A DNA stretch of 64,000 nucleotides from NCBI GenBank assembly GCA_017460395.1, contig JAFUBA010000034.1, positions 1-64,000 on the forward strand. Direction: 5' to 3'. This DNA comes from Clostridia bacterium (GTDB lineage Bacteria > Bacillota > Clostridia > Christensenellales > Aristaeellaceae). Shown here in pieces: positions 1 to 64,000 of this stretch (positions within the stretch are counted from its first letter, which is position 1; each line of letters starts with the position of its first letter). The translations under genes were made by a program, and so were the position numbers. The notes under the pieces are model-generated. The model searched no databases and was not told the DNA's origin. It was given only the letters and a program-made list of their open reading frames with translations.

Positions 1-119
1 GGAAGTTCTGGATTGAGCAATGGCTCCCCACCAAGCAATCGAAATCGTCTAATCCCCCACACATATTTCTTTAATTGATGAAGATCCTTCACAAACTGCT
101 CAATACTAGGAAACTCTTC
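1..119 (-). pseudogene. Fragment of a radical SAM protein at the window edge
   Basis: On the minus strand, positions 119 down to 3 read as one open frame containing the segment RRFRLLGGEPLLNPEL. That matches the conserved GGEPLL region of radical SAM/SPASM proteins, which lies downstream of the CxxxCxxC cluster motif. The preceding residues (EEFPSIEQFVKDLHQLKKY) also fit that family. The stretch has about 43% G+C by count, poorer than the sequence that follows. The frame loses family resemblance near 115-130, where the plus-strand kinase begins. I read this as a broken gene piece joined to the kinase, either by a real rearrangement or by misassembly at a contig end. The family call rests on motif recognition only. 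Confidence 0.55.
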
Positions 120-1076
120 CGGTACCTTGTGGACCTGTATGACGTGTTTTGCGGCATACAGGAGCTGTTTGCAGAGCAGATGAAGCAGAAAAAACTGGAT
201 TTCCAGGTACACACCAGCCAGGTAGAACACCGCTATGTGTGGTGCGACCGGAAGAATCTCAACCGGGTCCTGCTCAATCTTCTCAGCAACGCCTACAAGT
301 TTACGCCAGAGGGCGGGACAATCAGCGCATCCCTTATGGAAACAGGCACTGGAGACACCGGGTACAGCACCTACGAGCTTCGCGTGCAGGATACCGGCAT
401 CGGCATGTCCCGGGAGTTCGCAGACCGGATGTTCACCGCCTTTGAGCGCGAGCGCACCTCCACCGTCAGCGGCGTGGAGGGCACGGGCCTTGGCATGTCC
501 ATCACCAAGAGCATCGTGGATCTGATGGGCGGCAACATTGAGGTCCTGACCGCGCCCGGTGCCGGGACGCAGATCATCATCCGGCTGAAGTTCAATCTGG
601 CAAAGGACTCCGACATCCGCGCCGCGCAAAAGGACGCATCTCCAGAGGAAGCAGTCCAGGAAGCTACAGTTGATTTCAGCACCAAGCGTCTTCTGCTGGT
701 GGAGGATAACATGATCAACATGGAAATTGCCAACATGATCCTCACCCAGGCGGGCTTCACTGTGGAGACGGCGGAAAACGGCCAGGTGGCCCTGGACATG
801 GTGGCAGCCTCGCAGCCCGGACACTTTGATGCGGTCCTCATGGATATTCAGATGCCTGTCATGGACGGGTATGAGGCCACACGGGCGATCCGGAAACTGG
901 AGAATCCCGCCCTTGCCAGCATTCCGATCCTTGCCATGACGGCCAACGCCTTCAAGGAGGATGAGATTGCCTCCCATGAGGCCGGCATGCAGGCGCACAT
1001 TGCAAAGCCTATCGACGTAGCCATACTGATGAAGACACTGACCAGCGTTTTGCAAAACGCACAGAACAATCACTGA
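75..1076 (+). CDS. Truncated hybrid sensor histidine kinase (HATPase plus receiver)
   Basis: This is the C-terminal part of a hybrid two-component kinase. It carries an HATPase_c domain with an N box (NLLSNAYKFTPEGG), a G1 box (DTGIGM) and a G2 box (GTGLGM), roughly residues 45-175. A receiver domain follows at about residues 207-325, with the phospho-acceptor Asp near residue 257 in VLMDIQMPVMDG. The dimerisation/phospho-acceptor (HisKA) domain and any sensor domain are absent. The homologous part starts only around base 115-130; the first ~15 residues of the open frame (TTG at 75 or ATG at 78) lie over the radical SAM fragment and are probably not native. The gene ends 17 bases before a second, complete hybrid kinase, so the two were probably co-transcribed. 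As it stands it could not autophosphorylate. Confidence 0.8.
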   Translation: MMKILHKLLNTRKLFRYLVDLYDVFCGIQELFAEQMKQKKLDFQVHTSQVEHRYVWCDRKNLNRVLLNLLSNAYKFTPEGGTISASLMETGTGDTGYSTYELRVQDTGIGMSREFADRMFTAFERERTSTVSGVEGTGLGMSITKSIVDLMGGNIEVLTAPGAGTQIIIRLKFNLAKDSDIRAAQKDASPEEAVQEATVDFSTKRLLLVEDNMINMEIANMILTQAGFTVETAENGQVALDMVAASQPGHFDAVLMDIQMPVMDGYEATRAIRKLENPALASIPILAMTANAFKEDEIASHEAGMQAHIAKPIDVAILMKTLTSVLQNAQNNH

Positions 1077-1093
1077 AAGGCAGGCATCAGCCA

Positions 1094-4000
1094 ATGAACA
1101 GCAGCAGGAAAGGCACCAGGGGGATTGCCCTGGCAGGAAGCATTGTCCTTCTGATCGTGCTCGTGCTCGGCACCATCTGGATGGGACAAAGCGCCAGGAC
1201 TGACACGGAGGCAGCTGTCCGGTCCGTCAGTCTGCTTTATCTTGACGAGCTCGCCGGCCGGCGCGAGCAGGTCGTGGCGGGCAACATGCGGGAGAAGATT
1301 GATGTCATCGAAACCGCACTGGATCTCATGACCCAGGACGACCTGAGCAGCATAGAACACATGCAGGCCTATCAGGCGAAGATGAAGCGTCTGTTCAAGC
1401 TGGAGAAATTCGCCTTTGTCGACCGTGATGGCCTGATCTATACATCCCTTGGCATGCAGACGGATATCGATCAGTACCATTTTGATTACCGAACCCTCTC
1501 TGAACCCGAGATTTCCGTCAAAAATCTGTATACCGTAGAAAAGCAGGTCATCATCGCGGTGCCTGTGGACATTGCCTTTCTCGACACGCAGCTGAGGGTC
1601 TGCTTCATGGAGATCGACATGCGGGAGATGCTCTCGGGCGTGTCGATGGATGTACAGGAAGACGGGGCAACCTTCTGCAACATCTACACGGAGGATGGCA
1701 TTGCCCTGAGCAACACCGTCCTGGGCGGACTGGCCGTGGAGGATAACCTGCTGGAGGCGCTGAAAAAAGCCTCATTTGAGCCCGGTTATTCCTATGAGGC
1801 AGTGATCCGGGATTTCACCGACGGGCGCAGAGGCGAGGTCAGCTTCAGCTACGACGGCATTCGGGAGACGCTGAGCTATGTGCCCGTGGAGGGCACCGAC
1901 TGGCTTCTGACCTATCTCATCCGCGAGAGCGTCATCAGCGACAACATCAGCACCATCTCCCAGGGGATCATCACAAGAAGCGTCATTCAGTCCCTCCTGA
2001 CCATCCTGGTCCTGGCAGGCATGTTTGGCTTTGCCATCCGGCAGGCAAACAGGAATGCCAAGCTCACCCTCGAAAAAGAGACCGCTGATGCGGCCAACCG
2101 CGCCAAGCAGGAGGAGATGGAGCAGCGGCTGCAGCTGCAGGATCAGCTGCTCTCACAGAAAGAGCAGACCCGCATGATCACCGCCCTCGCCTCCGACTAC
2201 TGGAGCGTCTACTACCTGAACCTGGATACGAACGAGGGTGTGTGCTATCAGGCGCATGAGGACCTGGAAGGCGGCTTCCATGTGGGGGATCGCTTCCAGT
2301 ATGTCCGTGCTGTCACTGACTATGCAAACGCAAATATCAAGGAGGAATTCCGCGAAGAATTCCTGCATTTCATTCAGCCGGATAACATCAGGGCGAGACT
2401 GCACGAGCAGCGGGTCATCGCGCACAGATACCTTGTACAGCGGCGCGGGCGCGAATCCTGGGAGGAGATCCGCTTTGCCGGCGTAAGGCACCCTGAGGAG
2501 CGAAGCGATCATCTGGTCCATGCCGTCAGCGCCTGCTTTGTGGACGTGGATCTTGAGACCCGCAAGAGCATGGAGCAGAGCCGGGCCCTGCAGGAGGCGC
2601 TGACCGCTGCAGAATCTGCCAGCAAGGCAAAAACCGCCTTCCTCTCCAACATGAGCCACGAGATCAGAACGCCCATGAATGCGATCATCGGCCTGGACAA
2701 TATTGCCCTGAATGATCCCACCATCTCAGAGAACACACGTGAGCATCTGCAGAAGATCGGCACCTCTGCCCATCACCTGCTGGGCATCATCAACAATATC
2801 CTGGACATGAGCCGCATTGAATCCGGACGCATGTCGATCAAGAGCGAGGAATTCTCCTTCCAGAAGGCCCTGGAGCAGGTCAACACCATCATCAGCGGTC
2901 AGTGCCGTGACAAGGGACTGCACTATGAGTGCAGAACCGTAGGGCTGATTGACGAGTATTACATCGGCGATGACATGAAGCTGCGCCAGGTCATGATCAA
3001 TATCCTGGGCAATGCCGTCAAGTTTACGCCCCAGGGTGGCAAGGTCACCTTTATCATCGAAGACATCAATCGCATGAACGGCAAGGCCACGCTGCGCTTC
3101 ACCATCTCTGATACAGGCATCGGCATGAAGAAGGAGTTTTTACCAAGGATCTTTGATGCCTTCGCCCAGGAGGATTCCTCCGCCACCAGCAAGTACGGCT
3201 CCACAGGTCTTGGCATGCCCATCACCAAGAGCATCGTCGAGCTCATGAACGGCAGCATTGAGGTCGAAAGCGAAAAGGATGTGGGCTCCACCTTCACTGT
3301 CACCATTACCTTCGGTCAGGCAAATCACCAGATGGAAGATGACGGAGATATTGAGCTGCGGCCGAATGAAATGAACGTGCTGGTGATCGATGATGACCGG
3401 ATTGCCTGCGAGCATGCCCAGGTCATTCTGGGACAGATCGGCGTCACGTGTGAGACCGTCACCTCCGGAAAAGAAGCGGTTGAGATGGTCAGAATGCACC
3501 ATGCCCGCCGCGAGGAATACAACCTGATCCTGGTCGACTGGAAGATGCCGGAGATGGACGGTCTGGAAACCACCAGGCAGATCCGCGCCATTGTGGGCGA
3601 TCGCATCCCGATCATCATCCTGACCTCCTACAACTGGGAGGACATTGAGGACGACGCGAGAGCCGCAGGTGTCGATACCTTTGCAGCCAAGCCCCTGTTT
3701 GCAGGGACTGTAATGGACGAGTTCCGCTCCGCCTTCAAGATCAAGAACGTGAAGCTGGATCGCGCCACCGCAGACCTCAAGGACCGCCGTGTGCTGCTGG
3801 CAGAGGACGTGGCCGTCAATGCCGAGATTATGATGATGGTACTGGCCATGCGTGAGATGCACGTGGAGCACGCAGAAAACGGCAGGATCGCCGTGGAGAT
3901 GTTCAAGGAGCATCCCCAGAACTACTATGATGCGATCCTGATGGATATGCGCATGCCGGAGATGGACGGTCTTGAGGCGACGCGGGTCATCCGTGCCCTC

Positions 4001-4162
4001 GATCGCCCCGATGCCGCACAGATCCCCATCATTGCACTGACGGCCAACGCGTTTGACGAGGATGTGCAGCGCAGCATGCAGGCCGGACTGAACGCGCATC
4101 TGAGTAAGCCCGTGGAGCCTGAAGCCCTGTTTGAAACACTGGAAACCCTGATCAAGCCGTGA
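1094..4162 (+). CDS. Membrane hybrid sensor histidine kinase with two receivers
   Basis: This 1022-residue hybrid kinase has a transmembrane helix at about residues 11-30. An extracytoplasmic sensor region of ~260 residues, probably Cache/PAS-like, runs to a second helix near 298-317, followed by a coiled coil and a PAS-like segment. The HisKA domain has its phospho-acceptor His at about residue 522 (NMSHEIRTPMNAI). The HATPase_c domain has DTGIGM and GSTGLGM boxes. Two receivers follow, with Asp near 815 (LVDWKMPEMDG) and 951 (LMDMRMPEMDG). Tandem receivers imply a phosphorelay or output to a separate regulator; no DNA-binding domain is present. The signal sensed cannot be told. The ATG at 1094 follows an AGGCA-type spacer, and the next gene begins 10 bases after the stop. 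Confidence 0.9.
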   Translation: MNSSRKGTRGIALAGSIVLLIVLVLGTIWMGQSARTDTEAAVRSVSLLYLDELAGRREQVVAGNMREKIDVIETALDLMTQDDLSSIEHMQAYQAKMKRLFKLEKFAFVDRDGLIYTSLGMQTDIDQYHFDYRTLSEPEISVKNLYTVEKQVIIAVPVDIAFLDTQLRVCFMEIDMREMLSGVSMDVQEDGATFCNIYTEDGIALSNTVLGGLAVEDNLLEALKKASFEPGYSYEAVIRDFTDGRRGEVSFSYDGIRETLSYVPVEGTDWLLTYLIRESVISDNISTISQGIITRSVIQSLLTILVLAGMFGFAIRQANRNAKLTLEKETADAANRAKQEEMEQRLQLQDQLLSQKEQTRMITALASDYWSVYYLNLDTNEGVCYQAHEDLEGGFHVGDRFQYVRAVTDYANANIKEEFREEFLHFIQPDNIRARLHEQRVIAHRYLVQRRGRESWEEIRFAGVRHPEERSDHLVHAVSACFVDVDLETRKSMEQSRALQEALTAAESASKAKTAFLSNMSHEIRTPMNAIIGLDNIALNDPTISENTREHLQKIGTSAHHLLGIINNILDMSRIESGRMSIKSEEFSFQKALEQVNTIISGQCRDKGLHYECRTVGLIDEYYIGDDMKLRQVMINILGNAVKFTPQGGKVTFIIEDINRMNGKATLRFTISDTGIGMKKEFLPRIFDAFAQEDSSATSKYGSTGLGMPITKSIVELMNGSIEVESEKDVGSTFTVTITFGQANHQMEDDGDIELRPNEMNVLVIDDDRIACEHAQVILGQIGVTCETVTSGKEAVEMVRMHHARREEYNLILVDWKMPEMDGLETTRQIRAIVGDRIPIIILTSYNWEDIEDDARAAGVDTFAAKPLFAGTVMDEFRSAFKIKNVKLDRATADLKDRRVLLAEDVAVNAEIMMMVLAMREMHVEHAENGRIAVEMFKEHPQNYYDAILMDMRMPEMDGLEATRVIRALDRPDAAQIPIIALTANAFDEDVQRSMQAGLNAHLSKPVEPEALFETLETLIKP

Positions 4163-4172
4163 GAGGGACGCC

Positions 4173-4670
4173 ATGGAGGAAAAAAAGACCATTCGCATAC
4201 GGCTTCAAAGCCATGCCGACCTGTTCAGCCGCTTTGATCCCACCGGCACACGCCTGAGCGGCGACCTGTACAGCTACATCAAGACCTGCTTTGAAGAGAT
4301 TCCCCTCCTGGAGCGCACCAGGGCCGTCATCTGCCTCGAAGGCGATGTGGAGACCGACGGAGACAGATTTCTCACGCTCCTTCGCACAGCCGTCGACCGG
4401 GAGCTTCAGCGCATGGATACAGATATCCGGATCAACCGCCTCAAGATGTGGCGGCTGTACATCATCGGCATTGTCCTGGTGATCGTTGGTGTCGTCCTGG
4501 CGCTGTCGCTGAACCAGATCATCCTGCAGCTCATCTCCATCGTGGGTTCCATGGCGGTGAAGGACGCAGCCACCATACAGATCCAGCATAATCCGGATCT
4601 GCGCGTGAAGAAACGCCTACTGGAGCAGCTGAAGACCGTCCCGTGCGAAGTGCAAAAGCTGAACGCATGA
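4173..4670 (+). CDS. Small membrane protein of unknown function
   Basis: This 165-residue protein was not recognised. The N-terminal ~90 residues look soluble and mixed alpha/beta, including LERTRAVICLEGDVETDGDRF. One or two hydrophobic helices follow at about residues 93-132 (LYIIGIVLVIVGVVLALSL, then LQLISIVGSMAVK). The basic, soluble C-terminus includes NPDLRVKKRLLEQL. It starts 10 bases after the hybrid kinase and is followed directly by a strong terminator, so it is the last gene of the kinase operon. An accessory role in that sensory system is an inference from position alone. Confidence 0.75.
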   Translation: MEEKKTIRIRLQSHADLFSRFDPTGTRLSGDLYSYIKTCFEEIPLLERTRAVICLEGDVETDGDRFLTLLRTAVDRELQRMDTDIRINRLKMWRLYIIGIVLVIVGVVLALSLNQIILQLISIVGSMAVKDAATIQIQHNPDLRVKKRLLEQLKTVPCEVQKLNA

Positions 4671-4682
4671 GAGAATGACATG

Positions 4683-4711
4683 AAAAAGCCTTGAGTCATC
4701 AAGGCTTTTTT
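4683..4711 (+). terminator. Rho-independent terminator of the kinase operon
   Basis: A 12-bp perfect stem (4683-4694 with 4700-4711, loop around 4695-4699) reads AAAAAGCCTTGA against TCAAGGCTTTTT and ends in a T run. It lies 13 bases after the stop of the small membrane protein gene. Confidence 0.9.
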
Positions 4712-4750
4712 CATGTCACCCACCGCCCATGTTCTTTCCGTGTTCTCCCG

Positions 4751-4779
4751 TTGTCGCTCCCCGCCTGAACCGATATAAT
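4751..4779 (+). promoter_or_regulatory. SigA-type promoter for the DAHP synthase gene
   Basis: The -35 box TTGTCG (4751-4756) and -10 box TATAAT (4774-4779) are separated by 17 bases. The predicted leader of ~60 bases contains only a small ACCGCA/TGCGGGT hairpin. Confidence 0.75.
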
Positions 4780-4843
4780 CCACTTCAGCCCACACCGCAA
4801 AAGGATGCGGGTCTGATCCAGAAGACGAGGAGCACCATATCAC

Positions 4844-5872
4844 ATGCAAATGGAATTCATTCGGAAAATGCCCCAGCCCCACGAACTGATTCATGAGTAT
4901 CCGATCACCGAGCCGATCCGCCAGCTGAAGCAGCAGCGGGATCAGGAGATTGCAGACATCATCACCGGGAAGGACGACCGCCTTCTTCTGATCATCGGCC
5001 CCTGTTCTGCGGACCGCGAGGATGCTGTGCTCGATTATATGGGACGGCTTGCAGATCTCTTCCGCCAGGTGAAGGACCGCCTGATGATCGTCCCCCGCGT
5101 ATATACAAACAAACCCCGCACCAAAGGTGTGGGGTATAAGGGCATGCTGCACCAGCCGGACCCGGAGAAGGGGGAAGACCTTCTGGCCGGCATCATCGCC
5201 ATCCGGGAGATGCACACCAGGATCCTGCGCGAGACAGGCTTCAGCTGCGCAGATGAGATGCTCTATCCCTCCAATTACAGCTACCTCTCCGATCTGCTGA
5301 GCTACGTGGCCGTCGGGGCACGGTCTGTCGAAAACCAGGAGCACCGTCTGGTGGCCAGCGGGCTTGGCGTCCCGGCCGGCATGAAGAACCCCAGCGCCGG
5401 CGATGTCTCCGTCATGATGAATTCCATCGCCGCGGCCCAGAGTCCCCAGGAATTTATTTTCCGAAGCTGGGAGGTACACACCCCCGGCAATCCCCTCGCC
5501 CATGCCATCCTGCGCGGCTTCGTGGATAACTTCGGGCGCTCGCATCCAAACTACCACTACGAAAACCTCAATGAGCTCCTGGATCTCTACCGGCAGTCCG
5601 GTCTCCAGAACCCCGCCGTGATCGTGGATGCCAATCACAATAACTCCGGAAAGAAGTATCTTGAGCAGATCCGCATCTGCAAGGATGTCATGCACAGCCG
5701 TGCACTCTCCGATGACATCCGCCATCTGGTCAAGGGCCTGATGGTCGAGAGCTACCTGGAGGACGGCTGCCAGAAGGTCGGGGGCGGCGTGTACGGCCAG
5801 TCCATCACCGACCCATGCCTCGGCTGGGAAAAGACCCGGGATCTGATCCTGCGCCTGGCAGAGCTGGCCTGA
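4844..5872 (+). CDS. aroF: 3-deoxy-7-phosphoheptulonate (DAHP) synthase, AroFGH type
   Basis: This enzyme condenses phosphoenolpyruvate and erythrose 4-phosphate, the first step of the shikimate pathway to aromatic amino acids. The 342 residues match the usual length of the class I alpha (E. coli AroF/G/H-like) family. Motifs seen are IIGPCSADRE near residue 46, NKPRTKGVGYKG near 88, GARSVENQEHRL near 157 and VDANHNNSGKK near 261. Substrate- and metal-binding residues of the family therefore appear intact. GAGGAG lies 12 bases before the ATG at 4844. The gene is monocistronic by context. Feedback sensitivity (Phe, Tyr or Trp) cannot be read here. Its 3' end is convergent with the ACT-domain gene, only two bases apart. 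Confidence 0.93.
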   Translation: MQMEFIRKMPQPHELIHEYPITEPIRQLKQQRDQEIADIITGKDDRLLLIIGPCSADREDAVLDYMGRLADLFRQVKDRLMIVPRVYTNKPRTKGVGYKGMLHQPDPEKGEDLLAGIIAIREMHTRILRETGFSCADEMLYPSNYSYLSDLLSYVAVGARSVENQEHRLVASGLGVPAGMKNPSAGDVSVMMNSIAAAQSPQEFIFRSWEVHTPGNPLAHAILRGFVDNFGRSHPNYHYENLNELLDLYRQSGLQNPAVIVDANHNNSGKKYLEQIRICKDVMHSRALSDDIRHLVKGLMVESYLEDGCQKVGGGVYGQSITDPCLGWEKTRDLILRLAELA

Positions 5873-5874
5873 TC

Positions 5875-6291
5875 TCAGTCCAGCTTTTCCAGCATATGAT
5901 AGCCCTTCCCCTTCAGGAAGGCTTCCACCTCATCGATATCCTCGGTGCGAAGGATCGCCACCGGATGCTGGCTGAGCCTGGAGTAGGTCACATACAGATA
6001 ATCAAGGTTGACGTTCCCCTCCCGGAGCGTCTTGAGCAGCGCGTTCAGGCTGCCGCACTCGTCCCCGATCTCCGCGGCCGCCACAAAATCCGCATGGCAC
6101 ATGTAGCCGGCTTTTTGCAGGCATGCCACCGCACTGTCTGTATCCGACACCAGCATCCGGATGATCCCGAACTCGGCACTGTCATTGGTCACGAGGGTGT
6201 TCATGTTGATGCCGCCCTCCTGAAGCACATTGGTCACCATGAACATGGTGCCCTTTTTGTTTTCCGCAAAAATAGAAATCTGCCGGATCAT
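5875..6291 (-). CDS. Tandem ACT-domain amino-acid-binding protein
   Basis: This 138-residue protein consists of two ACT domains, at about residues 1-68 and 72-138. The first opens with IRQISIFAENKKGTMFMVTN and contains the ILREGG-like turn VLQEGGINM. Free-standing double-ACT proteins of this kind (COG4747) are thought to bind amino acids and act as regulators; they have no catalytic domain. GAGGAGAGG precedes the ATG at 6291. The gene is convergent with DAHP synthase, and that neighbour suggests, without proving, a link to aromatic amino acid control. Confidence 0.85.
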   Translation of the reverse strand: MIRQISIFAENKKGTMFMVTNVLQEGGINMNTLVTNDSAEFGIIRMLVSDTDSAVACLQKAGYMCHADFVAAAEIGDECGSLNALLKTLREGNVNLDYLYVTYSRLSQHPVAILRTEDIDEVEAFLKGKGYHMLEKLD

Positions 6292-6352
6292 ATGCTGATC
6301 TTCCTCTCCTCGTCATTTCTGCTGCGCGCCTGACGCCGCGCCAGCATGCGGG

Positions 6353-6381
6353 ATCATATCACCGGCCAGGCCCCCGTGCAA
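6353..6381 (-). promoter_or_regulatory. SigA-type promoter for the ACT-domain gene
   Basis: Read on the minus strand, -35 TTGCAC (6381-6376) and -10 TATGAT (6358-6353) are 17 bases apart, about 60 bases upstream of the ATG at 6291. The rest of 6382-6514 shows only GC-rich sequence and an A-rich tract near 6487-6500. Confidence 0.65.
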
Positions 6382-6514
6382 TTGCGCATCGGCGCCCGGG
6401 GAACTTCGGCGCCCGCCCCCGAAAAGCCGCAGAACCCGCCTGTTTCCTGCGATTCCAGGCGTTTTACAGGAAGAAAGAATGTCCTCAAAAAAACAGAAAA
6501 CATACACGCAGCGC

Positions 6515-6559
6515 AAAAGAGAAAGGCTCCCCGGCAGCATTCATACTGCCAGAGAGCCT
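6515..6559 (-). terminator. Terminator of the riboflavin operon
   Basis: On the minus strand a 14-bp stem with three G-U pairs (arms 6559-6546 and 6537-6524, 8-base loop) is followed by TTTCTCTTTT. It lies 15 bases after the riboflavin kinase stop. Confidence 0.9.
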
Positions 6560-6573
6560 GTGCACTGTGAAGA

Positions 6574-6975
6574 TTACTCGGACGCCTCATCCATCTCCCG
6601 CGCTATCTGCCTGGTGCGAAGGGCATCCTTCTCCACCTGCCGCTCCACTTCCTCCAGGGAATGCATTCTGGTGGTGGGGCGCAGGTATTCATACAGTTTC
6701 AGCGTCATCGGCTTTCCGTACACGTCTCCCGAGAAATCCAGGAGCAGCGTCTCGACGGTCGGCGTCTCCAGTGCACCGAGGGTCGGACGGAAACCCACAT
6801 TGGTGACGCCGAGATACCATCTGCCGTCCAGTTCGGCCTTCGCAGCATATACGCCAAAGGGCGGGAGGACATCCTCCGGGGACAGACTGAGATTTGCCGT
6901 CGGCATCCCGACGGTGTGCCCGTTCCCCTCGCCGTGGACGATCTGTCCGTGAAGTGTATACATCGGCCTGTCCAT
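6574..6975 (-). CDS. Stand-alone riboflavin kinase
   Basis: This 133-residue protein corresponds to the C-terminal flavokinase domain of bifunctional RibF, which phosphorylates riboflavin to FMN with ATP. The signature is visible as GQIVHGEGNGHTVGMPTANL near residues 10-29, followed by FGVYAAKAELDG and VTNVGFRPT near 67-75. The FAD synthetase (nucleotidyltransferase) half is absent, and the short length is not caused by truncation, because GGAGG sits just upstream of the ATG at 6975. The open frame extends to 7020 but lacks family resemblance there. It follows the ribU-like gene by 31 bases and shares its FMN riboswitch. It would make FMN only; FAD synthesis would need another gene. Confidence 0.88.
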   Translation of the reverse strand: MDRPMYTLHGQIVHGEGNGHTVGMPTANLSLSPEDVLPPFGVYAAKAELDGRWYLGVTNVGFRPTLGALETPTVETLLLDFSGDVYGKPMTLKLYEYLRPTTRMHSLEEVERQVEKDALRTRQIAREMDEASE

Positions 6976-7006
6976 CTGTCCTCCGCCTTTCTTTCCTATG
7001 CTGCTC

Positions 7007-7606
7007 TCACCCGCGCACACGCTCGTGCAGCAGCGGGGAGAGCGGCTTGTAGATGAGCCCTGTCACCACGCTGAGCACAACACCCTTGAGCAGATTGAAG
7101 GGTCCTGTGATCAGAAGCAGCAGCTTCCATTCGCTGTCCACCCCGTTCATGCCGGCGAAGGCAAGGATGCCGTCCATGTCCATGTGGTAGGCACCCATGT
7201 AGAAGGGCAGCATGATGTATTTGTTGATGATCACGCCCGCCACGGTCATGCACAGCGTGCCGACGGCCATGCCGATCAGAGCATTTTTCCGTGTCTTGTC
7301 CCGGTGATAGATGAGGGACGCGGGCACCACCAGGGCGGCACCCATGAGGAAGTCGGCCAGCTCGCCCACCCCCGCGCTGGAGGAGTGCAGAAGACCGATC
7401 AGGCTCTTGAGAGCCAGGATGATGATCCCGGGCACCGTGCCCATGGAGAAGGCGCCCAGCAGCACCGGCAGGTCGCTCAGATCCAGCTTGTAGAATGCCA
7501 CCACCGGGATCTCCAGCATGAACAGGATCGAGGCGACGGCCACCAGAATGGCCATACGGGTCAGGTTCGCAGTGGAGAACAGATTTCTTTTTTCGCGTGC
7601 AGACAT
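7007..7606 (-). CDS. ribU: Riboflavin ECF transporter substrate-binding subunit, RibU-like
   Basis: This 199-residue polytopic membrane protein has about six hydrophobic helices. The first is TRMAILVAVASILFMLEIPV, followed by the KLDLSDLPVLLGAFSMG region typical of RibU and ECF_trnsprt S components. It would capture riboflavin and pass it to the shared EcfAA'T energising module, which is not in the window. The start at 7606 (MSAREKRN) is chosen because AGGAGG lies 8 bases upstream. The open frame continues upstream only because it runs through the riboswitch. Co-transcription with riboflavin kinase and FMN riboswitch control support riboflavin as the substrate. Confidence 0.9.
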   Translation of the reverse strand: MSAREKRNLFSTANLTRMAILVAVASILFMLEIPVVAFYKLDLSDLPVLLGAFSMGTVPGIIILALKSLIGLLHSSSAGVGELADFLMGAALVVPASLIYHRDKTRKNALIGMAVGTLCMTVAGVIINKYIMLPFYMGAYHMDMDGILAFAGMNGVDSEWKLLLLITGPFNLLKGVVLSVVTGLIYKPLSPLLHERVRG

Positions 7607-7614
7607 ACAGAAAA

Positions 7615-7670
7615 CCTCCTGAAATAGATCAACCCGCCCCCGAAGCATTTCGCTGATCTGGGGCGGGTTT
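7615..7670 (-). promoter_or_regulatory. Hairpin between FMN riboswitch and ribU start
   Basis: On the minus strand AACCCGCCCC and GGGGCGGGTT form a 10-bp stem with an additional small AGC/GCT helix inside. It ends about 10 bases before the AGGAGG of ribU and has no T run. It could be the expression platform: an interrupted terminator, or a structure controlling ribosome access. Its mechanism is inferred. Confidence 0.55.
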
Positions 7671-7699
7671 GCGGCAGTTACATTTCTGCCGTTTTGCCG

Positions 7700-7815
7700 A
7701 TCTTCTCTCATCCAGACTGTGACTGTCGGCTTCGGAATTTCACCGAATCGGCTGGACCTCTGTCCAGTTCGCGGGCTGTACCGCCGGTAGGGATTTTCAC
7801 CCTGCCCCGAAGATG
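7700..7815 (-). ncRNA. FMN riboswitch (RFN element)
   Basis: The minus strand carries the conserved RFN core blocks in order: CTTCGGGGCAGGGTGAAA, TCCCTACCGGCGGTACAGCC, CGAATCGG-type arm read as GATTCGGTGAAATTCCGAAG, and CCGACAGTCACAGTCTGGAT closing with GAGAGAAGAT. This order and spacing match the FMN aptamer upstream of riboflavin biosynthesis and transport genes. It lies about 95 bases upstream of the ribU-like ATG, with an intervening hairpin as a likely expression platform. Confidence 0.97.
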
Positions 7816-7845
7816 CTCTCAGTGGCTGTTCAGTTGTCGATGCAG

Positions 7846-7873
7846 ATTCTAGCACTGTCATTCCATCTGTCAA
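7846..7873 (-). promoter_or_regulatory. Promoter for the riboflavin operon
   Basis: On the minus strand -35 TTGACA (7873-7868) and -10 TAGAAT (7851-7846) are 16 bases apart. They place the transcript start a little upstream of the FMN riboswitch. Confidence 0.75.
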
Positions 7874-7893
7874 GCGATTTCTGTAAAAACGAC

Positions 7894-7946
7894 CAAAAAA
7901 AGTCAGAAAGGCAGCCGGCCCTGACTGATCCCGGGCTGGCTGCCTT
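7894..7946 (-). terminator. Terminator of the hsp20 pair
   Basis: On the minus strand AAGGCAGCC (7946-7938) pairs with GGCTGCCTT (7916-7908), with an inner GCCC/GGGC stem. It is followed by TCTGACTTTTTTT. It sits just after the stop of the downstream hsp20 copy. Confidence 0.88.
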
Positions 7947-7957
7947 ATGTTCTCGCA

Positions 7958-8404
7958 TTATCCCTCAATGCAGATGGTCTTCTTTTCAGGTACACGCTTC
8001 ACATTCTTTGGAAGCTCCAGGTGCAGCACACCGCTCTCAAACCTTGCGTGGATGTCCTCCTCCGTCAGCTGATCGCCCACGTAGAAGCTCCGCTGCATGG
8101 ACCCAGTGTACCGCTCCTGGCGGATGACCTTGCCCTCTTTGTTCTTCGTGTCCTCATCGTGGCCCTTCCTGGCACTCAGCGTCAGATAGCCCTGGTTCAG
8201 TTCCAGGCTGATCTCGTCCTTCTTAAAGCCCGGCAGGTCCACGTCCACCTCGTAGTGATCCTCGTGCTCCCGCACATCGGTCTTCATGACGTGGTCCGCG
8301 TGCTTGCCATACAGGCGGCGGTCCATGTTCCGCATCTCACGGTCCATCGGGAAATCAAACCAGTCATCGAAAAGATTCTCTGTAAAAAGACTCGGCAGCA
8401 ACAT
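7958..8404 (-). CDS. Small heat shock protein Hsp20, downstream copy
   Basis: This 148-residue alpha-crystallin-family chaperone binds unfolding proteins without ATP. The N-terminal region (MLLPSLFTENLFDDWFDFP) precedes an alpha-crystallin domain at about residues 40-135, with the VDLPGFKKDEISLELNQGYL core. A GVLHLELPK segment near the C-terminus follows. The start at 8404 is supported by GAGGAAC a few bases upstream and by alignment with the neighbouring copy, also 148 residues. The two copies differ at only a few positions, such as LLPSL/LMPSI, KHAD/KRAD and TKNK/TKNR. It is the second gene of a two-copy operon, with a strong terminator after it. Confidence 0.93.
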   Translation of the reverse strand: MLLPSLFTENLFDDWFDFPMDREMRNMDRRLYGKHADHVMKTDVREHEDHYEVDVDLPGFKKDEISLELNQGYLTLSARKGHDEDTKNKEGKVIRQERYTGSMQRSFYVGDQLTEEDIHARFESGVLHLELPKNVKRVPEKKTICIEG

Positions 8405-8459
8405 CACTCGTTCCTCCTCACTGTTCTTATGTATCCGGGTAACGGGCATCAGCCTCGGC

Positions 8460-8906
8460 TTATCCCTCAATGCAGATGGTCTTCTTTTCAGGTACACGCT
8501 TCACATTTTTGGGAAGCTCCAGGTGAAGCACACCGCTCTCAAACCTTGCATGGATGTCCTCCTCCGTCAGCTGATCGCCTACGTAGAAGCTCCGCTGCAT
8601 GGATCCGGTGTACCGCTCCTGGCGGATGACCTTGCCTTCCCTGTTCTTCGTGTCCTCATCATGACCCTTCCTGGCACTCAGTGTCAGATAACCCTGATTC
8701 AGCTCCAGGCTGATCTCGTCCTTCTTAAAGCCCGGCAGGTCCACATCCACCTCGTAGTGATCCTCGTGCTCACGCACATCGGTCTTCATGACGTGGTCCG
8801 CGCGCTTACCGTACAGCCGCCTGTCCATGTTCCGCATTTCACGGTCCATCGGGAAATCAAACCAGTCATCGAAAAGGTTTTCAGTAAAAATACTCGGCAT
8901 CAACAT
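8460..8906 (-). CDS. Small heat shock protein Hsp20, upstream copy
   Basis: This is the promoter-proximal copy of the duplicated alpha-crystallin chaperone, 148 residues, starting MLMPSIFTENLFDDWFDF. Domain content is the same as in the downstream copy: crystallin core with LPGFKKDEISLELNQGYL and C-terminal VLHLELPK. AGGAGGAAC precedes the ATG at 8906. A long ~100-base leader separates it from a SigA-type promoter at 9012-9039. A single half of a CIRCE operator (9046-9054) lies just upstream of that promoter. The downstream copy starts 55 bases after this stop with no obvious terminator between. Confidence 0.93.
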   Translation of the reverse strand: MLMPSIFTENLFDDWFDFPMDREMRNMDRRLYGKRADHVMKTDVREHEDHYEVDVDLPGFKKDEISLELNQGYLTLSARKGHDEDTKNREGKVIRQERYTGSMQRSFYVGDQLTEEDIHARFESGVLHLELPKNVKRVPEKKTICIEG

Positions 8907-9011
8907 CTTATGTTCCTCCTGTCGTCGCCCTCATGGGGCGCCTCTGAATTTGAATCTCTGGATCATCGGTGGCGGTTCCTCTCAGGACCCTCTCTCCTTT
9001 GATCAAGGTCA

Positions 9012-9039
9012 ATTATAGTCAAATTATCATCCACGTCAA
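9012..9039 (-). promoter_or_regulatory. Promoter of the hsp20 pair
   Basis: On the minus strand -35 TTGACG (9039-9034) and -10 TATAAT (9017-9012) are 16 bases apart. The sequence TTAGCACTC, exactly one CIRCE arm, lies at 9054-9046, seven bases upstream of the -35. The matching arm is absent. Confidence 0.75.
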
Positions 9040-9104
9040 GGGGTTGAGTGCTAAATTTCGTACGTTTATAGGGATCTTTTTGTAGGTTTTGATGGGCCCT
9101 GCAT

Positions 9105-9139
9105 ACAAAAACACCGAAACCCGTGCTGGGCTCCGGTGT
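9105..9139 (-). terminator. Terminator of the glycosidase operon
   Basis: On the minus strand ACACCG (9139-9134) pairs with CGGTGT (9116-9111) around an inner GCCC/GGGT stem. TTTTTG follows. It begins just after the GH2 gene stop at 9146. Confidence 0.8.
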
Positions 9140-9145
9140 CTCTGT

Positions 9146-11824
9146 TCAGCACTCCGTGCCTCCCTCCAAAAGGTACCGCATGAGGCTCCACGCAAACCAT
9201 CTGACCTCCGTCCGGTCTCCGATCTCCCAGAGTCTCGCGGTACACACGAGTACCTTGCCCGCTGCGGTCTTCTTTTCATAGAGAAGCGCCAGGGGTGTGG
9301 CCCGGTCCGGATGGTCAATCACCTGCACGATGGGGCTGTCCTCCGAAAAGTTGATCTCCTCGCAGTGGCTGTGGCAGATCAGCGCATACCACTGGGGCGT
9401 GGTGTAGGTCAGGGACGGAAAATCTCTGAGTGCCGGGTGCTCCGTCTCTATGAGGCAGCCGAGCGTACCTACGGGCACCGGCTTCCCCATGCTCTCTGAG
9501 ATCGAACGGAACATGGGATAGCACCAGAAATCCGTGCAGTAGCTGCCGGGAACCCTTCCCTCAAAGTCTGGAATACACAGGCATGTTTTCCCTTTCTCCG
9601 ACAGCCTTTCTGCCTGACACACGTCATGGACGATCGGAAGCGTATATCCGCCTCCGGATATTTCATCCTTCGATATGCTCAGATCCAGCCTGGGAAAGAT
9701 CATCAGATCCGTATCGTGCATGTATTCTGTCCCCCGAAGCTGAAGGTGCAGCCTGACCTTTCGCGGGGCATCGATCGGGGCCCGATACGGCTTCAGGTGC
9801 AGCATCCCGCTCTCCATCACCCTGCCGTCTCCCGAGACCTCTGCCGTCCCCTCGATCAGTGTTTCGCCCGCATCCGTCAGGCGGTAGTCCACCGTCCTGA
9901 AGGAGACGGCCGGGTCCGTGGAAGCCACCGCAATCCGGCACTCCACCTCCTCGTCGTCCTGAAAGACAAACCTCGGAAGCTTTGCCACCACCACGGTCGG
10001 CGCACAGAACTGCCGAAAGGTCTCTCTCGGGATCAGGCTCTTCTCCTCCATAAATGCGTTGAGCATACCCACCAGCGCCGTGCCCTGCCCGGTGTAATCC
10101 TGCAGATCCAGCATCTGGAACCCGGAAAGTTCCCGGGACAGAAGCGCCGCCTCCAGCTCCAGCCGATAGCAGTCCGCCGCCAGCTGTCCGGATGCCCGGA
10201 AGAATCTGTCCGCGTACGGCAGGAGCCCGCGCGCCGCTGCCTTCTCCCTCCATCTCTTCAGGTTCTCCGGCTTCAGTACACCGGTATAGCACTCGATCTC
10301 CCTGAAGTCCGGGTACATCTCGTACTGGCCGATCTCGTGGGAGATCACCGGTATCTCAGGCACGAGTACATCCCCTGCCTCCGCCTCCACCTCTTTTGCC
10401 TCGGTGCCGACCTGTACCTGGATGCTGCCGCCGCACATGCCTCCCGCATCGCCCGAGGACGTGATCACCGGATCATACGTGTGCATCGAGGACGGGGCTT
10501 CGGTCTGGACAAAGCCCTGCGGGCTGTCACACATGGCATAGGAGCCGCGGTACAGCCTCTCCCTGCCAAGGCGGACACCCACCAGCACATCCGATTCCGG
10601 GAGAACGCACGGCACAAACTGGAAATTGTTGGACCCGTCCACGTACAGTCGGCGCGGGTCATGGGCGCGCAATCGGGCAAGCATGGATGAAAGCTGCGCC
10701 TTGCTCCCCCACAGTTCGTTGCCGAGGGACAGCATGAAAAAGGACGGATGGTTCCCGAAGGCATCCAGGATCCGCATGCCTTCTTCCAGAAGGTACGCTG
10801 TCTCCTCCCCTTCCTCCTCCGGGACCGTGCCCCAGAAGGGCAGCTCCGGTTCCATGTAGATGCCCAGTTCGTCTGCGGCATCAAAGGCGGCCTCCGGCGG
10901 ACAGCAGGTGTGAAACCTGTAGTGGTTGATGCCCCACGCCTTTGCGGTCGAAAGCACCCTTCGCCATGTCTCCCTGTCCGTCGGCGCATAGCCCGTCATG
11001 GGGAAGAGCAGCGCATCGTGTTTTCCCCGAAGGAAGGTTTCCCGACCATTCACGAGAAGCCTTCGCCCATGGCACTGAAAGGTGCATAGGCCAAACCGCA
11101 CAGTCTGTTCCTCGCCGTTCATGGACACACAGAGCGTGTGCAGCGCCTGCGTGAATTCGTCCCACCTTTCCATCGCCTCCCGCACGGTGAAGGAGAAGGT
11201 GACGGGGCCCTTCTCGGCCCGGAAAATGAACACTTCCCCGCCGTCCACACAGAGCTCTGCCTCCCCTTCCCCGGTGGATGTGCAGGTGACCGTCAGGCGG
11301 TGTTCATCCTGCGCAAACACACGGATGTCCTCAAGGCGTGCCTTCGGCCTGGCCGTCAGCTCGATCCTCCCCGTGATCCCCAGCCAGTTGGTCTGGGTGT
11401 CCGGAGATGTCATGTGTCCGCCAGCTGTCGGATAGCCTGTGTTCTGCACGCAGATCTCCAGCGTGTGCCGGCCCTGCAGCGCACCCAGCTCATACACGTG
11501 CGGCTTGCAGAGACTGTCGCGCGCACCGATTTTCTTCCCATCCAGATACAGCGTCGTCCGCCGGGTCCGCTCCAGGGTCAGAAAGACATCCCTTCCCGCC
11601 CAGGCTTCCGGCACCTCCACGGTGCGCTGCACCCACGCACTGCCCTCAAAGGCATACGGATCCGTCAGATGCCCCTCGGCCGCCTCTTCCCTGAGCGGCG
11701 TCTTATGCTGCGCAGATGTGGTGCCCGGCAGGTCCATCCAGTCACCGCCATATGCGGGCATCTCCTCATTCCCTTTTTCCTGCAGACAAAGCGCCCATCT
11801 TCCCTCGAGGCCGATTCTGTCCAT
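9146..11824 (-). CDS. Glycoside hydrolase family 2 protein (beta-galactosidase/glucuronidase-like)
   Basis: This 892-residue predicted beta-glycosidase has the GH2 order. A sugar-binding jelly-roll domain comes first (about 1-170, with WVQRTVEVPEAWAGRDVFL). An immunoglobulin-like sandwich, a TIM barrel from ~265 (FLRGKHDALLFPMTGY) and a C-terminal beta region follow. The acid/base Glu is about residue 370 (LSLGNELWG). The probable nucleophile is Glu ~497 (VISHEIGQY). No signal peptide is seen, so it is likely cytoplasmic and acts on imported oligosaccharides. It is the third gene after a metallophosphoesterase and a small zinc protein, 27 bases from the latter. The exact substrate cannot be assigned. 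Confidence 0.88.
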   Translation of the reverse strand: MDRIGLEGRWALCLQEKGNEEMPAYGGDWMDLPGTTSAQHKTPLREEAAEGHLTDPYAFEGSAWVQRTVEVPEAWAGRDVFLTLERTRRTTLYLDGKKIGARDSLCKPHVYELGALQGRHTLEICVQNTGYPTAGGHMTSPDTQTNWLGITGRIELTARPKARLEDIRVFAQDEHRLTVTCTSTGEGEAELCVDGGEVFIFRAEKGPVTFSFTVREAMERWDEFTQALHTLCVSMNGEEQTVRFGLCTFQCHGRRLLVNGRETFLRGKHDALLFPMTGYAPTDRETWRRVLSTAKAWGINHYRFHTCCPPEAAFDAADELGIYMEPELPFWGTVPEEEGEETAYLLEEGMRILDAFGNHPSFFMLSLGNELWGSKAQLSSMLARLRAHDPRRLYVDGSNNFQFVPCVLPESDVLVGVRLGRERLYRGSYAMCDSPQGFVQTEAPSSMHTYDPVITSSGDAGGMCGGSIQVQVGTEAKEVEAEAGDVLVPEIPVISHEIGQYEMYPDFREIECYTGVLKPENLKRWREKAAARGLLPYADRFFRASGQLAADCYRLELEAALLSRELSGFQMLDLQDYTGQGTALVGMLNAFMEEKSLIPRETFRQFCAPTVVVAKLPRFVFQDDEEVECRIAVASTDPAVSFRTVDYRLTDAGETLIEGTAEVSGDGRVMESGMLHLKPYRAPIDAPRKVRLHLQLRGTEYMHDTDLMIFPRLDLSISKDEISGGGYTLPIVHDVCQAERLSEKGKTCLCIPDFEGRVPGSYCTDFWCYPMFRSISESMGKPVPVGTLGCLIETEHPALRDFPSLTYTTPQWYALICHSHCEEINFSEDSPIVQVIDHPDRATPLALLYEKKTAAGKVLVCTARLWEIGDRTEVRWFAWSLMRYLLEGGTEC

Positions 11825-11851
11825 GTCAATCCCCTTCTCTTCTGAGCGACT

Positions 11852-12076
11852 CTACGAAAACAGGGTGCATCCCGTCTCCCTGAAATACCGGATCCGCTCC
11901 TCAATGTCCTCCGGCCGCACCTCAAAGTGCGCTGCCAGGCACGGGATGCACAGAAAGGACGTGGCGCCGCGGCTGATCAGCTTTCTTGTCACCGCGACCT
12001 CGTCTGCCGAGAGGGCCTGCCCGCATGCCTGGCACCTGTCCCCGGTCAGGCGCTTGCCTGCCACAGTTTCCTGCAC
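11852..12076 (-). CDS. Small two-CxxC zinc-binding protein
   Basis: This predicted 74-residue protein contains CQACGQ near residue 16 and CIPC near 43. Two CxxC pairs suggest one structural zinc site. No family was recognised. A GTG start at 12076 is chosen because GGAGGGG lies 6 bases upstream. Upstream extensions of the frame overlap the metallophosphoesterase coding region and look like shadow sequence. It lies between the metallophosphoesterase (20 bases away) and the GH2 gene (27 bases away). Small size and a zinc knuckle would fit a nucleic-acid or protein adaptor, but that is a guess. Confidence 0.75.
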   Translation of the reverse strand: MQETVAGKRLTGDRCQACGQALSADEVAVTRKLISRGATSFLCIPCLAAHFEVRPEDIEERIRYFRETGCTLFS

Positions 12077-12096
12077 GTTTGTCCCCTCCGATCCTG

Positions 12097-13176
12097 TCAG
12101 TTCCACGGCTGCTCTATGTGCCGCACATCCTGCGGGCAGTTGTTCAGAATTCCAAACAGCCACCCCTTGACCACCGTGCTCGTCTCGATCTCGCTCCATT
12201 TCCGGGCACCCTCCTCCCGAAGGAGAGATGCGCATGTTTCCTCTGTCAGGCTCCCCGTCTGGATCAGCGCAAAGCACCGCACAAACCAGTCGATGGCCTC
12301 CTCGTCCCCCTCGTGGACGGTGCCGCGGAGCGTGCCGCTGCCCATCTGAAGCGCCAGCGCCTGGCTCTGCGCCCTGATCGCTGAAAACCAGGGATCATCC
12401 TCCGCATACAGGCTCAGCGTCTCCCACGTAAAACCCGCATCCGACAGGGAGATATGTCCCGCATAGCCCGGATATGCCTGGCTCTGCCCCACCGTGATCT
12501 GCTGAAGCGTGCCTGCGCGGACGGCACCGAAGCCGTGATCATGCCCGCACAGATACAGGGTGACACCCGCCTGCGTGAGCACGCCTGCCAGACCGTCGTG
12601 GCCCCGTCCCTCCGGCAGAATCGGATGGTGCCCGCAGGCAATGACGCGGGTGTCTTCGGGGAGAGACGCGAGGGTGCTTTTCACCCAGGCAAGCGTTTCC
12701 TCCGACTCCCCGCCGCCAGGCAGCGCATGGCCCGCTCCCCATGTGTTGGTATCCATCATCAGGAGACAGACACCACCGCCCGTCATCACGGCATAGCTGG
12801 CAGAGTCCGTATCCCGGGAAAACGCCTGCTTCCACCCGAAGTCTTCATATAGCGTCACAAAGTCCTCTGCGCGGAAGGCGCCTGAAAAATCGTGATTGCC
12901 CGGAATCACATACACTTCATGCCCCGTCGTCTTCTGCAGAGCCTCCAGGGATGATTTCACAAAGTGATGCTCCTCCACATGGCTGTTGTTCGTATTGTCG
13001 CCGAGGACCAGAAGGATATCATCACCTGCAAGTGCCCGCCCCAGTGCCTGCAGCATGGGACTGAAGGCCGCTTCATCCTCCGTCAGATGCCAGTCGGAGG
13101 TCACAAGGAGACGCTCTGCAAAGGAAGCGTTCGTCAAAAGACATAAGCATAAGATGAGGGCAAGCATCTTTTTCAT
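12097..13176 (-). CDS. Secreted calcineurin-like metallophosphoesterase
   Basis: This 359-residue protein starts with a signal peptide (MKKMLALILCLCLLTNASFA). The metal-binding motifs of the metallophosphoesterase superfamily appear in order: SDWHLTED, LGDNTNNSH, GNHDFSG, CGHHPILPEG and CGHDHGFG. All expected metal ligands (Asp, His, Asn, His, His) are present, so it should be an active dinuclear phosphoesterase outside the membrane. The substrate is unknown. GGGAGG lies 9 bases before the ATG at 13176. The first gene of an operon with the zinc protein and GH2 enzyme. A -10-like TAGAAT at 13223-13218 lies ~42 bases upstream, with only a poor -35. Confidence 0.9.
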   Translation of the reverse strand: MKKMLALILCLCLLTNASFAERLLVTSDWHLTEDEAAFSPMLQALGRALAGDDILLVLGDNTNNSHVEEHHFVKSSLEALQKTTGHEVYVIPGNHDFSGAFRAEDFVTLYEDFGWKQAFSRDTDSASYAVMTGGGVCLLMMDTNTWGAGHALPGGGESEETLAWVKSTLASLPEDTRVIACGHHPILPEGRGHDGLAGVLTQAGVTLYLCGHDHGFGAVRAGTLQQITVGQSQAYPGYAGHISLSDAGFTWETLSLYAEDDPWFSAIRAQSQALALQMGSGTLRGTVHEGDEEAIDWFVRCFALIQTGSLTEETCASLLREEGARKWSEIETSTVVKGWLFGILNNCPQDVRHIEQPWN

Positions 13177-13253
13177 GGCATATCCTCCCGGGGCAGATCA
13201 TGCTGCATCTGTGTCCCATTCTACCATAAGGGATGCGATCCGGCGAATTTCTA

Positions 13254-13292
13254 CGAAAAGAGGGAGGCGCATACTGCGTCTCCCTCTTTTCG
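13254..13292. terminator. Terminator after the amino-acid ABC operon
   Basis: CGAAAAGAGGGAG (13254-13266) pairs with CTCCCTCTTTTCG (13280-13292), with a further CGCA/TGCG helix inside. It lies 15 bases beyond the substrate-binding protein stop at 13307. T-rich on both strands. Confidence 0.85.
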
Positions 13293-13306
13293 TATCTTAG
13301 CCCAAC

Positions 13307-14095
13307 TCAGTCTTCCGGAGCGGCCGTGATGTCCACGTCGAAATACTTTTCGGAGATGGCCTTCAGGGTGCCGTCCTCGCGAAGAGCGGTGATGGCATCA
13401 TTCAGAGCTGCCAGGAAGGTGGCGTTCTCCTCGCCCTTGCGCACGGGGATGGCCACCAGGCTTGCGTCATCGCGCACAGCCGCGATCTTCAGGTTGGCTT
13501 CCGGATGCTCCTTCATGTAGTCGTAGAAGGAGAGCTCTGCATTGAGGGTGGCATCTGCACGCTCGGAGAGCACCAGATCCAGGGTCTGGGCCAGGGTGGA
13601 CACCACGTCGGTGGTGGCACCGTAGTCCTCTGCGATCTGTGCATAGGTGCTGCCGGCGCTGTTGGCGGTCTTCTTGCCCTTGAGGTCCTCAAAGGTCTGA
13701 ATGTCCTCGCGGTCGCCGCGCACGATCAGAACGGTGCGCAGGTAGGCGTAGGGCACAGTGAAGTCATACTTCTCGGAGCGATCCTCGGTCACTTCCACGC
13801 CGTTGGCGGTGATGTCATAGAGCTTGCTGTCAATGCCCATGAAGATGGACTCCCAGGGGCATTCCACAAACTCGGCACTCACGCCCATCTTCTCTGCGAT
13901 CGCCCGGGCCACTTCCACATCAAAGCCCACCAGCGCATCGCTGTCATCGTGATAGGTCCAGGGTGCCCAGGCACCTTCTGTGGCCACCACGAAATTGCCT
14001 CTTGCCTGCACGTCCTCCAGAAGATCGGCACCGGCAACGCCAAACACTGCCACAAGGGACAGTGCCAGAACCATAGCAAACAGTCTGCGGATCAT
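13307..14095 (-). CDS. Amino-acid ABC transporter substrate-binding protein
   Basis: This 262-residue family 3 solute-binding protein has a signal peptide (MIRRLFAMVLALSLVAVFGVAGA). The family core follows: GNFVVATEGAWAPWTYHDD, LVGFDVEVARAIAEKMGV and ITANGVEVTEDRSEKYDFT. It would capture a polar amino acid (or cystine) and deliver it to the membrane complex encoded upstream. No lipobox Cys is obvious at the cleavage region. The start at 14095 is chosen over the longer frame because the signal peptide begins there, with AAAGGAAGT upstream. It is the last gene of the permease-ATPase-binding protein operon, 58 bases after the ATPase gene. Confidence 0.92.
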   Translation of the reverse strand: MIRRLFAMVLALSLVAVFGVAGADLLEDVQARGNFVVATEGAWAPWTYHDDSDALVGFDVEVARAIAEKMGVSAEFVECPWESIFMGIDSKLYDITANGVEVTEDRSEKYDFTVPYAYLRTVLIVRGDREDIQTFEDLKGKKTANSAGSTYAQIAEDYGATTDVVSTLAQTLDLVLSERADATLNAELSFYDYMKEHPEANLKIAAVRDDASLVAIPVRKGEENATFLAALNDAITALREDGTLKAISEKYFDVDITAAPED

Positions 14096-14153
14096 ATCTG
14101 TACTTCCTTTCTCAGCATGTCCCGGATTTGTGGTGGGATCATGCACCTTTTCT

Positions 14154-14894
14154 TTATCTTTCAGCGGAGATCGTCCGCAGAAAGTCGCGTGTCCGCTGCT
14201 CCCGCGGCTCGGAGAACAGCTGTCTTGAATCGCCCTGCTCCACGATGGACCCATTCTCCATGAAGATGGTCCTGGTGGATACATCCCGGGCAAAGCGCAT
14301 CTCGTGGGTCACCACGAGCATGGTCATGCCGCTCTGTGCAAGCTCCCGCATCACGGCGAGCACCTCACCGATCAGCTCCGGATCCAGGGCAGAGGTCGGT
14401 TCATCGAAATAGATGATTTCAGGGCTGGTCGCCACGGCCCTTGCGATGGCCACCCGCTGCTGCTGTCCGCCCGAGAGCTGGCTCGGATAGTGGTCCGCCC
14501 GGTCCCTTAGGCCCACCTGATCGAGCGCCCTCATGGAGATCTCCCGGGCTGCATCCTTCGGCATGTGGCGGGCAATCACCAGGCCCTCCATGACATTCTG
14601 GATGGCCGTCTTGTTGGAGAAGAGGTTGAAGGACTGAAAGACAAACCCCGTCTTCAGGCGGATGGCCGCCATGTCCTTCCTCGTGATGCTTTCAAGGTCG
14701 TAGGTCTTCCCCTCAAACACCAGCTGCCCCTTGTCTGCCTTTTCCAGGAAATTGATGCACCTGAGCAGCGTCGTCTTTCCGCCGCCGCTCGGCCCGATGA
14801 TGGCTGTCACATCGCCCCGGCTCACGTGCAGGGACACATCCTGGAGCACCTGCAGCTGATCAAAGGACTTGGAGAGATGTTTCACTTCAAGCAT
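14154..14894 (-). CDS. Amino-acid ABC transporter ATP-binding protein
   Basis: This 246-residue ATPase is of the GlnQ/HisP type. It has Walker A (GPSGGGKTTLLRC, residues ~35-47), a Q loop, signature LSGGQQQRVAIARA (~137-150) and Walker B IIYFDEPTSALD followed by the switch His (VTHEM). It powers amino-acid uptake with the neighbouring permease and binding protein. The ATG at 14894 overlaps the permease stop by 8 bases, pointing to translational coupling. Confidence 0.95.
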   Translation of the reverse strand: MLEVKHLSKSFDQLQVLQDVSLHVSRGDVTAIIGPSGGGKTTLLRCINFLEKADKGQLVFEGKTYDLESITRKDMAAIRLKTGFVFQSFNLFSNKTAIQNVMEGLVIARHMPKDAAREISMRALDQVGLRDRADHYPSQLSGGQQQRVAIARAVATSPEIIYFDEPTSALDPELIGEVLAVMRELAQSGMTMLVVTHEMRFARDVSTRTIFMENGSIVEQGDSRQLFSEPREQRTRDFLRTISAER

Positions 14895-15570
14895 GGCGTG
14901 CGTGCCTCCCTCCGTAGGAATCCAGCTTCCGCTCTCCGATGCCCTGAAGATAGGTCAGGACCGTGGAGAAGAGAAGATAGATCAGGGCAACCTCCAGATA
15001 CAGAGCCAGCGGTTCATAGTACCTGGCATTGATCCGCTGCGTCGCCATGAACATCTCCATCACCGTGATGTTGGCTGCCAGCGAGGTGTCCTTCACCATG
15101 GCGATGAGACCGTTGCTCAGGGATGGGAATGCCGTGCGCATGGCCTGGGGCAGCACGATCCGCCACATGATCTGTGTGTAGCTCATGCCGACACAGTAGC
15201 CTGCCTCCGTCTGGCCTGCGGGCACGCTCTCCAGCGCACCCCGGATGGTTTCCGCCGCATAGGCCCCCTCATTGATGGAAAAGACGATCACGGCCGCCAC
15301 AAAGGCATCAAGTCGCACACCGACGTTCGGCAGCCCGTAGAAGACCACGAAGAGCTGGACCAGAAGCGGTGTGCCACGGATCACCCAGATGTAAAACCGG
15401 CAGATCTGGGTCAGCACCCGGATGTGGGCAAACTGGATCAGGGCCACCACCGTGGCGATCACCATCGCAATGGCGAAGGCAATCACGGTCAGGGGAAGGG
15501 TCATTTTCAGGCCCGGCAGCAGGATTTTGGGAAAGGATTCCACCAGGATACGCCACAGACGCTCTGTCAT
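14887..15570 (-). CDS. Amino-acid ABC transporter permease
   Basis: This 227-residue inner membrane protein of the HisM/GlnP permease family has about five helices, starting LPLTVIAFAIAMVIATVVAL. The EAA-type cytoplasmic loop (ALESVPAGQTEAGYCVGMSY) docks onto the ATPase. A single permease gene suggests a homodimer. It is the first gene of the operon. The upstream region carries a good promoter, a 9-bp inverted repeat across it and a hairpin at the predicted mRNA 5' end. Confidence 0.94.
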   Translation of the reverse strand: MTERLWRILVESFPKILLPGLKMTLPLTVIAFAIAMVIATVVALIQFAHIRVLTQICRFYIWVIRGTPLLVQLFVVFYGLPNVGVRLDAFVAAVIVFSINEGAYAAETIRGALESVPAGQTEAGYCVGMSYTQIMWRIVLPQAMRTAFPSLSNGLIAMVKDTSLAANITVMEMFMATQRINARYYEPLALYLEVALIYLLFSTVLTYLQGIGERKLDSYGGRHARHA

Positions 15571-15602
15571 GCAAAAAGACCTTTCATCAGGCTCAAGGGT
15601 AG

Positions 15603-15639
15603 GTTCATGCTCCGGGACTCACCCGTCCCTTCCATGAAC
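15603..15639 (-). ncRNA. Hairpin at the predicted 5' end of the amino-acid ABC mRNA
   Basis: On the minus strand GTTCATG and CATGAAC (7 bp) enclose GGGAC/GTCCC (5 bp) with a GGGTGA loop and small internal bulges. The -10 box at 15651-15646 puts the transcript start within a few bases of this structure. No known riboswitch class was recognised; mRNA stabilisation is an alternative. Confidence 0.5.
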
Positions 15640-15645
15640 GGCGAC

Positions 15646-15682
15646 ATTATACACTTGGCACTCACCTGTATCAAGTGCCAAG
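15646..15682 (-). promoter_or_regulatory. Promoter with overlapping palindromic operator
   Basis: On the minus strand -35 TTGATA (15674-15669) and -10 TATAAT (15651-15646) are 17 bases apart. The inverted repeat CTTGGCACT/AGTGCCAAG (arms 15682-15674 and 15662-15654, 11-base spacer) covers the -35 and the spacer. This is the geometry of a repressor site. Confidence 0.7.
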
Positions 15683-15726
15683 ATTGACAATTGTAAAGGA
15701 TTTCGGTTTTTCCTTTGCACCAATAA

Positions 15727-15750
15727 AGGCTGCGGAATCGTCCGCAGCCT
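15727..15750 (-). terminator. Terminator of the peptidoglycan-binding protein gene
   Basis: A perfect 10-bp stem on the minus strand, AGGCTGCGGA with TCCGCAGCCT, four-base loop, followed by TTATTG. It starts six bases after the stop at 15756. Confidence 0.85.
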
Positions 15751-15755
15751 GCAAA

Positions 15756-16739
15756 TTAATCTGTTGCCTGTGCGAGGCTGATATCCCGCACGGTGATGAC
15801 CTCCGTATTCTCCTCCGCGTCCCATCTGCACTCGCCATGAAGGACTGTGCGGATGAAATCATCGGTTACATACCACACGCCGTCCTCCCACATGACATCG
15901 CCCTGACGGATTTCCGAGGGAGTATCGCCGATGGTCACGGAAAAGCCATCCACATAGCTGGTGTCCTCCGCCTGCCGGTCAGTTGCCACCCGCTCGAGAA
16001 GTGCAATGTTCACCTCATATCCCTGAAGGGTGAAGGCAAGGGAAAAGGGGGCATCCTGCGCATATTCCGTGCCGGTGGACGCGAGAAGGTCGCTGAGATT
16101 GAAGATCATCTGGCTGCCCCGCATGAAGACCTGCGGCGCACGATGCTCCTCCGTCACCATCTGGACCGATCCGTTGAAGATCGTCTGTGCTTTCTCCATG
16201 CTGCGCCAGATTTCCCTCGGGTTCTCCGGCAGCGGGATCAGGCCGTAGGCATCCGGTGTGGCCGTGGGCTCGGGACTGGGGGTGATGACCTCGGGGTTCG
16301 GAATCACATCCGGATCGTCAAAGAGCCTTGTCTGGGTGGACTTCCCGGCCACGCCGTCCCGCGTGAGATAGTTGTGCTGCTGAAAGAGCATGACGGCCGT
16401 ACGCGTCTGGTACCCATACGATCCGTCCACGTTCCCAGAGAGGTACCCCAGGTCCTTGAGGCGCTGCTGAAGCTTGCGCACGGCATCGCCCTTGTCGCCC
16501 AGGCCGAGGTTTTTGTAGGCCGGGTTCGGGGTGATGGTCGGCAGCGGGGTCGGGGTGGACGGTGCCGCCGTCACGGTCATGGACCCCACCACACGGATGT
16601 TGTCCTCATCGGGCGACTGCATCTCCACCACATAGGGTGTCTCGGTGGGCACCGGTGTCACCTCGGGCGTCGGAGCCGCCTGCAGGTTCATGCCGGCCGT
16701 CAGTCCCATATACACAAGAAACGCGGTGATGAAATCCAT
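15756..16739 (-). CDS. Membrane-anchored peptidoglycan-binding protein with CuAO-N-like tail
   Basis: This 327-residue exported protein opens with one hydrophobic helix (MDFITAFLVYMGLTAG) and then a Pro/Thr-rich linker. One PG_binding_1 domain spans about residues 90-150 (LGLGDKGDAVRKLQQRLKDL, with GNVDGSYGYQTRTAV). A second Pro-rich linker precedes a C-terminal ~150-residue region. That region resembles the copper amine oxidase N-terminal-like domain of cell-surface proteins (DVMWEDGVWYVTDDFI). It probably binds the cell wall and has no visible catalytic residues. The start at 16739 follows AGGAGG; the frame extends only 12 codons further. The CuAO-N assignment is tentative. Confidence 0.8.
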   Translation of the reverse strand: MDFITAFLVYMGLTAGMNLQAAPTPEVTPVPTETPYVVEMQSPDEDNIRVVGSMTVTAAPSTPTPLPTITPNPAYKNLGLGDKGDAVRKLQQRLKDLGYLSGNVDGSYGYQTRTAVMLFQQHNYLTRDGVAGKSTQTRLFDDPDVIPNPEVITPSPEPTATPDAYGLIPLPENPREIWRSMEKAQTIFNGSVQMVTEEHRAPQVFMRGSQMIFNLSDLLASTGTEYAQDAPFSLAFTLQGYEVNIALLERVATDRQAEDTSYVDGFSVTIGDTPSEIRQGDVMWEDGVWYVTDDFIRTVLHGECRWDAEENTEVITVRDISLAQATD

Positions 16740-16814
16740 CTCGCATCTCCTCCTGATCTTTCCTCTTCGTTGCATGCATCAAGCTGCAGCTGAAATCATA
16801 CCACAGATGCGCCC

Positions 16815-16861
16815 AAAAGAAAAATCAGGAGTCGGGGCGCTGTGCGCCTCGCCCTCCTGAT
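16815..16861 (-). terminator. Terminator of htpG
   Basis: On the minus strand ATCAGGAG (16861-16854) pairs with CTCCTGAT (16831-16824), extended by an imperfect GC-rich inner stem. TTTTTCTTTTG follows. It lies 9 bases beyond the htpG stop. Confidence 0.88.
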
Positions 16862-16869
16862 CGGGAAAT

Positions 16870-18765
16870 TTACTTTGCGAGCATGCCCACCAGTTTCTGG
16901 GATCTGGTCAGGAATTCGGTGATCTGGTCACCCTCCAGCGGCTTGGCCGCCATGCGGGCCATGTCATAGATCTGCTTGCACAGAAGCGCCGTGATCTCAT
17001 CCTCGGGATCCCGCTGTGCCATTGCCTGAACGGTGGCATTGCGCCGGTTCAGCACCAGGGTATAGCGGTCCGGCATCTTGGTCATCCTGTACATTTCCTG
17101 GAAACGCCGCATCTGTTCATCTGTGGTGACCATGGCAATCAGATCGCTGTCTGCCATCGCGGCCAGCTTCACTTCCAGCTTGTCATCGCCGATGCCCTTG
17201 CGGAACAGCTCCTTCATCTTCTCCTCGTCGAGGTCCTTGCCTTCCTCGCTCTCCTCGGTGAGGCCGGACACGTCGGCATCCACGCGGGCAAATTTCAGGT
17301 CGCTCTTGCCGCCGCCCATCTCCATGAAGTTGATGAAGTTGGCATCCAGCTCCCGCATGTCCATGACGGCCACATCGATGCCGCGCTGGGTGTACAGGGC
17401 CACCGAGCCCGCCTGACGCTTGGCATCGGAGGTGTAGTACATCTTGCCCTCGGTCTTCTCGCTGTTGTCCTGCTGATACTCGGACAGGGTCTTGTACTTG
17501 CCGTCGGTCAGCTTGTAGAGCAGCACATCTTTGACCTGATCGTAGAACTTCTGGTCCATGATGCACCCGTAGCGCACGAACGGTCCGATGTCATCCCAGT
17601 AGGACTCGTAGTCGGGACGTGCGGTGTTGTACAGGCTGGTCAGCTTGTCCGCCACCTTCTTGGTGATGTGTCCGGAGATCCGCTTGACATAACCGTCATT
17701 CTGCAGGAAGGAGCGGCTCACGTTCAGCGGGATGTCGGGGCAGTCGATGACGCCCTTGAGAAGCATCAGGAACTCAGGGATGATTTCCTTGATGTTGTCC
17801 GCCACGAACACCTGGCCGGAGAACAGCTTGATCTCGCCCTCGCGGACGCCGAACTCCTCCTTGAGCTTGGGGAAGTACAGGATGCCCTTGAGGTTGAAGG
17901 GATAATCCACATTCAGATGGATCCAGAACAGCGGGTCCTCATAGTCATTGAAGACCTTGTGATAGTACTCCTTGTACTCTTCATCGGTGCACTCGGAGGG
18001 CTTGCGCAGCCACAGGGGGTTCGTGTCGTTGATCTGCTCGGGCTTCGGCTCGTCGGTGACGGTCTTCATCTTCTGGGAGCCGTCTTCGTTCTTCTCATCG
18101 CCGTCGGGCACTTCCCGCTCCGTGGGCTTGGCGTTGGCGTCAAAGACCATGACAGGATAGGTCATGTACCCGCAGTAGCGCTGCAGGATCTCCCTGGCCT
18201 TCCACACATCCAGGAATTCCTTTTCTTCCTCGGACACATGCAGAATGATGGTGGTGCCGTGCTGTGTGCGGCTGCCTTCCTCCATCTCAAAGCTCATGCC
18301 GTCCTCGGACACCCAGTGCACGGGCTCTGCGCCCTCCTGATAGGACAGGCTCTGGATCTCCACCTTCTCGGACACCATGAACACCGAATAGAAACCCAGG
18401 CCGAAGTGGCCGATGATGTCCGCCTTGCCGTCCTTGTCCTTCTCGGCCTCGGCAAACTGCTTCATGAACTCGGAGGCGCTGGAGAAGGCCACCTGGTTGA
18501 TGTAGCGCTTCACCTCGTCCGCCGTCATGCCGATGCCGGTATCATCAATGCGGATCTCCTTGTTTTCCTTGTCAATGGTCACCAGCACCTGCATCTCTTC
18601 CTGACTGTCAGGCACGAGCATGCGGTACTTGGTGATGGCGTCACAGCCGTTGCTAACAACCTCGCGCAGGAAGATATCCTTGTCGGAATACAGCCACCGC
18701 TTGATCACCGGCATGATATTTTCAGCGTCAATGGAGACATTACCCTTTTCCGGAACGAATGCCAT
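16870..18765 (-). CDS. htpG: Molecular chaperone HtpG (Hsp90)
   Basis: This 631-residue Hsp90-family ATP-dependent chaperone has the GHKL ATPase domain in residues 1-~215. It contains LREVVSNGCDAITKY, DTGIGMTADEVKRYINQ and IGHFGLGFYSVFMVSEKVE. An acidic insertion around 225-265 precedes the middle domain (NPLWLRKPSE) and the dimerisation domain. Length matches the family. The start at 18765 (MAFVPEKGNVSID) is supported by AAAGGTGG upstream and by the conserved N-terminus. The frame to 18888 runs back through the leader. Promoter and a perfect CIRCE operator lie upstream, indicating HrcA control. Confidence 0.96.
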   Translation of the reverse strand: MAFVPEKGNVSIDAENIMPVIKRWLYSDKDIFLREVVSNGCDAITKYRMLVPDSQEEMQVLVTIDKENKEIRIDDTGIGMTADEVKRYINQVAFSSASEFMKQFAEAEKDKDGKADIIGHFGLGFYSVFMVSEKVEIQSLSYQEGAEPVHWVSEDGMSFEMEEGSRTQHGTTIILHVSEEEKEFLDVWKAREILQRYCGYMTYPVMVFDANAKPTEREVPDGDEKNEDGSQKMKTVTDEPKPEQINDTNPLWLRKPSECTDEEYKEYYHKVFNDYEDPLFWIHLNVDYPFNLKGILYFPKLKEEFGVREGEIKLFSGQVFVADNIKEIIPEFLMLLKGVIDCPDIPLNVSRSFLQNDGYVKRISGHITKKVADKLTSLYNTARPDYESYWDDIGPFVRYGCIMDQKFYDQVKDVLLYKLTDGKYKTLSEYQQDNSEKTEGKMYYTSDAKRQAGSVALYTQRGIDVAVMDMRELDANFINFMEMGGGKSDLKFARVDADVSGLTEESEEGKDLDEEKMKELFRKGIGDDKLEVKLAAMADSDLIAMVTTDEQMRRFQEMYRMTKMPDRYTLVLNRRNATVQAMAQRDPEDEITALLCKQIYDMARMAAKPLEGDQITEFLTRSQKLVGMLAK

Positions 18766-18860
18766 GGTATTTCCACCTTTCCCTGGACCGGACATCGGAC
18801 CGCATGTGCGATCCTGCCGGTATATATCGAAACAGGCACCTTTCTCAAGGTGCATGGAGC

Positions 18861-18888
18861 ATTCTAACACGAAAAATCTGAAAATCAA
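18861..18888 (-). promoter_or_regulatory. htpG: Promoter of htpG
   Basis: On the minus strand -35 TTGATT (18888-18883) and -10 TAGAAT (18866-18861) are 16 bases apart. The CIRCE element ends seven bases upstream of the -35. Confidence 0.7.
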
Positions 18889-18894
18889 GGGATG

Positions 18895-18921
18895 TTAGCA
18901 CTCATTCGCAGTGAGTGCTAA
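18895..18921. promoter_or_regulatory. CIRCE operator (HrcA binding site)
   Basis: A perfect 9-bp inverted repeat: TTAGCACTC (18895-18903), nine-base spacer, GAGTGCTAA (18913-18921). This is the exact CIRCE consensus bound by the heat-shock repressor HrcA. The stem extends further to TGTTAGCACTCA/TGAGTGCTAACA-like arms. It sits in the 214-base gap between htpG and the phosphatase gene; both are on the minus strand, so it controls htpG. Confidence 0.97.
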
Positions 18922-18979
18922 CAATTTTTCAAAAATCATGGCCGGGCAGTTTCCCGCACCGGCCAGGTCGTCTCCTCCA

Positions 18980-20134
18980 TTATTTCGAGAGATTTGCACG
19001 GACAGCGGCAATATCCTCCTCAGACACACCGATCTTATGCAGATACTCCTCGGCTTCCTTTGACAGGTCCGCACCCTCAATACTCTCCAGACCGAAGGCA
19101 GCAGCCAGGGACTTCCGGATATTGCTGGCTGCCACGATGCCGTACTGCTCCGTGCCCGGCTGCACGCCATAGTAGTTGTAGTACGTCACCATGTAGTCCT
19201 CTGTCACTTCACCGGCATCTGCACCCATGAGGCACTCCAGCACCGCGCTCACAAAGCCTGCGCGGTCCTTTCCCTCATTGCAGTGCACAAGGTAGGGCGC
19301 CTCATTCTTTGCGATAAAGCGGATGCCATCTGCCAGACCCATCCGGAAATCCTCGGCCGCAAAGTCCACGCCCAGGTTCAGAGGAATCACAGCCTGCTGG
19401 CTGTAATAGCTCTCAGAAAATCCCTCATAATCCTTCATGACCTCCTCGTTATCGGCCAGGTTGATGAAGGTCTTTACGCCCGCATTCCTTGCCGCAGCAT
19501 CCGCCTGGGTGCTGCGGGCGATCCCGGGATTGACCGGTGAAGAGGAACGGTAGAGTTTCCCCTCGCCTACGCCCGTGGTGGTGACCATACGGAAGTTGGC
19601 AAACTGTTCGTCGGTCAGATCCGGATAGTCCTCCCGGTTCTCGGAGCGCACCAGCTGGTGCATCACAAAGCTGTCATAGTAGCCGCCCTTCTCCTTCATG
19701 GAAATGGTGACCCCGACAGGTGCCTCGACACCCGCGTTCAGATGCCAGACATAGCCCGGGTCCTCCTCGGTCTGTTCCTTGATGGCAATGCCTGCAGTGG
19801 TGGCAAGGTCGCCCATGTTCACCGCCAGGATCACGTGATCTTCGCCGCTGTCCTCCCTGATGACCACACGGCAGATCATGCTGCCCTGATCCACATCGGA
19901 GTAGTTGCTGCCCACTGGCATATCGTAGTCTGTCCCCAGGATGTTCACCGTCACAATATCGCCAAAGTCATAGCCCTGTGCGAGCAGCTCGCTGCCGGAG
20001 ATTTGCAGCACGAGATTTCCGTACTTCTGGATTTCTGAGACCTCGATCCGGCCTTCTGCCAGGGACGGCATCGCCAGGCAGACGAGGAGCATCACGGACA
20101 GAAGCACCGAAAAGATGTGCTTCATGTTCTTCAT
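18980..20134 (-). CDS. Secreted tyrosine-phosphatase-like protein
   Basis: This 384-residue exported protein has a signal peptide (MKHIFSVLLSVMLLVCLAMPSLA). A ~130-residue N-terminal beta-rich region precedes a cysteine-phosphatase domain. The catalytic P loop HCNEGKDRAG has Cys ~285 and Arg ~291 and matches the CX5R motif of tyrosine or dual-specificity phosphatases. The KLYRSSSPVNP entry motif and FINLADNEE fit the bacterial Y_phosphatase3-like family, some members of which hydrolyse phosphotyrosine, phosphoinositides or inositol phosphates. Substrate unknown. The start at 20134 is supported by AGGAGG 8 bases upstream. It lies 68 bases after the SPFH protein, with a terminator between, so it is probably transcribed separately. 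Confidence 0.82.
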   Translation of the reverse strand: MKNMKHIFSVLLSVMLLVCLAMPSLAEGRIEVSEIQKYGNLVLQISGSELLAQGYDFGDIVTVNILGTDYDMPVGSNYSDVDQGSMICRVVIREDSGEDHVILAVNMGDLATTAGIAIKEQTEEDPGYVWHLNAGVEAPVGVTISMKEKGGYYDSFVMHQLVRSENREDYPDLTDEQFANFRMVTTTGVGEGKLYRSSSPVNPGIARSTQADAAARNAGVKTFINLADNEEVMKDYEGFSESYYSQQAVIPLNLGVDFAAEDFRMGLADGIRFIAKNEAPYLVHCNEGKDRAGFVSAVLECLMGADAGEVTEDYMVTYYNYYGVQPGTEQYGIVAASNIRKSLAAAFGLESIEGADLSKEAEEYLHKIGVSEEDIAAVRANLSK

Positions 20135-20163
20135 GATCAAAGCCTCCTGTTTTTGTCCCATAC

Positions 20164-20190
20164 GCAAAACGGCTGCCCTGAGGGCAGCCG
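20164..20190 (-). terminator. Terminator of the SPFH/zinc-ribbon gene
   Basis: On the minus strand CGGCTGCCC (20190-20182) pairs with GGGCAGCCG (20178-20170), three-base loop, followed by TTTTGCG. It lies 13 bases after the stop at 20203. Confidence 0.8.
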
Positions 20191-20202
20191 CCAAATGCAT
20201 TC

Positions 20203-21264
20203 TTATCCGAGTTTCTGGCCGCAGTTCGTGCAGAACTTGGCACCGGCAGGCACTTCCTGTCCGCAGGCGGGACAGACGTTTGATGCCTGCAGCTTCTGTC
20301 CGCAGCCGGAGCAGAACCTGGCACCGGGGGTCAGCGCAGCTCCGCAGTTCGGGCAGAAGCCGCCGCCCTGGGGCGCGGCCTGCTGCACCTGAGGCTGCGG
20401 CTGGGCCACGTTGTTCATCGCCTGAGCAAAGACCTGGCCCATGGCCACACCCGCACCCATGCCCATGCCGGCACCGGCAATGCCGCCCGGGTTCTGGGCA
20501 GACTCGCGAAGCGCCTCGGCCGCCTGGAACTGGGTGTACTTGTTCAGGTCACCCACCACACCCATGGAGGTGCGGCGGTCCATGGCCTTCTCCACCTCAT
20601 CGGGCAGGGAAATGTTCTCAATCACAAAGCTTGTCAGCTCAACACCCAGACCTGCCAGCTTCGGATTGATGCTCTGCAGGCAGTAGGCGCCAAGCTCATT
20701 GTAGTTGGCCGCCAGATCCAGCGCAGGAATCTTGCTCTCGGCGATGGCATCCGACAGGGAGGATACGGCGATCCGCTTGATCTGCTCTTCAATGTCCGAC
20801 ACCTTGTAGACCTTGTTGGTGCCAAAGCATTCCTTCAGAAGGGTCTCCGGGTCCGTCACATGGAAGGCAAAGCTGCCAAAGCCGCGCAGGCGGATCATGC
20901 CGAAGTCGCTGTCCCGCATCATGACCGGATTGGCCGTGCCCCACTTCCTGTCCAGGAACTGCTTGGTGGACACGAAATATACATCCGATTTGAAGGGGCT
21001 GTTGAAGCCATACTTCCAGGATTTGAGGGCCGTGAGGATGGGCAGATTGCTGGTCTGCAGTTCATACCGGCCGGGTCCGAAAACATCCGCCAGCTGTCCC
21101 TCGTTGACGAAGATGGCCACCTGGCTCTCGCGCACGGTCAGCTGGGCGCCCATCATGATCTCTTTCCCATTCATGTCATACTGATGGACGATGGTGTCCT
21201 GGGTCTGATCCGCCCATTCGATCACATCAATCAGCTGATTTTTTGCAAAACTGAAAATGCCCAT
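20203..21264 (-). CDS. SPFH-domain protein with C-terminal zinc ribbons (YdjI-like)
   Basis: This 353-residue protein has an SPFH/virion-core-like domain at ~1-235 (MGIFSFAKNQLIDVIEW, then VRESQVAIFVNEGQLADVFG). A Gly/Ala/Met-rich stretch follows, then three short zinc ribbons (FCPNCG/FCSGCG, CPACG/FCTNCG). This is the architecture of B. subtilis YdjI, which works with PspA-type membrane-stress proteins. No PspA gene lies nearby. The family is thought to scaffold at the membrane. GGAGG precedes the ATG at 21264. The ribbon count depends on pairing of CxxC motifs: five CxxC pairs are visible, so two ribbons are complete and the first pairing is ambiguous. Confidence 0.88.
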   Translation of the reverse strand: MGIFSFAKNQLIDVIEWADQTQDTIVHQYDMNGKEIMMGAQLTVRESQVAIFVNEGQLADVFGPGRYELQTSNLPILTALKSWKYGFNSPFKSDVYFVSTKQFLDRKWGTANPVMMRDSDFGMIRLRGFGSFAFHVTDPETLLKECFGTNKVYKVSDIEEQIKRIAVSSLSDAIAESKIPALDLAANYNELGAYCLQSINPKLAGLGVELTSFVIENISLPDEVEKAMDRRTSMGVVGDLNKYTQFQAAEALRESAQNPGGIAGAGMGMGAGVAMGQVFAQAMNNVAQPQPQVQQAAPQGGGFCPNCGAALTPGARFCSGCGQKLQASNVCPACGQEVPAGAKFCTNCGQKLG

Positions 21265-21302
21265 GTTGGTCCTCCTTTACTCTTCAAATGCCCACCAGTC
21301 AC

Positions 21303-22121
21303 TCACCGTCCGAGAGTTGCAAGCTCCGGATGCCCGGTCAGGGTCAGGAGGGAATCAATCACCTTTTCTGACTGAATCGATACCTCAAGATTCAGATATT
21401 CCCGCACATGTGCCATGCCGGCCCATACATGCTCCCGGACCATGGGCAGCATATCCTCCCTCGAGGGCGTCTGCATTCCGATCATGGGGCAGGCCACCAG
21501 CATCAGCCGTCCATCCGGGAGAACGGAAACCAGAATTCTCATGCCGTGGAACTCTGCACCGAAGATGTTTCGCATGGCTACTTCCAGGCGGTCCTGACCG
21601 TACTGCCACTGCTCATGGATGAAAGTATCCACATCCTTCACGCCGATTTCCATCATCACACAGGGTTTGAATGGATCCATCATGGACCTGAGGAGCATCA
21701 TGCGCTGCAGCATCTTGTCCGGGTCCGTTTCCTTGCCGGTCAGTACTTCCCTGAAATAGTGGTGCCTGGCCAGCAGCATCCGCTCCTCAATATCGTAGCG
21801 GTCATTGGAGTAATCCTGCTGGATCCTGTTCAGATGCTTTTCAAGATCCTGGATGCTTTCCATCATTTCCTCCATGCTGCCCTTGAGAAGCAGCACGGGC
21901 AGAAGGGGCATGGAGACGAAAAACTCCGTCATGGTTCGGTTGGCCTGGTTATCCAGTTTCACGCAGCAGGCATCCAGGTGATGCCTTGCCAGGATCCCCT
22001 CCGCCTCCTGCTCGCTGGAAGCGAACCTCGGCGTCCGGAACCCGATCTTATCCCACTCCTGAAATGACTGAAACTGTTCGATCAACTCAGGCCGATCGGA
22101 AATAATCAGAAGTTTATACAT
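21303..22121 (-). CDS. Receiver-like protein of unknown function, no DNA-binding domain
   Basis: This 272-residue soluble protein opens with MYKLLIISDRPELIEQFQSF, which resembles the first strand and helix of response-regulator receivers seen in AraC-type regulators of Firmicutes. The acidic pocket is not convincing. The rest is helical (MEEMMESIQDLEKHLNRIQQ) with a beta-containing C-terminal half (FKPCVMMEIGVKDVDTF, MRILVSVLPDGRLMLVACPM). The helix-turn-helix output expected of an AraC-type regulator is missing and the gene ends normally. It may be a degenerate regulator or sensor; function is not assigned. The start at 22121 has AGAGGAC upstream. Confidence 0.6.
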   Translation of the reverse strand: MYKLLIISDRPELIEQFQSFQEWDKIGFRTPRFASSEQEAEGILARHHLDACCVKLDNQANRTMTEFFVSMPLLPVLLLKGSMEEMMESIQDLEKHLNRIQQDYSNDRYDIEERMLLARHHYFREVLTGKETDPDKMLQRMMLLRSMMDPFKPCVMMEIGVKDVDTFIHEQWQYGQDRLEVAMRNIFGAEFHGMRILVSVLPDGRLMLVACPMIGMQTPSREDMLPMVREHVWAGMAHVREYLNLEVSIQSEKVIDSLLTLTGHPELATLGR

Positions 22122-22264
22122 CTGTACGTCCTCTCTTTGTTTCGCAGCGTTCCTGTGCGAAGCAATGGTTCCATCCGTCAGTGCTCCATGGTCACCTGAC
22201 AGATGACGACATGTTTCATCCAAAAGATGCATGCCCTAAACCATATCTGTGACAGGGCGAAGAG

Positions 22265-22293
22265 ATTATATCTGTTTTTCGTCAAAAACACAA
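22265..22293 (-). promoter_or_regulatory. Promoter for the receiver-like gene
   Basis: On the minus strand -35 TTGTGT (22293-22288) and -10 TATAAT (22270-22265) are 17 bases apart. The leader to the ATG at 22121 would be about 135 bases. Confidence 0.6.
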
Positions 22294-22396
22294 ACAATCC
22301 TGCATCCTGCCCCGGGCAGGCTCCGTTTGGCTGCGGACGTGCCACAGATCGCGCCGTCTGTGCCGTTCTGCCATACTTTCGGACTCCCTGCCCGTT

Positions 22397-22424
22397 TTTG
22401 GACAATCCGGCCTGGTTGTCCAAA
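22397..22424. repeat. Inverted repeat after the SDR gene
   Basis: TTTGGACAA (22397-22405) and TTGTCCAAA (22416-22424) are perfect 9-bp arms 10 bases apart, just past the SDR stop at 22428. No T run follows on either strand, so it may be a protein-binding palindrome or a weak terminator. Confidence 0.6.
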
Positions 22425-22427
22425 TGG

Positions 22428-23267
22428 CTATGCCCTGCCCTCTGTCTTTTTCCCGCCCGTGTAATACTTCGTCAGGATGAGATTATTGAGCCTGGGCGGG
22501 AGGACATCGTGGAGCACCACGGCCAGATGCTGATCCGCACTGGCGATCCGTTTGCGGAAGGGCATGCGATGACGGGACAGAAGTTTTCCCACCTTCCGTC
22601 CAAGTATTTCCGGATCGGAACCGCCGTTCTCATCCCTTGCAATCACGCCTGTCCCCTTCAGACATGCCTCCCTGTAGGGGCTGTCCTCCCTCTCCTCCAC
22701 ATGGAGCCGGCACCTGCTGCTGCCGCTTCTGTGGTCGCCGGGCTCCACCAGGCAGACCTGGATGCCAAAGGGCTCCACCTCCATCTGAAGGCATTCCGCA
22801 TACCCTTCCACGGCATGCTTGGCGGCGGTATAGGCACTCTGAAAGGGAATACCCAGAAGGCCGTTGATGGAGGAGAACATGATAATTCTCCCGTGTCCCT
22901 GCGCGCGCATGACAGGAAGCACGCGCTGGTTCATGCGGACCATGCCGAGAAAGTCCGTGTCCATGACGTGCAGGTACTCCTCCACGCTCGTTTCCTCTGA
23001 GGGGCCCAGCACCAGAATGCCAGCGCAGTGCACAATGGCATCCACCGCGGGGGACACCGACAGGGCCCAGCGGCAGAATGCATCCACGCTGCCATCGTCC
23101 GTCACATCGAGGGCATGCCGGAGGATGCCGTCGTCGTCTTTTTTGGGGGCATTCGAATCCGCGGGAAAGGATCTGGCACCCGCAAGCACCGTGTGGCCCA
23201 TATCCGAAAGCGCCTTTGCCGTATGCAGTCCAAGGCCGCTGGAGGCGCCCGTCATCCATACGATCAT
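22428..23267 (-). CDS. Short-chain dehydrogenase/reductase
   Basis: This 279-residue classical SDR has an N-terminal Rossmann motif TGASSGLGLHTAKAL for NAD(P). It also has the catalytic Ser region IIMFSSINGLLG and YTAAK holding the Tyr and Lys. The substrate is unknown; the C-terminal substrate lobe is family-typical in length. Its ATG at 23267 overlaps the stop of the MTA/SAH nucleosidase as ATGA, so the two are translated together. The longer frame back to 23417 lies inside the nucleosidase gene and was rejected. A functional link with the methionine salvage enzyme is not obvious. Confidence 0.9.
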   Translation of the reverse strand: MIVWMTGASSGLGLHTAKALSDMGHTVLAGARSFPADSNAPKKDDDGILRHALDVTDDGSVDAFCRWALSVSPAVDAIVHCAGILVLGPSEETSVEEYLHVMDTDFLGMVRMNQRVLPVMRAQGHGRIIMFSSINGLLGIPFQSAYTAAKHAVEGYAECLQMEVEPFGIQVCLVEPGDHRSGSSRCRLHVEEREDSPYREACLKGTGVIARDENGGSDPEILGRKVGKLLSRHRMPFRKRIASADQHLAVVLHDVLPPRLNNLILTKYYTGGKKTEGRA

Positions 23268-23953
23268 GTCTCTGTCCCCCTCAGCAGCCGTGCGACCACC
23301 CTCTGGGACTGCCCGGCCGCCTCCCGCAGGAAGGACGGGTAATCCATCTGTGCATCCCCGTCCGCCCCGTCCGAGATGGTCCGGATGACGCCGCAGGGCA
23401 CGCCGTGCGTGAGGCACGCATGGCAGACGGCACCGCCCTCCATCTCAATGGCCATGGCGTGAAAGAGGCCGTGGATTTTCTCTTTGACCTCGCCCGTGTG
23501 CACAAACTGATCGCCCGTGGCAATGATGCCCTCGTGCACCTGAGCACCCTCTGCACGGGCGGCCTCCAGGAGCCGCCTCCGCAGAGCCTCGTCCGTCGGG
23601 AACTCGATCAGCCCCACCTTGGACACAAAGCCCGGCGGGTCAAAGGGCGCGGTGTCCATGTCGTGCTGGACGGTGGCAGATGCGATCACCATGTCGAGAA
23701 TGTGCACATCCCTGTCTCCGGCTCCCGCAACCCCGAGATTCAGAATCCATTCAGGGTGAAAGGTCAGGATCATGGCCTGTGCAGCCAGGGCTGCATTCAC
23801 CTTGCCGGGGCCGCACACGCACATGACGCAGTCCTGCCCGTACAGTTTTCCCGTTACAAACAGGTCTCCTCCGACCTCCGTGACCTGTTGATTCTCCATA
23901 TCCTTCCGAAGCAGGTCCATCTCCTGCCGCATGGCACCAATGAGCCCGATCAT
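23264..23953 (-). CDS. mtnN: 5'-methylthioadenosine/S-adenosylhomocysteine nucleosidase
   Basis: This 229-residue enzyme hydrolyses MTA and SAH to adenine and a thioribose, recycling products of SAM-dependent reactions. Family motifs are LIGAMRQEMDLL at the N-terminus, NLGVAGAGDRDVHILD, VAIEMEGGAVCHACL (the purine/ribose site Glu) and IRTISDGADGDAQMDY with the catalytic Asp. Length is normal. AAGGAG lies ~9 bases before the ATG at 23953. Coupled with the downstream SDR gene. Confidence 0.94.
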   Translation of the reverse strand: MIGLIGAMRQEMDLLRKDMENQQVTEVGGDLFVTGKLYGQDCVMCVCGPGKVNAALAAQAMILTFHPEWILNLGVAGAGDRDVHILDMVIASATVQHDMDTAPFDPPGFVSKVGLIEFPTDEALRRRLLEAARAEGAQVHEGIIATGDQFVHTGEVKEKIHGLFHAMAIEMEGGAVCHACLTHGVPCGVIRTISDGADGDAQMDYPSFLREAAGQSQRVVARLLRGTET

Positions 23954-24106
23954 ACCGTTTGCTCCTTATTTTCTATTCATGTATTCCTTATTTTTATGGT
24001 CTGTATCCTGAAACCGATGCGGATCATGCTTCGACATGGCTGTTTTCAGGCAGGCCCAGGCGCCATCATAGACCGTCCGCCGCACTCCCGTCAAGGCTTG
24101 CGCAGC

Positions 24107-24135
24107 TTGTGTTCGGGCCCGTTCCATGCTATTCT
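24107..24135 (+). promoter_or_regulatory. Possible promoter for the HD-domain gene
   Basis: TTGTGT (24107-24112) and TATTCT (24130-24135) are 17 bases apart, 45 bases before the ATG at 24181. The -10 is imperfect. Confidence 0.45.
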
Positions 24136-24180
24136 TGGACTATCCTGAATCCGCCCAGAAACCTTGGAGGAACACTGCAT

Positions 24181-24774
24181 ATGGCACTGGATCTCGAAAA
24201 ACAGCAGATGGAATTTCTGGATATATGCCACACCAATATTCAGCGGGAAGGGCTGGCAGGCCTGGTCAACTGGCTCATGACGGCAGACTTTTTCCGGGCA
24301 CCCGCCAGCACCCGCTTTCACGGCGCCTATCCTGGCGGGCTGTGCCAGCACTCCCTGGACGTCTACAACTATGCCCTCAGGGCCAGCAATCTGGTGGACC
24401 AGCCGCTGGACCTGGAGTCCCTGACGGTCGCCTCCCTCTTCCACGACGTGTGCAAGGTCAACTTCTACAAGGTCGACCGGCGCAACCAGAAGGTGAACGG
24501 GGTCTGGACCGAGGTTCCCTACTATACCATCGAAGAGAAGTTTGCCTTCGGCGGCCACGGCTCCAAGTCCGTGTTCCTCGTGGAACGCTTCATGCGTCTG
24601 AAGACCGACGAGGCCATCGCCATCAACTGCCACATGGGCTTTTCCGATCAGGGCAACGTATCCTCCATCTCCCAGGCCTATGAGCGCTGTCCGCTGGCCT
24701 GGGTCATCCATGTGGCGGACGAGGCCGCCACATGGATGCTCCATCGCACGAGCGATGACGAGGAAAACGCCTGA
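24181..24774 (+). CDS. HD-domain phosphohydrolase
   Basis: This 197-residue protein has an HD fold. It shows a metal-ligand His in PGGLCQHSLDVYNYALRA, the HD pair in VASLFHDVCKVNFYK, a later His in FAFGGHGSKS and Asp in WVIHVADEAATWML. HD proteins of this kind hydrolyse phosphate esters of nucleotides or nucleic acids, and this one resembles small HD proteins found in phage and Clostridia. The substrate is not known. The ATG at 24181 follows GGAGG by 10 bases; the frame further upstream has no support. Convergent with the NamZ-like gene, 9 bases apart. Confidence 0.82.
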   Translation: MALDLEKQQMEFLDICHTNIQREGLAGLVNWLMTADFFRAPASTRFHGAYPGGLCQHSLDVYNYALRASNLVDQPLDLESLTVASLFHDVCKVNFYKVDRRNQKVNGVWTEVPYYTIEEKFAFGGHGSKSVFLVERFMRLKTDEAIAINCHMGFSDQGNVSSISQAYERCPLAWVIHVADEAATWMLHRTSDDEENA

Positions 24775-24783
24775 TCGCCTGTT

Positions 24784-25935
24784 TTATCTGTACAGGTGAT
24801 AGATCCGGGCCGTCTCCTGGAACTGCTCTGCGTCCCGCACGGCCGCCTGAGCCATCTCCCCGGCGCTCATTCTGCCCTCCCTGTAGGCGTCCGTGCCGAG
24901 CAGGAGATCGAAAAAGAAGGTCTTTCCGCCGTCCTGGCTCAGAAACTGGAACTGCTGCCCTGCCTGGCGCCGGATGGCATCCACGAGCAGGAGCCCTGCG
25001 CCGAAGGTCCTGGCGCCCCGGTCCGTCAGGTGCATCTGCACCCCCCGGCAGCTCTCCCCGGCATGCTTGCTGAAGGTGGGGCGAAAGCTCACCGGGCGAA
25101 AATGAACCCCGGGAAGGCCAAGGCCGTTCATCTCATCTGAGAGGGCATTTCCGTCCAGAAACGGTGCACCGATCAGCTCAAACGGCTGGGTCGTGCCCCT
25201 GCCCTCGCTGATGTTGGTGCCCTCAAAAAGACAGGTACCGATGTAGCACAGGGCCGTCTGAAGGGTCGGACAGTTGGGGGACGGTGCTACCCAGGGGACA
25301 TCCGTGTCATCCAGAAGACAGGACCTGTTCCACCCGATGAGCGGACAGACATGCAGATCCAGATCGAACTGCATCTGCTCCTTCATGAGCCTTGCCAGCT
25401 CACCCACCGTCAGGCCGTACCTCGTCGGGAGCTCAAAGTCGCCCACGAAGGATCGGAAAGAAGGTTCGAGTCTTACGCCGTCCTGAAGGCCGCCCAGGGG
25501 ATTGATCCTGTCCAGCACCACCACACTGATGCCCTTTGCCGCACACGATCTCATGGCATCTGCCAGGGAGTAGATGAAGGTATAAAAGCGCGCGCCCACG
25601 TCCTGAATGTCATAGATCAGGACATCGATCTTCCCCAGCATCTCCTCCGTCCAGGTCCTCATGCCATAGGTGGAATAGATCGGGAGACCGGTCACGCTGT
25701 CCCTTTCCCCTTCCACGCTCTCCCCCGCCTGCCTGTCGCCCCGGATCCCGTGCTCCACCTGGTACAGCGCCGTCAGATTCCACCTTTCATACACGCTGTC
25801 GATGGTCGGACGGAAGGCATGGCTGATCCCGGTGGGGTTGGTCATGAGGCCCACGCGCCTGTCCCGGATGATTCTGTCCAGGTCCTCGAGGTGGTCCGCG
25901 CCGGAAAGCACATGAAGGCTGTGCTGAGATGTCAT
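24784..25935 (-). CDS. DUF1343 protein, NamZ-like exo-beta-N-acetylmuramidase
   Basis: This 383-residue protein of the DUF1343 family includes B. subtilis NamZ, which releases N-acetylmuramic acid from peptidoglycan fragments. Family blocks are VGLMTNPTGIS, VEHGIRGD, LIYDIQDVGARFYTFI, VVLDRINPLGG and FVGDFELPTRYGLTVGEL. No signal peptide is visible, unlike many secreted members, so it may act on recycled muropeptides in the cytoplasm. The ATG at 25935 has AGGGAACG upstream. Divergent from the GH5 cellulase. Confidence 0.88.
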   Translation of the reverse strand: MTSQHSLHVLSGADHLEDLDRIIRDRRVGLMTNPTGISHAFRPTIDSVYERWNLTALYQVEHGIRGDRQAGESVEGERDSVTGLPIYSTYGMRTWTEEMLGKIDVLIYDIQDVGARFYTFIYSLADAMRSCAAKGISVVVLDRINPLGGLQDGVRLEPSFRSFVGDFELPTRYGLTVGELARLMKEQMQFDLDLHVCPLIGWNRSCLLDDTDVPWVAPSPNCPTLQTALCYIGTCLFEGTNISEGRGTTQPFELIGAPFLDGNALSDEMNGLGLPGVHFRPVSFRPTFSKHAGESCRGVQMHLTDRGARTFGAGLLLVDAIRRQAGQQFQFLSQDGGKTFFFDLLLGTDAYREGRMSAGEMAQAAVRDAEQFQETARIYHLYR

Positions 25936-26017
25936 ATCCGTTCCCTCCCCGTAGATTTTTCACTCGCTGCCGGCCGCAGCCGGCGCCAGAACAGTATACC
26001 ACAAAAGGAGGCCCAAG

Positions 26018-27217
26018 ATGCGCTTTTTGAGATACCTGCTCGCACTTTCCTTCGCTTTGCTGTTTAGCTTTCTCTGTATCCCCACAGCTTCCCTGGCGTC
26101 CGAGGAGGAGATCGTGGTGCCGGAGATCTCGACAAAAAACTTTGAGATCCCGGAGAGTGAGGCCATGTCCTTCGTGCGCGCCCTCGGGGCTGGCTGGAAT
26201 CTCGGCAACACCATGGACGCCATCGACGGGGCAGGCCACAAAGGCGGCACCTCCCTGGAAACATACTGGTGCCGGGCAAAAACCACCAGGGAGATGATCC
26301 ATGAGATCGCAGAAGCCGGCTTTCAGACCATCCGCATCCCGGTGTCCTGGCACAACCATGTGACCGGGGATGATGACACGATCGATCCCGAGTGGCTCTC
26401 CCGCGTCCGGGAGATCGCGGACTGGGCGCTGGAGGAAGGGATGTACGTGATCGTGAATGTGCATCACGACAATCACCTCACCTACGGCTACTACCCGGAT
26501 TCCGAGCACCTGGAGCAGTCCAGAAAGTACCTTGGCAGCATCTGGCGCCAGATGGCCGAGTGCTTTCAGGATGCAGATGAACACCTGATCCTCGAGTCTC
26601 TCAACGAGCCCCGCCTGGTGGATACCGCCAACGAATGGTGGTTTGACAGAAACAGTGCCGTCTGTCAGGATGCCGCAGCGTGCATCAACGAGCTCAATCA
26701 GCTCTTTGTGGACACCGTACGCCTGTCTGGCGGGTACAACGCTACCCGCTACCTCATGGTGACGCCCTATGCCGCCAACTGCGAGAGTGCAAACCCCGAC
26801 TGGTTTGTCCTTCCAACGGACACGATCGCCGATCACCTCATCGTCTCCTACCACGCCTACTCGCCCTATTCCTTTGCCCTGGATCTGAAGGGCACAAAGG
26901 AATTCAGCCTGACCAACTACCAGCAGACCGCAGAGGTCGTCTCCAGCCTGAATGCCATGTACAACTGGTATGTCACAAGGGGGATCCCGGTGGTGCTCGG
27001 TGAATACGGAGCCCTCCACAAGGACAATCTCCAGGCTCGTGTGGATCTGACCGCCTTCTATGTCGCCCAGGCTGCCTCCCGCGGCATCCCCTGCCTGTGG
27101 TGGGACAATAACGCCTTCCAGGGAAGTGGTGAAAAGTTCGGGCTTTTCCTCCGTCAGGACCTCACCTGGCCCTTCCCCGAGATCGTGGAGGCCATCATGA
27201 AGTACAAACTGAAATAA
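26018..27217 (+). CDS. Secreted glycoside hydrolase family 5 (endoglucanase-like)
   Basis: This 399-residue exported hydrolase has a signal peptide (FALLFSFLCIPTASLAS). A GH5 TIM barrel follows, with GAGWNLGNTMDA, IRIPVSWHNHV and VNVHHDNH. The acid/base Glu ~197 lies in LESLNEP and the nucleophile Glu ~329 in VVLGEYGA. The pattern fits subfamilies acting on cellulose, xyloglucan or mixed-linkage glucan. There is no carbohydrate-binding module or dockerin. AAAGGAGG lies 10 bases before the ATG. It is consistent with a plant-fibre-degrading gut organism and ends at a strong bidirectional terminator. Confidence 0.92.
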   Translation: MRFLRYLLALSFALLFSFLCIPTASLASEEEIVVPEISTKNFEIPESEAMSFVRALGAGWNLGNTMDAIDGAGHKGGTSLETYWCRAKTTREMIHEIAEAGFQTIRIPVSWHNHVTGDDDTIDPEWLSRVREIADWALEEGMYVIVNVHHDNHLTYGYYPDSEHLEQSRKYLGSIWRQMAECFQDADEHLILESLNEPRLVDTANEWWFDRNSAVCQDAAACINELNQLFVDTVRLSGGYNATRYLMVTPYAANCESANPDWFVLPTDTIADHLIVSYHAYSPYSFALDLKGTKEFSLTNYQQTAEVVSSLNAMYNWYVTRGIPVVLGEYGALHKDNLQARVDLTAFYVAQAASRGIPCLWWDNNAFQGSGEKFGLFLRQDLTWPFPEIVEAIMKYKLK

Positions 27218-27226
27218 TGCTCCGAA

Positions 27227-27275
27227 ACATGCGCGGGCCTGTACCAGTCAGGTACAGGCCCGCGCATGTTTATCT
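27227..27275. terminator. Bidirectional terminator between GH5 and his operon
   Basis: A perfect 19-bp stem (27227-27245 with 27251-27269, five-base loop), followed by TTATCTTCTTTTT on the plus strand. It overlaps the end of hisIE on the other strand and can end both transcripts. Confidence 0.9.
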
Positions 27276-27914
27276 TCTTTTTCCCAGCTCGCTGAAGACC
27301 TCTTCCGGCGAAACGCCCTGCTGAGAGAGCAGGACCAGGAGATGGTACATCAGGTCGCCTGCCTCATAGACCAGCTCCTCATGGCTGCCCTTCATGGCCG
27401 CAATGATGGTCTCGCTGGCTTCCTCGCCCACCTTCTTGCAGATCTTCTCGACGCCCTTGTCCAGGAGATAGTTGGTGTAGCTGCCCTCCCTCGGGTGTAC
27501 CTTCCGGTCCTCAATGACGCCGTACACTTCCTCGAGGATCGAACTGTTCCGGGGCAGATCCTCCTTCTCCACGCCCAGCATCTCCCGGAAAAAGCAGCTG
27601 CGCTCACCCGTGTGGCAGGCAGCGCCCGTCTGCTCGACGAGGAGCAGAATGGTGTCGCCGTCGCAGTCCAGGTGCATGTCCAGCACTTTCTGCACATGCC
27701 CCGAGGTTTCCCCCTTCTTCCAGAGCTTCTGCCTTGAGCGGCTGAAGTAGGTCGCATACCCTGTCTCGAAGGTCAGTTTGAGCGATTCCTCATTCATCCA
27801 TGCCATCATCAGGACCTGCCCGTTGTGAATATCCTGGGCAATGGCAGGCACAAGTCCGCACTCGTTGTAGCGAATCTCGCCCATCAATGCATCAAATGTT
27901 TCCCTGTCAAACAA
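27270..27914 (-). CDS. hisIE: Bifunctional phosphoribosyl-AMP cyclohydrolase / phosphoribosyl-ATP pyrophosphatase
   Basis: This 214-residue fusion catalyses steps 2 and 3 of histidine synthesis. The N-terminal HisI domain (1-~110) has [18 protein letters not shown], the Zn/Mg site [19 protein letters not shown] and [11 protein letters not shown]. The C-terminal HisE domain carries [20 protein letters not shown] with the acidic MazG-like helices. It is the last gene of the his operon, directly after hisA. The usual hisF between them is missing. Confidence 0.95.
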
Positions 27915-27938
27915 GTACTGTCCCTCCCGTCTAGTGTA

Positions 27939-28658
27939 TCAGGTAGCATCCCGAAACCGGCATATGGCCTCCCTGAGGTCCACAAAGCCGTCATACATGG
28001 CCCGCCCGAGGATGGCCCCGCCGCAGCCGATCTCAGTGAGCGCCTGCAGGTCCTCCATGGAGGAGACGCCGCCGGAGCCCACGATCTCAAGGCCCGTTTC
28101 CTGCACCATCTGGCGGGTGGCTGCGATGTTCGGCCCCTGCATCATGCCGTCCTTCGACACGTCCGTGTAGACAGCGCGCCTGACACCGATTGCCCGCATC
28201 TTCTTTCCGAACTCCACGGCGTCCACATCGGTCTTCTCGACCCAGCCCTTCACGGCCACACGGCCGTCCCTGGCATCGATGCCCGCGACGATCTTCCCAG
28301 GGTAGCGCCGGCAAGCCTCCTCCACGATCTCGGGGTGACTGACCGCCACGGACCCGAGAATACAGGCGGCAAACCCGGCATCCATCCGCCGGTCAATGTC
28401 CTCCATGGTCCGAAGGCCCCCGCCGATTTCCACATGGCCGCCAAAAATCTTCACGAGGTCCCGCAGAAGGTCCTCCACCTGACTCTTCCCGTCAAAGGCA
28501 GCGTCCAGATCCACCACGTGCAGCCACGTGGCCCCCTGGTCCCGCCAGCGCCTTGCCACATCCCTCGGATCCCCGAAGTCCGTCACATCCCCGCGCTTTC
28601 CCTGCCTCAGTCGCACACACCGGCCGCCTGCAAGATCAATTGCCGGATACAGTATCAT
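27939..28658 (-). CDS. hisA: ProFAR isomerase (HisA)
   Basis: This 239-residue (beta/alpha)8 barrel isomerises 5'-ProFAR to PRFAR. It has the N-terminal catalytic Asp in LYPAIDLAGGRCVRL, the phosphate-binding loops VEIGGGLR and VGSGGVSS, and the second catalytic Asp in YTDVSKDGMMQGPN. The ATG at 28658 was chosen because it begins the conserved MILYPAIDL; a GTG at 28667 is an alternative. No strong ribosome site is visible for either. HisB ends 28 bases upstream. Confidence 0.94.
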   Translation of the reverse strand: MILYPAIDLAGGRCVRLRQGKRGDVTDFGDPRDVARRWRDQGATWLHVVDLDAAFDGKSQVEDLLRDLVKIFGGHVEIGGGLRTMEDIDRRMDAGFAACILGSVAVSHPEIVEEACRRYPGKIVAGIDARDGRVAVKGWVEKTDVDAVEFGKKMRAIGVRRAVYTDVSKDGMMQGPNIAATRQMVQETGLEIVGSGGVSSMEDLQALTEIGCGGAILGRAMYDGFVDLREAICRFRDAT

Positions 28659-28685
28659 CTCACACACCCGCTTTTGTCCATTCTC

Positions 28686-29279
28686 TCAGTCAAGGACGCC
28701 CTTGGTGGAGAGCACCCCTTCAATGCGCCCGTCCACCTGCACGGCATCCCGGAGCGCCATCCCGAAGGCCTTGAAGAGCGCCTCCATCTTGTGGTGATCG
28801 TTTTTTCCATACAGAATCCTCAGGTGCAGCGTGAGCCCTGCATGCACGCACAGTGCCCGGAAGAACTCCTCGCACAGCTGCGTGTCCATCTCCCCGCATC
28901 TTTCTCCCAGAAAGGTCCCCTCAAAGGCCAGGTACGGCCTGCCAGAGATGTCCAGGGCCGCAAAGGCCAGGGCATCGTCCATGGGCATGAAGGCGGAGGC
29001 TGCTCGGCGGATCCCCTCGCGCGTGCCAAAGGCCGTGCGCAGGGCCTGCCCCAGAACCATCCCGCAGTCCTCCACCGTGTGGTGCCCGTCCACATCCAGG
29101 TCTCCCCTGCACACGAGGTTCAAATCCATCTGTGCAAAGCGGCACATGGCGTCCAGCATGTGGTCAAAAAAGCCTATGCCACTGTGCAGCTCTGTCTTCC
29201 CGTGCCCGTCCAGGTTCACATCCAGATGAATGTTTGTTTCGCGGCTCTCCCGCTCCCCGCTTGCCCTTCGCTCCGTCAT
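28686..29279 (-). CDS. hisB: Imidazoleglycerol-phosphate dehydratase (HisB)
   Basis: This 197-residue monofunctional IGPD dehydrates imidazoleglycerol phosphate to imidazoleacetol phosphate. The Mn-binding histidine motifs are visible as GIGFFDHMLDAMCRF, DGHHTVEDCGM, and later HKMEALFKAFGMAL. The histidinol-phosphatase half seen in enterobacteria is absent. The ATG at 29279 overlaps the hisD stop as ATGA. Confidence 0.95.
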   Translation of the reverse strand: MTERRASGERESRETNIHLDVNLDGHGKTELHSGIGFFDHMLDAMCRFAQMDLNLVCRGDLDVDGHHTVEDCGMVLGQALRTAFGTREGIRRAASAFMPMDDALAFAALDISGRPYLAFEGTFLGERCGEMDTQLCEEFFRALCVHAGLTLHLRILYGKNDHHKMEALFKAFGMALRDAVQVDGRIEGVLSTKGVLD

Positions 29280-30577
29280 CCCCGGATCTCCTTTCCGAAG
29301 CGGATCGCCACGGCGTTCGCATGGGCGTCCAGCCCCTCGGAGCGTGCCAGCAGCATGACCTGCTCGTGCACCTTCTCCAGCTCTTCCCGCGTGGCATAGA
29401 TAATGGAAGACTTTTTCACGAAATCATCCACCGACAGCGGGGAGAAGAACCTCGCCGTGCCGGAGGTGGGCAGGACATGGTTGGGGCCGGCAAAATAGTC
29501 GCCCAGGGGTTCCGGCGAGTTCGCGCCCATGAAGATGGCACCCGCGTGATGGATCTTCGGCAGCAGAGCCCAGGGATCCTGCACATACAGCTCGCAGTGC
29601 TCGGGGGCGATCACGTCCACCACCTCTGCACATCTGTCCAGATTCTCGCAGACAATCACCGTCCCGTAGGTGTTCAGGCTCTTTTCTGCCACCTCGCGCC
29701 TGGGAAGGAGTGCCACCTGACGATCCAGCTCCCCTGCCACCGCCTTCGCGGTCTCCTCGCTGTCCGTCACACACACCGCGGCCGCCATGGGATCGTGCTC
29801 CGCCTGGGAGAGAAGGTCCGCCGCCACAAACCGGGGGTCGGCGCTCTCATCCGCCACCACCAGCACCTCACTGGGGCCGGCCACCATATCGATGCCCACG
29901 TATCCGAAGACTTCCCGCTTGGCCATGGCCACATAGATGTTGCCCGGGCCCGTGATCTTGTCCACCTTCGGAATGGCTCCCGTGCCGAAGGCCAGGGCCG
30001 CCACTGCCTGGGCGCCGCCCACCTTGAAGATCCGGTCCACACCGGCCAGGTGCGCTGCCACCAGCGCCAGGGGATAGCTGACCGAGCCATCCCGGCCGGG
30101 GGGTGTCACCATCACGATCTCGCCCACGCCTGCCACCTTGGCCGGCAGCACATTCATGAGCACCGAGGATGGATAGGCCGCCGTGCCGCCTGGCACATAG
30201 ACGCCGACCCTTCTCAGCGGCGTGATCTTCTGTCCCAGGGCCGTCCCCTCCTGGAAATCCACCCAGGTGTTCTGCTTCTGCTTTTCGTGGAAGGCGGTAA
30301 TTCTCCTGGCCGCCTCCCGCATGGCGCTGAGCCATTCGGGGCTTGCCGCGGCATAGGCAGCCTCAATCTCCTCCTGGCTGACCTCCACTGTCTCGGCAGT
30401 CATCTTCACATGGTCAAACTTCTCCGTGTATTCAAACAGCGCCTCATCGCCCCGTTTCTGGACATCCCGAACAATATCCCGGACGACGGCGGCAATGTCA
30501 TCGTGCTGCATGTTGGACCTGGCGCCGAGCCTGTCTGCCAGCGCCTGTACATCCTCTGACCGAATCACAGGTACCAT
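29276..30577 (-). CDS. hisD: Histidinol dehydrogenase (HisD)
   Basis: This 433-residue NAD-dependent zinc enzyme oxidises L-histidinol to L-histidine in two steps. Family motifs are RRVGVYVPGGTAAYPSSVLM, KITGPGNIYVAMAKR, DMVAGPSEVLVVAD (near residue 215), LLSQAEHDPMA with zinc ligands, and GANSPEPLGDYFAGPNHVLP with catalytic His. Length is standard. GAGCGGATAAAG precedes the ATG. It lies 67 bases after hisG. Confidence 0.96.
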   Translation of the reverse strand: MVPVIRSEDVQALADRLGARSNMQHDDIAAVVRDIVRDVQKRGDEALFEYTEKFDHVKMTAETVEVSQEEIEAAYAAASPEWLSAMREAARRITAFHEKQKQNTWVDFQEGTALGQKITPLRRVGVYVPGGTAAYPSSVLMNVLPAKVAGVGEIVMVTPPGRDGSVSYPLALVAAHLAGVDRIFKVGGAQAVAALAFGTGAIPKVDKITGPGNIYVAMAKREVFGYVGIDMVAGPSEVLVVADESADPRFVAADLLSQAEHDPMAAAVCVTDSEETAKAVAGELDRQVALLPRREVAEKSLNTYGTVIVCENLDRCAEVVDVIAPEHCELYVQDPWALLPKIHHAGAIFMGANSPEPLGDYFAGPNHVLPTSGTARFFSPLSVDDFVKKSSIIYATREELEKVHEQVMLLARSEGLDAHANAVAIRFGKEIRG

Positions 30578-30644
30578 CTTTATCCGCTCCCATCACTTGA
30601 TTTGAATTCCACGCCAATTCGGCTCTTCTGCGTTCCTCAGGGCC

Positions 30645-31298
30645 CTATGCCCTGCTCCCCAGGCCCTCCGCCAGGCCGTCCACAAGACTGCGGATGCGCT
30701 CGCGCTTGGTCTTGAGGCTCACCCGGTTGCACACAAGCCGTGCGCTGCAGGGACAGACCTCCTCCAATACCTCCAGGCCGTTGGCCCGAAGGGTCGCGCC
30801 GCTCTCCACGATATCCAGGATCACATCGCTCAGGCCGATCACCGGGCCCAGCTCCACCGAGCCGTGCAGCTCAATGATCTCGATGGTCCTGCCCTGTGAG
30901 GAAAAGTAGGACCTTGCAATGTTGGGGTACTTGGTCGCCACCCGGAACGTGGCATGGCTCACAGACGGCTCCTCCCCCCTGGGGTAGCCGGCCACGCAGA
31001 GTCTGCATGCGCCGAAGCCCAGGTCCAGGAGCTCATACAGCGGCCGTCCCGCCTCGAGCAGGGAATCCTTGCCCACCACGCCAAGGTCCGCCACCCCATG
31101 GTCTACGTAGGTCGCCACGTCGGAGGGCTTGACGAGAATGTAGCGCATGGCGGAAGCAGGATCCTCAATCACCAGCTGGCGGCCGGGATTTCTCGGCCCT
31201 GTGCAGTCAAGGCCCATCTTTTCCAGAAGGTCGAACGTCTTTTCTGCCAGGCGACCCTTGGCAAGCGCCATGGTGATGACCTGCTGCTCATTCCCCAT
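30645..31298 (-). CDS. hisG: ATP phosphoribosyltransferase, short-form catalytic subunit (HisG)
   Basis: This 217-residue short HisG catalyses the first step of histidine synthesis (ATP + PRPP) and needs HisZ for activity and feedback control. Motifs are ALAKGRLAEKTFDLLEKMG, VKPSDVATYVDHGVADLGVVG and the PRPP loop DIVESGATLRANGLEVLE. The C-terminal regulatory ACT-like domain of long HisG is absent, in agreement with the adjacent hisZ. The ATG at 31298 overlaps hisZ by 11 bases and has GGAGGGAATCAAC upstream. The frame beyond it is inside hisZ. Confidence 0.95.
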   Translation of the reverse strand: MGNEQQVITMALAKGRLAEKTFDLLEKMGLDCTGPRNPGRQLVIEDPASAMRYILVKPSDVATYVDHGVADLGVVGKDSLLEAGRPLYELLDLGFGACRLCVAGYPRGEEPSVSHATFRVATKYPNIARSYFSSQGRTIEIIELHGSVELGPVIGLSDVILDIVESGATLRANGLEVLEEVCPCSARLVCNRVSLKTKRERIRSLVDGLAEGLGSRA

Positions 31299-32493
31299 GT
31301 TGATTCCCTCCGATCTCCTCTGCCAGATGCTCTCTGATATACAGGTGCCGCATGGCCGGCGTGCGCATGAGCCCTTCCAGGCCGCCCTCGTAGACCATGC
31401 AGGTCCTCTGTCCTGCGCGCCGCTCCTTTTCCGCCGCCTCAAGGGCCTGCTTCAGGCATCCTTTCTCAAAGGCGATGGCCACATCCGGCACGGGGCGCTG
31501 AAAGCGTGCCCCCTGCCGCTCAAGGGCGATCAGGCAGGTCTTGAGGCTGGCCGCGAACCCGACGGCCGGCATGCTCCGTCCGTAGAGTCCGGGCAGTCCG
31601 TCATACCGCCCGCCGGACAGAATCGGCTGGCCCACGCCCGCCACCTGTCCGCGGAAGATGACACCGGAATAATACCCCGCCTCCTGCGTCATGCCAAGGT
31701 CCAGCGTCACATGCCAGGCGCAGCCCCACATGTCAAGGAGATCCACGATCTCACGAAGATTGTGGAGGGCGGCTCTGCTCTTTTCACCCTCCGCCATGGC
31801 CTCCGCTTCCTCCAGGATGTCCCGCTCGCCAAAGAGCAGGGGGAGCCTTTTCAGCTTCTCCGCCACCGCCTCCGGGAGCCCAAGGGACTTGAGGTGCCAC
31901 TCGAGCGCCAAAGCATTTTTCTGCTCTGTCAGCTCCCGGATGCCCACCGCATCCTCCTTGGACACGCCGGCCTCCTCCAGCACCGCCTGGAAAAAGCCCG
32001 CGTGGCCGAGCTCCAGCTGGAAGTCCCCGATGCCCGCCGCCTGCATGGTCCTTGCGGAGAGGGCGATCACCTCGGCATCCGCCTCCGGGGAGGAGAGCCC
32101 CATGATCTCCACCCCTGCCTGGGGCTGCTCGGAGAGCATGGAGAGGGTGTCCTGCTCCATTTTACACGCATTCTGCAGATAGCACAGCCTCAGCGGCAGT
32201 GTCTCCTCCTTCAGCGCGCTGCCCGCCATGCGCGCGGCAGGCACGGTGCTGTCCGGACGGAGGGCCAGGATCCGCCCTTCCCGGTCGAAGGTTTTCCAGA
32301 GATGCTCCGGCCGGAAGCCCCAGACAGGGTCATCGAGCACCTCATAATATTCCAGCATCGGTGTTTCGATTTCGAGAAAACCAAACTGCGAAAACAGCGC
32401 CCGGATCCGGCTCTCCATCTCCCGCTTTGCGCTGCACTCCGAGGGCAGCGTGTCCTGCATGCCCACCGGAATCTGCTTTCTGGTCAGATTCAT
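31288..32493 (-). CDS. hisZ: ATP phosphoribosyltransferase regulatory subunit (HisZ)
   Basis: This 401-residue paralogue of histidyl-tRNA synthetase lacks the anticodon domain and catalytic residues. It is the partner of short HisG. Class II synthetase-like segments are visible: GMQDTLPSECSAKREMESRI, FLEIETPMLEYYEVLDD, LALRPDSTVPAARMAG and ILSGGRYDGLPGLYG. It is the first gene of hisZ-hisG-hisD-hisB-hisA-hisIE. AGGAGG precedes the ATG. Upstream lie a good promoter and three phased direct repeats. Confidence 0.94.
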   Translation of the reverse strand: MNLTRKQIPVGMQDTLPSECSAKREMESRIRALFSQFGFLEIETPMLEYYEVLDDPVWGFRPEHLWKTFDREGRILALRPDSTVPAARMAGSALKEETLPLRLCYLQNACKMEQDTLSMLSEQPQAGVEIMGLSSPEADAEVIALSARTMQAAGIGDFQLELGHAGFFQAVLEEAGVSKEDAVGIRELTEQKNALALEWHLKSLGLPEAVAEKLKRLPLLFGERDILEEAEAMAEGEKSRAALHNLREIVDLLDMWGCAWHVTLDLGMTQEAGYYSGVIFRGQVAGVGQPILSGGRYDGLPGLYGRSMPAVGFAASLKTCLIALERQGARFQRPVPDVAIAFEKGCLKQALEAAEKERRAGQRTCMVYEGGLEGLMRTPAMRHLYIREHLAEEIGGNQHGE

Positions 32494-32509
32494 ATTTCCT
32501 CCTGTGTGC

Positions 32510-32530
32510 GCTTTATCGTGATAACGTGAT
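32510..32530 (-). repeat. Two 8-bp direct repeats in the hisZ leader
   Basis: On the minus strand TATCACGT is followed directly by TATCACGA within the first ~25 bases of the predicted his transcript. They may be part of a regulator site. Confidence 0.5.
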
Positions 32531-32544
32531 AGAGCGTGAAAGGG

Positions 32545-32573
32545 ATTCTATCGCCCATCCGCCCGGATGTCAA
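32545..32573 (-). promoter_or_regulatory. Promoter of the his operon
   Basis: On the minus strand -35 TTGACA (32573-32568) and -10 TAGAAT (32550-32545) are 17 bases apart, giving a ~45-base leader to hisZ. No T-box or His leader peptide is present in that short leader. Confidence 0.85.
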
Positions 32574-32588
32574 TCCTGCTCCCCAATG

Positions 32589-32618
32589 TTTGTTGCTGTT
32601 TGTTGCAATTTGTTGCAG
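32589..32618. repeat. Three 10-bp phased direct repeats upstream of his promoter
   Basis: TTTGTTGC occurs at 32589, 32599 and 32609, exactly 10 bases apart, so all copies face the same side of the helix. The block ends 15 bases upstream of the his -35 and lies 30 bases upstream of the divergent coaE -35. It looks like a regulator-binding array. Confidence 0.75.
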
Positions 32619-32648
32619 GACGGACGCAGCCCGAACCCCGGAATTTCA

Positions 32649-32677
32649 TTGAAAACGGCTTTCTTTCATGATAAGAT
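32649..32677 (+). promoter_or_regulatory. Promoter of the coaE-SLT fusion gene
   Basis: TTGAAA (32649-32654) and TAAGAT (32672-32677) are 17 bases apart, 87 bases before the ATG at 32764. Confidence 0.65.
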
Positions 32678-32763
32678 GCAGTTCCTTCGGTCTTCCCCTC
32701 CGCTGTCTTCTTCAGCGTACGGGCGCACCCGATAGGACAGCACCTGACAGGGGAGGGTCTGCC

Positions 32764-34248
32764 ATGTACGTACTCGGCCTGACCGGAGGCATCGCCTGCG
32801 GCAAATCTACGGTATCCCGGCAGATCCGCCACATGGGGATCCCGGTGATTGACGGGGATGAACTGTCTCACCGCCTGACGGACAGGGGCGGCAAGGCCCT
32901 TGATCCCATCCGGGAAGCCTTCGGGGACGGGATGCTGCTCCCGGAGGGCGGACTGGACCGAAAAAAAATGGGCCGCCTGGTCTTTTCGGACGATGCGTCC
33001 ATGGAAAAGCTCAACGCAATCATGCATCCGCTCCTCCGCACGTCCATTGAGGAAGAGCTCGCATCTCTTCAGGCAGCTGGCACGCCCGTCTGCCTCATGG
33101 ACATGCCGCTCCTCTTTGAGCAGCACCTGGAGGGCCTTTGCCAGGAAGTCTGGTGCGTAGCCCTGCCCGAACACGTGCAGATCGAGCGGCTGTGCCAGCG
33201 GGACCATCTCACGGAGGCGGAGGCCATCGCGAGGATCCGGACGCAGATGCCGCTCACAGAAAAGATCCGGAGGGCCCAGAGGGTCATCGACAATTCGGGC
33301 TCCGAGAGCAGGACCATGAGCGATGTGCAGGACATGTGTGCCGCGCTCCTCACCCGCCTGGAGAGCGGGCAGGCACCCACGAGGCACCGCCGCGCAGACC
33401 GTTACCGGCAGTCAGCAGACGTATCAAATCCGTCGCCCGCGCCGGCCGCACCGGCCTCCAATCCGCAGGACCCGGAGCTCCCCATCGAGCGCCAGGTCCC
33501 GCGCATCCGGGACATTTCAGAGAGCCGCAGCGAGCAGCATGAGGACGACCGGGTCTACCGGCCAACGCCCCCTGCCCTGCCGCAGGGCCTGATCTGGAGT
33601 CTTTTTCTGACCTTCCTCCTCGCCCTCGCGCTCCTTGCCTCCCAGTTCTTCATGGATGCCTTTCTGCATGGACGCCGCGATGAGCGCCAGGCGGCCTATG
33701 AGATGACGCTGCGCAACCATCCGATGCGCTACGAGGAACTGGTCGACCATTATGCTGCACTCTACAACCTTCAGCCGGCCTTTGTCAACGCCATCATTCT
33801 CAATGAATCTTCCTTTGATTATCATGCAGAATCCGGCGTGGGTGCACGGGGCCTGATGCAGCTGATGAGCTCCACCGCCGAGTGGATCGCGGGAAAGCTC
33901 CAGGTGCGGGATTACACCTTTGACATGATGTGGGACCCGGAGAGGAACATTGAGTTCGGCTGCTGGTACCTCAATTACCTCTCGGGCCTTTTCTCCGGGG
34001 ACCCGGTGTGCGTCATCAGCGCATACCACGCAGGGCAGGGCACCGTTGCCGGCTGGCTCAGCGACCCCGCCATTTCTTCCGACGGAAGAACACTGTCCGT
34101 CACGTCCCTTCCGGAGGGACCGACCAGAACCTACGCAGGGAGGGTGACACTCGCCTATGCCATCTACGATGCGCTCTATTTCCATGCGCTCAATCCTGAG
34201 CCTGATGCTGATTCTCTGTTTTCTTCCGCACATCTCGCTGGCCAGTAA
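32764..34248 (+). CDS. coaE: Dephospho-CoA kinase fused to a membrane-anchored lytic transglycosylase
   Basis: This 494-residue fusion has a complete dephospho-CoA kinase (last step of CoA synthesis) at residues 1-~200. It shows P loop GLTGGIACGKSTVSRQI, DGDELSHRL and QRVIDNSGS. A Pro/Arg-rich linker (~205-275) and a transmembrane helix (~277-297, LIWSLFLTFLLALALLASQF) lead to an SLT lytic transglycosylase domain (~325-480). The catalytic Glu ~348 lies in ILNESSFDYHAES, followed by GARGLMQLM. The kinase must be cytoplasmic and the glycosidase extracellular. The two genes are often neighbours in Clostridia, so fusion is a plausible step. One uninterrupted frame with well-formed linker argues against a sequencing error. 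GGGAGGG precedes the ATG. Confidence 0.9.
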   Translation: MYVLGLTGGIACGKSTVSRQIRHMGIPVIDGDELSHRLTDRGGKALDPIREAFGDGMLLPEGGLDRKKMGRLVFSDDASMEKLNAIMHPLLRTSIEEELASLQAAGTPVCLMDMPLLFEQHLEGLCQEVWCVALPEHVQIERLCQRDHLTEAEAIARIRTQMPLTEKIRRAQRVIDNSGSESRTMSDVQDMCAALLTRLESGQAPTRHRRADRYRQSADVSNPSPAPAAPASNPQDPELPIERQVPRIRDISESRSEQHEDDRVYRPTPPALPQGLIWSLFLTFLLALALLASQFFMDAFLHGRRDERQAAYEMTLRNHPMRYEELVDHYAALYNLQPAFVNAIILNESSFDYHAESGVGARGLMQLMSSTAEWIAGKLQVRDYTFDMMWDPERNIEFGCWYLNYLSGLFSGDPVCVISAYHAGQGTVAGWLSDPAISSDGRTLSVTSLPEGPTRTYAGRVTLAYAIYDALYFHALNPEPDADSLFSSAHLAGQ

Positions 34249-35731
34249 CGTGGAAGATGCCCTTTCCGTGGGCATCCAGTCCACAAAAACGCCCTCCATC
34301 CACCCTCTGGACCCGAAGGAGCGCGATATCCTCAGCGTCTACTCTCTCATCTACGAGAGCCTGGTCACCATCGATGACAACTATCTTCCCCAGCCGCTCC
34401 TGTGCGACCACTGGGAGATGAGCACCAACGGACGGACGTGGACGTTCTACCTCAGGGACAACGTCACCTTCTCCGACGGCACACCCCTCACCGCCTACGA
34501 TGTGGTCGCCACCGCCCTCTACATCCTGGATCGTGCCAAGGATACCTCCACCGAGGATCACGGCTATTACGCGAACCTTCAGTATTTCGTGAGGGAGATT
34601 TCCGCCTCCGATGCCTACACCGTGGTCGTCAAGGCGGAGCGTGCCTACTGGGGCCTTCTCTACGCCATGACCTTCCCCATCCTCAAGCAGTCGGAGCTGC
34701 TCAGCGACATGCCCGCAGGCTCCGGGCCCTACCGCCTGGTGGGCTTTTCCGCCGGCAGCTACATTGCCCTTTCTGCCAACGAGCGGTGGTGGAAAAATCA
34801 GCCGGTTGTGAAGGACATCACCTTCACCTGCTACTCCACCCCCCGCGAGGTCATCGAGTCCTACGAGTATGCGAGGGTCGATACCATCTTCACCCGGTCC
34901 ATCGCGGCGGCGCAGTACCGCTCGGGGCAGACCTCCCTGTCCCTTGCCTCAAGGACGCGGCAGCTGGAGGTTCTCCTGATGAACCACTCCGCCTCAAAGC
35001 TCTCCAGTGTCAATGTACGAAAGGCCATCCGCGCAGCCCTCGACAAGGACCGCCTGGCCTCCTCCGTGTACATGGGCATGGCAGACCGCACGGACACGCC
35101 CTGGCCCAACGGCACCTGGATGTATGACAGCAGCCTGTCCAGCCAGTTCCTCTATAATCAGGAGGAGGCAAAGCGCCTGCTGGCCGAAGACGGGTGGGGC
35201 GACAGCAATCAGGACGGTGTCCTCGACCGCCTGAATGATCAGGACGAGCGAGTGGACCTGACGCTGAACCTGTACGTGTACGAGGAGCCGGATAACGACG
35301 TGCGCATTGAGGCCGCAAACCTCATCAAGGAGCAGCTGGCGCAGGTCGGGATCTCGGTCTCCATCTCCACCATGACCTTTGCGGGCGTCAGGGAGAAGCT
35401 TGCCGCCGGCTCCTTCAACCTGGCTCTGGTCAGCTACTCCATGGACGTGGCGCCGGACTACGGCTTTATGCTCTGGTCCGGAAACTCCGGCAACTATGCA
35501 AGGTACCGCTCCAGCGCCATGACCGAACTGTGCCGGGAGCTTCGCACATGCCTGAGCCAGGGCGAGTACCAGGCCAAGCTGTTTGAGATCCAGGCGCAGT
35601 TTGCCGCGGACTGTCCCTTTGTGTGCCTCTACTACCGGGAGGGCGTGGTGCTGACCAGAAAAATGTACACCACCGCCCGGGACATCCGGGAGCTGGAGCT
35701 GCTTCGCGGCATTGAGTCCTTCAGTCCGTAA
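34157..35731 (+). CDS. Oligopeptide-type ABC transporter substrate-binding protein
   Basis: This exported family 5 solute-binding protein (up to 524 residues) has a signal peptide (SLMLILCFLPHISLAS) without a clear lipobox Cys. Family features are LVYSLIYESLV-like entry read as SVYSLIYESLVTID, TFYLRDNVTFSDGTPLTAYD, and VNVRKAIRAALDKDRLAS. It probably binds peptides or other small molecules. No permease or ATPase genes are adjacent. The start is uncertain: ATG at 34157 (GGGAGGG 13 bases upstream) overlaps the fusion gene by 92 bases. ATGs at 34169 and 34184 would also keep the signal peptide. Confidence 0.87.
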   Translation: MPSTMRSISMRSILSLMLILCFLPHISLASNVEDALSVGIQSTKTPSIHPLDPKERDILSVYSLIYESLVTIDDNYLPQPLLCDHWEMSTNGRTWTFYLRDNVTFSDGTPLTAYDVVATALYILDRAKDTSTEDHGYYANLQYFVREISASDAYTVVVKAERAYWGLLYAMTFPILKQSELLSDMPAGSGPYRLVGFSAGSYIALSANERWWKNQPVVKDITFTCYSTPREVIESYEYARVDTIFTRSIAAAQYRSGQTSLSLASRTRQLEVLLMNHSASKLSSVNVRKAIRAALDKDRLASSVYMGMADRTDTPWPNGTWMYDSSLSSQFLYNQEEAKRLLAEDGWGDSNQDGVLDRLNDQDERVDLTLNLYVYEEPDNDVRIEAANLIKEQLAQVGISVSISTMTFAGVREKLAAGSFNLALVSYSMDVAPDYGFMLWSGNSGNYARYRSSAMTELCRELRTCLSQGEYQAKLFEIQAQFAADCPFVCLYYREGVVLTRKMYTTARDIRELELLRGIESFSP

Positions 35732-35767
35732 ACTTCTCAGGAATCCCAAGAAATACAGAAAAAGAGC

Positions 35768-36721
35768 GTGATCGAATTGAACTGGATGGAAATCGTCGTC
35801 AGCACCACCACCCCCGGCAGCGATCTTGTCAGTGAGCTGCTCACACAGATCGGTGCCGAGGGCACCATGGTGGAGGACCGGAGTGTGGTGCCGGATCCGA
35901 ACCAGCCAAGCGGATACTGGGAACTCATCGATCCCTCCCTCGTGGACACGATGCCCGAGGACGTGCGGGTGCATGCCTGGCTCACCCCGGATGCCTCCCT
36001 GGGAGACCGCCTGACGGAGCTGAAATCGCGTCTGCGTGATCTCCAGGCACAGTCCCTTCCCTTCGATCCCGGCACGCTGGAGGTCACCTGCCAGTCGGTG
36101 GAGGATCCCAACTGGGCGGAGGCATGGAAGAAGTTCTATAAGCCCTTCCGGGCCGGGCAGCGCCTCGTGGTCAAGCCCTCCTGGGAGCAGTGGGAGAAGC
36201 AGGACGGGGATCTGATCATCGAGATGGACCCCGGCATGGCCTTTGGCAGCGGCACCCATGAGACCACGAGCCTGTGTCTTGCCCTTCTGGAGGACGTGGT
36301 GAACGCCTCCTCCAGGGTGATCGATGTGGGCTGCGGCAGCGGCATTCTGGCCATCGGCGCGGCTCTGCTGGGCGCCAGGGATGTACTGGCCACGGACATC
36401 GACCCGGATGCCGTGCGCGTGGCCAGGGAGAACATTGAGCGCAACCATCTCACCGACGTTATCCGCGCCCAGGCAGGAAATCTTCTCGATAACGTCAGCG
36501 AAACCTGTGACGTGTGCGTGGCCAACATCATCGCCGATGTCATCATGTCCTTTGCCTCTCCCCTTCGCGCGCATATCGTCCCCGGCGGCTATTTCATCTC
36601 CTCCGGCATCATCCGCGAGCGCGGAGATGAGGTACAGGAAGCCCTCACGCAGGCAGGATATGAGATCCTTCGCCGCGTGGAAAAGGGCGAATGGGTCGCC
36701 TTCCTCTCCAGAAATCCCTGA
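35768..36721 (+). CDS. prmA: Ribosomal protein L11 methyltransferase (PrmA)
   Basis: This ~317-residue SAM-dependent enzyme methylates L11 on lysines and the N-terminus. Family features are WAEAWKKFYKPFRAGQRLVV, the DPGMAFGSGTHETTSLCL region, motif I VIDVGCGSGILAIGAALLGA and the NIIADVIMS motif. The start is a GTG at 35768 or a TTG at 35777 that begins the family-like MNWMEIVVSTT; neither has a strong ribosome site. It is followed by rsmE 17 bases on, a common pairing. Confidence 0.93.
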   Translation: MIELNWMEIVVSTTTPGSDLVSELLTQIGAEGTMVEDRSVVPDPNQPSGYWELIDPSLVDTMPEDVRVHAWLTPDASLGDRLTELKSRLRDLQAQSLPFDPGTLEVTCQSVEDPNWAEAWKKFYKPFRAGQRLVVKPSWEQWEKQDGDLIIEMDPGMAFGSGTHETTSLCLALLEDVVNASSRVIDVGCGSGILAIGAALLGARDVLATDIDPDAVRVARENIERNHLTDVIRAQAGNLLDNVSETCDVCVANIIADVIMSFASPLRAHIVPGGYFISSGIIRERGDEVQEALTQAGYEILRRVEKGEWVAFLSRNP

Positions 36722-36738
36722 CCCCCGAGGAGATCGTC

Positions 36739-37470
36739 ATGCACAGATTTTACGGTATCCAGGACCCGCAGGATCCATCTTTCTGCTTTCTCTCCCCCGA
36801 GGATGCCGCCCATGCCTTCCGGGTACTGCGGCTGAAGGCGGGGGACGAGGCGGAGATCGTACTGGAGGGCCGGAGATATCTTTCAAAGCTTGAGCCACCG
36901 GACAGAGCCCTGCTCGCAAGCCCTCTCCCCTCCACAGAGGCTGCCCTTCGGATCACCCTCTTTCAGGGTATTCCAAAGGGAGACAAGATGGACCTGATCG
37001 TCCAGAAGGCGGTGGAGCTTGGCTGCGACCGGCTGGTCCCGCTGCAGATGAAGCGGTGTGTATCGCACCCGGACGAGAAGGGCGCCGCCAGAAAACGCGA
37101 GCGGTGGCAGAAGATCGCCAGGGAGGCCGGCAAGCAGTCCGGGAGATGCCTGGAGATGGAGGTCACCTCCCCCATTTCCATGCGGGAACTCCCGAAGTAT
37201 CTCTCCCCTCTCCAGAAGCTCTGCATCCCCTGGGAGGAGGAGCATGCCCTGAGCCTGAAGGCCTTTCATGACATGCACCCCGACATTTCCTCCCTCGGCC
37301 TGCTCATCGGGCCGGAGGGCGGAATTGACCCGGAGGAGATGGACACCCTCACCGCCCTCGGCGGCTGCGCCGTCACACTCGGCCCGCGCATTCTCCGCAC
37401 GGAGACCGCCGGCCTGTGTGCGCTTTCCGCACTCTTCTGTCTGTATGGAGATATGGAGGGCATGGCCTGA
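36739..37470 (+). CDS. rsmE: 16S rRNA m3U1498 methyltransferase (RsmE)
   Basis: This 243-residue SPOUT-class RNA methyltransferase has an N-terminal PUA-like domain (HRFYGIQDPQDPSFCF to ~70). The trefoil-knot domain contains QGIPKGDKMDLIVQKAVELG, LLIGPEGGIDPEEMD and LGPRILRTETAGLCALS. The ATG at 36739 follows GAGGAG by 6 bases; the longer frame overlaps prmA and lacks support. Functional set with prmA and mtaB in translation. Confidence 0.95.
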   Translation: MHRFYGIQDPQDPSFCFLSPEDAAHAFRVLRLKAGDEAEIVLEGRRYLSKLEPPDRALLASPLPSTEAALRITLFQGIPKGDKMDLIVQKAVELGCDRLVPLQMKRCVSHPDEKGAARKRERWQKIAREAGKQSGRCLEMEVTSPISMRELPKYLSPLQKLCIPWEEEHALSLKAFHDMHPDISSLGLLIGPEGGIDPEEMDTLTALGGCAVTLGPRILRTETAGLCALSALFCLYGDMEGMA

Positions 37471-37557
37471 TCCAAGCGCCCGCGAATCGCCCTGCCATCT
37501 GCGGCAGCGTCCGCGCGGGCTTTTTCTCGCCCTGCTATTATGCAAAGGAGGTCCCCC

Positions 37558-38901
37558 ATGCCATCCATTGCCTTTCACACACTGGGCTGCAAGGTCAACC
37601 AGTATGACACCCAGGCCATGCTGGAGCTGTTCCGCGAAGGCGGCTACCGGATCGTCCCCTTTTCCGGGGAGGAGCATGCAGACTTTTATCTGATCAACAC
37701 CTGTACCGTGACCGGCACCGGGGATAAAAAGAGCATGCAGCTCATCCGCCATGTGCACCGCCTGCACCCTGACGCCCGCCTCATCGTCTGCGGCTGCCTT
37801 GCCCAGCGCGCCGGGGAGGAACTGCTCCAGGAGGGCGGTGTGCAGCTGGTGCTCGGGACCCAGAGGCGCCAGGATGTGGTCACGCTCCTTGAGGAATCGC
37901 TTTCCGAGTCCCGTGCCCTCTGCGCCGTGCAGCCGCTCGGGGCCGGTGCCTCCTTTGAATCCCTCGCCGTATCCGGGCAGGACGAACACACCCGGGCCAC
38001 CATGAAGATCCAGGAGGGGTGCGGGAACAGGTGCACCTACTGCATTATCCCCTCCGTGCGCGGACCCATCCGCTCAAGACCTCTTGATGAGATCGTCCGC
38101 GAGACGCAGCGCCTGACCGGGGAAGGGTTCCATGAGATCGTGCTCACCGGGATCCACCTGGCAAGCTACGGCCGGGACTTTACGGGCGAGGAGAGCGGTC
38201 TGCGCCTTCTTGATGCCATCCGTGCCGTACATGAAAACAGGGACGTCTGGCGCATCCGCCTCGGAAGCCTGGAGCCCACGGTCGCAAGCGCGGAGTTCGC
38301 CTCCGCCCTGTCCCAGCTGCCCAAGGTCTGTCCCCAGTTTCATCTGGCCCTCCAGTCCGGCTCCTCCTCGGTGCTCAGACGCATGCGCCGGACCTACAAC
38401 GCGGATCAGTACCTTCGGGCCTTTCACAATCTGAAGGACGTCTTTCCCCTGGCCGCCTTCACCTCAGATATCCTCACCGGCTTTCCCGGGGAGACAGAGG
38501 AGGAGTTTGAGGAAACACGGCAGATGATCCGTACCGTGGGCTTTGCCCGCATCCATGTCTTCCCCTTCTCCCCGCGCGTCGGCACCCCTGCAGCCACCAT
38601 GCCAGGACAGCTGAGCCGCAGGGAAAAGGAGCGCCGCTGCGGCATCCTGATTCAGGACGGGCTGGTGACCGCAGGAGAATACAGGGAGCAATGGATCGGA
38701 AAGACTTCCTCCGTCCTCGTGGAGGAGGAAAAAGCAGAAGGGAATGTGAAAGAGATGCACGGGTATACCCCGGAATACATTCCCGTGACCGTCACGATGC
38801 CTGTCTCCTGTCCCTCCATGCAGGGAAAGCTGCTCCCTGTCCGCCTGACGTCTCTTCTTGAGGATGGCATGACCGGGGAGCTGGCACCTGAGGAATCATG
38901 A
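37558..38901 (+). CDS. mtaB: tRNA t6A37 methylthiotransferase (MtaB)
   Basis: This 447-residue radical SAM methylthiotransferase converts t6A37 to ms2t6A37 in tRNA. It has the N-terminal UPF0004 domain (HTLGCKVNQYDTQAM, INTCTVTGTGDKKS, VCGCLAQR) holding the auxiliary 4Fe-4S cluster. The radical SAM core CGNRCTYC and a C-terminal TRAM-like region follow. Length and order fit the MtaB group. AAAGGAGG precedes the ATG at 37558. Its partner pathway enzyme TsaC is encoded at 46.0 kb. Confidence 0.94.
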   Translation: MPSIAFHTLGCKVNQYDTQAMLELFREGGYRIVPFSGEEHADFYLINTCTVTGTGDKKSMQLIRHVHRLHPDARLIVCGCLAQRAGEELLQEGGVQLVLGTQRRQDVVTLLEESLSESRALCAVQPLGAGASFESLAVSGQDEHTRATMKIQEGCGNRCTYCIIPSVRGPIRSRPLDEIVRETQRLTGEGFHEIVLTGIHLASYGRDFTGEESGLRLLDAIRAVHENRDVWRIRLGSLEPTVASAEFASALSQLPKVCPQFHLALQSGSSSVLRRMRRTYNADQYLRAFHNLKDVFPLAAFTSDILTGFPGETEEEFEETRQMIRTVGFARIHVFPFSPRVGTPAATMPGQLSRREKERRCGILIQDGLVTAGEYREQWIGKTSSVLVEEEKAEGNVKEMHGYTPEYIPVTVTMPVSCPSMQGKLLPVRLTSLLEDGMTGELAPEES

Positions 38902-39010
38902 CCCTGAGGCAGGCAAACCGCAAAAAAATACTTTCCCTGCATCCTGGCCCATTTTATGGGGTTCTACAAGATATGGCATACAATTTTCTTTCATCATCTA
39001 CAAAAAGCCA

Positions 39011-39039
39011 TTGACTCACCATTCAGTCGGTTGTATAAT
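39011..39039 (+). promoter_or_regulatory. rpsU: Promoter of rpsU
   Basis: TTGACT (39011-39016) and TATAAT (39034-39039) are 17 bases apart, in the 211-base gap after mtaB. A strong SigA-type match. Confidence 0.85.
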
Positions 39040-39112
39040 CTCTGCACGGTTCGCCGTCCGTCCGTCTTAGCCGGCTGATGCCAAGGCGAGATGAGCGAGA
39101 GGAGGGATAACA

Positions 39113-39286
39113 GTGTCCGAGGTCCGTGTACGCGAGAATGAATCTCTGGAGAGCGCTCTGAAGCGCTTCAAGCGTCAGTGCGCACGCAGTGGCGTCATCC
39201 AGGAGGTTCGCAAGCGCGAGCATTACGAGAAGCCCAGCGTCAAGCGCAAGAAGAAGGCTGAAGCTGCCCGCAAGCGCAAGTGGTAA
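39113..39286 (+). CDS. rpsU: 30S ribosomal protein bS21
   Basis: This 57-residue, very basic protein begins [20 protein letters not shown] and ends [14 protein letters not shown]. It matches bS21, which helps 30S subunits bind mRNA during initiation. A GTG start at 39113 is preceded by GGAGGG at 8 bases. The upstream promoter and downstream terminator make it a single-gene unit. It is shorter than the usual ORF cut-off, so easily missed. Confidence 0.97.
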
Positions 39287-39299
39287 TTTGCGAAAACAC

Positions 39300-39335
39300 A
39301 CCCTTTTCCCCTGACCGGGGAGAAGGGTTTCTTTT
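39300..39335 (+). terminator. Terminator of rpsU
   Basis: ACCCTTTTCCCC (39300-39311) pairs with GGGGAGAAGGGT (39317-39328) with one G-U pair, followed by TTCTTTTTG. Confidence 0.92.
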
Positions 39336-39357
39336 TGTCTCAACGCTTTTCTCTTTC

Positions 39358-39386
39358 TTGAAACACCTTTTCCGTTCTGTTATACT
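39358..39386 (+). promoter_or_regulatory. Promoter for the RNA methyltransferase gene
   Basis: TTGAAA (39358-39363) and TATACT (39381-39386) are 17 bases apart, about 90 bases before the ATG at 39479. Confidence 0.7.
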
Positions 39387-39478
39387 TCCACCACTGTAAG
39401 TCATTTTGTGGTTTGGTATTTTGCAGTCACCCCGTTTTCCTGCCAAGTAAAAAGACAAGCACACACAAGATCGAGGCG

Positions 39479-40549
39479 ATGGCATTGATCTATCTCATTC
39501 AGCTCGTGCCCCATACCAATGTACGTTACCGCCTGGAGCAGACCGAACTGACCCTGAGGGAGCTGCGCTGCATGCTTGCATCCCTCGCCCCTTCCTATCC
39601 GGATGATCACCTTTTGGACGCTTCTCTCTCTTCTGTCATGCTCCTCGGGGCACCTTTCCTGCGCCTGGAGACATCCGCGGCATTGCCAGAGGGAATCCTC
39701 TCCCCGCTGTCCGGCCTTTCCAGCATCCTCATGATCTTTGAGGAGCAGTCCCCGCTCCTTCGCCCGGTCCTCGGCCGACTGCCGCTGTATCTCACGGAGG
39801 ATCTGCCGGACGTACTCAAATACAAGGGTAAGACCAATGTGACCTTCACAGAGCTGATGATCAATGTGGGACTGAGCGCGGCAGGCCTCCTGGAAGCCTC
39901 GCGGCCCCTCACTGTCCTCGATCCCCTCTGTGGTCGTGGCACCACACTTTTCTGCGCCCTCATGCGGGGCATGAACTCGGTGGGGCTGGATGCGCAGAAA
40001 AGCGCCATCGAGGACGCGGATGCCTATCTGCAGCGCTATTTCGCCCTGCACCACTTCAAGCACCGCCGTCAGGATACGTCCGTGACCATCCCGCAGGGAC
40101 AGAAAAACCGCGGGCAACGCTGTATATCCTACACTGCAGCGGCAGATAAGGAAGCCTTCCTTCAGGATGACACCCGCTTTCTCAGGCTGATCCCGGGCGA
40201 TACAGCCCTGTCCGGTCCCCTGCTTTCCAGAAAAAAGGACCAGGTGGACCTCCTGGTGTCCGACCTTCCCTACGGCGTACAGCATGCGCCGAAGGACGGG
40301 CAGGGCGGAAACGTCATGCTTGAAAGCATCGAGGGCATGCTCCGCCGGGCCCTCCCGCAGTGGCTGCAGGCCCTCCGAAAGGGCGGCAGCTGCACACTTT
40401 CCTTCAACACCTACACCCTCCGCCGGGAAAAGCTGGTGTCCCTTATGTCGGAGGCTGGCTTTCAGGTGCTGGGGGAACCGTATGAACAGTTTACCCACGA
40501 GGTGGAACAGGCCGTCCGGCGTGACGTGGTCACGGCCCTGAAGCCCTGA
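39479..40549 (+). CDS. Trm11/RlmKL-like class I methyltransferase
   Basis: This 356-residue protein has a class I SAM-dependent methyltransferase domain in its C-terminal half. Motif I appears as LTVLDPLCGRGTTLFCALMR (near residue 148) and motif IV as LLVSDLPYGVQ (near 262). The DP-CGRGT plus D-PYG pair is characteristic of the UPF0020/Trm11 group that methylates guanine N2 in tRNA or rRNA. The N-terminal ~120 residues (MALIYLIQLVPHTNVRYRL) may be a reduced substrate-binding domain; a THUMP domain was not recognisable. Substrate RNA unknown. The ATG at 39479 has GAGGCG close upstream; the 22-codon extension lacks support. It precedes rho by 90 bases. Confidence 0.75.
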   Translation: MALIYLIQLVPHTNVRYRLEQTELTLRELRCMLASLAPSYPDDHLLDASLSSVMLLGAPFLRLETSAALPEGILSPLSGLSSILMIFEEQSPLLRPVLGRLPLYLTEDLPDVLKYKGKTNVTFTELMINVGLSAAGLLEASRPLTVLDPLCGRGTTLFCALMRGMNSVGLDAQKSAIEDADAYLQRYFALHHFKHRRQDTSVTIPQGQKNRGQRCISYTAAADKEAFLQDDTRFLRLIPGDTALSGPLLSRKKDQVDLLVSDLPYGVQHAPKDGQGGNVMLESIEGMLRRALPQWLQALRKGGSCTLSFNTYTLRREKLVSLMSEAGFQVLGEPYEQFTHEVEQAVRRDVVTALKP

Positions 40550-40639
40550 ATTCCCAAGACACCCGGAAGGTGACATGGACCGCGAGGCTTTGCCTTCATC
40601 TGGAACACATGCCACACAGCACGTGACTGGAGGTTTAGA

Positions 40640-42442
40640 GTGACAAACTGGAAAGAGCTCACCGTGCTCGAGCTGCGAAAGGCTGCAAGAGAGCGTCACA
40701 TTCCCGTCAAGGCCGGCGCCAACAAGGCATATATCGTACAGCTCCTGGAAGAGGATGAGGCTGCAGCCGGGGATGCCCCGGCGCCGTCCAACTCGCAGGC
40801 ACCGAAGGTGCCAGATGAAGCTGTCCTGACATCGCCTGCAGAAAACGCGGCATCGGAAGATCACCCTGCAGAAGATGTACCTGTGGAAACCCCGCCCCGG
40901 AAAAAGCCCCGGAAGGTGAAGGAACCGGTCGCCGTGCAGCTCTCCCTGGATGACCTTGAGCTGGATGAAACCCCCGATGGCACCCGGGAGAGCCAGCCAG
41001 GCGCCGAACCCGCGCCGAAGCCGTCTGCACCTGTGGAAGAGGCGGCGCCTTCGCCCCGTGAGGAGCAGCCCAAATGGACCGCACGCTTCGGCCCAGGCGC
41101 TGCGGCCGCGCCCCGCCCGCATTTCGGTCCGGCAGCACGCCTTTCAGATGAACCTCCCCGCAGGTTCGGCCCATATCCCTCCCCTGCCCCGTCAGAGGCG
41201 CCAGCACCGCATGCGCAGGAGGAGAGCGGCAATCCCGTTCAGTCTGGGCACAACGCCTTCGTGTCTCCCTTCTCGCCCTCCATTCCTGCACCCTCCACGG
41301 ACACGCAGGAGACGCCCGAGGAGGCAACCCTCACGGAGACAAAGGGATATCTGGAGCTCACGCCCGAGGGATATGGGTTCCTCCGCTCGGCCTTCATCGC
41401 GCCCTCCGTGCGGGATGCGTATCTCTCCAGCTCCCTCGTGCGCCGCTTCGGCCTCAAATGGGGCGATGAGATCAGGGGGCCCGTCCGTCCTCCCCGGGAC
41501 GGCGACCGCTTCCCGACCGTGGTGGACGTCACCGAGGTCAATGGCGAGACGGCCGTGGAATCCCCTGAGCGCCCCACCCTCGATGACCGCACACCAATCT
41601 ATCCAGAACGCCATCTGGACCTCGGACGCAGCCGGTTTCTGGACATGCGGCTGCTGGATCTGGTGCTGCCTGTCGGATACGGCCAGCGCGCTCTTCTGAT
41701 CGCCCCGCCGGATGCGGGCAAGGCACGCTTTCTGACCCATCTCGCCGCAGCCGCCCAGGCAGCAGATCCGTTTCTGCAGGTCATCACCCTGATCCTCGAC
41801 AAGACGCCCGAGGACTGCACTGCATGGCGCGAGGCTGCCAAAGGCACCGTCTTTTCCGCCACCTTCGACATGCCCCCGGATGTCCATCTGCGCATGAGCC
41901 AGATGGCGCAGGAGCGCGCCAGCAGGCTTCTGGAGGACGGGAAGGACGTCATGCTGATCGTCGACAGCCTGACCCGCCTGAGCAAGCTTTCCTCCTCCCC
42001 CGCCAGCCTGACAAGATCGGCCGGCGGCATCAACCAGCAGTCCCTGATGCGCGCCAAGCGGCTTCTGGCCTCAGGCCGGGAGCTGCGGGAGGCAGGGAGT
42101 CTGACGGTGGTCGGCGTGCTGGATGTGGAAAACGGCAACCGGACAGACGACAGTCTGGTGAGTGAGTTCCGGGAGAGCGCCAATCTGGAGATCGTCTTTG
42201 ACTCCTCCATCACGCGAAGCGGCCTCTACCCGGGCATTTCCCTTGTGAAGAGCAGCTGCCAGCAGAGGGAGACGCTGTCTGACCCCGACATGCAGCAGGT
42301 GTACAAGGCCATTCAGGATGTGACCGCCGGCATGAATGCTGCTCCGGCGCTCAGCCAGATTCTCGCTTTCCTGCAGGCCGTACCGGACAACCACGACCTC
42401 CCCGGCGCACTGAGCGCATGGGTGAGACGGTTCCGCAGCTGA
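40640..42442 (+). CDS. rho: Transcription termination factor Rho, with degenerate ATPase site
   Basis: This 600-residue protein is Rho by architecture and locus. It has an N-terminal Rho_N helical domain (ELTVLELRKAARERHIPVKA) and a ~180-residue Pro/Ala/Glu-rich insertion. The RNA-binding OB fold (GYLELTPEGYGFLRSAF, RRFGLKWGDEI) and RecA-like core follow. The Walker A reads APPDAGKAR where Rho normally has APPKAGKT, so the Mg-coordinating Thr is Ala at 362. The catalytic Glu of the usual DERPEEVT is Lys388 (LDKTPEDCT). The positions of the two interface arginines read Ser and Gly (~528). Walker B Asp442 (IVDSLTR) remains. Helicase activity is doubtful; an RNA-binding role is possible. GTG start with GGAGG. 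rpmE follows, as in many Firmicutes. Confidence 0.88.
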   Translation: MTNWKELTVLELRKAARERHIPVKAGANKAYIVQLLEEDEAAAGDAPAPSNSQAPKVPDEAVLTSPAENAASEDHPAEDVPVETPPRKKPRKVKEPVAVQLSLDDLELDETPDGTRESQPGAEPAPKPSAPVEEAAPSPREEQPKWTARFGPGAAAAPRPHFGPAARLSDEPPRRFGPYPSPAPSEAPAPHAQEESGNPVQSGHNAFVSPFSPSIPAPSTDTQETPEEATLTETKGYLELTPEGYGFLRSAFIAPSVRDAYLSSSLVRRFGLKWGDEIRGPVRPPRDGDRFPTVVDVTEVNGETAVESPERPTLDDRTPIYPERHLDLGRSRFLDMRLLDLVLPVGYGQRALLIAPPDAGKARFLTHLAAAAQAADPFLQVITLILDKTPEDCTAWREAAKGTVFSATFDMPPDVHLRMSQMAQERASRLLEDGKDVMLIVDSLTRLSKLSSSPASLTRSAGGINQQSLMRAKRLLASGRELREAGSLTVVGVLDVENGNRTDDSLVSEFRESANLEIVFDSSITRSGLYPGISLVKSSCQQRETLSDPDMQQVYKAIQDVTAGMNAAPALSQILAFLQAVPDNHDLPGALSAWVRRFRS

Positions 42443-42483
42443 AGACATTTGCCAGAAATTCTGGGATTTATCGAAAAAAGGTC

Positions 42484-42512
42484 TTGCACGCCATGGCGGC
42501 CTCTGGTATAAT
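42484..42512 (+). promoter_or_regulatory. rpmE: Promoter of rpmE
   Basis: TTGCAC (42484-42489) and TATAAT (42507-42512) are 17 bases apart, 63 bases before the ATG of rpmE. Confidence 0.85.
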
Positions 42513-42575
42513 GCCGCCCGTGGCTGATATTGAAAGATGTCGCTCATTGTCTACCAGAAAGAGGTGAAGAGATCA

Positions 42576-42776
42576 ATGAAGGACAAGATTCATCCGAAGT
42601 ACGGCAAGTGCATCGTGCGCTGCGTGTGTGGTGAGACGTTTGAAACCGGCTCTACCAAGAAGGAAATGAAGGTGGATATCTGTTCCAAGTGCCACCCCTT
42701 CTACACCGGCAAGCAGAAGCTGGTGGATGCCGGCGGACGTGTCGATCGCTTCAAGAAGCGTTACGGCATGGAGTAA
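42576..42776 (+). CDS. rpmE: 50S ribosomal protein bL31
   Basis: This 66-residue ribosomal protein begins [20 protein letters not shown]. It carries the zinc-binding cysteines of the C+ type (C...CVCG and CSKC), followed by [21 protein letters not shown]+ paralogues are used when zinc is sufficient. The ATG at 42576 has AGAGGTGAAGAG upstream; the frame to 42537 has no support. It has its own promoter and terminator. Confidence 0.97.
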
Positions 42777-42785
42777 GGATCCGAT

Positions 42786-42816
42786 ACAGAGCACCTTCCG
42801 GGTGCTCTGTTTTATT
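42786..42816 (+). terminator. Terminator of rpmE
   Basis: ACAGAGCACC (42786-42795) pairs with GGTGCTCTGT (42801-42810), five-base loop, followed by TTTATT. Confidence 0.92.
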
Positions 42817-42902
42817 ATCCATGAACTGTGTGTGAACCAGGCGAGGTCCGCACGAAGGGATACGCGGCGTTTGAATGCCCGGATCCGGAAAGAAGGTAAC
42901 TC

Positions 42903-44006
42903 ATGGCAAACAGCAAAAAAGCATCTGACACAAAGACCACTGGATCCCAGGCAGATCTTCTGAATGCCTGCCCCCGGGTCGATATCGGTGGACAGGCGGT
43001 CATGGAGGGCGTCATGATGCGCGCCCCGCACGCCGTCGCCATCGCCGTCCGGCGCCCGGACCAGACCATCGTGGTCAAGCATTCCCCCTATGTGCCGCTC
43101 TCCGAGAAGCACGCCTGGATGGGCAAGCCGTTTCTGAGGGGCATGGTCAATATGGCCACCATGCTTTCCTTTGGCCTGAAGACGCTGGAGGACTCCACCA
43201 ATATGCTGGGCGTACTGGACGAGGAGCCGACCAAGTTTGAAAAATGGCTGAGCCGCGTGCTCGGCAAGGGCATCGACCAGATCGTCATGGCCGTCGCCAT
43301 GGTGCTGGCCGTCATCCTGGCCATGGGCCTGTTTGTGGCCATCCCGGCCGGCGTGGAGACCGCCCTTCGCTCCGCCGGCATGCCGCCCGTGGGGTATACG
43401 CTCATCGGGGGCATCGTCAAGATCCTGATCCTTGTGGGCTACATGATCTTCGCAGGCTCCGTGCCGGATGTGAAGCGCACCTTCCAGTACCACGGCGCCG
43501 AGCACAAGACGGTCTACTGCCACGAGGCAGACCTGGAGCTGACACCCGAGAACGCCAAGACCTTCTCCCGCCTGCATCCAAGGTGCGGCACGGCGTTCCT
43601 CCTGATCGTCTTCATGATTTCCATTCTCCTGTTCCTGGTGCTGAACATTCTCGTGCCGATCAGCAACTTTTTCCTCCGCTTTCTCTTCCACATTGCCATG
43701 CTGCCCATCGTGGCCGGCACCAGCTATGAGGTGCTCAAGGGCCTGGCGCACTCGGAGACAAAGCTCTCCCGCATCCTACGCTGGCCGGGCCTGCAGATGC
43801 AGCGCCTGACCACCCGCGAGCCCGACAGCGGCATGCTGGAGTGCGCCATCGCGGCCATGAACTGCGCCCTCTTTGGTCTTCCGAAGCATGCACCCCGCAC
43901 CAAGGAAGGCTGGGCCATTCTCAAAAGCTATCGCGAATCCGACCCCTCCTACGTGCCCCCGGCCCCGGCGGAGAGCGAGGAACACTCAGAGGAGGCCTCT
44001 GCTTGA
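42903..44006 (+). CDS. DUF1385 family membrane protein (YqhQ-like)
   Basis: This 367-residue member of the DUF1385 family is typically encoded next to prmC-prfA in Firmicutes and has unknown function. The family signature DIGGQAVMEGVMMRAP lies near residue 27. Several helices follow: IDQIVMAVAMVLAVILAMGL, LIGGIVKILILVGYMIFAG and LLIVFMISILLFLVLNI. The conserved YHGAEHKTVYCHEA sits between them, with further HPRCGT. Conserved His, Glu and Cys suggest a catalytic or metal site at the membrane. The start has GAAGGTAA upstream. It overlaps prmC by four bases. Confidence 0.9.
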   Translation: MANSKKASDTKTTGSQADLLNACPRVDIGGQAVMEGVMMRAPHAVAIAVRRPDQTIVVKHSPYVPLSEKHAWMGKPFLRGMVNMATMLSFGLKTLEDSTNMLGVLDEEPTKFEKWLSRVLGKGIDQIVMAVAMVLAVILAMGLFVAIPAGVETALRSAGMPPVGYTLIGGIVKILILVGYMIFAGSVPDVKRTFQYHGAEHKTVYCHEADLELTPENAKTFSRLHPRCGTAFLLIVFMISILLFLVLNILVPISNFFLRFLFHIAMLPIVAGTSYEVLKGLAHSETKLSRILRWPGLQMQRLTTREPDSGMLECAIAAMNCALFGLPKHAPRTKEGWAILKSYRESDPSYVPPAPAESEEHSEEASA

Positions 44007-44848
44007 CCCCCCAGGAACTGATTCGCCGCTCCGCTCATCTGCTGGAGCGATCCGGCGTGCCGGATGCACGCCTTGACGCCTCATATCTTCTTGAACACGT
44101 GACCGGGCGCCATGCCCTGATGCTGCGGCTTGACCGAGAGACACCGCTCAGCGCAGATGAGATGCAGTCCTTCAGCTATCTCCTGGAGAGACGCTGTGCC
44201 AGGGAGCCCCTGCAGTATCTCCTCCACAGCCAGTCGTTTCTCGGCCATCCCTTCTACGTGGACCAGCGGGTGCTGATCCCCAGGCAGGAGACGGAGCTAT
44301 TATGCGAAATTGTCATTGAATATCTCTGCTCCCAGCCGGACAGCCACACCAACCGGAAGGTGCTGGACCTGTGCTGCGGAAGCGGCTGCATCGGACTGTC
44401 CCTGCTCCTCAGCTGCCCCACCATCGATGTCACCCTGGCAGACCTTTCCGCAGACGCGCTGGATGTGGCGCGCTACAATGCTGAGCGGCTGCATGCGCGC
44501 GTGCATTTTTCAAGGGGCGATCTGTTTGAGGGGCTGGAGGACCGCTATTGCCTGATCGTCTCCAATCCGCCCTACATTCCCACCGAGGAATGCACCCATC
44601 TTCAGTCCGAGGTCTTGAAGGAGCCGCGCATGGCCCTTGACGGCGGAAAGAGCGGGCTGGATTTCTATGCGCGCATCGCGCAGGAGGCTCCGGAGCATCT
44701 CTACAAGGGCGGTGCCCTGTTTCTGGAGATCGGGTCCGATCAGCGGCAGGCCGTCTCCTCGCTCCTTGAGAAGGCGGGCTTCTGCGACATCCGTGCCTAC
44801 CCGGATCTTCAGGGTCTGGACCGGATGATCTCCGCCAGATGGGCGTAA
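44003..44848 (+). CDS. prmC: Peptide chain release factor N5-glutamine methyltransferase (PrmC)
   Basis: This 281-residue enzyme methylates the GGQ glutamine of release factors, enhancing termination. The N-terminal helical domain (SAHLLERSGVPDARLDASYL) is followed by the SAM domain with VLDLCCGSGCIGLSLLLS and the substrate-binding NPPY motif in VSNPPYIPTEE. The start is a TTG at 44003 overlapping the DUF1385 stop as TTGA, with GAGGAGG 7 bases upstream. Earlier starts in the frame lie inside DUF1385. Its substrate, RF1, is the next gene. Confidence 0.95.
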   Translation: MTPQELIRRSAHLLERSGVPDARLDASYLLEHVTGRHALMLRLDRETPLSADEMQSFSYLLERRCAREPLQYLLHSQSFLGHPFYVDQRVLIPRQETELLCEIVIEYLCSQPDSHTNRKVLDLCCGSGCIGLSLLLSCPTIDVTLADLSADALDVARYNAERLHARVHFSRGDLFEGLEDRYCLIVSNPPYIPTEECTHLQSEVLKEPRMALDGGKSGLDFYARIAQEAPEHLYKGGALFLEIGSDQRQAVSSLLEKAGFCDIRAYPDLQGLDRMISARWA

Positions 44849-44861
44849 AGGAAGGAATCTC

Positions 44862-45941
44862 ATGGACGCAAAGTACCGGGAAAAATACGAATGGATCACG
44901 GAGCGCTATGCAGAACTGACCGAAACGATCAGCCAGGCAGAGGTGATCAGTGAACCTGCCCGCTACCAGGCTGCCCTGAAGGAGCGGAGCCAGCTGGAGG
45001 AGCAGGTGCGCGCCTACCAGAATTACCTGCAGCATGAACAGCATCTTCTGCAGGCCCGGCAGATGCTGGAGGATCCGGATCTTGCCGACATGGCACAGGC
45101 GGAGGTGCGCGAACTGGAGCACACCCTTGCCCTTGAGGAGGACGAGCTTCGGATGCTGCTGCTTCCCCGGGACCCGGATGAGGACCGCGCCGTGATCCTG
45201 GAAATTCGCGGCGGTGCCGGCGGGGAGGAGGCATGCCTGTTTGCCGCTGATCTCATGCGCATGTACGAGCACTATGCCACCCGTCACCGCCTGCACTTCT
45301 CCCCCATGTCCATCTCCGACACGGAGCTGGGCGGCATCAAGGAAGGCATCTTTCAGATCACGGGCGAGCGCGCCTGGCCGCTGTTCAAGTTTGAAAGCGG
45401 CGTGCACCGGGTACAGCGGGTGCCCGTCACCGACTCCACCGGCAAAAAGCAGACCAGCACATGCACGGTCGCCGTGCTGCCAGAGGCGGAGGAGGTGGAC
45501 CTCGTGCTGGACCCCAGGGACATCCGGATGGATGTGTTCCGCTCCACGGGCCACGGCGGGCAGTACATCAACACCACCGACTCCGCAGTCCGCCTGACGC
45601 ACATTCCCACAGGGCTTGCTGTCGTCTCACAGGAGCAGAAGTCCCAGCTGAGGAACCGCGAGACAGCCATGATGCTCCTGAGAACCCGTCTGCTTGAGCG
45701 GATGCGGACGGAAAAAGATCAGGCGTATGCCGAGAGTCGGAAGAGTCAGGTGGGGACCGGCGACCGCTCCGAGCGGATCCGAACCTACAATTTCCATGAG
45801 AGCCGGGTCACGGACCACCGGATCGGGCTGACGCTCTATCGGATCGATGACATCATGAACGGCGACCTCGATGAGATCGTGCAGAGCCTGCAGACAGAGG
45901 AAAACACCCGGAGACTTCGGGAAATGAGCGCCGGCGCCTGA
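44862..45941 (+). CDS. prfA: Peptide chain release factor 1 (RF1)
   Basis: This 359-residue class I release factor reads UAA and UAG. It has the GGQ motif in RSTGHGGQYINTTDSAVRL, and PVT (in HRVQRVPVTDS), the tripeptide that marks RF1 rather than RF2. Full-length with the normal coiled N-terminal domain (MDAKYREKYEWITERYAEL). AAGGAAGGAATC lies upstream of the ATG. It is in the same operon as its modifying enzyme PrmC, 13 bases after it. Confidence 0.97.
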   Translation: MDAKYREKYEWITERYAELTETISQAEVISEPARYQAALKERSQLEEQVRAYQNYLQHEQHLLQARQMLEDPDLADMAQAEVRELEHTLALEEDELRMLLLPRDPDEDRAVILEIRGGAGGEEACLFAADLMRMYEHYATRHRLHFSPMSISDTELGGIKEGIFQITGERAWPLFKFESGVHRVQRVPVTDSTGKKQTSTCTVAVLPEAEEVDLVLDPRDIRMDVFRSTGHGGQYINTTDSAVRLTHIPTGLAVVSQEQKSQLRNRETAMMLLRTRLLERMRTEKDQAYAESRKSQVGTGDRSERIRTYNFHESRVTDHRIGLTLYRIDDIMNGDLDEIVQSLQTEENTRRLREMSAGA

Positions 45942-46010
45942 CGTAACAGAGTACCAGGAAAGCAGTCAGAGTCCAACCAAGAGTACAGCTAGAAAGCACA
46001 AGAAACTGTC

Positions 46011-47084
46011 ATGATGAAATCCTATCAGACCCTTCTCGCCTCTCCCACGCAGGAGACGCTTTATCAGGCCGCCAGGCTCCTTCAGGCAGGGGAGCTGGTG
46101 GCCTTTCCCACAGAAACCGTGTATGGCCTTGGCGCAAACGCCCTGAACGAGCAGGCGGTACTGGAGATTTTCAAGGCCAAGGGGCGTCCTGCAGACAATC
46201 CCCTGATCGTCCACATCTGGGACGCAAAGCAGCTGGACGGCATCTGCGAGGTGCCGCCACTGGCCGTCCCCCTGATGGACGCCTTCTGGCCGGGTCCGCT
46301 GACCATCCTGATGCCACGGCTGTCCTCAATCCCGGACGTCGTGACCGCATCCCTTCCGACCGTCGCCGTGCGCATGCCAAGCCATCCGGTAGCAAGGCAA
46401 CTTCTTCAGGCCTGCGGTCTTCCCATCGCTGCCCCCTCGGCCAATCTGTCCGGCAAGCCCAGTCCCACCACCGCGCAGTCCGTCATGGAGGACATGCGAG
46501 GCCGCATTCCCATGATCCTGGACGGCGGCCAGAGCGAGGTCGGTCTGGAGTCCACGGTGCTGGATCTGTGCCACGGCACACCGACCATTCTGCGGCCAGG
46601 CGGCGTGACAAAGGAGATGCTGGAGGGAGTCATCGGACAGGTGCAGCTGGCCGGCAGCATCCTGCGGCCGCTGAAGGAAGGTGAGCAGGCCCTCTCCCCC
46701 GGCATGCGCTACCGCCATTATGCGCCCAAAGGGCAGGTCACACTGGTGGAGGGCACGCAGGAGAATGTCCTGAGTGCCATGCGATCACTTGCCCGGGCCG
46801 CACAGGCTCACGGCGAAACCTGCTGTCTCATGGCGTTTTCCGAGCATGTGCCCGCGCTTTCCGATTTCCGTGTATATGATCTCGGCTCCGTCCTGCATCC
46901 GGAAGAAACGGCACACAGGCTCTTTGAGATCCTGCGAAAAACGGAGGAGGACGGCATGAGCGCCATCTTTTCCGAGGTCATGCCCCCGCAGGGCATGGGC
47001 CTGGCCGTCATGAACCGGCTGGGGCGCGCTGCCTCCTTCCACACGGTCAGCGCACTTGACGTGCTCGGGGACCCGGAGCTGTAA
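46011..47084 (+). CDS. Threonylcarbamoyl-AMP synthase (TsaC/Sua5 type)
   Basis: This 357-residue Sua5-type enzyme makes threonylcarbamoyl-AMP for t6A37 of tRNA. The YrdC domain (1-~205) has AGELVAFPTETVYGLGANAL, IFKAKGRPADNPLIVHIWD and APSANLSGKPSPTTAQSV. The linker has SPGMRYRHYAPKGQVTLVEG. A C-terminal Sua5 domain completes it, distinguishing it from short TsaC. Start at 46011 or at the next ATG, 46014; the ribosome site is weak. Its product feeds the modification later methylthiolated by MtaB. Confidence 0.95.
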   Translation: MMKSYQTLLASPTQETLYQAARLLQAGELVAFPTETVYGLGANALNEQAVLEIFKAKGRPADNPLIVHIWDAKQLDGICEVPPLAVPLMDAFWPGPLTILMPRLSSIPDVVTASLPTVAVRMPSHPVARQLLQACGLPIAAPSANLSGKPSPTTAQSVMEDMRGRIPMILDGGQSEVGLESTVLDLCHGTPTILRPGGVTKEMLEGVIGQVQLAGSILRPLKEGEQALSPGMRYRHYAPKGQVTLVEGTQENVLSAMRSLARAAQAHGETCCLMAFSEHVPALSDFRVYDLGSVLHPEETAHRLFEILRKTEEDGMSAIFSEVMPPQGMGLAVMNRLGRAASFHTVSALDVLGDPEL

Positions 47085-47130
47085 ACCTCAGGCCGCCCCC
47101 AGAAAAACAAAAAAAGTGCATGGCCGCCGC

Positions 47131-47160
47131 TTGACGCCCAGTAGCCCTGCATGATATCGT
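47131..47160 (+). promoter_or_regulatory. Promoter of the T-box/trpXYZ-like operon
   Basis: TTGACG (47131-47136) and a -10-like TATCGT (47155-47160) are 18 bases apart, just upstream of the T-box. The -10 is imperfect. Confidence 0.6.
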
Positions 47161-47180
47161 ATAGCCGAACAGATGAAACC

Positions 47181-47492
47181 GATGACGGAGAATAGTATTT
47201 CCCTTTTAGGACGTGACAGGGAGTTGCCGAGAGTGGAACGGCGATACGTTCAGAGGGAAGGAATGGGCTCCGGAGGGCGCACTGAACGGGAGAAAGTCCC
47301 AAGTAGGCTGTGACGGGTTCCCGCCCCCGTGATACAGGCGGCGCGTATTCTGTACGCGACAGAGTGCCTTTTCGTCCTCTCAAAAGATGACTTCACCAAG
47401 ATGCTTTTGAAGGATAGAAAAGGAAGCTGAGTGGCACCACGGATTTTCCGCCTCAGCGCGCAGTGAACCTGTGCGCCGGGGCTTATTTTTTG
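47181..47492 (+). ncRNA. T-box riboswitch with UGG (Trp) specifier
   Basis: This leader has T-box landmarks. Stem I begins near AATAGTA. The distal loop region has GCCGAGAGTGGAACGGC. The 3' side of stem I carries GGAATGGGCTCC, with TGG (47264-47266) in the specifier position. The T-box core GTGGCACCACGG is at 47431-47442. A terminator stem follows (GCGCGCAG 47456-47463 with CTGTGCGC 47469-47476, then TTATTTTTT to 47491). UGG specifies tryptophan, so uncharged tRNA-Trp should favour read-through into the transporter genes. The region 47085-47130 before it shows nothing but an A-rich run. Confidence 0.95.
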
Positions 47493-47545
47493 TGATCGGC
47501 GCACCTACAAAGCGGCGCATCGCGCCACATGAAAGGAGTATCCCC

Positions 47546-48577
47546 ATGAAAAAGATCCTCGCCCTGACCCTCTCCCTGATGATGCTGTTCTCCCTTGTGT
47601 GCTCCGTGACCTTCTCCAGCGCAGAGGAGAAGACCTACAAGGTCGGCATCTGCAATTTCGTGGATGACGCCTCCCTCAACCAGATCGTGGAAAACATTCA
47701 GGCAAAGCTGGACGCCATCTCCCAGGAAAAGGGCGTCACTTTCCAGATCTTTTATGACAACTGCAATGCGGACGCCAACGTCATGAACCAGATCATTGTC
47801 AACTTCCTCGCCGATGAGGTCGATCTGATGGTCGGTGTGGCCACTCCCGTGGCCATCGCCATGCAGTCCCTCACCGAGGACAACAAGGTGCCCGTGGTCT
47901 TTGCCGCCGTCTCTGATCCCGTGGGCGCGGGCCTCGTGGAAAGCCTGGAAGCGCCCGGCAGCAATGTGACCGGCACCTCCGACTACCTCGATACCGCCGC
48001 CGTCCTGAACCTGATCTTCGCCGCCAACCCGGATGCCTCCTCCGTCGCCCTGCTCTATGACGTGGGCCAGGATGCCTCCACAGCACCCATCGCTGCCGCC
48101 AAGACCATCCTCGACGAAAAGGGCGTCAGCTACAAAGAGTACTCCGGCTCCACGGTCCCCGAGGTCATTCTGGCTGTGGACGCCCTCATCGCTGACGGTG
48201 TCGACGCTGTCTTCACCCCCACCGACAATACCATCATGACCGCAGAGCTGTCCGTCTATGAAGCGCTGCAGGAGGCCAAGATCCCCCACTACACCGGTGC
48301 TGACTCCTTCGCCCTCAACGGTGCCTTCCTGGGCTACGGCGTGGACTATGCGAACCTCGGTCAGGAGACCGGCAGCATGATCGCAGCCATCCTGCTGGAC
48401 GGCGCAGATCCGGCCACCACAGCTGTACTCACCTTTGACAACGGCACCGCCACGGTGAATACGGAAACCTGCGAGGCCCTGGGGCTTGACTACGATGCCA
48501 TTGCGGAAGCGTTTGCTCCCTTCTGCACCAAGGTACAGCCCATCACCACAGCAGAAAGCTTCGGCGATCTGAACTGA
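47546..48577 (+). CDS. trpX: Tryptophan ABC transporter substrate-binding protein (TrpX-like)
   Basis: This 343-residue exported binding protein of the ABC_sub_bind family has a signal peptide (ILALTLSLMMLFSLVCSVTF). Family segments are VDDASLNQIVENIQAKL, NFLADEVDLMVGVATPVA and the VFAAVSDPVGAGLVESLEAP region. The family includes TrpX, the binding protein of T-box-regulated tryptophan transporters. The upstream Trp T-box supports this assignment more strongly than the sequence alone. AAAGGAG precedes the ATG at 47546; the longer frame overlaps the terminator. Confidence 0.9.
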   Translation: MKKILALTLSLMMLFSLVCSVTFSSAEEKTYKVGICNFVDDASLNQIVENIQAKLDAISQEKGVTFQIFYDNCNADANVMNQIIVNFLADEVDLMVGVATPVAIAMQSLTEDNKVPVVFAAVSDPVGAGLVESLEAPGSNVTGTSDYLDTAAVLNLIFAANPDASSVALLYDVGQDASTAPIAAAKTILDEKGVSYKEYSGSTVPEVILAVDALIADGVDAVFTPTDNTIMTAELSVYEALQEAKIPHYTGADSFALNGAFLGYGVDYANLGQETGSMIAAILLDGADPATTAVLTFDNGTATVNTETCEALGLDYDAIAEAFAPFCTKVQPITTAESFGDLN

Positions 48578-48589
48578 GTTTTCGCACCT

Positions 48590-48621
48590 GCAGCACACCG
48601 GGAATCATCCCGGTGTGCTGC
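48590..48621 (+). promoter_or_regulatory. Intercistronic hairpin between trpX and trpY
   Basis: GCAGCACACCGGG (48590-48602) and CCCGGTGTGCTGC (48609-48621) form a perfect 13-bp stem with a six-base loop and no T run. It probably protects the trpX message or lowers downstream expression rather than ending transcription. Confidence 0.7.
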
Positions 48622-48667
48622 GTTCGTCCCCGAATCCCCATCTTGAAAATGAAATGCAGGTCGCACT

Positions 48668-49603
48668 ATGTCATTTGATAAAATTCTGGCCCTGGGCCAG
48701 ACCGCACTGGAACTGGGCCTGGTCAACGCTCTGACCGTCCTGGCCCTCTTTCTGAGCTACACCATGCTCAATGTCTGTGATCTCTCCACCGACGGCTGCT
48801 TTACCCTCGGTGCCGCCGTCGGTGCCGTGGTTGCCATGGCCGGCTATCCGCTCCTGTCTCTCCCCGCCGCCATGCTCGCCGGCATGCTGTCCGGCTTTGT
48901 CACGGCACTTCTGCAGACACGCATGGGGATTCAGAGTCTTCTGGCGGGCATCGTGGTCAATACGGCCCTTTACTCTGTCAACATGGCCATCACCGGCAAC
49001 AAGGCGCAGCTGAATATGAACAAGACGGAAACGGTCTTTACCTTCGCAAAAACCTTTCTGAAGGACACGCCTCTCTCCGGTCAGTCCAAGCTGATCGTCG
49101 AGATGATCGCTGTGATTCTGGTGGTGCTGTTTCTGTGCTTCTTCCTGTCCACCAAGCTTGGTCTTGCCATCCGTGCCACCGGTTCCAATGCTGACATGGT
49201 GCGCTCCTCATCCATCAACCCGGTGTTCACGACCACCGTGGGCCTTTGCATTTCCAACGCCTTCACCGCCCTCAGCGGCTGTCTCATGGCACAGCAGCAG
49301 AAATCCTTTGATATCAATCTGGGCAACGGCATGGTCACCGTCGCCCTCGCATCCCTCCTCATCGGGGGTGTATTCTTTGGCAAGACCCGCAATGTGCCCC
49401 TCAGGGCCGTCGGCGCCGTGATCGGTGCCTTCCTGTTCCGTGTCGTCTACGCGCTGGCTCTGAGGCTGGATATGCCCGCCTTTATGCTCAAGGCAGTCTC
49501 ATCCATCATCGTGGTGCTGGCTATCTCCGGTCCCTATCTGCGCACGCAGATTCCCACCTGGCTGAGAGCCTGGCGTGCTTCGAGGGAAGGGGGCAGGGTC
49601 TGA
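48668..49603 (+). CDS. trpY: Tryptophan ABC transporter permease (TrpY-like)
   Basis: This 311-residue membrane protein of the BPD_transp_2 (branched-chain amino acid type) permease family has about eight helices. It includes LVNALTVLALFLSYTMLNVC, the family-typical DLSTDGCFTLGAAVGAVVAM and LALAIRATGSN-type loop (LGLAIRATGSNADMVRSSSI). It forms the membrane channel for the TrpX-like protein. Its stop overlaps the ATPase start codon by one base. Confidence 0.92.
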   Translation: MSFDKILALGQTALELGLVNALTVLALFLSYTMLNVCDLSTDGCFTLGAAVGAVVAMAGYPLLSLPAAMLAGMLSGFVTALLQTRMGIQSLLAGIVVNTALYSVNMAITGNKAQLNMNKTETVFTFAKTFLKDTPLSGQSKLIVEMIAVILVVLFLCFFLSTKLGLAIRATGSNADMVRSSSINPVFTTTVGLCISNAFTALSGCLMAQQQKSFDINLGNGMVTVALASLLIGGVFFGKTRNVPLRAVGAVIGAFLFRVVYALALRLDMPAFMLKAVSSIIVVLAISGPYLRTQIPTWLRAWRASREGGRV

Positions 49604-50394
49604 TGCTTCGCATGAAGGATGTATCCAAGACATTTTCTCCTGGCACCCCGGATGCCAAGCTCGCCCTGGATCACCTGAACCTGGATGTCCATGAGGGAGA
49701 CTTCATTTCCATCATCGGGGCCAATGGCGCCGGAAAATCCACTCTCTTCAATGCCATCTGTGGCACCTTTCTTGTGGACAGCGGCTCGATTCTGCTTGAC
49801 GGCAGGAATGTCACCATGATCCCTGAGCATACGAGAGCAAGACAGATCGGCCGTCTTTTCCAGGATCCGATGCGCGGGACAGCGCCGGACATGTCCATCG
49901 AGGAAAACCTGGCACTGGCAGCCGGAATGGGCGGATGGCTTTCGCGTGTTTCCTCCCATGACAAAAAAACTTTCCGCGACAAGCTTGCCCTGCTTGATAT
50001 GCACCTGGAGGACCGGATGAAACAGCCCGTCGGCCTCCTCTCCGGCGGCCAGAGACAGGCGCTGACCCTGCTCATGGCGACCTACCATGTGCCGAAGCTG
50101 CTGCTTTTGGACGAGCATACCGCCGCCCTGGATCCGGCCACCGCAGAGAAGGTGCTGGATATGACCAGAAGCATCGTGGAGGAAAATCACATCACCTGTC
50201 TGATGATAACCCACAACATGCAGTCCGCACTGGATCTGGGCAATCGGACGCTGATGATGCATCAGGGACACATCATCTATGATGTCACAGGCGATGAAAG
50301 AAAGCATCTCACCGTCCGGGATCTCACAGACAAGTTCCGACAGATTTCCGGAAAAGCTCTGGATAATGACCGGATGCTGCTTGGCGTGGGCTGA
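49603..50394 (+). CDS. trpZ: Tryptophan ABC transporter ATP-binding protein (TrpZ-like)
   Basis: This 263-residue ABC ATPase has Walker A (IGANGAGKSTLFNAI, ~38-52) and signature LLSGGQRQALTLLMA (~144-158). Walker B is LLLLDEHTAALDP, and the switch His is in MITHNMQSAL. It energises the tryptophan transporter and is the last gene of the T-box operon. The signature departs only slightly from the standard LSGGQ. Confidence 0.94.
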   Translation: MLRMKDVSKTFSPGTPDAKLALDHLNLDVHEGDFISIIGANGAGKSTLFNAICGTFLVDSGSILLDGRNVTMIPEHTRARQIGRLFQDPMRGTAPDMSIEENLALAAGMGGWLSRVSSHDKKTFRDKLALLDMHLEDRMKQPVGLLSGGQRQALTLLMATYHVPKLLLLDEHTAALDPATAEKVLDMTRSIVEENHITCLMITHNMQSALDLGNRTLMMHQGHIIYDVTGDERKHLTVRDLTDKFRQISGKALDNDRMLLGVG

Positions 50395-50400
50395 TAGGCA

Positions 50401-50446
50401 GAAAGAAAAACTGTGCCGAGAAACTTCTCAGCACAGTTTTTCTTTC
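50401..50446. terminator. Bidirectional terminator after the trpXYZ-like operon
   Basis: GAAAGAAAAACTGTGC (50401-50416) and GCACAGTTTTTCTTTC (50431-50446) form a 16-bp stem with an inner CGAGAA/TTCTC helix. Both strands end in T-rich arms. It also serves the minus-strand gene ending at 50445. Confidence 0.9.
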
Positions 50447-50951
50447 ACAAAGGAAACAACTGATCTAATCTCAATTCTTTTGGCGCTTCTCTTCCCTCCG
50501 CCTGCGCACGCTGTCTTTGTTCCTCGAACGCCTTCATGATCCTGTCCGTGTATGTATATATGCGCCCCTGGAATTCTTCCACGAAATCATCCTGATCTGC
50601 ACGGCGCACCAGCCCGTACTTTTCGAAGATTGGCCGGAGCTCATCCCAGCCCACTTTTTCCCCTGCCATCGCACGTCGGTAGGTATCCTCGAATTCGGGA
50701 TCCACCTCACAGTCAGGCAGCACATATTTTTCTTTCGTCGTCTCCTCTGCCTTTGTTCCATCTGTCGCTGTCCCATTTGCCTTGGTTCCGTCTGTCTGCT
50801 CTCTTGCCATTTCCTCGATCCTTTCCCGGCGCTGGCAGGTATTCTGCGCATCTATGCTCTTCAAGTACCAGCCGCCGAGGAATGGCGCCCATACATCTGG
50901 ACACCACTCCTTGCAGAAAGGATCATAGGACAGAACGCGAATGCATATCAC
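50445..50951 (-). CDS. Hypothetical protein in the accessory island
   Basis: This protein of up to 168 residues was not recognised. The N-terminal segment has clustered aromatic and Cys residues (YDPFCKEWCPDVWAPFLGGW). A hydrophilic Thr/Glu/Lys linker and an acidic, helical C-terminal half follow (VDPEFEDTYRRAMAGEKVGW). The GTG at 50951 comes 35 bases after the DUF6431-like gene and would make a two-gene unit. An ATG at 50810 (121 residues) is an alternative but would drop the aromatic segment. It probably belongs to the same mobile or accessory module. Confidence 0.6.
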   Translation of the reverse strand: MICIRVLSYDPFCKEWCPDVWAPFLGGWYLKSIDAQNTCQRRERIEEMAREQTDGTKANGTATDGTKAEETTKEKYVLPDCEVDPEFEDTYRRAMAGEKVGWDELRPIFEKYGLVRRADQDDFVEEFQGRIYTYTDRIMKAFEEQRQRAQAEGREAPKELRLDQLFPL

Positions 50952-50985
50952 GCCCTGTTATGTTGATCGCCTGAAATACAAAATT

Positions 50986-51825
50986 TTATTTTGTAGGTTT
51001 TCTGAAATACGCCGTGTTGGCTGGCATCCTGTGCCGCTGAAAGAGCGTTCTGTGCATCCAGTACAGGCACCAGACCCAGGCATCTTCAAAGTGGGTGCAG
51101 ATCCAGGAAATCCACTTCTTCCGATCCTGCCTCATCTGCTTCTTCACTTTCTTCGGATGATTGGACGCGTCCATTGTGGTGGCGGGCTCCTGTACGGTTT
51201 CAGACGGATCTGCCTCCACGGCATCTATGGCCGAAACCATTTCACCGGATGCCTGAAGATCGTTTGTCTCCGGCATCACCTTGTTTTGCTGCAGGATCGG
51301 AACGATTCTCTCAATGTCCCTGGCCCACTTGTTCAGCAGCTTGACTGAGAGTCCATGCTTCTGAGCATAGCGTTCCATGGACTCTTCGGACTGATCCAGT
51401 CGATTCAGGTGGTAGACGATGAACCTGACGGTATACCTGCTGTAGGGAACGATCAGGCAGGACAGGAGCGCATGGGTATGCATCACCTGATCGCCTTCGC
51501 TCGTGCACAGAATTCTGCGGATTCTGACCTTCTGAGCTTCCTGTCCCCACTCGGGGTCCTTGTAACAGATATTCCCATTTTCATCTCTCAGGAACATGCC
51601 GTTTGCATCCTTCACCGGTTCCAGATCAATGATGCTGCGCAAATATGTCCCGTAGCAGACATAGGTCATGGGCGTCTGTCCACAGCATGGGGAAAGGACA
51701 GCAGGATCTCCTTCATGCAGTATCTGATCAACGCTTTGCTCGTATAAGACGTCAAAGGGAAGAAACTCCCCATCTGGCGCGATCAGCTCATTGATATTGA
51801 TGTCCCTTAAAGCATCCGTTAACAC
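50986..51825 (-). CDS. DUF6431-like zinc-finger protein, mobile-element associated
   Basis: This 279-residue protein has an N-terminal zinc-binding region with CCGQ near residue 49, C at YVCYGTYLRS and a later C in VRIRRILC. The segment HTHALLSCLIVPYSRYTVRF follows. This pattern resembles DUF6431 proteins, which sit beside transposon or integrase genes in Clostridia; that recollection is from memory and needs a profile search. The helical middle (MERYAQKHGLSVKLLNKWAR) looks like a helix-turn-helix. The C-terminus is basic and aromatic (KKWISWICTHFEDAWVW). G+C is lower locally than in flanking housekeeping genes. No inverted terminal repeats or DDE transposase were found. Confidence 0.55.
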   Translation of the reverse strand: MLTDALRDININELIAPDGEFLPFDVLYEQSVDQILHEGDPAVLSPCCGQTPMTYVCYGTYLRSIIDLEPVKDANGMFLRDENGNICYKDPEWGQEAQKVRIRRILCTSEGDQVMHTHALLSCLIVPYSRYTVRFIVYHLNRLDQSEESMERYAQKHGLSVKLLNKWARDIERIVPILQQNKVMPETNDLQASGEMVSAIDAVEADPSETVQEPATTMDASNHPKKVKKQMRQDRKKWISWICTHFEDAWVWCLYWMHRTLFQRHRMPANTAYFRKPTK

Positions 51826-51980
51826 CTTGATTTCTCATATGGGTTGGCGGATCACGGCCTTGACCGCTCACCATCTACCCATTGGGATCGGAAGGACGAA
51901 CATCCGGTCCCGCTTCCTTTCGCTAATGTCGGTGATGATTTCACCGCAAGGCATACACAATGTGCTGATGCTGCAGGCTT

Positions 51981-54900
51981 TCATCTGTCCTGAGATTCCG
52001 GTGCCAGAATCCACTGGCCCAGCACGTTCTGGCAGATCAGCTGCCGTCTGGCGGCATATGCAATTCCCTCGGTCATCAGCTGTGCCACTGCGCTTCCTGT
52101 TCGGCTGTAGCCCAAAAGCCGTGCCCCTTCCCGCACGAGGTCCTCCTCGGGCATGCTGACCGCATCCCGCAGCACCAGGCACAGGGCATTGGCTGCTTCC
52201 TCGCAGGGAACATCCTTTGCCTCGCGCCTTGCATTGCCCTCGCCGCTGCGCCGAAATCCCGCATACGTTCTCTGCATCTGTTCATTGTACCAGAAAACCC
52301 TGCCACCACCGGACTGCGTCACATAAAAGCCTTCCCTGTCCATCAAATGGCTCAGATATGCCTGAATTCTCGCACTGCTCCTGCTCAGGCCATAGCACTG
52401 TATCACCCTGCGGCTCAGAAGACCTTCACAGATGGGCGCTTCAAGTGCCACAATTTCCCGAATGGTCCCTCGGATCTCTACATCACACTTCCCTGAGACA
52501 AGCTGATCCACCGAAAGGGCCGCGCGCTGTATCCCGGCAGGCTGATAGACCGGTATCTCATCGTTGTTCTCTTTCCTGTCGTCTGATTCCCGGAGCTCTT
52601 CATGCACCAGAGCAGACATCTGAGCATCCACCCTGTGTTCCTCCGGCCCCTCCGTCTCCATACTTGCCTTTTCCGGGACAGATGGCACCTCTGCCTTTCG
52701 GGCTTTTTCTACTTCCTGCAGAATCTGCTCCTGTACTCTGTCCGGCTGTTCCCACCAGTCCACGGTCCACACCCTCAGGATCCTCCAGCCAAGGCTCTCC
52801 AGCACGGATACCTGTCCGATTTCCCGATCCCTGGTGGTACGCGCGCTGGCATAGGCCTCCCCGTCCAGGAGAATGCCCAGCAGATAGGCGTCTTCCTTCT
52901 CCGGATCCCGGACACCCAGATCCACACGGAAGGCCGATCGGCCGACCTGTTCATCCACCAGATACCCATGGGCGCTCAGCATCCGTCCAATGGATCTTGC
53001 GATCCCCTGCCGGCTGACACTGCTTCTGCGCATTTCCGCCTCGCTCTGCGGCAGCTCCTGTCCACCGGCATACTGTAAAAACGCCTGCAGGGCGCGGACA
53101 CCCCGCGCGCTGCTCTGAGCAATCTGCTCCGGGCGGAGGGTGGAAAAGACCAGCATCTCCTGCCGTGCCCTTGTCACGGCCACGTTCAGGCGGCGCCATC
53201 CGCCGTCGCGGTTCAGCGGGCCGAAATTCATGGTGACCCTGCCCTTTTCGTCCGGACCGTAGCCCACAGAGAACAGGATCACATCCCGCTCGTCTCCCTG
53301 CACATTTTCCAGGTTCTTGATAAACACCGGCTCGTCGCCGCCATATACCCAGGCATCAAGCTGGGGATCTGCAGCGCACGCGTCCGAGAGAAGATCATCG
53401 ATCAGGTTCTGCTGGGAGATATTGAAGGTCACCACGCCCACGGAGCGCTCTGCTTCTCTGGGGCTGTGGCATCTGCGCCTGATTTCCTCCACCACCTCTT
53501 CCGCCTCCCGGCGGTTCTGCCGGCTGCCGCCGCGCGTAAAGACCCCGTCCACATGCCTGAGATGCACCCGGCGGCTGCGGTCATTGACGGATGGGAAGGT
53601 GTACAGGCGTCCATCATAGAACTGGCTGTTGCTGAAGGCAATCAGGCTCTCATGCCGCGACCGGTAGTGCCAGAGCAGATGGGTCTGCGGCATGGAGATG
53701 GCCAGGCAGTCGTCCAGAATGCTCTCCAGATCCTCCGCCTCCGCATCGTCCTCGGTGAGATTCGCTGTGGTGGTGAAAAAGGATGTCGGCGGCATCTGGT
53801 TCGGGTCGCCCACAATCACAGCATGCTCGCCCCTGGCCAGCGCACCCACCGCCTTGCATGTAGGCAGCTGGGAGGCCTCGTCAAAGACCACCAGGTCAAA
53901 GGGCATATGGTTTGGATCCAGGTACTGGGCCACTGAGATGGGGCTCATGAGCATGCAGGGACACAGGCGGGTGAGCAGCGTCGGAATCTGCTCAAAGAGC
54001 CTGCGTATGCTGATTCCCCTGCCGCCGCTGCGGATCGCCCGCTGCAGAATCCCCACCTCAGAGCTCTGCGCCGCCTCCCTGACGAAGTTCGGTACACTGG
54101 AGGCCAGGCGACAGTAGATTTCCTCCCGCGCGAGCCGTGTGCTTTCCCTCTCGAGGCGGCGATATTCCTCCAGCTTCTGCTCAAACAGTTGCCCGGAAAA
54201 GCGGCTGAGCACAGGATGCCGCTCCATGCCCTCCTCGGCCAGAGCCCGGAACGCTGCCTTCCGGAACGAGAGAAGGACATCCTCCCCTGCCATGCCGTCT
54301 CTGTAGGCTCGGGATGCCTGCGGGATCCCCCCGCGTGTCACCTCACCTGCGGCAGCATTAAAATGCATGACATCCCGGAGCTCGCCCTCGCCCGCCAATA
54401 TCGCGCGGCAGAGTGTCTCCTCCGCCTGCGTCCAGTCGGGACCGCGCCACGCTTCCACGCCAAGGAGGCTGTAGAGTTCCTCCTGCTTTTCCCGCATGCG
54501 CCCCGATGCCTGCAGGAAGGCCTGCATGGCGGGGACAAGACTTCTGTCACCCCCGTGTGCCCGTCGCACCATCGACGCATCGCGGATACCGTCCATGCGC
54601 TCAAGGCTCTCCCCCGCAAGACGGGCAGATGCAAGCACGTTCTGCCATGCCTCCCGGGAATCCAGGCGCAGCCCTTCAAGGTCCGCTGCCAGGCGCTCCT
54701 GTTCACTGTCCGCATCCTGCCTGTCCTTCAGGTAGCGGATGAGCACCTCCAGATCCTCCCGGAGCGTCTCCTTCTGGATTTTGCCCAGGGCATGCGATGC
54801 CAGGGTCCGAAGCAGGCGGCCGTCACCCATCACCCGGGGAAGAAGCCATTTTTTCTGGTTTTCGTCCCACGCCTCCAGATCCTTCTGCACATCCTCCAGG

Positions 54901-57900
54901 CGTCGCGTGAGGAAGGAAGGCTTCCATCTCCTCTGGAGCTCCTCCGCCACCTTCTGCAGTTCTATTTCCCGTCCGGCAAGCGCCTGAATGTCGGAAAGCA
55001 GATCGGTGGGATCCTCTGCCCCGGACCAGCTCTTTGGGAAGTCTGTCCACAAAAGCAGCTCTCTGCAGAGATCTTCCAGGCGCGAGATTTCCTCCATCCC
55101 GCGCGTCTCCTCGACAGAGAAGAGCTCTGCCAGCGGGTCCATGGCGCCGCCCAGTGCAAGGACCGCATCTAGGTAGTCTTTCGCCCTTATCCCCGCTTCC
55201 CGCCGGATATGCTGGGTGTATTCCTCCCCCAGCACGCGGGCCAGGGAATGCGTATGCGGATGGCCGAGATTCTGTCCGGCGACCACCATCTGCCGGATCG
55301 CCTGCGCCAGCTGCTCCATCGCAGGCCGGGAGGTCTTCCTTGCAAACTCCTCCCCCATTTCCTCCATGTCAGGTGCGAAGCGCACTTCCTCGTAGGCGTT
55401 GACCGCATCGAACAGAGAGTATCCGTTTTCCATGGGTTCATGCAGTGCAGCGGCATATTCATCCAGCTGTGACCGCATTTCCGCCAGCTGCTCTGCCCTG
55501 CGCTCAAATTCTTCCGGACCCGTGCCCTTCGTGACCTCCGCGGCCATGCGCAGCTGTTCCAGGACATCCTTCTTTCTGGACTTATTGGAGTGCAGCTCCA
55601 GGCAGAAAGGCCCGATGCCAATCTCCTCCAGTCGCCTTTGCACCACCTCCAGGGCCGCCATCTTCTCCGCCACAAACAGGACGGTTCTGCCCTTCCCCAG
55701 CGCATTGGCGATCATCGCCGTGATGGTCTGGGACTTGCCGGTGCCAGGCGGGCCGTGCAGGACAAAGCTTTCGCCCTTCTCTGCCGCCTTCACGGCAAAC
55801 AGCTGGGACGCATCGACCTGGGTGGGCACAAGTACGTCTCCCTCGTCTACCCGCTCTGCCATCTCCATGGGCTCCGCCTGCCATGTCAGGCGCTTTTCCA
55901 TGAGCGAGCGCACCACCGGACTTTTCATCAGGTCCTGGGTGCGATTGCGCAGATCATTCCACATCACAAACTGGGAGAAGGAGAAAATACCAAGAGATGC
56001 ACACTCCAGGACATCCCATCTCTTCTCCTCCATGATGGCCTGCCGCAGGATCGTGAAGACCCTGAGAAGATCCACATTCCTGTCATCCTGCGGCAGCGGA
56101 TCCAGGCCTGTGATGGTCAGCTTGAAATCCTGCTTCAGCTTTTCCAGCATGGTGACGTTCACCTGGATCTCATCGTCCCTCAGTCGCAGGGTGTACCCCT
56201 GTGTCACCGAGCGGCGCACCACCTCCACGGGCAGCAGGACAATCGGTGCAAATCTTGGCTTCTGGCTCCTGGGCGTCTCGTACCACTTCAAAAGACCCAG
56301 GGAAAGATACAGCGCATTGGCACCGTTTTCCTCCATGGCCGTTCGCGCCGCGCGGTAGATCTCCCGGAGCACACGCCCGTGTTCCCCCTCCGCATAGACA
56401 GAGCGAAGGCGCCTGTTATGAAACTCACTGCCGGGCACGGCACTCTGCGTGCCGATCAGATGGAGGTTCTCTATCTGAATCCCGCCCTCCGGGAGGGCAA
56501 TGTCCTCCGGCCGGGGCAGCAGAGAAAACTCCTTTCCCTCCCCCAGCTGGTCCTCCAGATCATGGAGGGAGGGGACCATCAGGGGCAGCACCGTCCTGGT
56601 CAGGCGCATGCTGATCAGCGAGTTTCGAAGGCCAAGATCCAGAAGCCTTCGCTCCCACTGTGTTCTGCGCGCACTTTCCTCGCTGTCGCCGCCCGTCTGT
56701 TCCCCGTCCACATCCACCTTGCCCACGACGCTCTCCGGCACCCTGGGCGCCTCCATCTCCCGCGCCGGCACCTCCACGGTCCATCTTCCGTCCCGCTCGA
56801 CTCTCAGCGGCATCGGTACCACACCGCTCAGACGCGCACGGTGCACATCGATGACGCATTCAAACGAGGTCCCAGAGCGGAAATGCGCCTCCGCCGTGTG
56901 TCTTGCCTCGTCAAAGGACACCTGTTTTCCGCCTGTCGCGGCCGTACACTCCACCACCGCGATCTCGTTGACCCCGTCCGCCAGACGCTTGGTCACGAGG
57001 GTGGCATCGTCCTGTACAGATTCCGGGAAGGACTTATCCTCCAGCCACACACCTGCGTAGGCATGTTCCTGCTCCACGACGATGAGGGGATGCAGACCCG
57101 CCGCCTCAAGCAGTGCGCAGTAGAGCACCGTCAGGTCCAGGCAGTTGCCGAGCTTCTGTCCGAGCACCGCGTCGCACAGCCGGATCCTCTGTCCCATCCG
57201 CTCAAAGCTTGCCGGATGCACCGCATACACGATGCCCTCCGCCTGAATAGCAGCATAGATGGCACCTGCCTGCTGAAGGACACGGTTGGGGTCTCTCGTC
57301 TGATAGGCGTTCAGAGACGGGTCCCCCGTCCACATTTCGAGCATGCCTGCCGCCTTCTGAAGGAGCGGGGCGATGGCCGGGTGATTGGGCATCACAAAGG
57401 AGCACAGGAGGGCAGGCTCCACGCAGATCCCCTGCCACTCGTCAAAGGGCAGCACTTCCATGTCCGTCTCCTGCGCAGCCAGAATCTGTCCGTCCTTTTC
57501 CAGCGTCCAGTGCAGCGTCGCCTTCACCTTTTCCGTCATCTGCGACAGCCATTCACCGTCCATCTGCAGCTGAATGTCCTGGATGCGCAGCGTCCTGCCA
57601 TTTCCCAGGATATCCACCGTGTGGCGGACGGGCTGACAGAAGGCAGGGGACGCGTGCATGCAAAGCGCCACCTCCTGCAGGGCAAACCCGGATCGGTTTT
57701 CCAGTACCACCTGTCTCACCGGAGTGAGGCCATGCTGCTGCATGACATAGTGCACGCAGGGCATGGTGTCCGGCTGCAGGGAGAGCCTGCCGCGCACCAC
57801 CGCATACAGTGCATCCCCGGAAAACGCCATGCGGTCCGCGGCCTCTGCGGCCCGTCTCTTCCCCTCCGCCTGCAGCTCATCCCCTGCATCTGGCGCCAGG

Positions 57901-58361
57901 GAAAACGCCTCCCGGCACCACGTACAAAGGCCCTGAATCAGATCCTGAAGCGCCCCTCTGCAGGCGTCATCCGCCACCATCTCAGGGTCCATCAGTGCAC
58001 GGATCATCTCATCTGCAGGAAAGGGCAGAAAGCCTGCCTCCTGGCATCTTTCTGCCTGCGCACAGAGGTCTCCGTCCGGAAGAGAGGTGGAGCCTGCTGC
58101 GCAGGACACGAGGCGCAGCAGTTCCCGGAGAAACAGGCGCACGGCCTCCCGGCGCTTTTCCCCGTCACTGTCCTGCCGGAGGCATGCAATTGCCTCCAAT
58201 CCCGTCTCTCTCAGCGTCTCGCTCTGCTCCCATGTCACCGGAATCACCGCCTCATCTGTGCGCCAGGCACCTTTGGAATATGGTTTAAGATTATCATCTA
58301 TCCCGGCGTTTGCAAAGGACCTGCAGATGCCGATGCGTGCTTGAAAGTCGCAAAGACGCAT
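51981..58361 (-). CDS. Giant transglutaminase-like/DUF4011/SF1 helicase/Vsr-like nuclease/DUF3320 protein
   Basis: This ~2126-residue multidomain protein starts with a helical ~170-residue region and a beta domain (VHYVMQQHGLTPVRQVVLEN). A transglutaminase-like domain has Cys ~407 in KLGNCLDLTVLYCALLEAAG and His in EQEHAYAGVWL. A DUF4011-type segment (WERRLLDLGLRNSLISMRL) and an SF1 (Dna2/Nam7-like) helicase follow: Walker A GPPGTGKSQT ~870, Walker B FDEASQLP ~1494, GDPNQMPPTSF, WHYRSRHESLIAFSN and NVAVTRARQEM. Near 1814 comes a Vsr/MTES_1575-like nuclease (FRVDLGVRDPEKE, LGILLDGEAYASA), whose usual YH reads YA. The end is DUF3320-like. The domain set suggests genome defence (inference). The start is uncertain: ATG 58361 or GTGs near 58247/58238. 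Confidence 0.85.
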   Translation of the reverse strand: MRLCDFQARIGICRSFANAGIDDNLKPYSKGAWRTDEAVIPVTWEQSETLRETGLEAIACLRQDSDGEKRREAVRLFLRELLRLVSCAAGSTSLPDGDLCAQAERCQEAGFLPFPADEMIRALMDPEMVADDACRGALQDLIQGLCTWCREAFSLAPDAGDELQAEGKRRAAEAADRMAFSGDALYAVVRGRLSLQPDTMPCVHYVMQQHGLTPVRQVVLENRSGFALQEVALCMHASPAFCQPVRHTVDILGNGRTLRIQDIQLQMDGEWLSQMTEKVKATLHWTLEKDGQILAAQETDMEVLPFDEWQGICVEPALLCSFVMPNHPAIAPLLQKAAGMLEMWTGDPSLNAYQTRDPNRVLQQAGAIYAAIQAEGIVYAVHPASFERMGQRIRLCDAVLGQKLGNCLDLTVLYCALLEAAGLHPLIVVEQEHAYAGVWLEDKSFPESVQDDATLVTKRLADGVNEIAVVECTAATGGKQVSFDEARHTAEAHFRSGTSFECVIDVHRARLSGVVPMPLRVERDGRWTVEVPAREMEAPRVPESVVGKVDVDGEQTGGDSEESARRTQWERRLLDLGLRNSLISMRLTRTVLPLMVPSLHDLEDQLGEGKEFSLLPRPEDIALPEGGIQIENLHLIGTQSAVPGSEFHNRRLRSVYAEGEHGRVLREIYRAARTAMEENGANALYLSLGLLKWYETPRSQKPRFAPIVLLPVEVVRRSVTQGYTLRLRDDEIQVNVTMLEKLKQDFKLTITGLDPLPQDDRNVDLLRVFTILRQAIMEEKRWDVLECASLGIFSFSQFVMWNDLRNRTQDLMKSPVVRSLMEKRLTWQAEPMEMAERVDEGDVLVPTQVDASQLFAVKAAEKGESFVLHGPPGTGKSQTITAMIANALGKGRTVLFVAEKMAALEVVQRRLEEIGIGPFCLELHSNKSRKKDVLEQLRMAAEVTKGTGPEEFERRAEQLAEMRSQLDEYAAALHEPMENGYSLFDAVNAYEEVRFAPDMEEMGEEFARKTSRPAMEQLAQAIRQMVVAGQNLGHPHTHSLARVLGEEYTQHIRREAGIRAKDYLDAVLALGGAMDPLAELFSVEETRGMEEISRLEDLCRELLLWTDFPKSWSGAEDPTDLLSDIQALAGREIELQKVAEELQRRWKPSFLTRRLEDVQKDLEAWDENQKKWLLPRVMGDGRLLRTLASHALGKIQKETLREDLEVLIRYLKDRQDADSEQERLAADLEGLRLDSREAWQNVLASARLAGESLERMDGIRDASMVRRAHGGDRSLVPAMQAFLQASGRMREKQEELYSLLGVEAWRGPDWTQAEETLCRAILAGEGELRDVMHFNAAAGEVTRGGIPQASRAYRDGMAGEDVLLSFRKAAFRALAEEGMERHPVLSRFSGQLFEQKLEEYRRLERESTRLAREEIYCRLASSVPNFVREAAQSSEVGILQRAIRSGGRGISIRRLFEQIPTLLTRLCPCMLMSPISVAQYLDPNHMPFDLVVFDEASQLPTCKAVGALARGEHAVIVGDPNQMPPTSFFTTTANLTEDDAEAEDLESILDDCLAISMPQTHLLWHYRSRHESLIAFSNSQFYDGRLYTFPSVNDRSRRVHLRHVDGVFTRGGSRQNRREAEEVVEEIRRRCHSPREAERSVGVVTFNISQQNLIDDLLSDACAADPQLDAWVYGGDEPVFIKNLENVQGDERDVILFSVGYGPDEKGRVTMNFGPLNRDGGWRRLNVAVTRARQEMLVFSTLRPEQIAQSSARGVRALQAFLQYAGGQELPQSEAEMRRSSVSRQGIARSIGRMLSAHGYLVDEQVGRSAFRVDLGVRDPEKEDAYLLGILLDGEAYASARTTRDREIGQVSVLESLGWRILRVWTVDWWEQPDRVQEQILQEVEKARKAEVPSVPEKASMETEGPEEHRVDAQMSALVHEELRESDDRKENNDEIPVYQPAGIQRAALSVDQLVSGKCDVEIRGTIREIVALEAPICEGLLSRRVIQCYGLSRSSARIQAYLSHLMDREGFYVTQSGGGRVFWYNEQMQRTYAGFRRSGEGNARREAKDVPCEEAANALCLVLRDAVSMPEEDLVREGARLLGYSRTGSAVAQLMTEGIAYAARRQLICQNVLGQWILAPESQDR

Positions 58362-58369
58362 GCTAACAT
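58341..58369 (+). promoter_or_regulatory. Promoter of the MBL-hemZ operon
   Basis: TTGAAA (58341-58346) and TAACAT (58364-58369) are 17 bases apart, 40 bases before the TTG start at 58410. It overlaps the most distal possible start codon of the divergent helicase gene. Confidence 0.6.
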
Positions 58370-58409
58370 CTACCCGGTACTTAAGAGAAACAAGACAGAG
58401 GGTGTCCCT

Positions 58410-58997
58410 TTGCAGATCGAATATCAGACGCTCACCGTGGGGCCGATTGCCACCAATTGCTACATGCTTTATCTGAAGGACCGCAGCGACTGTGTGATCG
58501 TGGATCCGGGCGGCGATGCGGACAGAATCATCCGGATGCTGGGAGGCCGCCGCATCGCGGCCGTCCTTCTGACCCACGGACATTTTGACCACGTGCTGGC
58601 ACTGCCGGATCTCCTGACCTCCGGTCTCATGGATGCGGACACACCCGTCTGTATCCACACGCTGGACGCACCCATGCTGGCAGATCCCACGCTCAATGTG
58701 AGCCGCAGCTTCCTTTTTCAGGGCCTGACTTTCCCCGCGGCAAACCGCACCGTGCAGGACGGGGATACCTTTGAAGCGGGCGGCATGCCCTTTCGCGTCA
58801 TGCATACACCCGGTCATACCGCCGGCTCCGTGTGCTATGTGTGCGCAGAAAAGCTGCTCCTCTCCGGCGATACCCTGATGGCGCTCGGCTGCGGACGGTG
58901 CGATCTGCCCACCGGGAATGAGCAGGAGATGGTGCGAAGCCTTCAGAAGCTCCGTCCGCTTCTCTCCACCTGCACCCTGCTTGGAGGACACGGATGA
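58410..58997 (+). CDS. Metallo-beta-lactamase-fold hydrolase (glyoxalase II-like)
   Basis: This 195-residue protein starts QIEYQTLTVGPIATNCYMLY, with metal-binding LTHGHFDHVLAL, a later His in HTPGHTAGSVCY, and Asp in LLSGDTLM. The ligand set and length match the small YcbL/glyoxalase II-like hydrolases, which cleave thioesters such as lactoylglutathione or related compounds. The substrate is not certain. The start is a TTG at 58410, with AGAGGGTG upstream; the very long frame upstream is antisense to the helicase. Its stop overlaps hemZ (ATGA). Confidence 0.92.
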   Translation: MQIEYQTLTVGPIATNCYMLYLKDRSDCVIVDPGGDADRIIRMLGGRRIAAVLLTHGHFDHVLALPDLLTSGLMDADTPVCIHTLDAPMLADPTLNVSRSFLFQGLTFPAANRTVQDGDTFEAGGMPFRVMHTPGHTAGSVCYVCAEKLLLSGDTLMALGCGRCDLPTGNEQEMVRSLQKLRPLLSTCTLLGGHG

Positions 58998-60448
58998 TGG
59001 ATCTGAAGACACAGTACCTGGGCGCCATTGAGCTGGACTTTCATCATACCCTGCAGATCTTTCAGATGGATGACTCGCTCCTGGAGATGCGCGGGATCGA
59101 GTATGATGTGTCGGAGGATGCCGCGCAGCATCTCTTTGTCTGCCGCTTCCGCGCCCTCGGGCACGAACTCCTCCACACAGCCAGGTGCCCTGAGGATCCG
59201 GACAGAAGGCTCCTTGAACTGCACCGAAAGCGTGCGCTCCGCCGCCTGGTCAAGCAGACCTTCTATGACCTTCTCCGTCAGGCCACAGGCATCCATCCCG
59301 CCTGGGGCTCCATGACGGGCGTGCGGCCCACCCGGCTCATGTATGAGTGCCTCGAGCAGCACATGACCCTTCAGGAGGGGCGCGACCTCCTGATGGAGAC
59401 CTTCGATCTGACGCAGGAGAAGGCAGACCTCCTCATGGAGACCGTAAGGACCCAGCTGACCCTGCCCCCGCCTTCCATGAAGGCCATCGACATCTACATC
59501 GGCATCCCGTTTTGCACCACCAGGTGCACCTACTGCTCCTTTTCCTCGGGCGAGGTGGGCGACGGAAAGCTGGTTGAGCCCTATCTGAGTGCCCTGTATG
59601 CGGAGATGCAGGAGGGTGTGCGCCTGATCCGGGATCTTGGCTATACCGTCCGCGCGCTGTACGTGGGCGGCGGTACACCCACCAGCCTGAGCGAGGAACA
59701 GTTTCCCCGCTTCCTGGACAGGGTCATGGAATGCTTCCCCGGCGCCATGGAATACACGGTGGAAGCAGGACGCCCGGACACCATCACCAAAGGAAAGCTT
59801 GCATCCATCCGGGAGCACGGCATACAGCGGATCTCCATCAATCCCCAGACCATGAATGACAGGACCCTGGAGGTCATCGGGAGAAACCATACATCCCAGG
59901 ATGTGCGGGAGGCTTACGACCTTGCACGGGCCTGCGGGATCTGGCATATCAACATGGATGTGATCGCGGGGCTGCCGGGCGAACACCCGGAGGATTTTGC
60001 CAGGACCATGAATGCCGCGCGTGCCCTGCGCCCGGAGAGCCTCACCGTCCATACGCTGGCCATCAAGCGCGGCTCCAGTCTGCACGATCACCTGTCAGAC
60101 CATCCCCTGCCGGACGGGGCGGATGCCTCCCGGATGGTGGCCCTCGGCCGCGAGACAGCGAGGGATCTGCATCTCGTGCCCTACTATCTCTACCGCCAGA
60201 AGCAGATCTCCGGCAACCAGGAAAATGTGGGCTACGCCCTGCCTGGCCATGCATGCCAGTACAATGTGGATATCATGGAGGAGCAGAGCCACATCCTGGC
60301 CTTCGGCGCCGGCGGGATCTCCAAGCGCGTCTTCCCCGAGGAGGGCCACATCCGGCGGGAGCCGAATGTCAGCAATATCCATACGTACATAGATCGCGTG
60401 GAAGAAATGTGTGAAAAGAAGCGCACACTGTTTCTTTCAGAGGCGTGA
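58994..60448 (+). CDS. hemZ: Radical SAM coproporphyrinogen dehydrogenase-like protein HemZ
   Basis: This 484-residue radical SAM protein of the HemZ/HemN-like group has a ~160-residue N-terminal domain (FRALGHELLHTARCPEDPDR) seen in Clostridial HemZ. The SAM/4Fe-4S motif follows, GIPFCTTRCTYCSFSSGEVG near residue 174. Other motifs are LYVGGGTPTSL, VEAGRPDTITKGKL and ISINPQTMNDRTLEVIGRNH. The family is annotated as oxygen-independent coproporphyrinogen III dehydrogenase, but some HemN-like proteins instead handle haem or other radical reactions. No other haem genes are in the window. Start at 58994 or at the adjacent ATG 58997. Confidence 0.88.
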   Translation: MMDLKTQYLGAIELDFHHTLQIFQMDDSLLEMRGIEYDVSEDAAQHLFVCRFRALGHELLHTARCPEDPDRRLLELHRKRALRRLVKQTFYDLLRQATGIHPAWGSMTGVRPTRLMYECLEQHMTLQEGRDLLMETFDLTQEKADLLMETVRTQLTLPPPSMKAIDIYIGIPFCTTRCTYCSFSSGEVGDGKLVEPYLSALYAEMQEGVRLIRDLGYTVRALYVGGGTPTSLSEEQFPRFLDRVMECFPGAMEYTVEAGRPDTITKGKLASIREHGIQRISINPQTMNDRTLEVIGRNHTSQDVREAYDLARACGIWHINMDVIAGLPGEHPEDFARTMNAARALRPESLTVHTLAIKRGSSLHDHLSDHPLPDGADASRMVALGRETARDLHLVPYYLYRQKQISGNQENVGYALPGHACQYNVDIMEEQSHILAFGAGGISKRVFPEEGHIRREPNVSNIHTYIDRVEEMCEKKRTLFLSEA

Positions 60449-60494
60449 CACCCATGGTGAAATGAAAGACCAGCACATGAAGGAGGCTGATGTC

Positions 60495-61268
60495 ATGCGC
60501 CGCATATCCTGTCTTCTGATTCTGACCCTGCTTGCCCTGGCCGTATTTTCCTGCACAGTTGCCCTGGCTGACGGCGAAACCTGGAATTGTCCCAACTGCG
60601 GACAGACCGGGAACACGGGGAACTTCTGCCCTCAGTGCGGCCAGGCACGCCCTGTCGTCGCCTGGACCTGCCGCGTCTGCGGCTTCATCGGAAACAAGGG
60701 AAACTTCTGCGAAAACTGCGGTGCCGCAAGGCCAACACAGAATGTGATCTACCCCGTGCAGACGCAGGCCCCCCAGCCTTTCCAGCCATACTCCACCCCG
60801 CTGCCTGTCATCCAGGGGCAAAACGCCTCTCTGCTCATGCGCCTGGCCACCAGGACCGGTCCCAGCACCTCCTATGACGAGCCGGGCACCTTCTTCACCA
60901 ATACCTGGCAGAATACCTCCGTCACGGTCTACACCAAGTCCCTTGACGGGACCGTCTGGTGGCTCCAGGTGGAATTCACCAACGGCGGGCAGCTGTACCG
61001 CGCCTATACGGGCCTGCAGCGCGTCAATATTGACATTTCCACCGTCCAGGAGGAGCAGTTTCTCTACAGCGGCCGCCTCCTGTACGAGGCAGATGCCTAC
61101 CACGGCCCCGGCACCTACTATGCAAGGATGAAAAACAGCGTCCCCTCAGGCACCCGCGTCTCCGTCTGGAATACGGAAAACGATTTTGTGCAGGTGGACT
61201 TCTTCGATGCGCGGATGAACTGCCAGAGAAGGGCCTGGGTCCCCGCCGCCGCCGTGCAGATCGACTGA
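60495..61268 (+). CDS. Exported zinc-ribbon and SH3-like protein
   Basis: This 257-residue predicted secreted protein has a signal peptide (LLILTLLALAVFSCTVALAD), then two zinc ribbons (CPNCG/CPQCG near 34-50 and CRVCG/CENCG near 59-76). A Pro/Gln-rich linker and two SH3-like modules follow (SLLMRLATRTGPSTSYDEPG and LYEADAYHGPGTYYARM). Zinc ribbons are usually cytoplasmic, so their position after a signal peptide is unusual. The ATG at 60495 follows AGGAGG by 8 bases; the longer frame overlaps hemZ. It has no catalytic domain and probably binds cell wall or protein partners. Confidence 0.8.
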   Translation: MRRISCLLILTLLALAVFSCTVALADGETWNCPNCGQTGNTGNFCPQCGQARPVVAWTCRVCGFIGNKGNFCENCGAARPTQNVIYPVQTQAPQPFQPYSTPLPVIQGQNASLLMRLATRTGPSTSYDEPGTFFTNTWQNTSVTVYTKSLDGTVWWLQVEFTNGGQLYRAYTGLQRVNIDISTVQEEQFLYSGRLLYEADAYHGPGTYYARMKNSVPSGTRVSVWNTENDFVQVDFFDARMNCQRRAWVPAAAVQID

Positions 61269-61277
61269 GCAACTGAG

Positions 61278-61331
61278 TTGAAATAGATTTGAAATATTTT
61301 TGTAACAATTTTGAAATATTTTGACACAGAC
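61278..61331. repeat. Phased TTGAAATA-type direct repeats
   Basis: Five TTGAAATA-like octamers begin at 61278, 61289, 61300, 61311 and 61321: steps of 11, 11, 11 and 10 bases. The third reads TTGTAACA and the fifth TTGACACA. The ~54-base AT-rich array ends three bases before the -35 of the SH3-repeat gene. Such spacing matches tandem sites of OmpR/PhoB-type regulators. Confidence 0.75.
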
Positions 61332-61333
61332 TC

Positions 61334-61362
61334 TTCACAATTTGACATCTTTGTGATATGAT
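61334..61362 (+). promoter_or_regulatory. Promoter of the SH3-repeat protein gene
   Basis: TTCACA (61334-61339) and TATGAT (61357-61362) are 17 bases apart, 84 bases before the ATG at 61447. A small inverted repeat, TCACAA and TTGTGA, 10 bases apart, spans the spacer. Confidence 0.65.
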
Positions 61363-61446
61363 TTCACCTGTCCGATCCGGCCGACATCCGTTTGCCCGGT
61401 CCGGCAGAAAGCAGCAGAGGGTCTGCTGCCCGTATGAGGTGATATC

Positions 61447-62409
61447 ATGAAGAAGATTCGTATGCTTTCCATTCTTGCATGCATCTGCATGTGCTTTACG
61501 CTTTTCTCGTCCGTCGCATTTGCTTCCGAGAGTGCCTATGTGCTCTCCAAGAACAGCTGGCCGGTCAATCTGAGAAGTGCGGCCACCAGAAGTTCCGATG
61601 TCCTTGACCTGCTGGTCACCGGCACCAAAGTCACGGTGCTGGACAAGGGCAGCGAATGGACGAAGATCCGTGTGGGCAATCTGGAAGGGTACATCATGAG
61701 CACCTTCCTGACCTCCAGCGATCCTTTTGCCCCGGGGAACACCTCCTCCGCGTCAAAGAGCGGTACCCCGATCTATATCGTGTCAGACAACGGCAAGAGC
61801 ATCAATGTCCGCACGGGCCCCGGCACCGACTATCCCGTGCTTGAGCCTGTCCCCTCCGGCACCAAGGCCACCCTCCTGGAGTCCGGCAACACCTGGTCCA
61901 AGGTGAAGACCGATGATATCACAGGCTTTGTAAAGACCGAGTATCTGACCAAGGAAAAGCCCACTGAGACGCCGAAGGACAAGCCCGTGACCCGCTATGT
62001 CCAGTCCGTCAACTCCGCGCCCGTCAACATGCGCCAGAAGGCGACCCGCTCCAGCGAGGTCGTGGCGGAACTGGTCACCGGCACCGAGGTGAAGGTCCTC
62101 TCCACCAGCGGCAACTGGAGCGAGATCAGCGTGGGCTCTCAGACCGGCTGGATCAAGAGCCTGTATCTTTCCGCAAACAAGCCCGGCGAATACCTCACCG
62201 AGGACAGCTACACGGCCTATGTCACCTCCCCCAACGGCGGCGCCGTCCGGATGCGCTACGGCGCAGGCACGGGCTATCATGTGGTGACCAGCCTGAAGGT
62301 GGGCACCGAGGTGACCGTGCTCACCTCCGTCCAGGGCTGGGCCCGCGTGCGCAGCGGAAGCTATGAAGGATATATCAACGAAACCTACCTGACCACGAAA
62401 AGGCCCTGA
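61447..62409 (+). CDS. Secreted four-SH3-repeat protein
   Basis: This 320-residue exported protein has a signal peptide (SILACICMCFTLFSSVAFAS) followed by four bacterial SH3b repeats, at about residues 30-95, 105-175, 185-250 and 258-320. Repeat signatures are VNLRSAATRSSDVLDLLVTG, INVRTGPGTDYPVLEPVPSG, VNMRQKATRSSEVVAELVTG and VRMRYGAGTGYHVVTSLKVG. Such repeats bind peptidoglycan or surface polymers. There is no hydrolase domain. GAGGTGATATC precedes the ATG. Its promoter carries an array of phased repeats, suggesting control by an OmpR-type response regulator, possibly WalR-like. Confidence 0.92.
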   Translation: MKKIRMLSILACICMCFTLFSSVAFASESAYVLSKNSWPVNLRSAATRSSDVLDLLVTGTKVTVLDKGSEWTKIRVGNLEGYIMSTFLTSSDPFAPGNTSSASKSGTPIYIVSDNGKSINVRTGPGTDYPVLEPVPSGTKATLLESGNTWSKVKTDDITGFVKTEYLTKEKPTETPKDKPVTRYVQSVNSAPVNMRQKATRSSEVVAELVTGTEVKVLSTSGNWSEISVGSQTGWIKSLYLSANKPGEYLTEDSYTAYVTSPNGGAVRMRYGAGTGYHVVTSLKVGTEVTVLTSVQGWARVRSGSYEGYINETYLTTKRP

Positions 62410-62421
62410 AGATCTGAAAAT

Positions 62422-62446
62422 GGCGCCTCCCATACCGGGAGGCGCC
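62422..62446. terminator. Bidirectional terminator between SH3-repeat gene and glmS
   Basis: GGCGCCTCCC (62422-62431) and GGGAGGCGCC (62437-62446) form a 10-bp stem flanked by TGAAAAT and TGTTTTCA, so both strands end in T-rich sequence. It lies between convergent genes. Confidence 0.88.
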
Positions 62447-62461
62447 TGTTTTCATGTGAGA

Positions 62462-64000
62462 TTATTCTACTGTCACAGACTTTGCGAGGTTTCGCGGCTT
62501 GTCCACATCGATGCCGCGTGCGAGTGAGACATAGTATGCCAGAAGCTGCAGCGGAATCACCACAAGGCTCGGATAGAAGCAGTCCTCGGTTCTTGGCACA
62601 TAGATGGTGAAGTCCACCTGGTCCTCCATGGCATAGTTTCCTTCCATGGTCAGACCCAGCATCGTGGCCCCGCGGGATTTGACCTCCACAATGTTGGACA
62701 CTTCCTTTTCAAGGAGCTCCTTCTGGGTAGCCACGGCCAGCACCATGGAGCCCTTCTCAATCAGGGAGATGGTCCCGTGCTTCAGTTCGCCCGCCGCATA
62801 GGCCTCGGCATGAATGTAGGAGATCTCCTTGAGCTTCAGCGCGCCCTCCAGGACCGATGCGTAATCCAGTCCGCGCCCGATGAAGAAAGCATCCCGGCTG
62901 TTGGCATACTTGCCGGCCAGCCACTGCATCCGGTTTTCACACCCCAGCAGCTGCTCGATCTGATGGGGCAGGGCAAGCAGCGCCGTCACGTGCCGGCTGT
63001 AGTCCTCCTCGGACATGGTCCCCCGCACAATGGCAAAGTGCATGGCCAGCATGTAGCAGGCCGCCAGCTGGGTCGAGTAAGCTTTGGTGGTCGCCACGGC
63101 GATCTCGGGACCCGCGGAGGTGTAGAACACCCTGTCCGCCTCGCGGGCGATGGAGGAGCCCATCACGTTCACGATGGCCAGGGTCCGCATGCCGTGGTCC
63201 TTGCCATAGCGGAGCGCCGCCAGTGAGTCGGCCGTCTCGCCGGACTGGCTGACGACCATCAGGAGGGTGCCCTCCTCCAGGACGGGATTTCTGTAGCGGA
63301 ACTCGCTGGCCAGATCCACATCCACCGGCAGGCCGGCCATCTGCTCCATGACGTATCTTGCCGTCATGCACACATGCCAGGCAGAGCCGCAGGCCACCAT
63401 CTGGATCCTTCGCACCGCGCGGATTTCCTCGTCAGACATCCCCAGCTCATCCAGCACGATCCTTCCGTCCCGGATGTGCGGGTGGATGGTATCCTGCATG
63501 GCCTTGGGCTGCTCGTGGATCTCCTTGAGCATGAAATGGGCGTAGCCGCCTTTCTCCGCGGCCTCCACGTCCCACTGCACCTGCTGGAAATCCTTGTCGA
63601 TGTGCTCCCCGTCCATATTGAAGAACTCGGCGCCGTCCTCCGTCAGGTGGACGATCTCCATGTTGTTGAGGTAGCACACATTCCGGGTGTAGGGCAGAAT
63701 CGCAGGCACATCCGAGGCAATGAAGGCCCCGTCATCGCTGGTGGCGGCAATCAGGGGAGAATCCCGGCGCACACCCCAGACCTCCCCGGGGCGGTCCTGA
63801 AAGAGGATGCCCAGGGCGAACGAGCCCCTCAGGTGCATGACGGTGCGCATGATCGCATCCACCGCATCACCCTTGTAATAGTAGTCCAGAAGATGCGCCA
63901 CCGTCTCCGTGTCCGTCTGGGACTGGAAGACATAGCCGCGCTTTTCAAGCGTAACCCGCAGGTCCTGGTAGTTCTCGATGATACCGTTGTGTACGACGGC
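62462..64000 (-). CDS. glmS: Glutamine-fructose-6-phosphate aminotransferase (GlmS), 3' part
   Basis: This is the C-terminal 512 codons of GlmS, which makes glucosamine 6-phosphate for cell-wall precursors. The gene begins beyond the window. The visible N-terminal glutaminase part has VHNGIIENYQDLR, DTETVAHLLDYYY and GSFALGILF. The linker is MLKEIHEQPKAMQDTI. Two SIS domains bind fructose 6-phosphate, with GSAWHVCMTARYV, SQSGETADSLAAL and RGLDYASVLEGALKLKEIS. The end PRNLAKSVTVE is the standard GlmS C-terminus. No frame disruption is seen. Confidence 0.97.
   Translation of the reverse strand, partial: AVVHNGIIENYQDLRVTLEKRGYVFQSQTDTETVAHLLDYYYKGDAVDAIMRTVMHLRGSFALGILFQDRPGEVWGVRRDSPLIAATSDDGAFIASDVPAILPYTRNVCYLNNMEIVHLTEDGAEFFNMDGEHIDKDFQQVQWDVEAAEKGGYAHFMLKEIHEQPKAMQDTIHPHIRDGRIVLDELGMSDEEIRAVRRIQMVACGSAWHVCMTARYVMEQMAGLPVDVDLASEFRYRNPVLEEGTLLMVVSQSGETADSLAALRYGKDHGMRTLAIVNVMGSSIAREADRVFYTSAGPEIAVATTKAYSTQLAACYMLAMHFAIVRGTMSEEDYSRHVTALLALPHQIEQLLGCENRMQWLAGKYANSRDAFFIGRGLDYASVLEGALKLKEISYIHAEAYAAGELKHGTISLIEKGSMVLAVATQKELLEKEVSNIVEVKSRGATMLGLTMEGNYAMEDQVDFTIYVPRTEDCFYPSLVVIPLQLLAYYVSLARGIDVDKPRNLAKSVTVE

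Follow-up and report, generated by a model that had tools for sequence, protein, structure and literature searches.

A rho gene with a dismantled ATPase site, probably maintained for an RNA-binding scaffold, in a family of gut Clostridia

The window, i.e., the whole stretch of 64,000 nucleotides analyzed here from a Clostridia bacterium, carries a rho gene whose product retains the predicted fold and the RNA-binding site of Rho but lacks the catalytic Glu, the Arg valve, the Arg finger, and the P-loop Thr. On balance, we read this gene as a vertical descendant of rho that has turned into a non-motor pseudo-ATPase and that selection keeps for RNA binding, probably as a multivalent scaffold, although the activity itself is inferred. 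Rho has probably shifted from a motor to an RNA-binding scaffold in this group of gut bacteria.

The gene order at the locus is SAM-methyltransferase, rho, rpmE, DUF1385, prmC, and prfA. An initial sequence-only reading had described this as a normal Firmicute-type rho locus, and the rpmE, prmC, and prfA neighbours agree with that description. The features of the gene are as follows.

40629..40633, + strand: GGAGG ribosome-binding site, 5' of the GTG start
40640..42442, + strand: degenerate rho gene (600 aa), a single open frame with a GTG start at 40640
40640..40774, + strand: N-terminal Rho_N-like helical domain, residues 1-45 (helices 9-18 and 29-44, pLDDT >90; invariant T8, V9, L12, R13, and K14)
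40775..41317, + strand: disordered region, residues 46-226 (pLDDT mostly <50)
41084..41095, + strand: first RFGP motif, residues 149-152
41120..41131, + strand: HFGP copy of the motif, residues 161-164
41162..41173, + strand: second RFGP motif, residues 175-178
41336..41548, + strand: OB-fold RNA-binding domain, residues 233-303 (primary-site residues Y245, F247, R249, D259, and Y261 kept)
41705..41725, + strand: altered Walker A, PPDAGKA (K181D and T185A, Lys184 kept; from the alignment)
41801..41806, + strand: lost catalytic Glu and Arg valve, K388 and T389 (E211K and R212T; from the alignment)
41963..41965, + strand: retained Walker B Asp442 (from the alignment)
42203..42262, + strand: region of lost arginines, S522 (R347), G528 (R353), and Q541 (R366) (from the alignment)
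42537..42776, + strand: rpmE, a marker of the ancestral rho locus by gene order

Pfam matched the protein with Rho_RNA_bind (PF07497) at 80 bits and ATP-synt_ab at 61 bits. Against the NCBIfam models it reached 282 bits for TIGR00767 rho, below the cut-off of 509, and 217 bits for NF041509 (Rho2 short form), below the cut-off of 628. The AlphaFold model of the core (pLDDT 92.3; a prediction, of the monomer only) has the RecA-type core fold of Rho, and its best PDB matches in Foldseek were all Rho, with TM scores of 0.84-0.90 over the query (about 0.89). Pfam, the alignment, and the structure prediction thus concur with the initial view that the OB fold, the Walker B Asp442, and the overall fold remain.

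We aligned the window Rho with E. coli Rho and others, using E. coli numbering. Seven residues are replaced, namely K181 (D358), T185 (A362), E211 (K388), R212 (T389), R347 (S522), R353 (G528), and R366 (Q541), while K184 (K361) and D265 (D442) are retained. The Walker A pattern GK[ST] is broken, reading GKA with Lys184 present and Thr185 gone; the Glu211/Arg valve 212 pair is absent, and so are the Arg finger R366 and R353. The first four of these changes had been reported by the sequence-only reading exactly as we find them. Its loss of arginines also stands, but not its labels, as the serine assigned to R353 corresponds to R347 and Gly528, assigned to R366, corresponds to R353; the true R366 is Gln541, which leaves the earlier conclusion unchanged and adds one more lost residue. 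Residues that might compensate for the lost Lys, Thr, Glu, and Arg of the pocket were sought by alignment, and none was found.

The ATPase residues of Rho are described as highly conserved among divergent bacteria (PMC8828861), and in E. coli Rho the E211A substitution alone abolishes hydrolysis with ATP binding and oligomerization unaffected (PMC4499133). With seven replacements where that one is already sufficient, a working motor is very unlikely, and the loss of the catalytic Glu, Arg valve, Arg finger, and P-loop Thr strongly supports the prediction that hydrolysis has been lost in the window Rho. A protein unable to hydrolyse ATP could not act as a 5'-3' translocase. The proposed protein would thus keep the Rho fold and the primary RNA site of the OB fold without ATP hydrolysis. 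That it binds RNA and does not hydrolyse ATP or translocate is inferred at the sequence level, from the retention of the OB-fold site and from the lost catalytic residues, respectively, in support of what had been suggested at the outset.

A second, canonical rho was sought in the whole assembly (4.3 Mb, 95% complete), which holds no intact rho, only two copies, both defective. The second copy (686 aa, contig C200 (L005), 6371-8431, - strand) adjoins rsmG and is 37% identical to the window copy. It carries K181D, T185S, E211K, R212A, and R353N, with an Arg aligned at R366, and the Rho tree places it inside the genus of the window on a long branch. Contamination is an unlikely source of this contig, given that its tetranucleotide profile agrees with that of the window (0.941) about as closely as does the profile of the contig with the genome's rpoB (0.946), and is the same as in the rest of the genome. 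Other weak matches in the assembly resemble rotary ATPases, and the one inspected was F1 beta. In another genus (g10), the sole rho found also lies near rsmG.

We then scored eight diagnostic residues (K181, K184, T185, E211, R212, D265, R353, and R366) across the GTDB family. Fifty-six of 100 genomes had a protein above the Rho cut-off, most of the others scoring 70-460 bits. All eight residues were present in 44 of the 88 aligned Rhos (E. coli included), and the other 44 were without one to eight of them, one of these (G086b) being merely cut by a contig end. Many degenerate Rhos occupy the same locus as the intact rho of their relatives. The P-loop and Walker B are unrecognizable in genus g36; no P-loop at all is left in genera g14 and g36, which nonetheless retain the gene; and in genus g7 Rho_RNA_bind is still matched, and the Pfam ATPase domain no longer is. 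Alignment with related genomes extended the initial observation to many relatives. As the degenerate state is common to so many of them, the state of the window Rho is not due to chance, and an assembly artefact is ruled out because dozens of assemblies show it, among them a genome in only two contigs (G097).

Beyond the family genomes, a scan of named GTDB records, overlapping some of them, placed 49 degenerate relatives before the first intact Rho; these come from metagenome-assembled Clostridia, many from the gut of ruminants or other herbivores, and include Christensenella sp. UBA2853. Among 59 genomes spanning the class, Rho was intact by score (at least 532 bits) or absent, as it was in several genomes, and only the window's genome was intermediate. 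Other wrecked Rhos occur in a few further families of the order (f14, f28, f29, and f32, and as an additional copy in f31). In other families of the order, the OB fold is present and the P-loop unrecognizable in the Rho relatives L258, L259, L260, L268, and L275, one of which is a second copy in a genome (G211) that also has an intact rho.

In the RpoB/RpoC tree of 69 genomes, the window belongs to a clade of 22 genomes whose Rhos are all degenerate, and more degenerate lineages lie among intact ones. If lost residues never return, the tree contains eight maximal all-degenerate clades, indicating about eight separate losses in the family; this count hinges on unresolved forks and on whether a lineage with just one change is included. 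The Rho gene tree, built without the diagnostic columns, broadly matches the RpoB/RpoC tree, which indicates vertical descent. The loss of residues came after vertical descent, often in place.

Nearly all degenerate Rhos share a short motif in the disordered N-terminal region. R149, F150, G151, and P152 are invariant in 31 full-length relatives, in a region that is otherwise poorly alignable. Within the family set, FGP occurs in 40 of 44 non-intact Rhos versus five of 43 intact ones, and these five (G076, G037, G030, G094, and G027) are intact lineages nested among degenerate ones. By parsimony, this nesting indicates that acquisition of RFGP probably preceded the loss of the ATPase residues. 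In the named set, FGP was present in 55 of 56 degenerate and none of 24 intact Rhos; the exception is a planctomycete with K181R only, and most of these intact Rhos belong to other groups. Sampling of Rhos in the order's other families yielded none with FGP, and RFGP was not found outside Rho in the other sampled ORFs, the listed matches being rho genes that had escaped the filter. In the full-length model of the window protein, the motif is of low confidence and undocked on the core, and we therefore rejected intramolecular docking. FGP has grown to six to eight copies, as near-tandem GFGPQ, in the disordered region of Rho from three genomes (G001, G003, and G008; L091 3965-6067, L092 4051-6423, and L008 163-2385). 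We infer that RFGP is a partner-binding or clustering motif. Speculatively, it would recruit a partner to, or drive clustering on, nascent or untranslated RNA, with Rho as the scaffold.

If the protein is no motor, it could still be a nucleotide-gated switch, binding ATP, ADP, or (p)ppGpp unhydrolysed through the Walker A Lys and the Walker B Asp to control ring opening or filament formation. Of 39 degenerate Rhos, 74% retain K184 and 92% retain D265, and inactive polymers of E. coli Rho are driven by ADP and ppGpp (PMC11829017). A large group of named species, moreover, combines GK[ST] (GKT) with a Val that has become fixed in place of the catalytic Glu (LLIDVNPE; L096, L107, L108, L111, L112, L118, L120, L121, L123, L125, L126, L130, L134, L136, and L138), a form that looks like an ATP-binding, non-hydrolysing Rho. 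However, the window Rho has Ala in place of T185, a residue that just 44% of the degenerate Rhos retain, and the genera without any P-loop retain the gene, so that we hold the switch to be unlikely. Judging from the residues left, some degenerate lineages with E211, K184, and T185 may keep slow hydrolysis.

Selection bears on whether the gene is simply on its way out, rho being dispensable as in the rho-less Bacilli. The absence of Rho from several genomes of the class, the many losses of ATPase residues, and the long branches of both copies in the window's genome would be in line with such decay. Against it, frames are open in dozens of degenerate copies, and dN/dS of the degenerate ATPase domain between close species pairs is 0.04-0.34 (median 0.10; median for intact Rho 0.14). 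Single ratios are rough, as some dS values are near saturation. The primary RNA-site residues that are invariant in intact Rhos are kept at 95% in the 39 degenerate Rhos, in which retention at the ATPase site is 46% for Walker A, 5% for K181, 49% for E211, 31% for R212, 8% for R347, 0% for R353, and 33% for R366. The ratio of ATPase dN to OB dN in close pairs is 1.57 for degenerate and 0.82 for intact Rhos, the degenerate ATPase domain now evolving faster than the OB fold. RNA-site retention and low dN/dS indicate that degenerate Rho is no pseudogene and that selection preserves it as a folded protein that binds RNA; together with the invariant RFGP, they make decay improbable for the group. 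Evolution is fast in the window copy and in its paralogue (pairwise dN/dS about 0.5 in the ATPase domain, with long branches), and relaxation in this one genome is therefore possible.

A re-wired but working ATPase, in which a charge swap (D358/K388) or residues from elsewhere substitute, could be imagined from the co-occurrence of K181D and E211K in both copies of the window's genome and in G005; yet the swap is missing in most relatives (E211 becomes Val, Phe, Ala, or Arg, and K181 becomes Gly, Asn, or Gln) and R353 is lost in 39 of 39 scored, leaving very little room for it.

NusG was found in most genomes with a degenerate Rho, but not in the assembly of the window's genome. In the genus of the window (g1; L276-L281), the conserved KOW glycine of NusG is Val and F165 is Leu; the same glycine is Val in genus g45 (L282-L284). 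In E. coli, the I164-F165-G166 loop of NusG contacts Rho (PMC7593976), and the altered loop is in keeping with the classical Rho-NusG pathway having been lost in the g1 branch. Termination by an ATP-independent Rho that attaches to the elongation complex and RNA and stops RNA polymerase allosterically, with no translocation, has a precedent in the allosteric priming of the elongation complex proposed to precede ring closure in E. coli Rho (discussed in PMC9908020), but the same authors hold ring closure and translocation necessary for release (PMC9908020) and the NusG contacts are altered in this very genus, which renders it highly doubtful.

Relaxed coding purine bias is expected once Rho termination ceases (PMC13323073). 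The raw coding purine excess family-wide was 0.018 in genomes with degenerate Rho versus 0.049 in those with intact Rho; the difference was not significant under phylogenetic least squares, with few independent contrasts, and hence is evidence neither way. On the reading of a non-motor Rho, canonical Rho-dependent termination would most likely be lost in the genus of the window. The changed termination system that had been anticipated for this lineage follows by inference, in agreement with the pattern across the clade and with the changes in the KOW domain of NusG.

Compared with canonical Rho (TIGR00767; E. coli, T. thermophilus, and M. tuberculosis), the window Rho has the same locus, domain order, OB primary site, and predicted RecA-type fold, and differs in the missing ATPase residues and in the added N-terminal RFGP. 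With the Rhos of B. thetaiotaomicron and C. botulinum, it has in common an extended disordered N-terminus that contains short conserved stretches; those proteins, however, are described as active terminators tuned by condensation or amyloid, whereas here the motor site is gone (PMC13269538, PMC11829017). The Rho2 short form (NF041509) is likewise a Rho-related exception, but the window protein is long and below its cut-off. The rho-less Bacilli (PMC13323073) are also Bacillota that dispense with Rho-dependent termination; the gene is lost there and kept under selection here. We found no report in the open-access literature of an ATPase-dead Rho retained in a lineage.

Conceivably, though we put this wider picture forward only tentatively, the sole Rho has several times over become a selected RNA-binding pseudo-ATPase within one family of gut Clostridia, with RFGP acquired first as a partner motif and transcript surveillance rebuilt around a non-motor Rho. 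The presence of rho in a genome does not imply Rho-dependent termination. A clade that has dismantled the ATPase many times and kept the protein is a natural experiment separating the RNA-binding role of Rho from its motor role; it allows a test for motor-less termination, and RFGP offers a handle on a putative partner.
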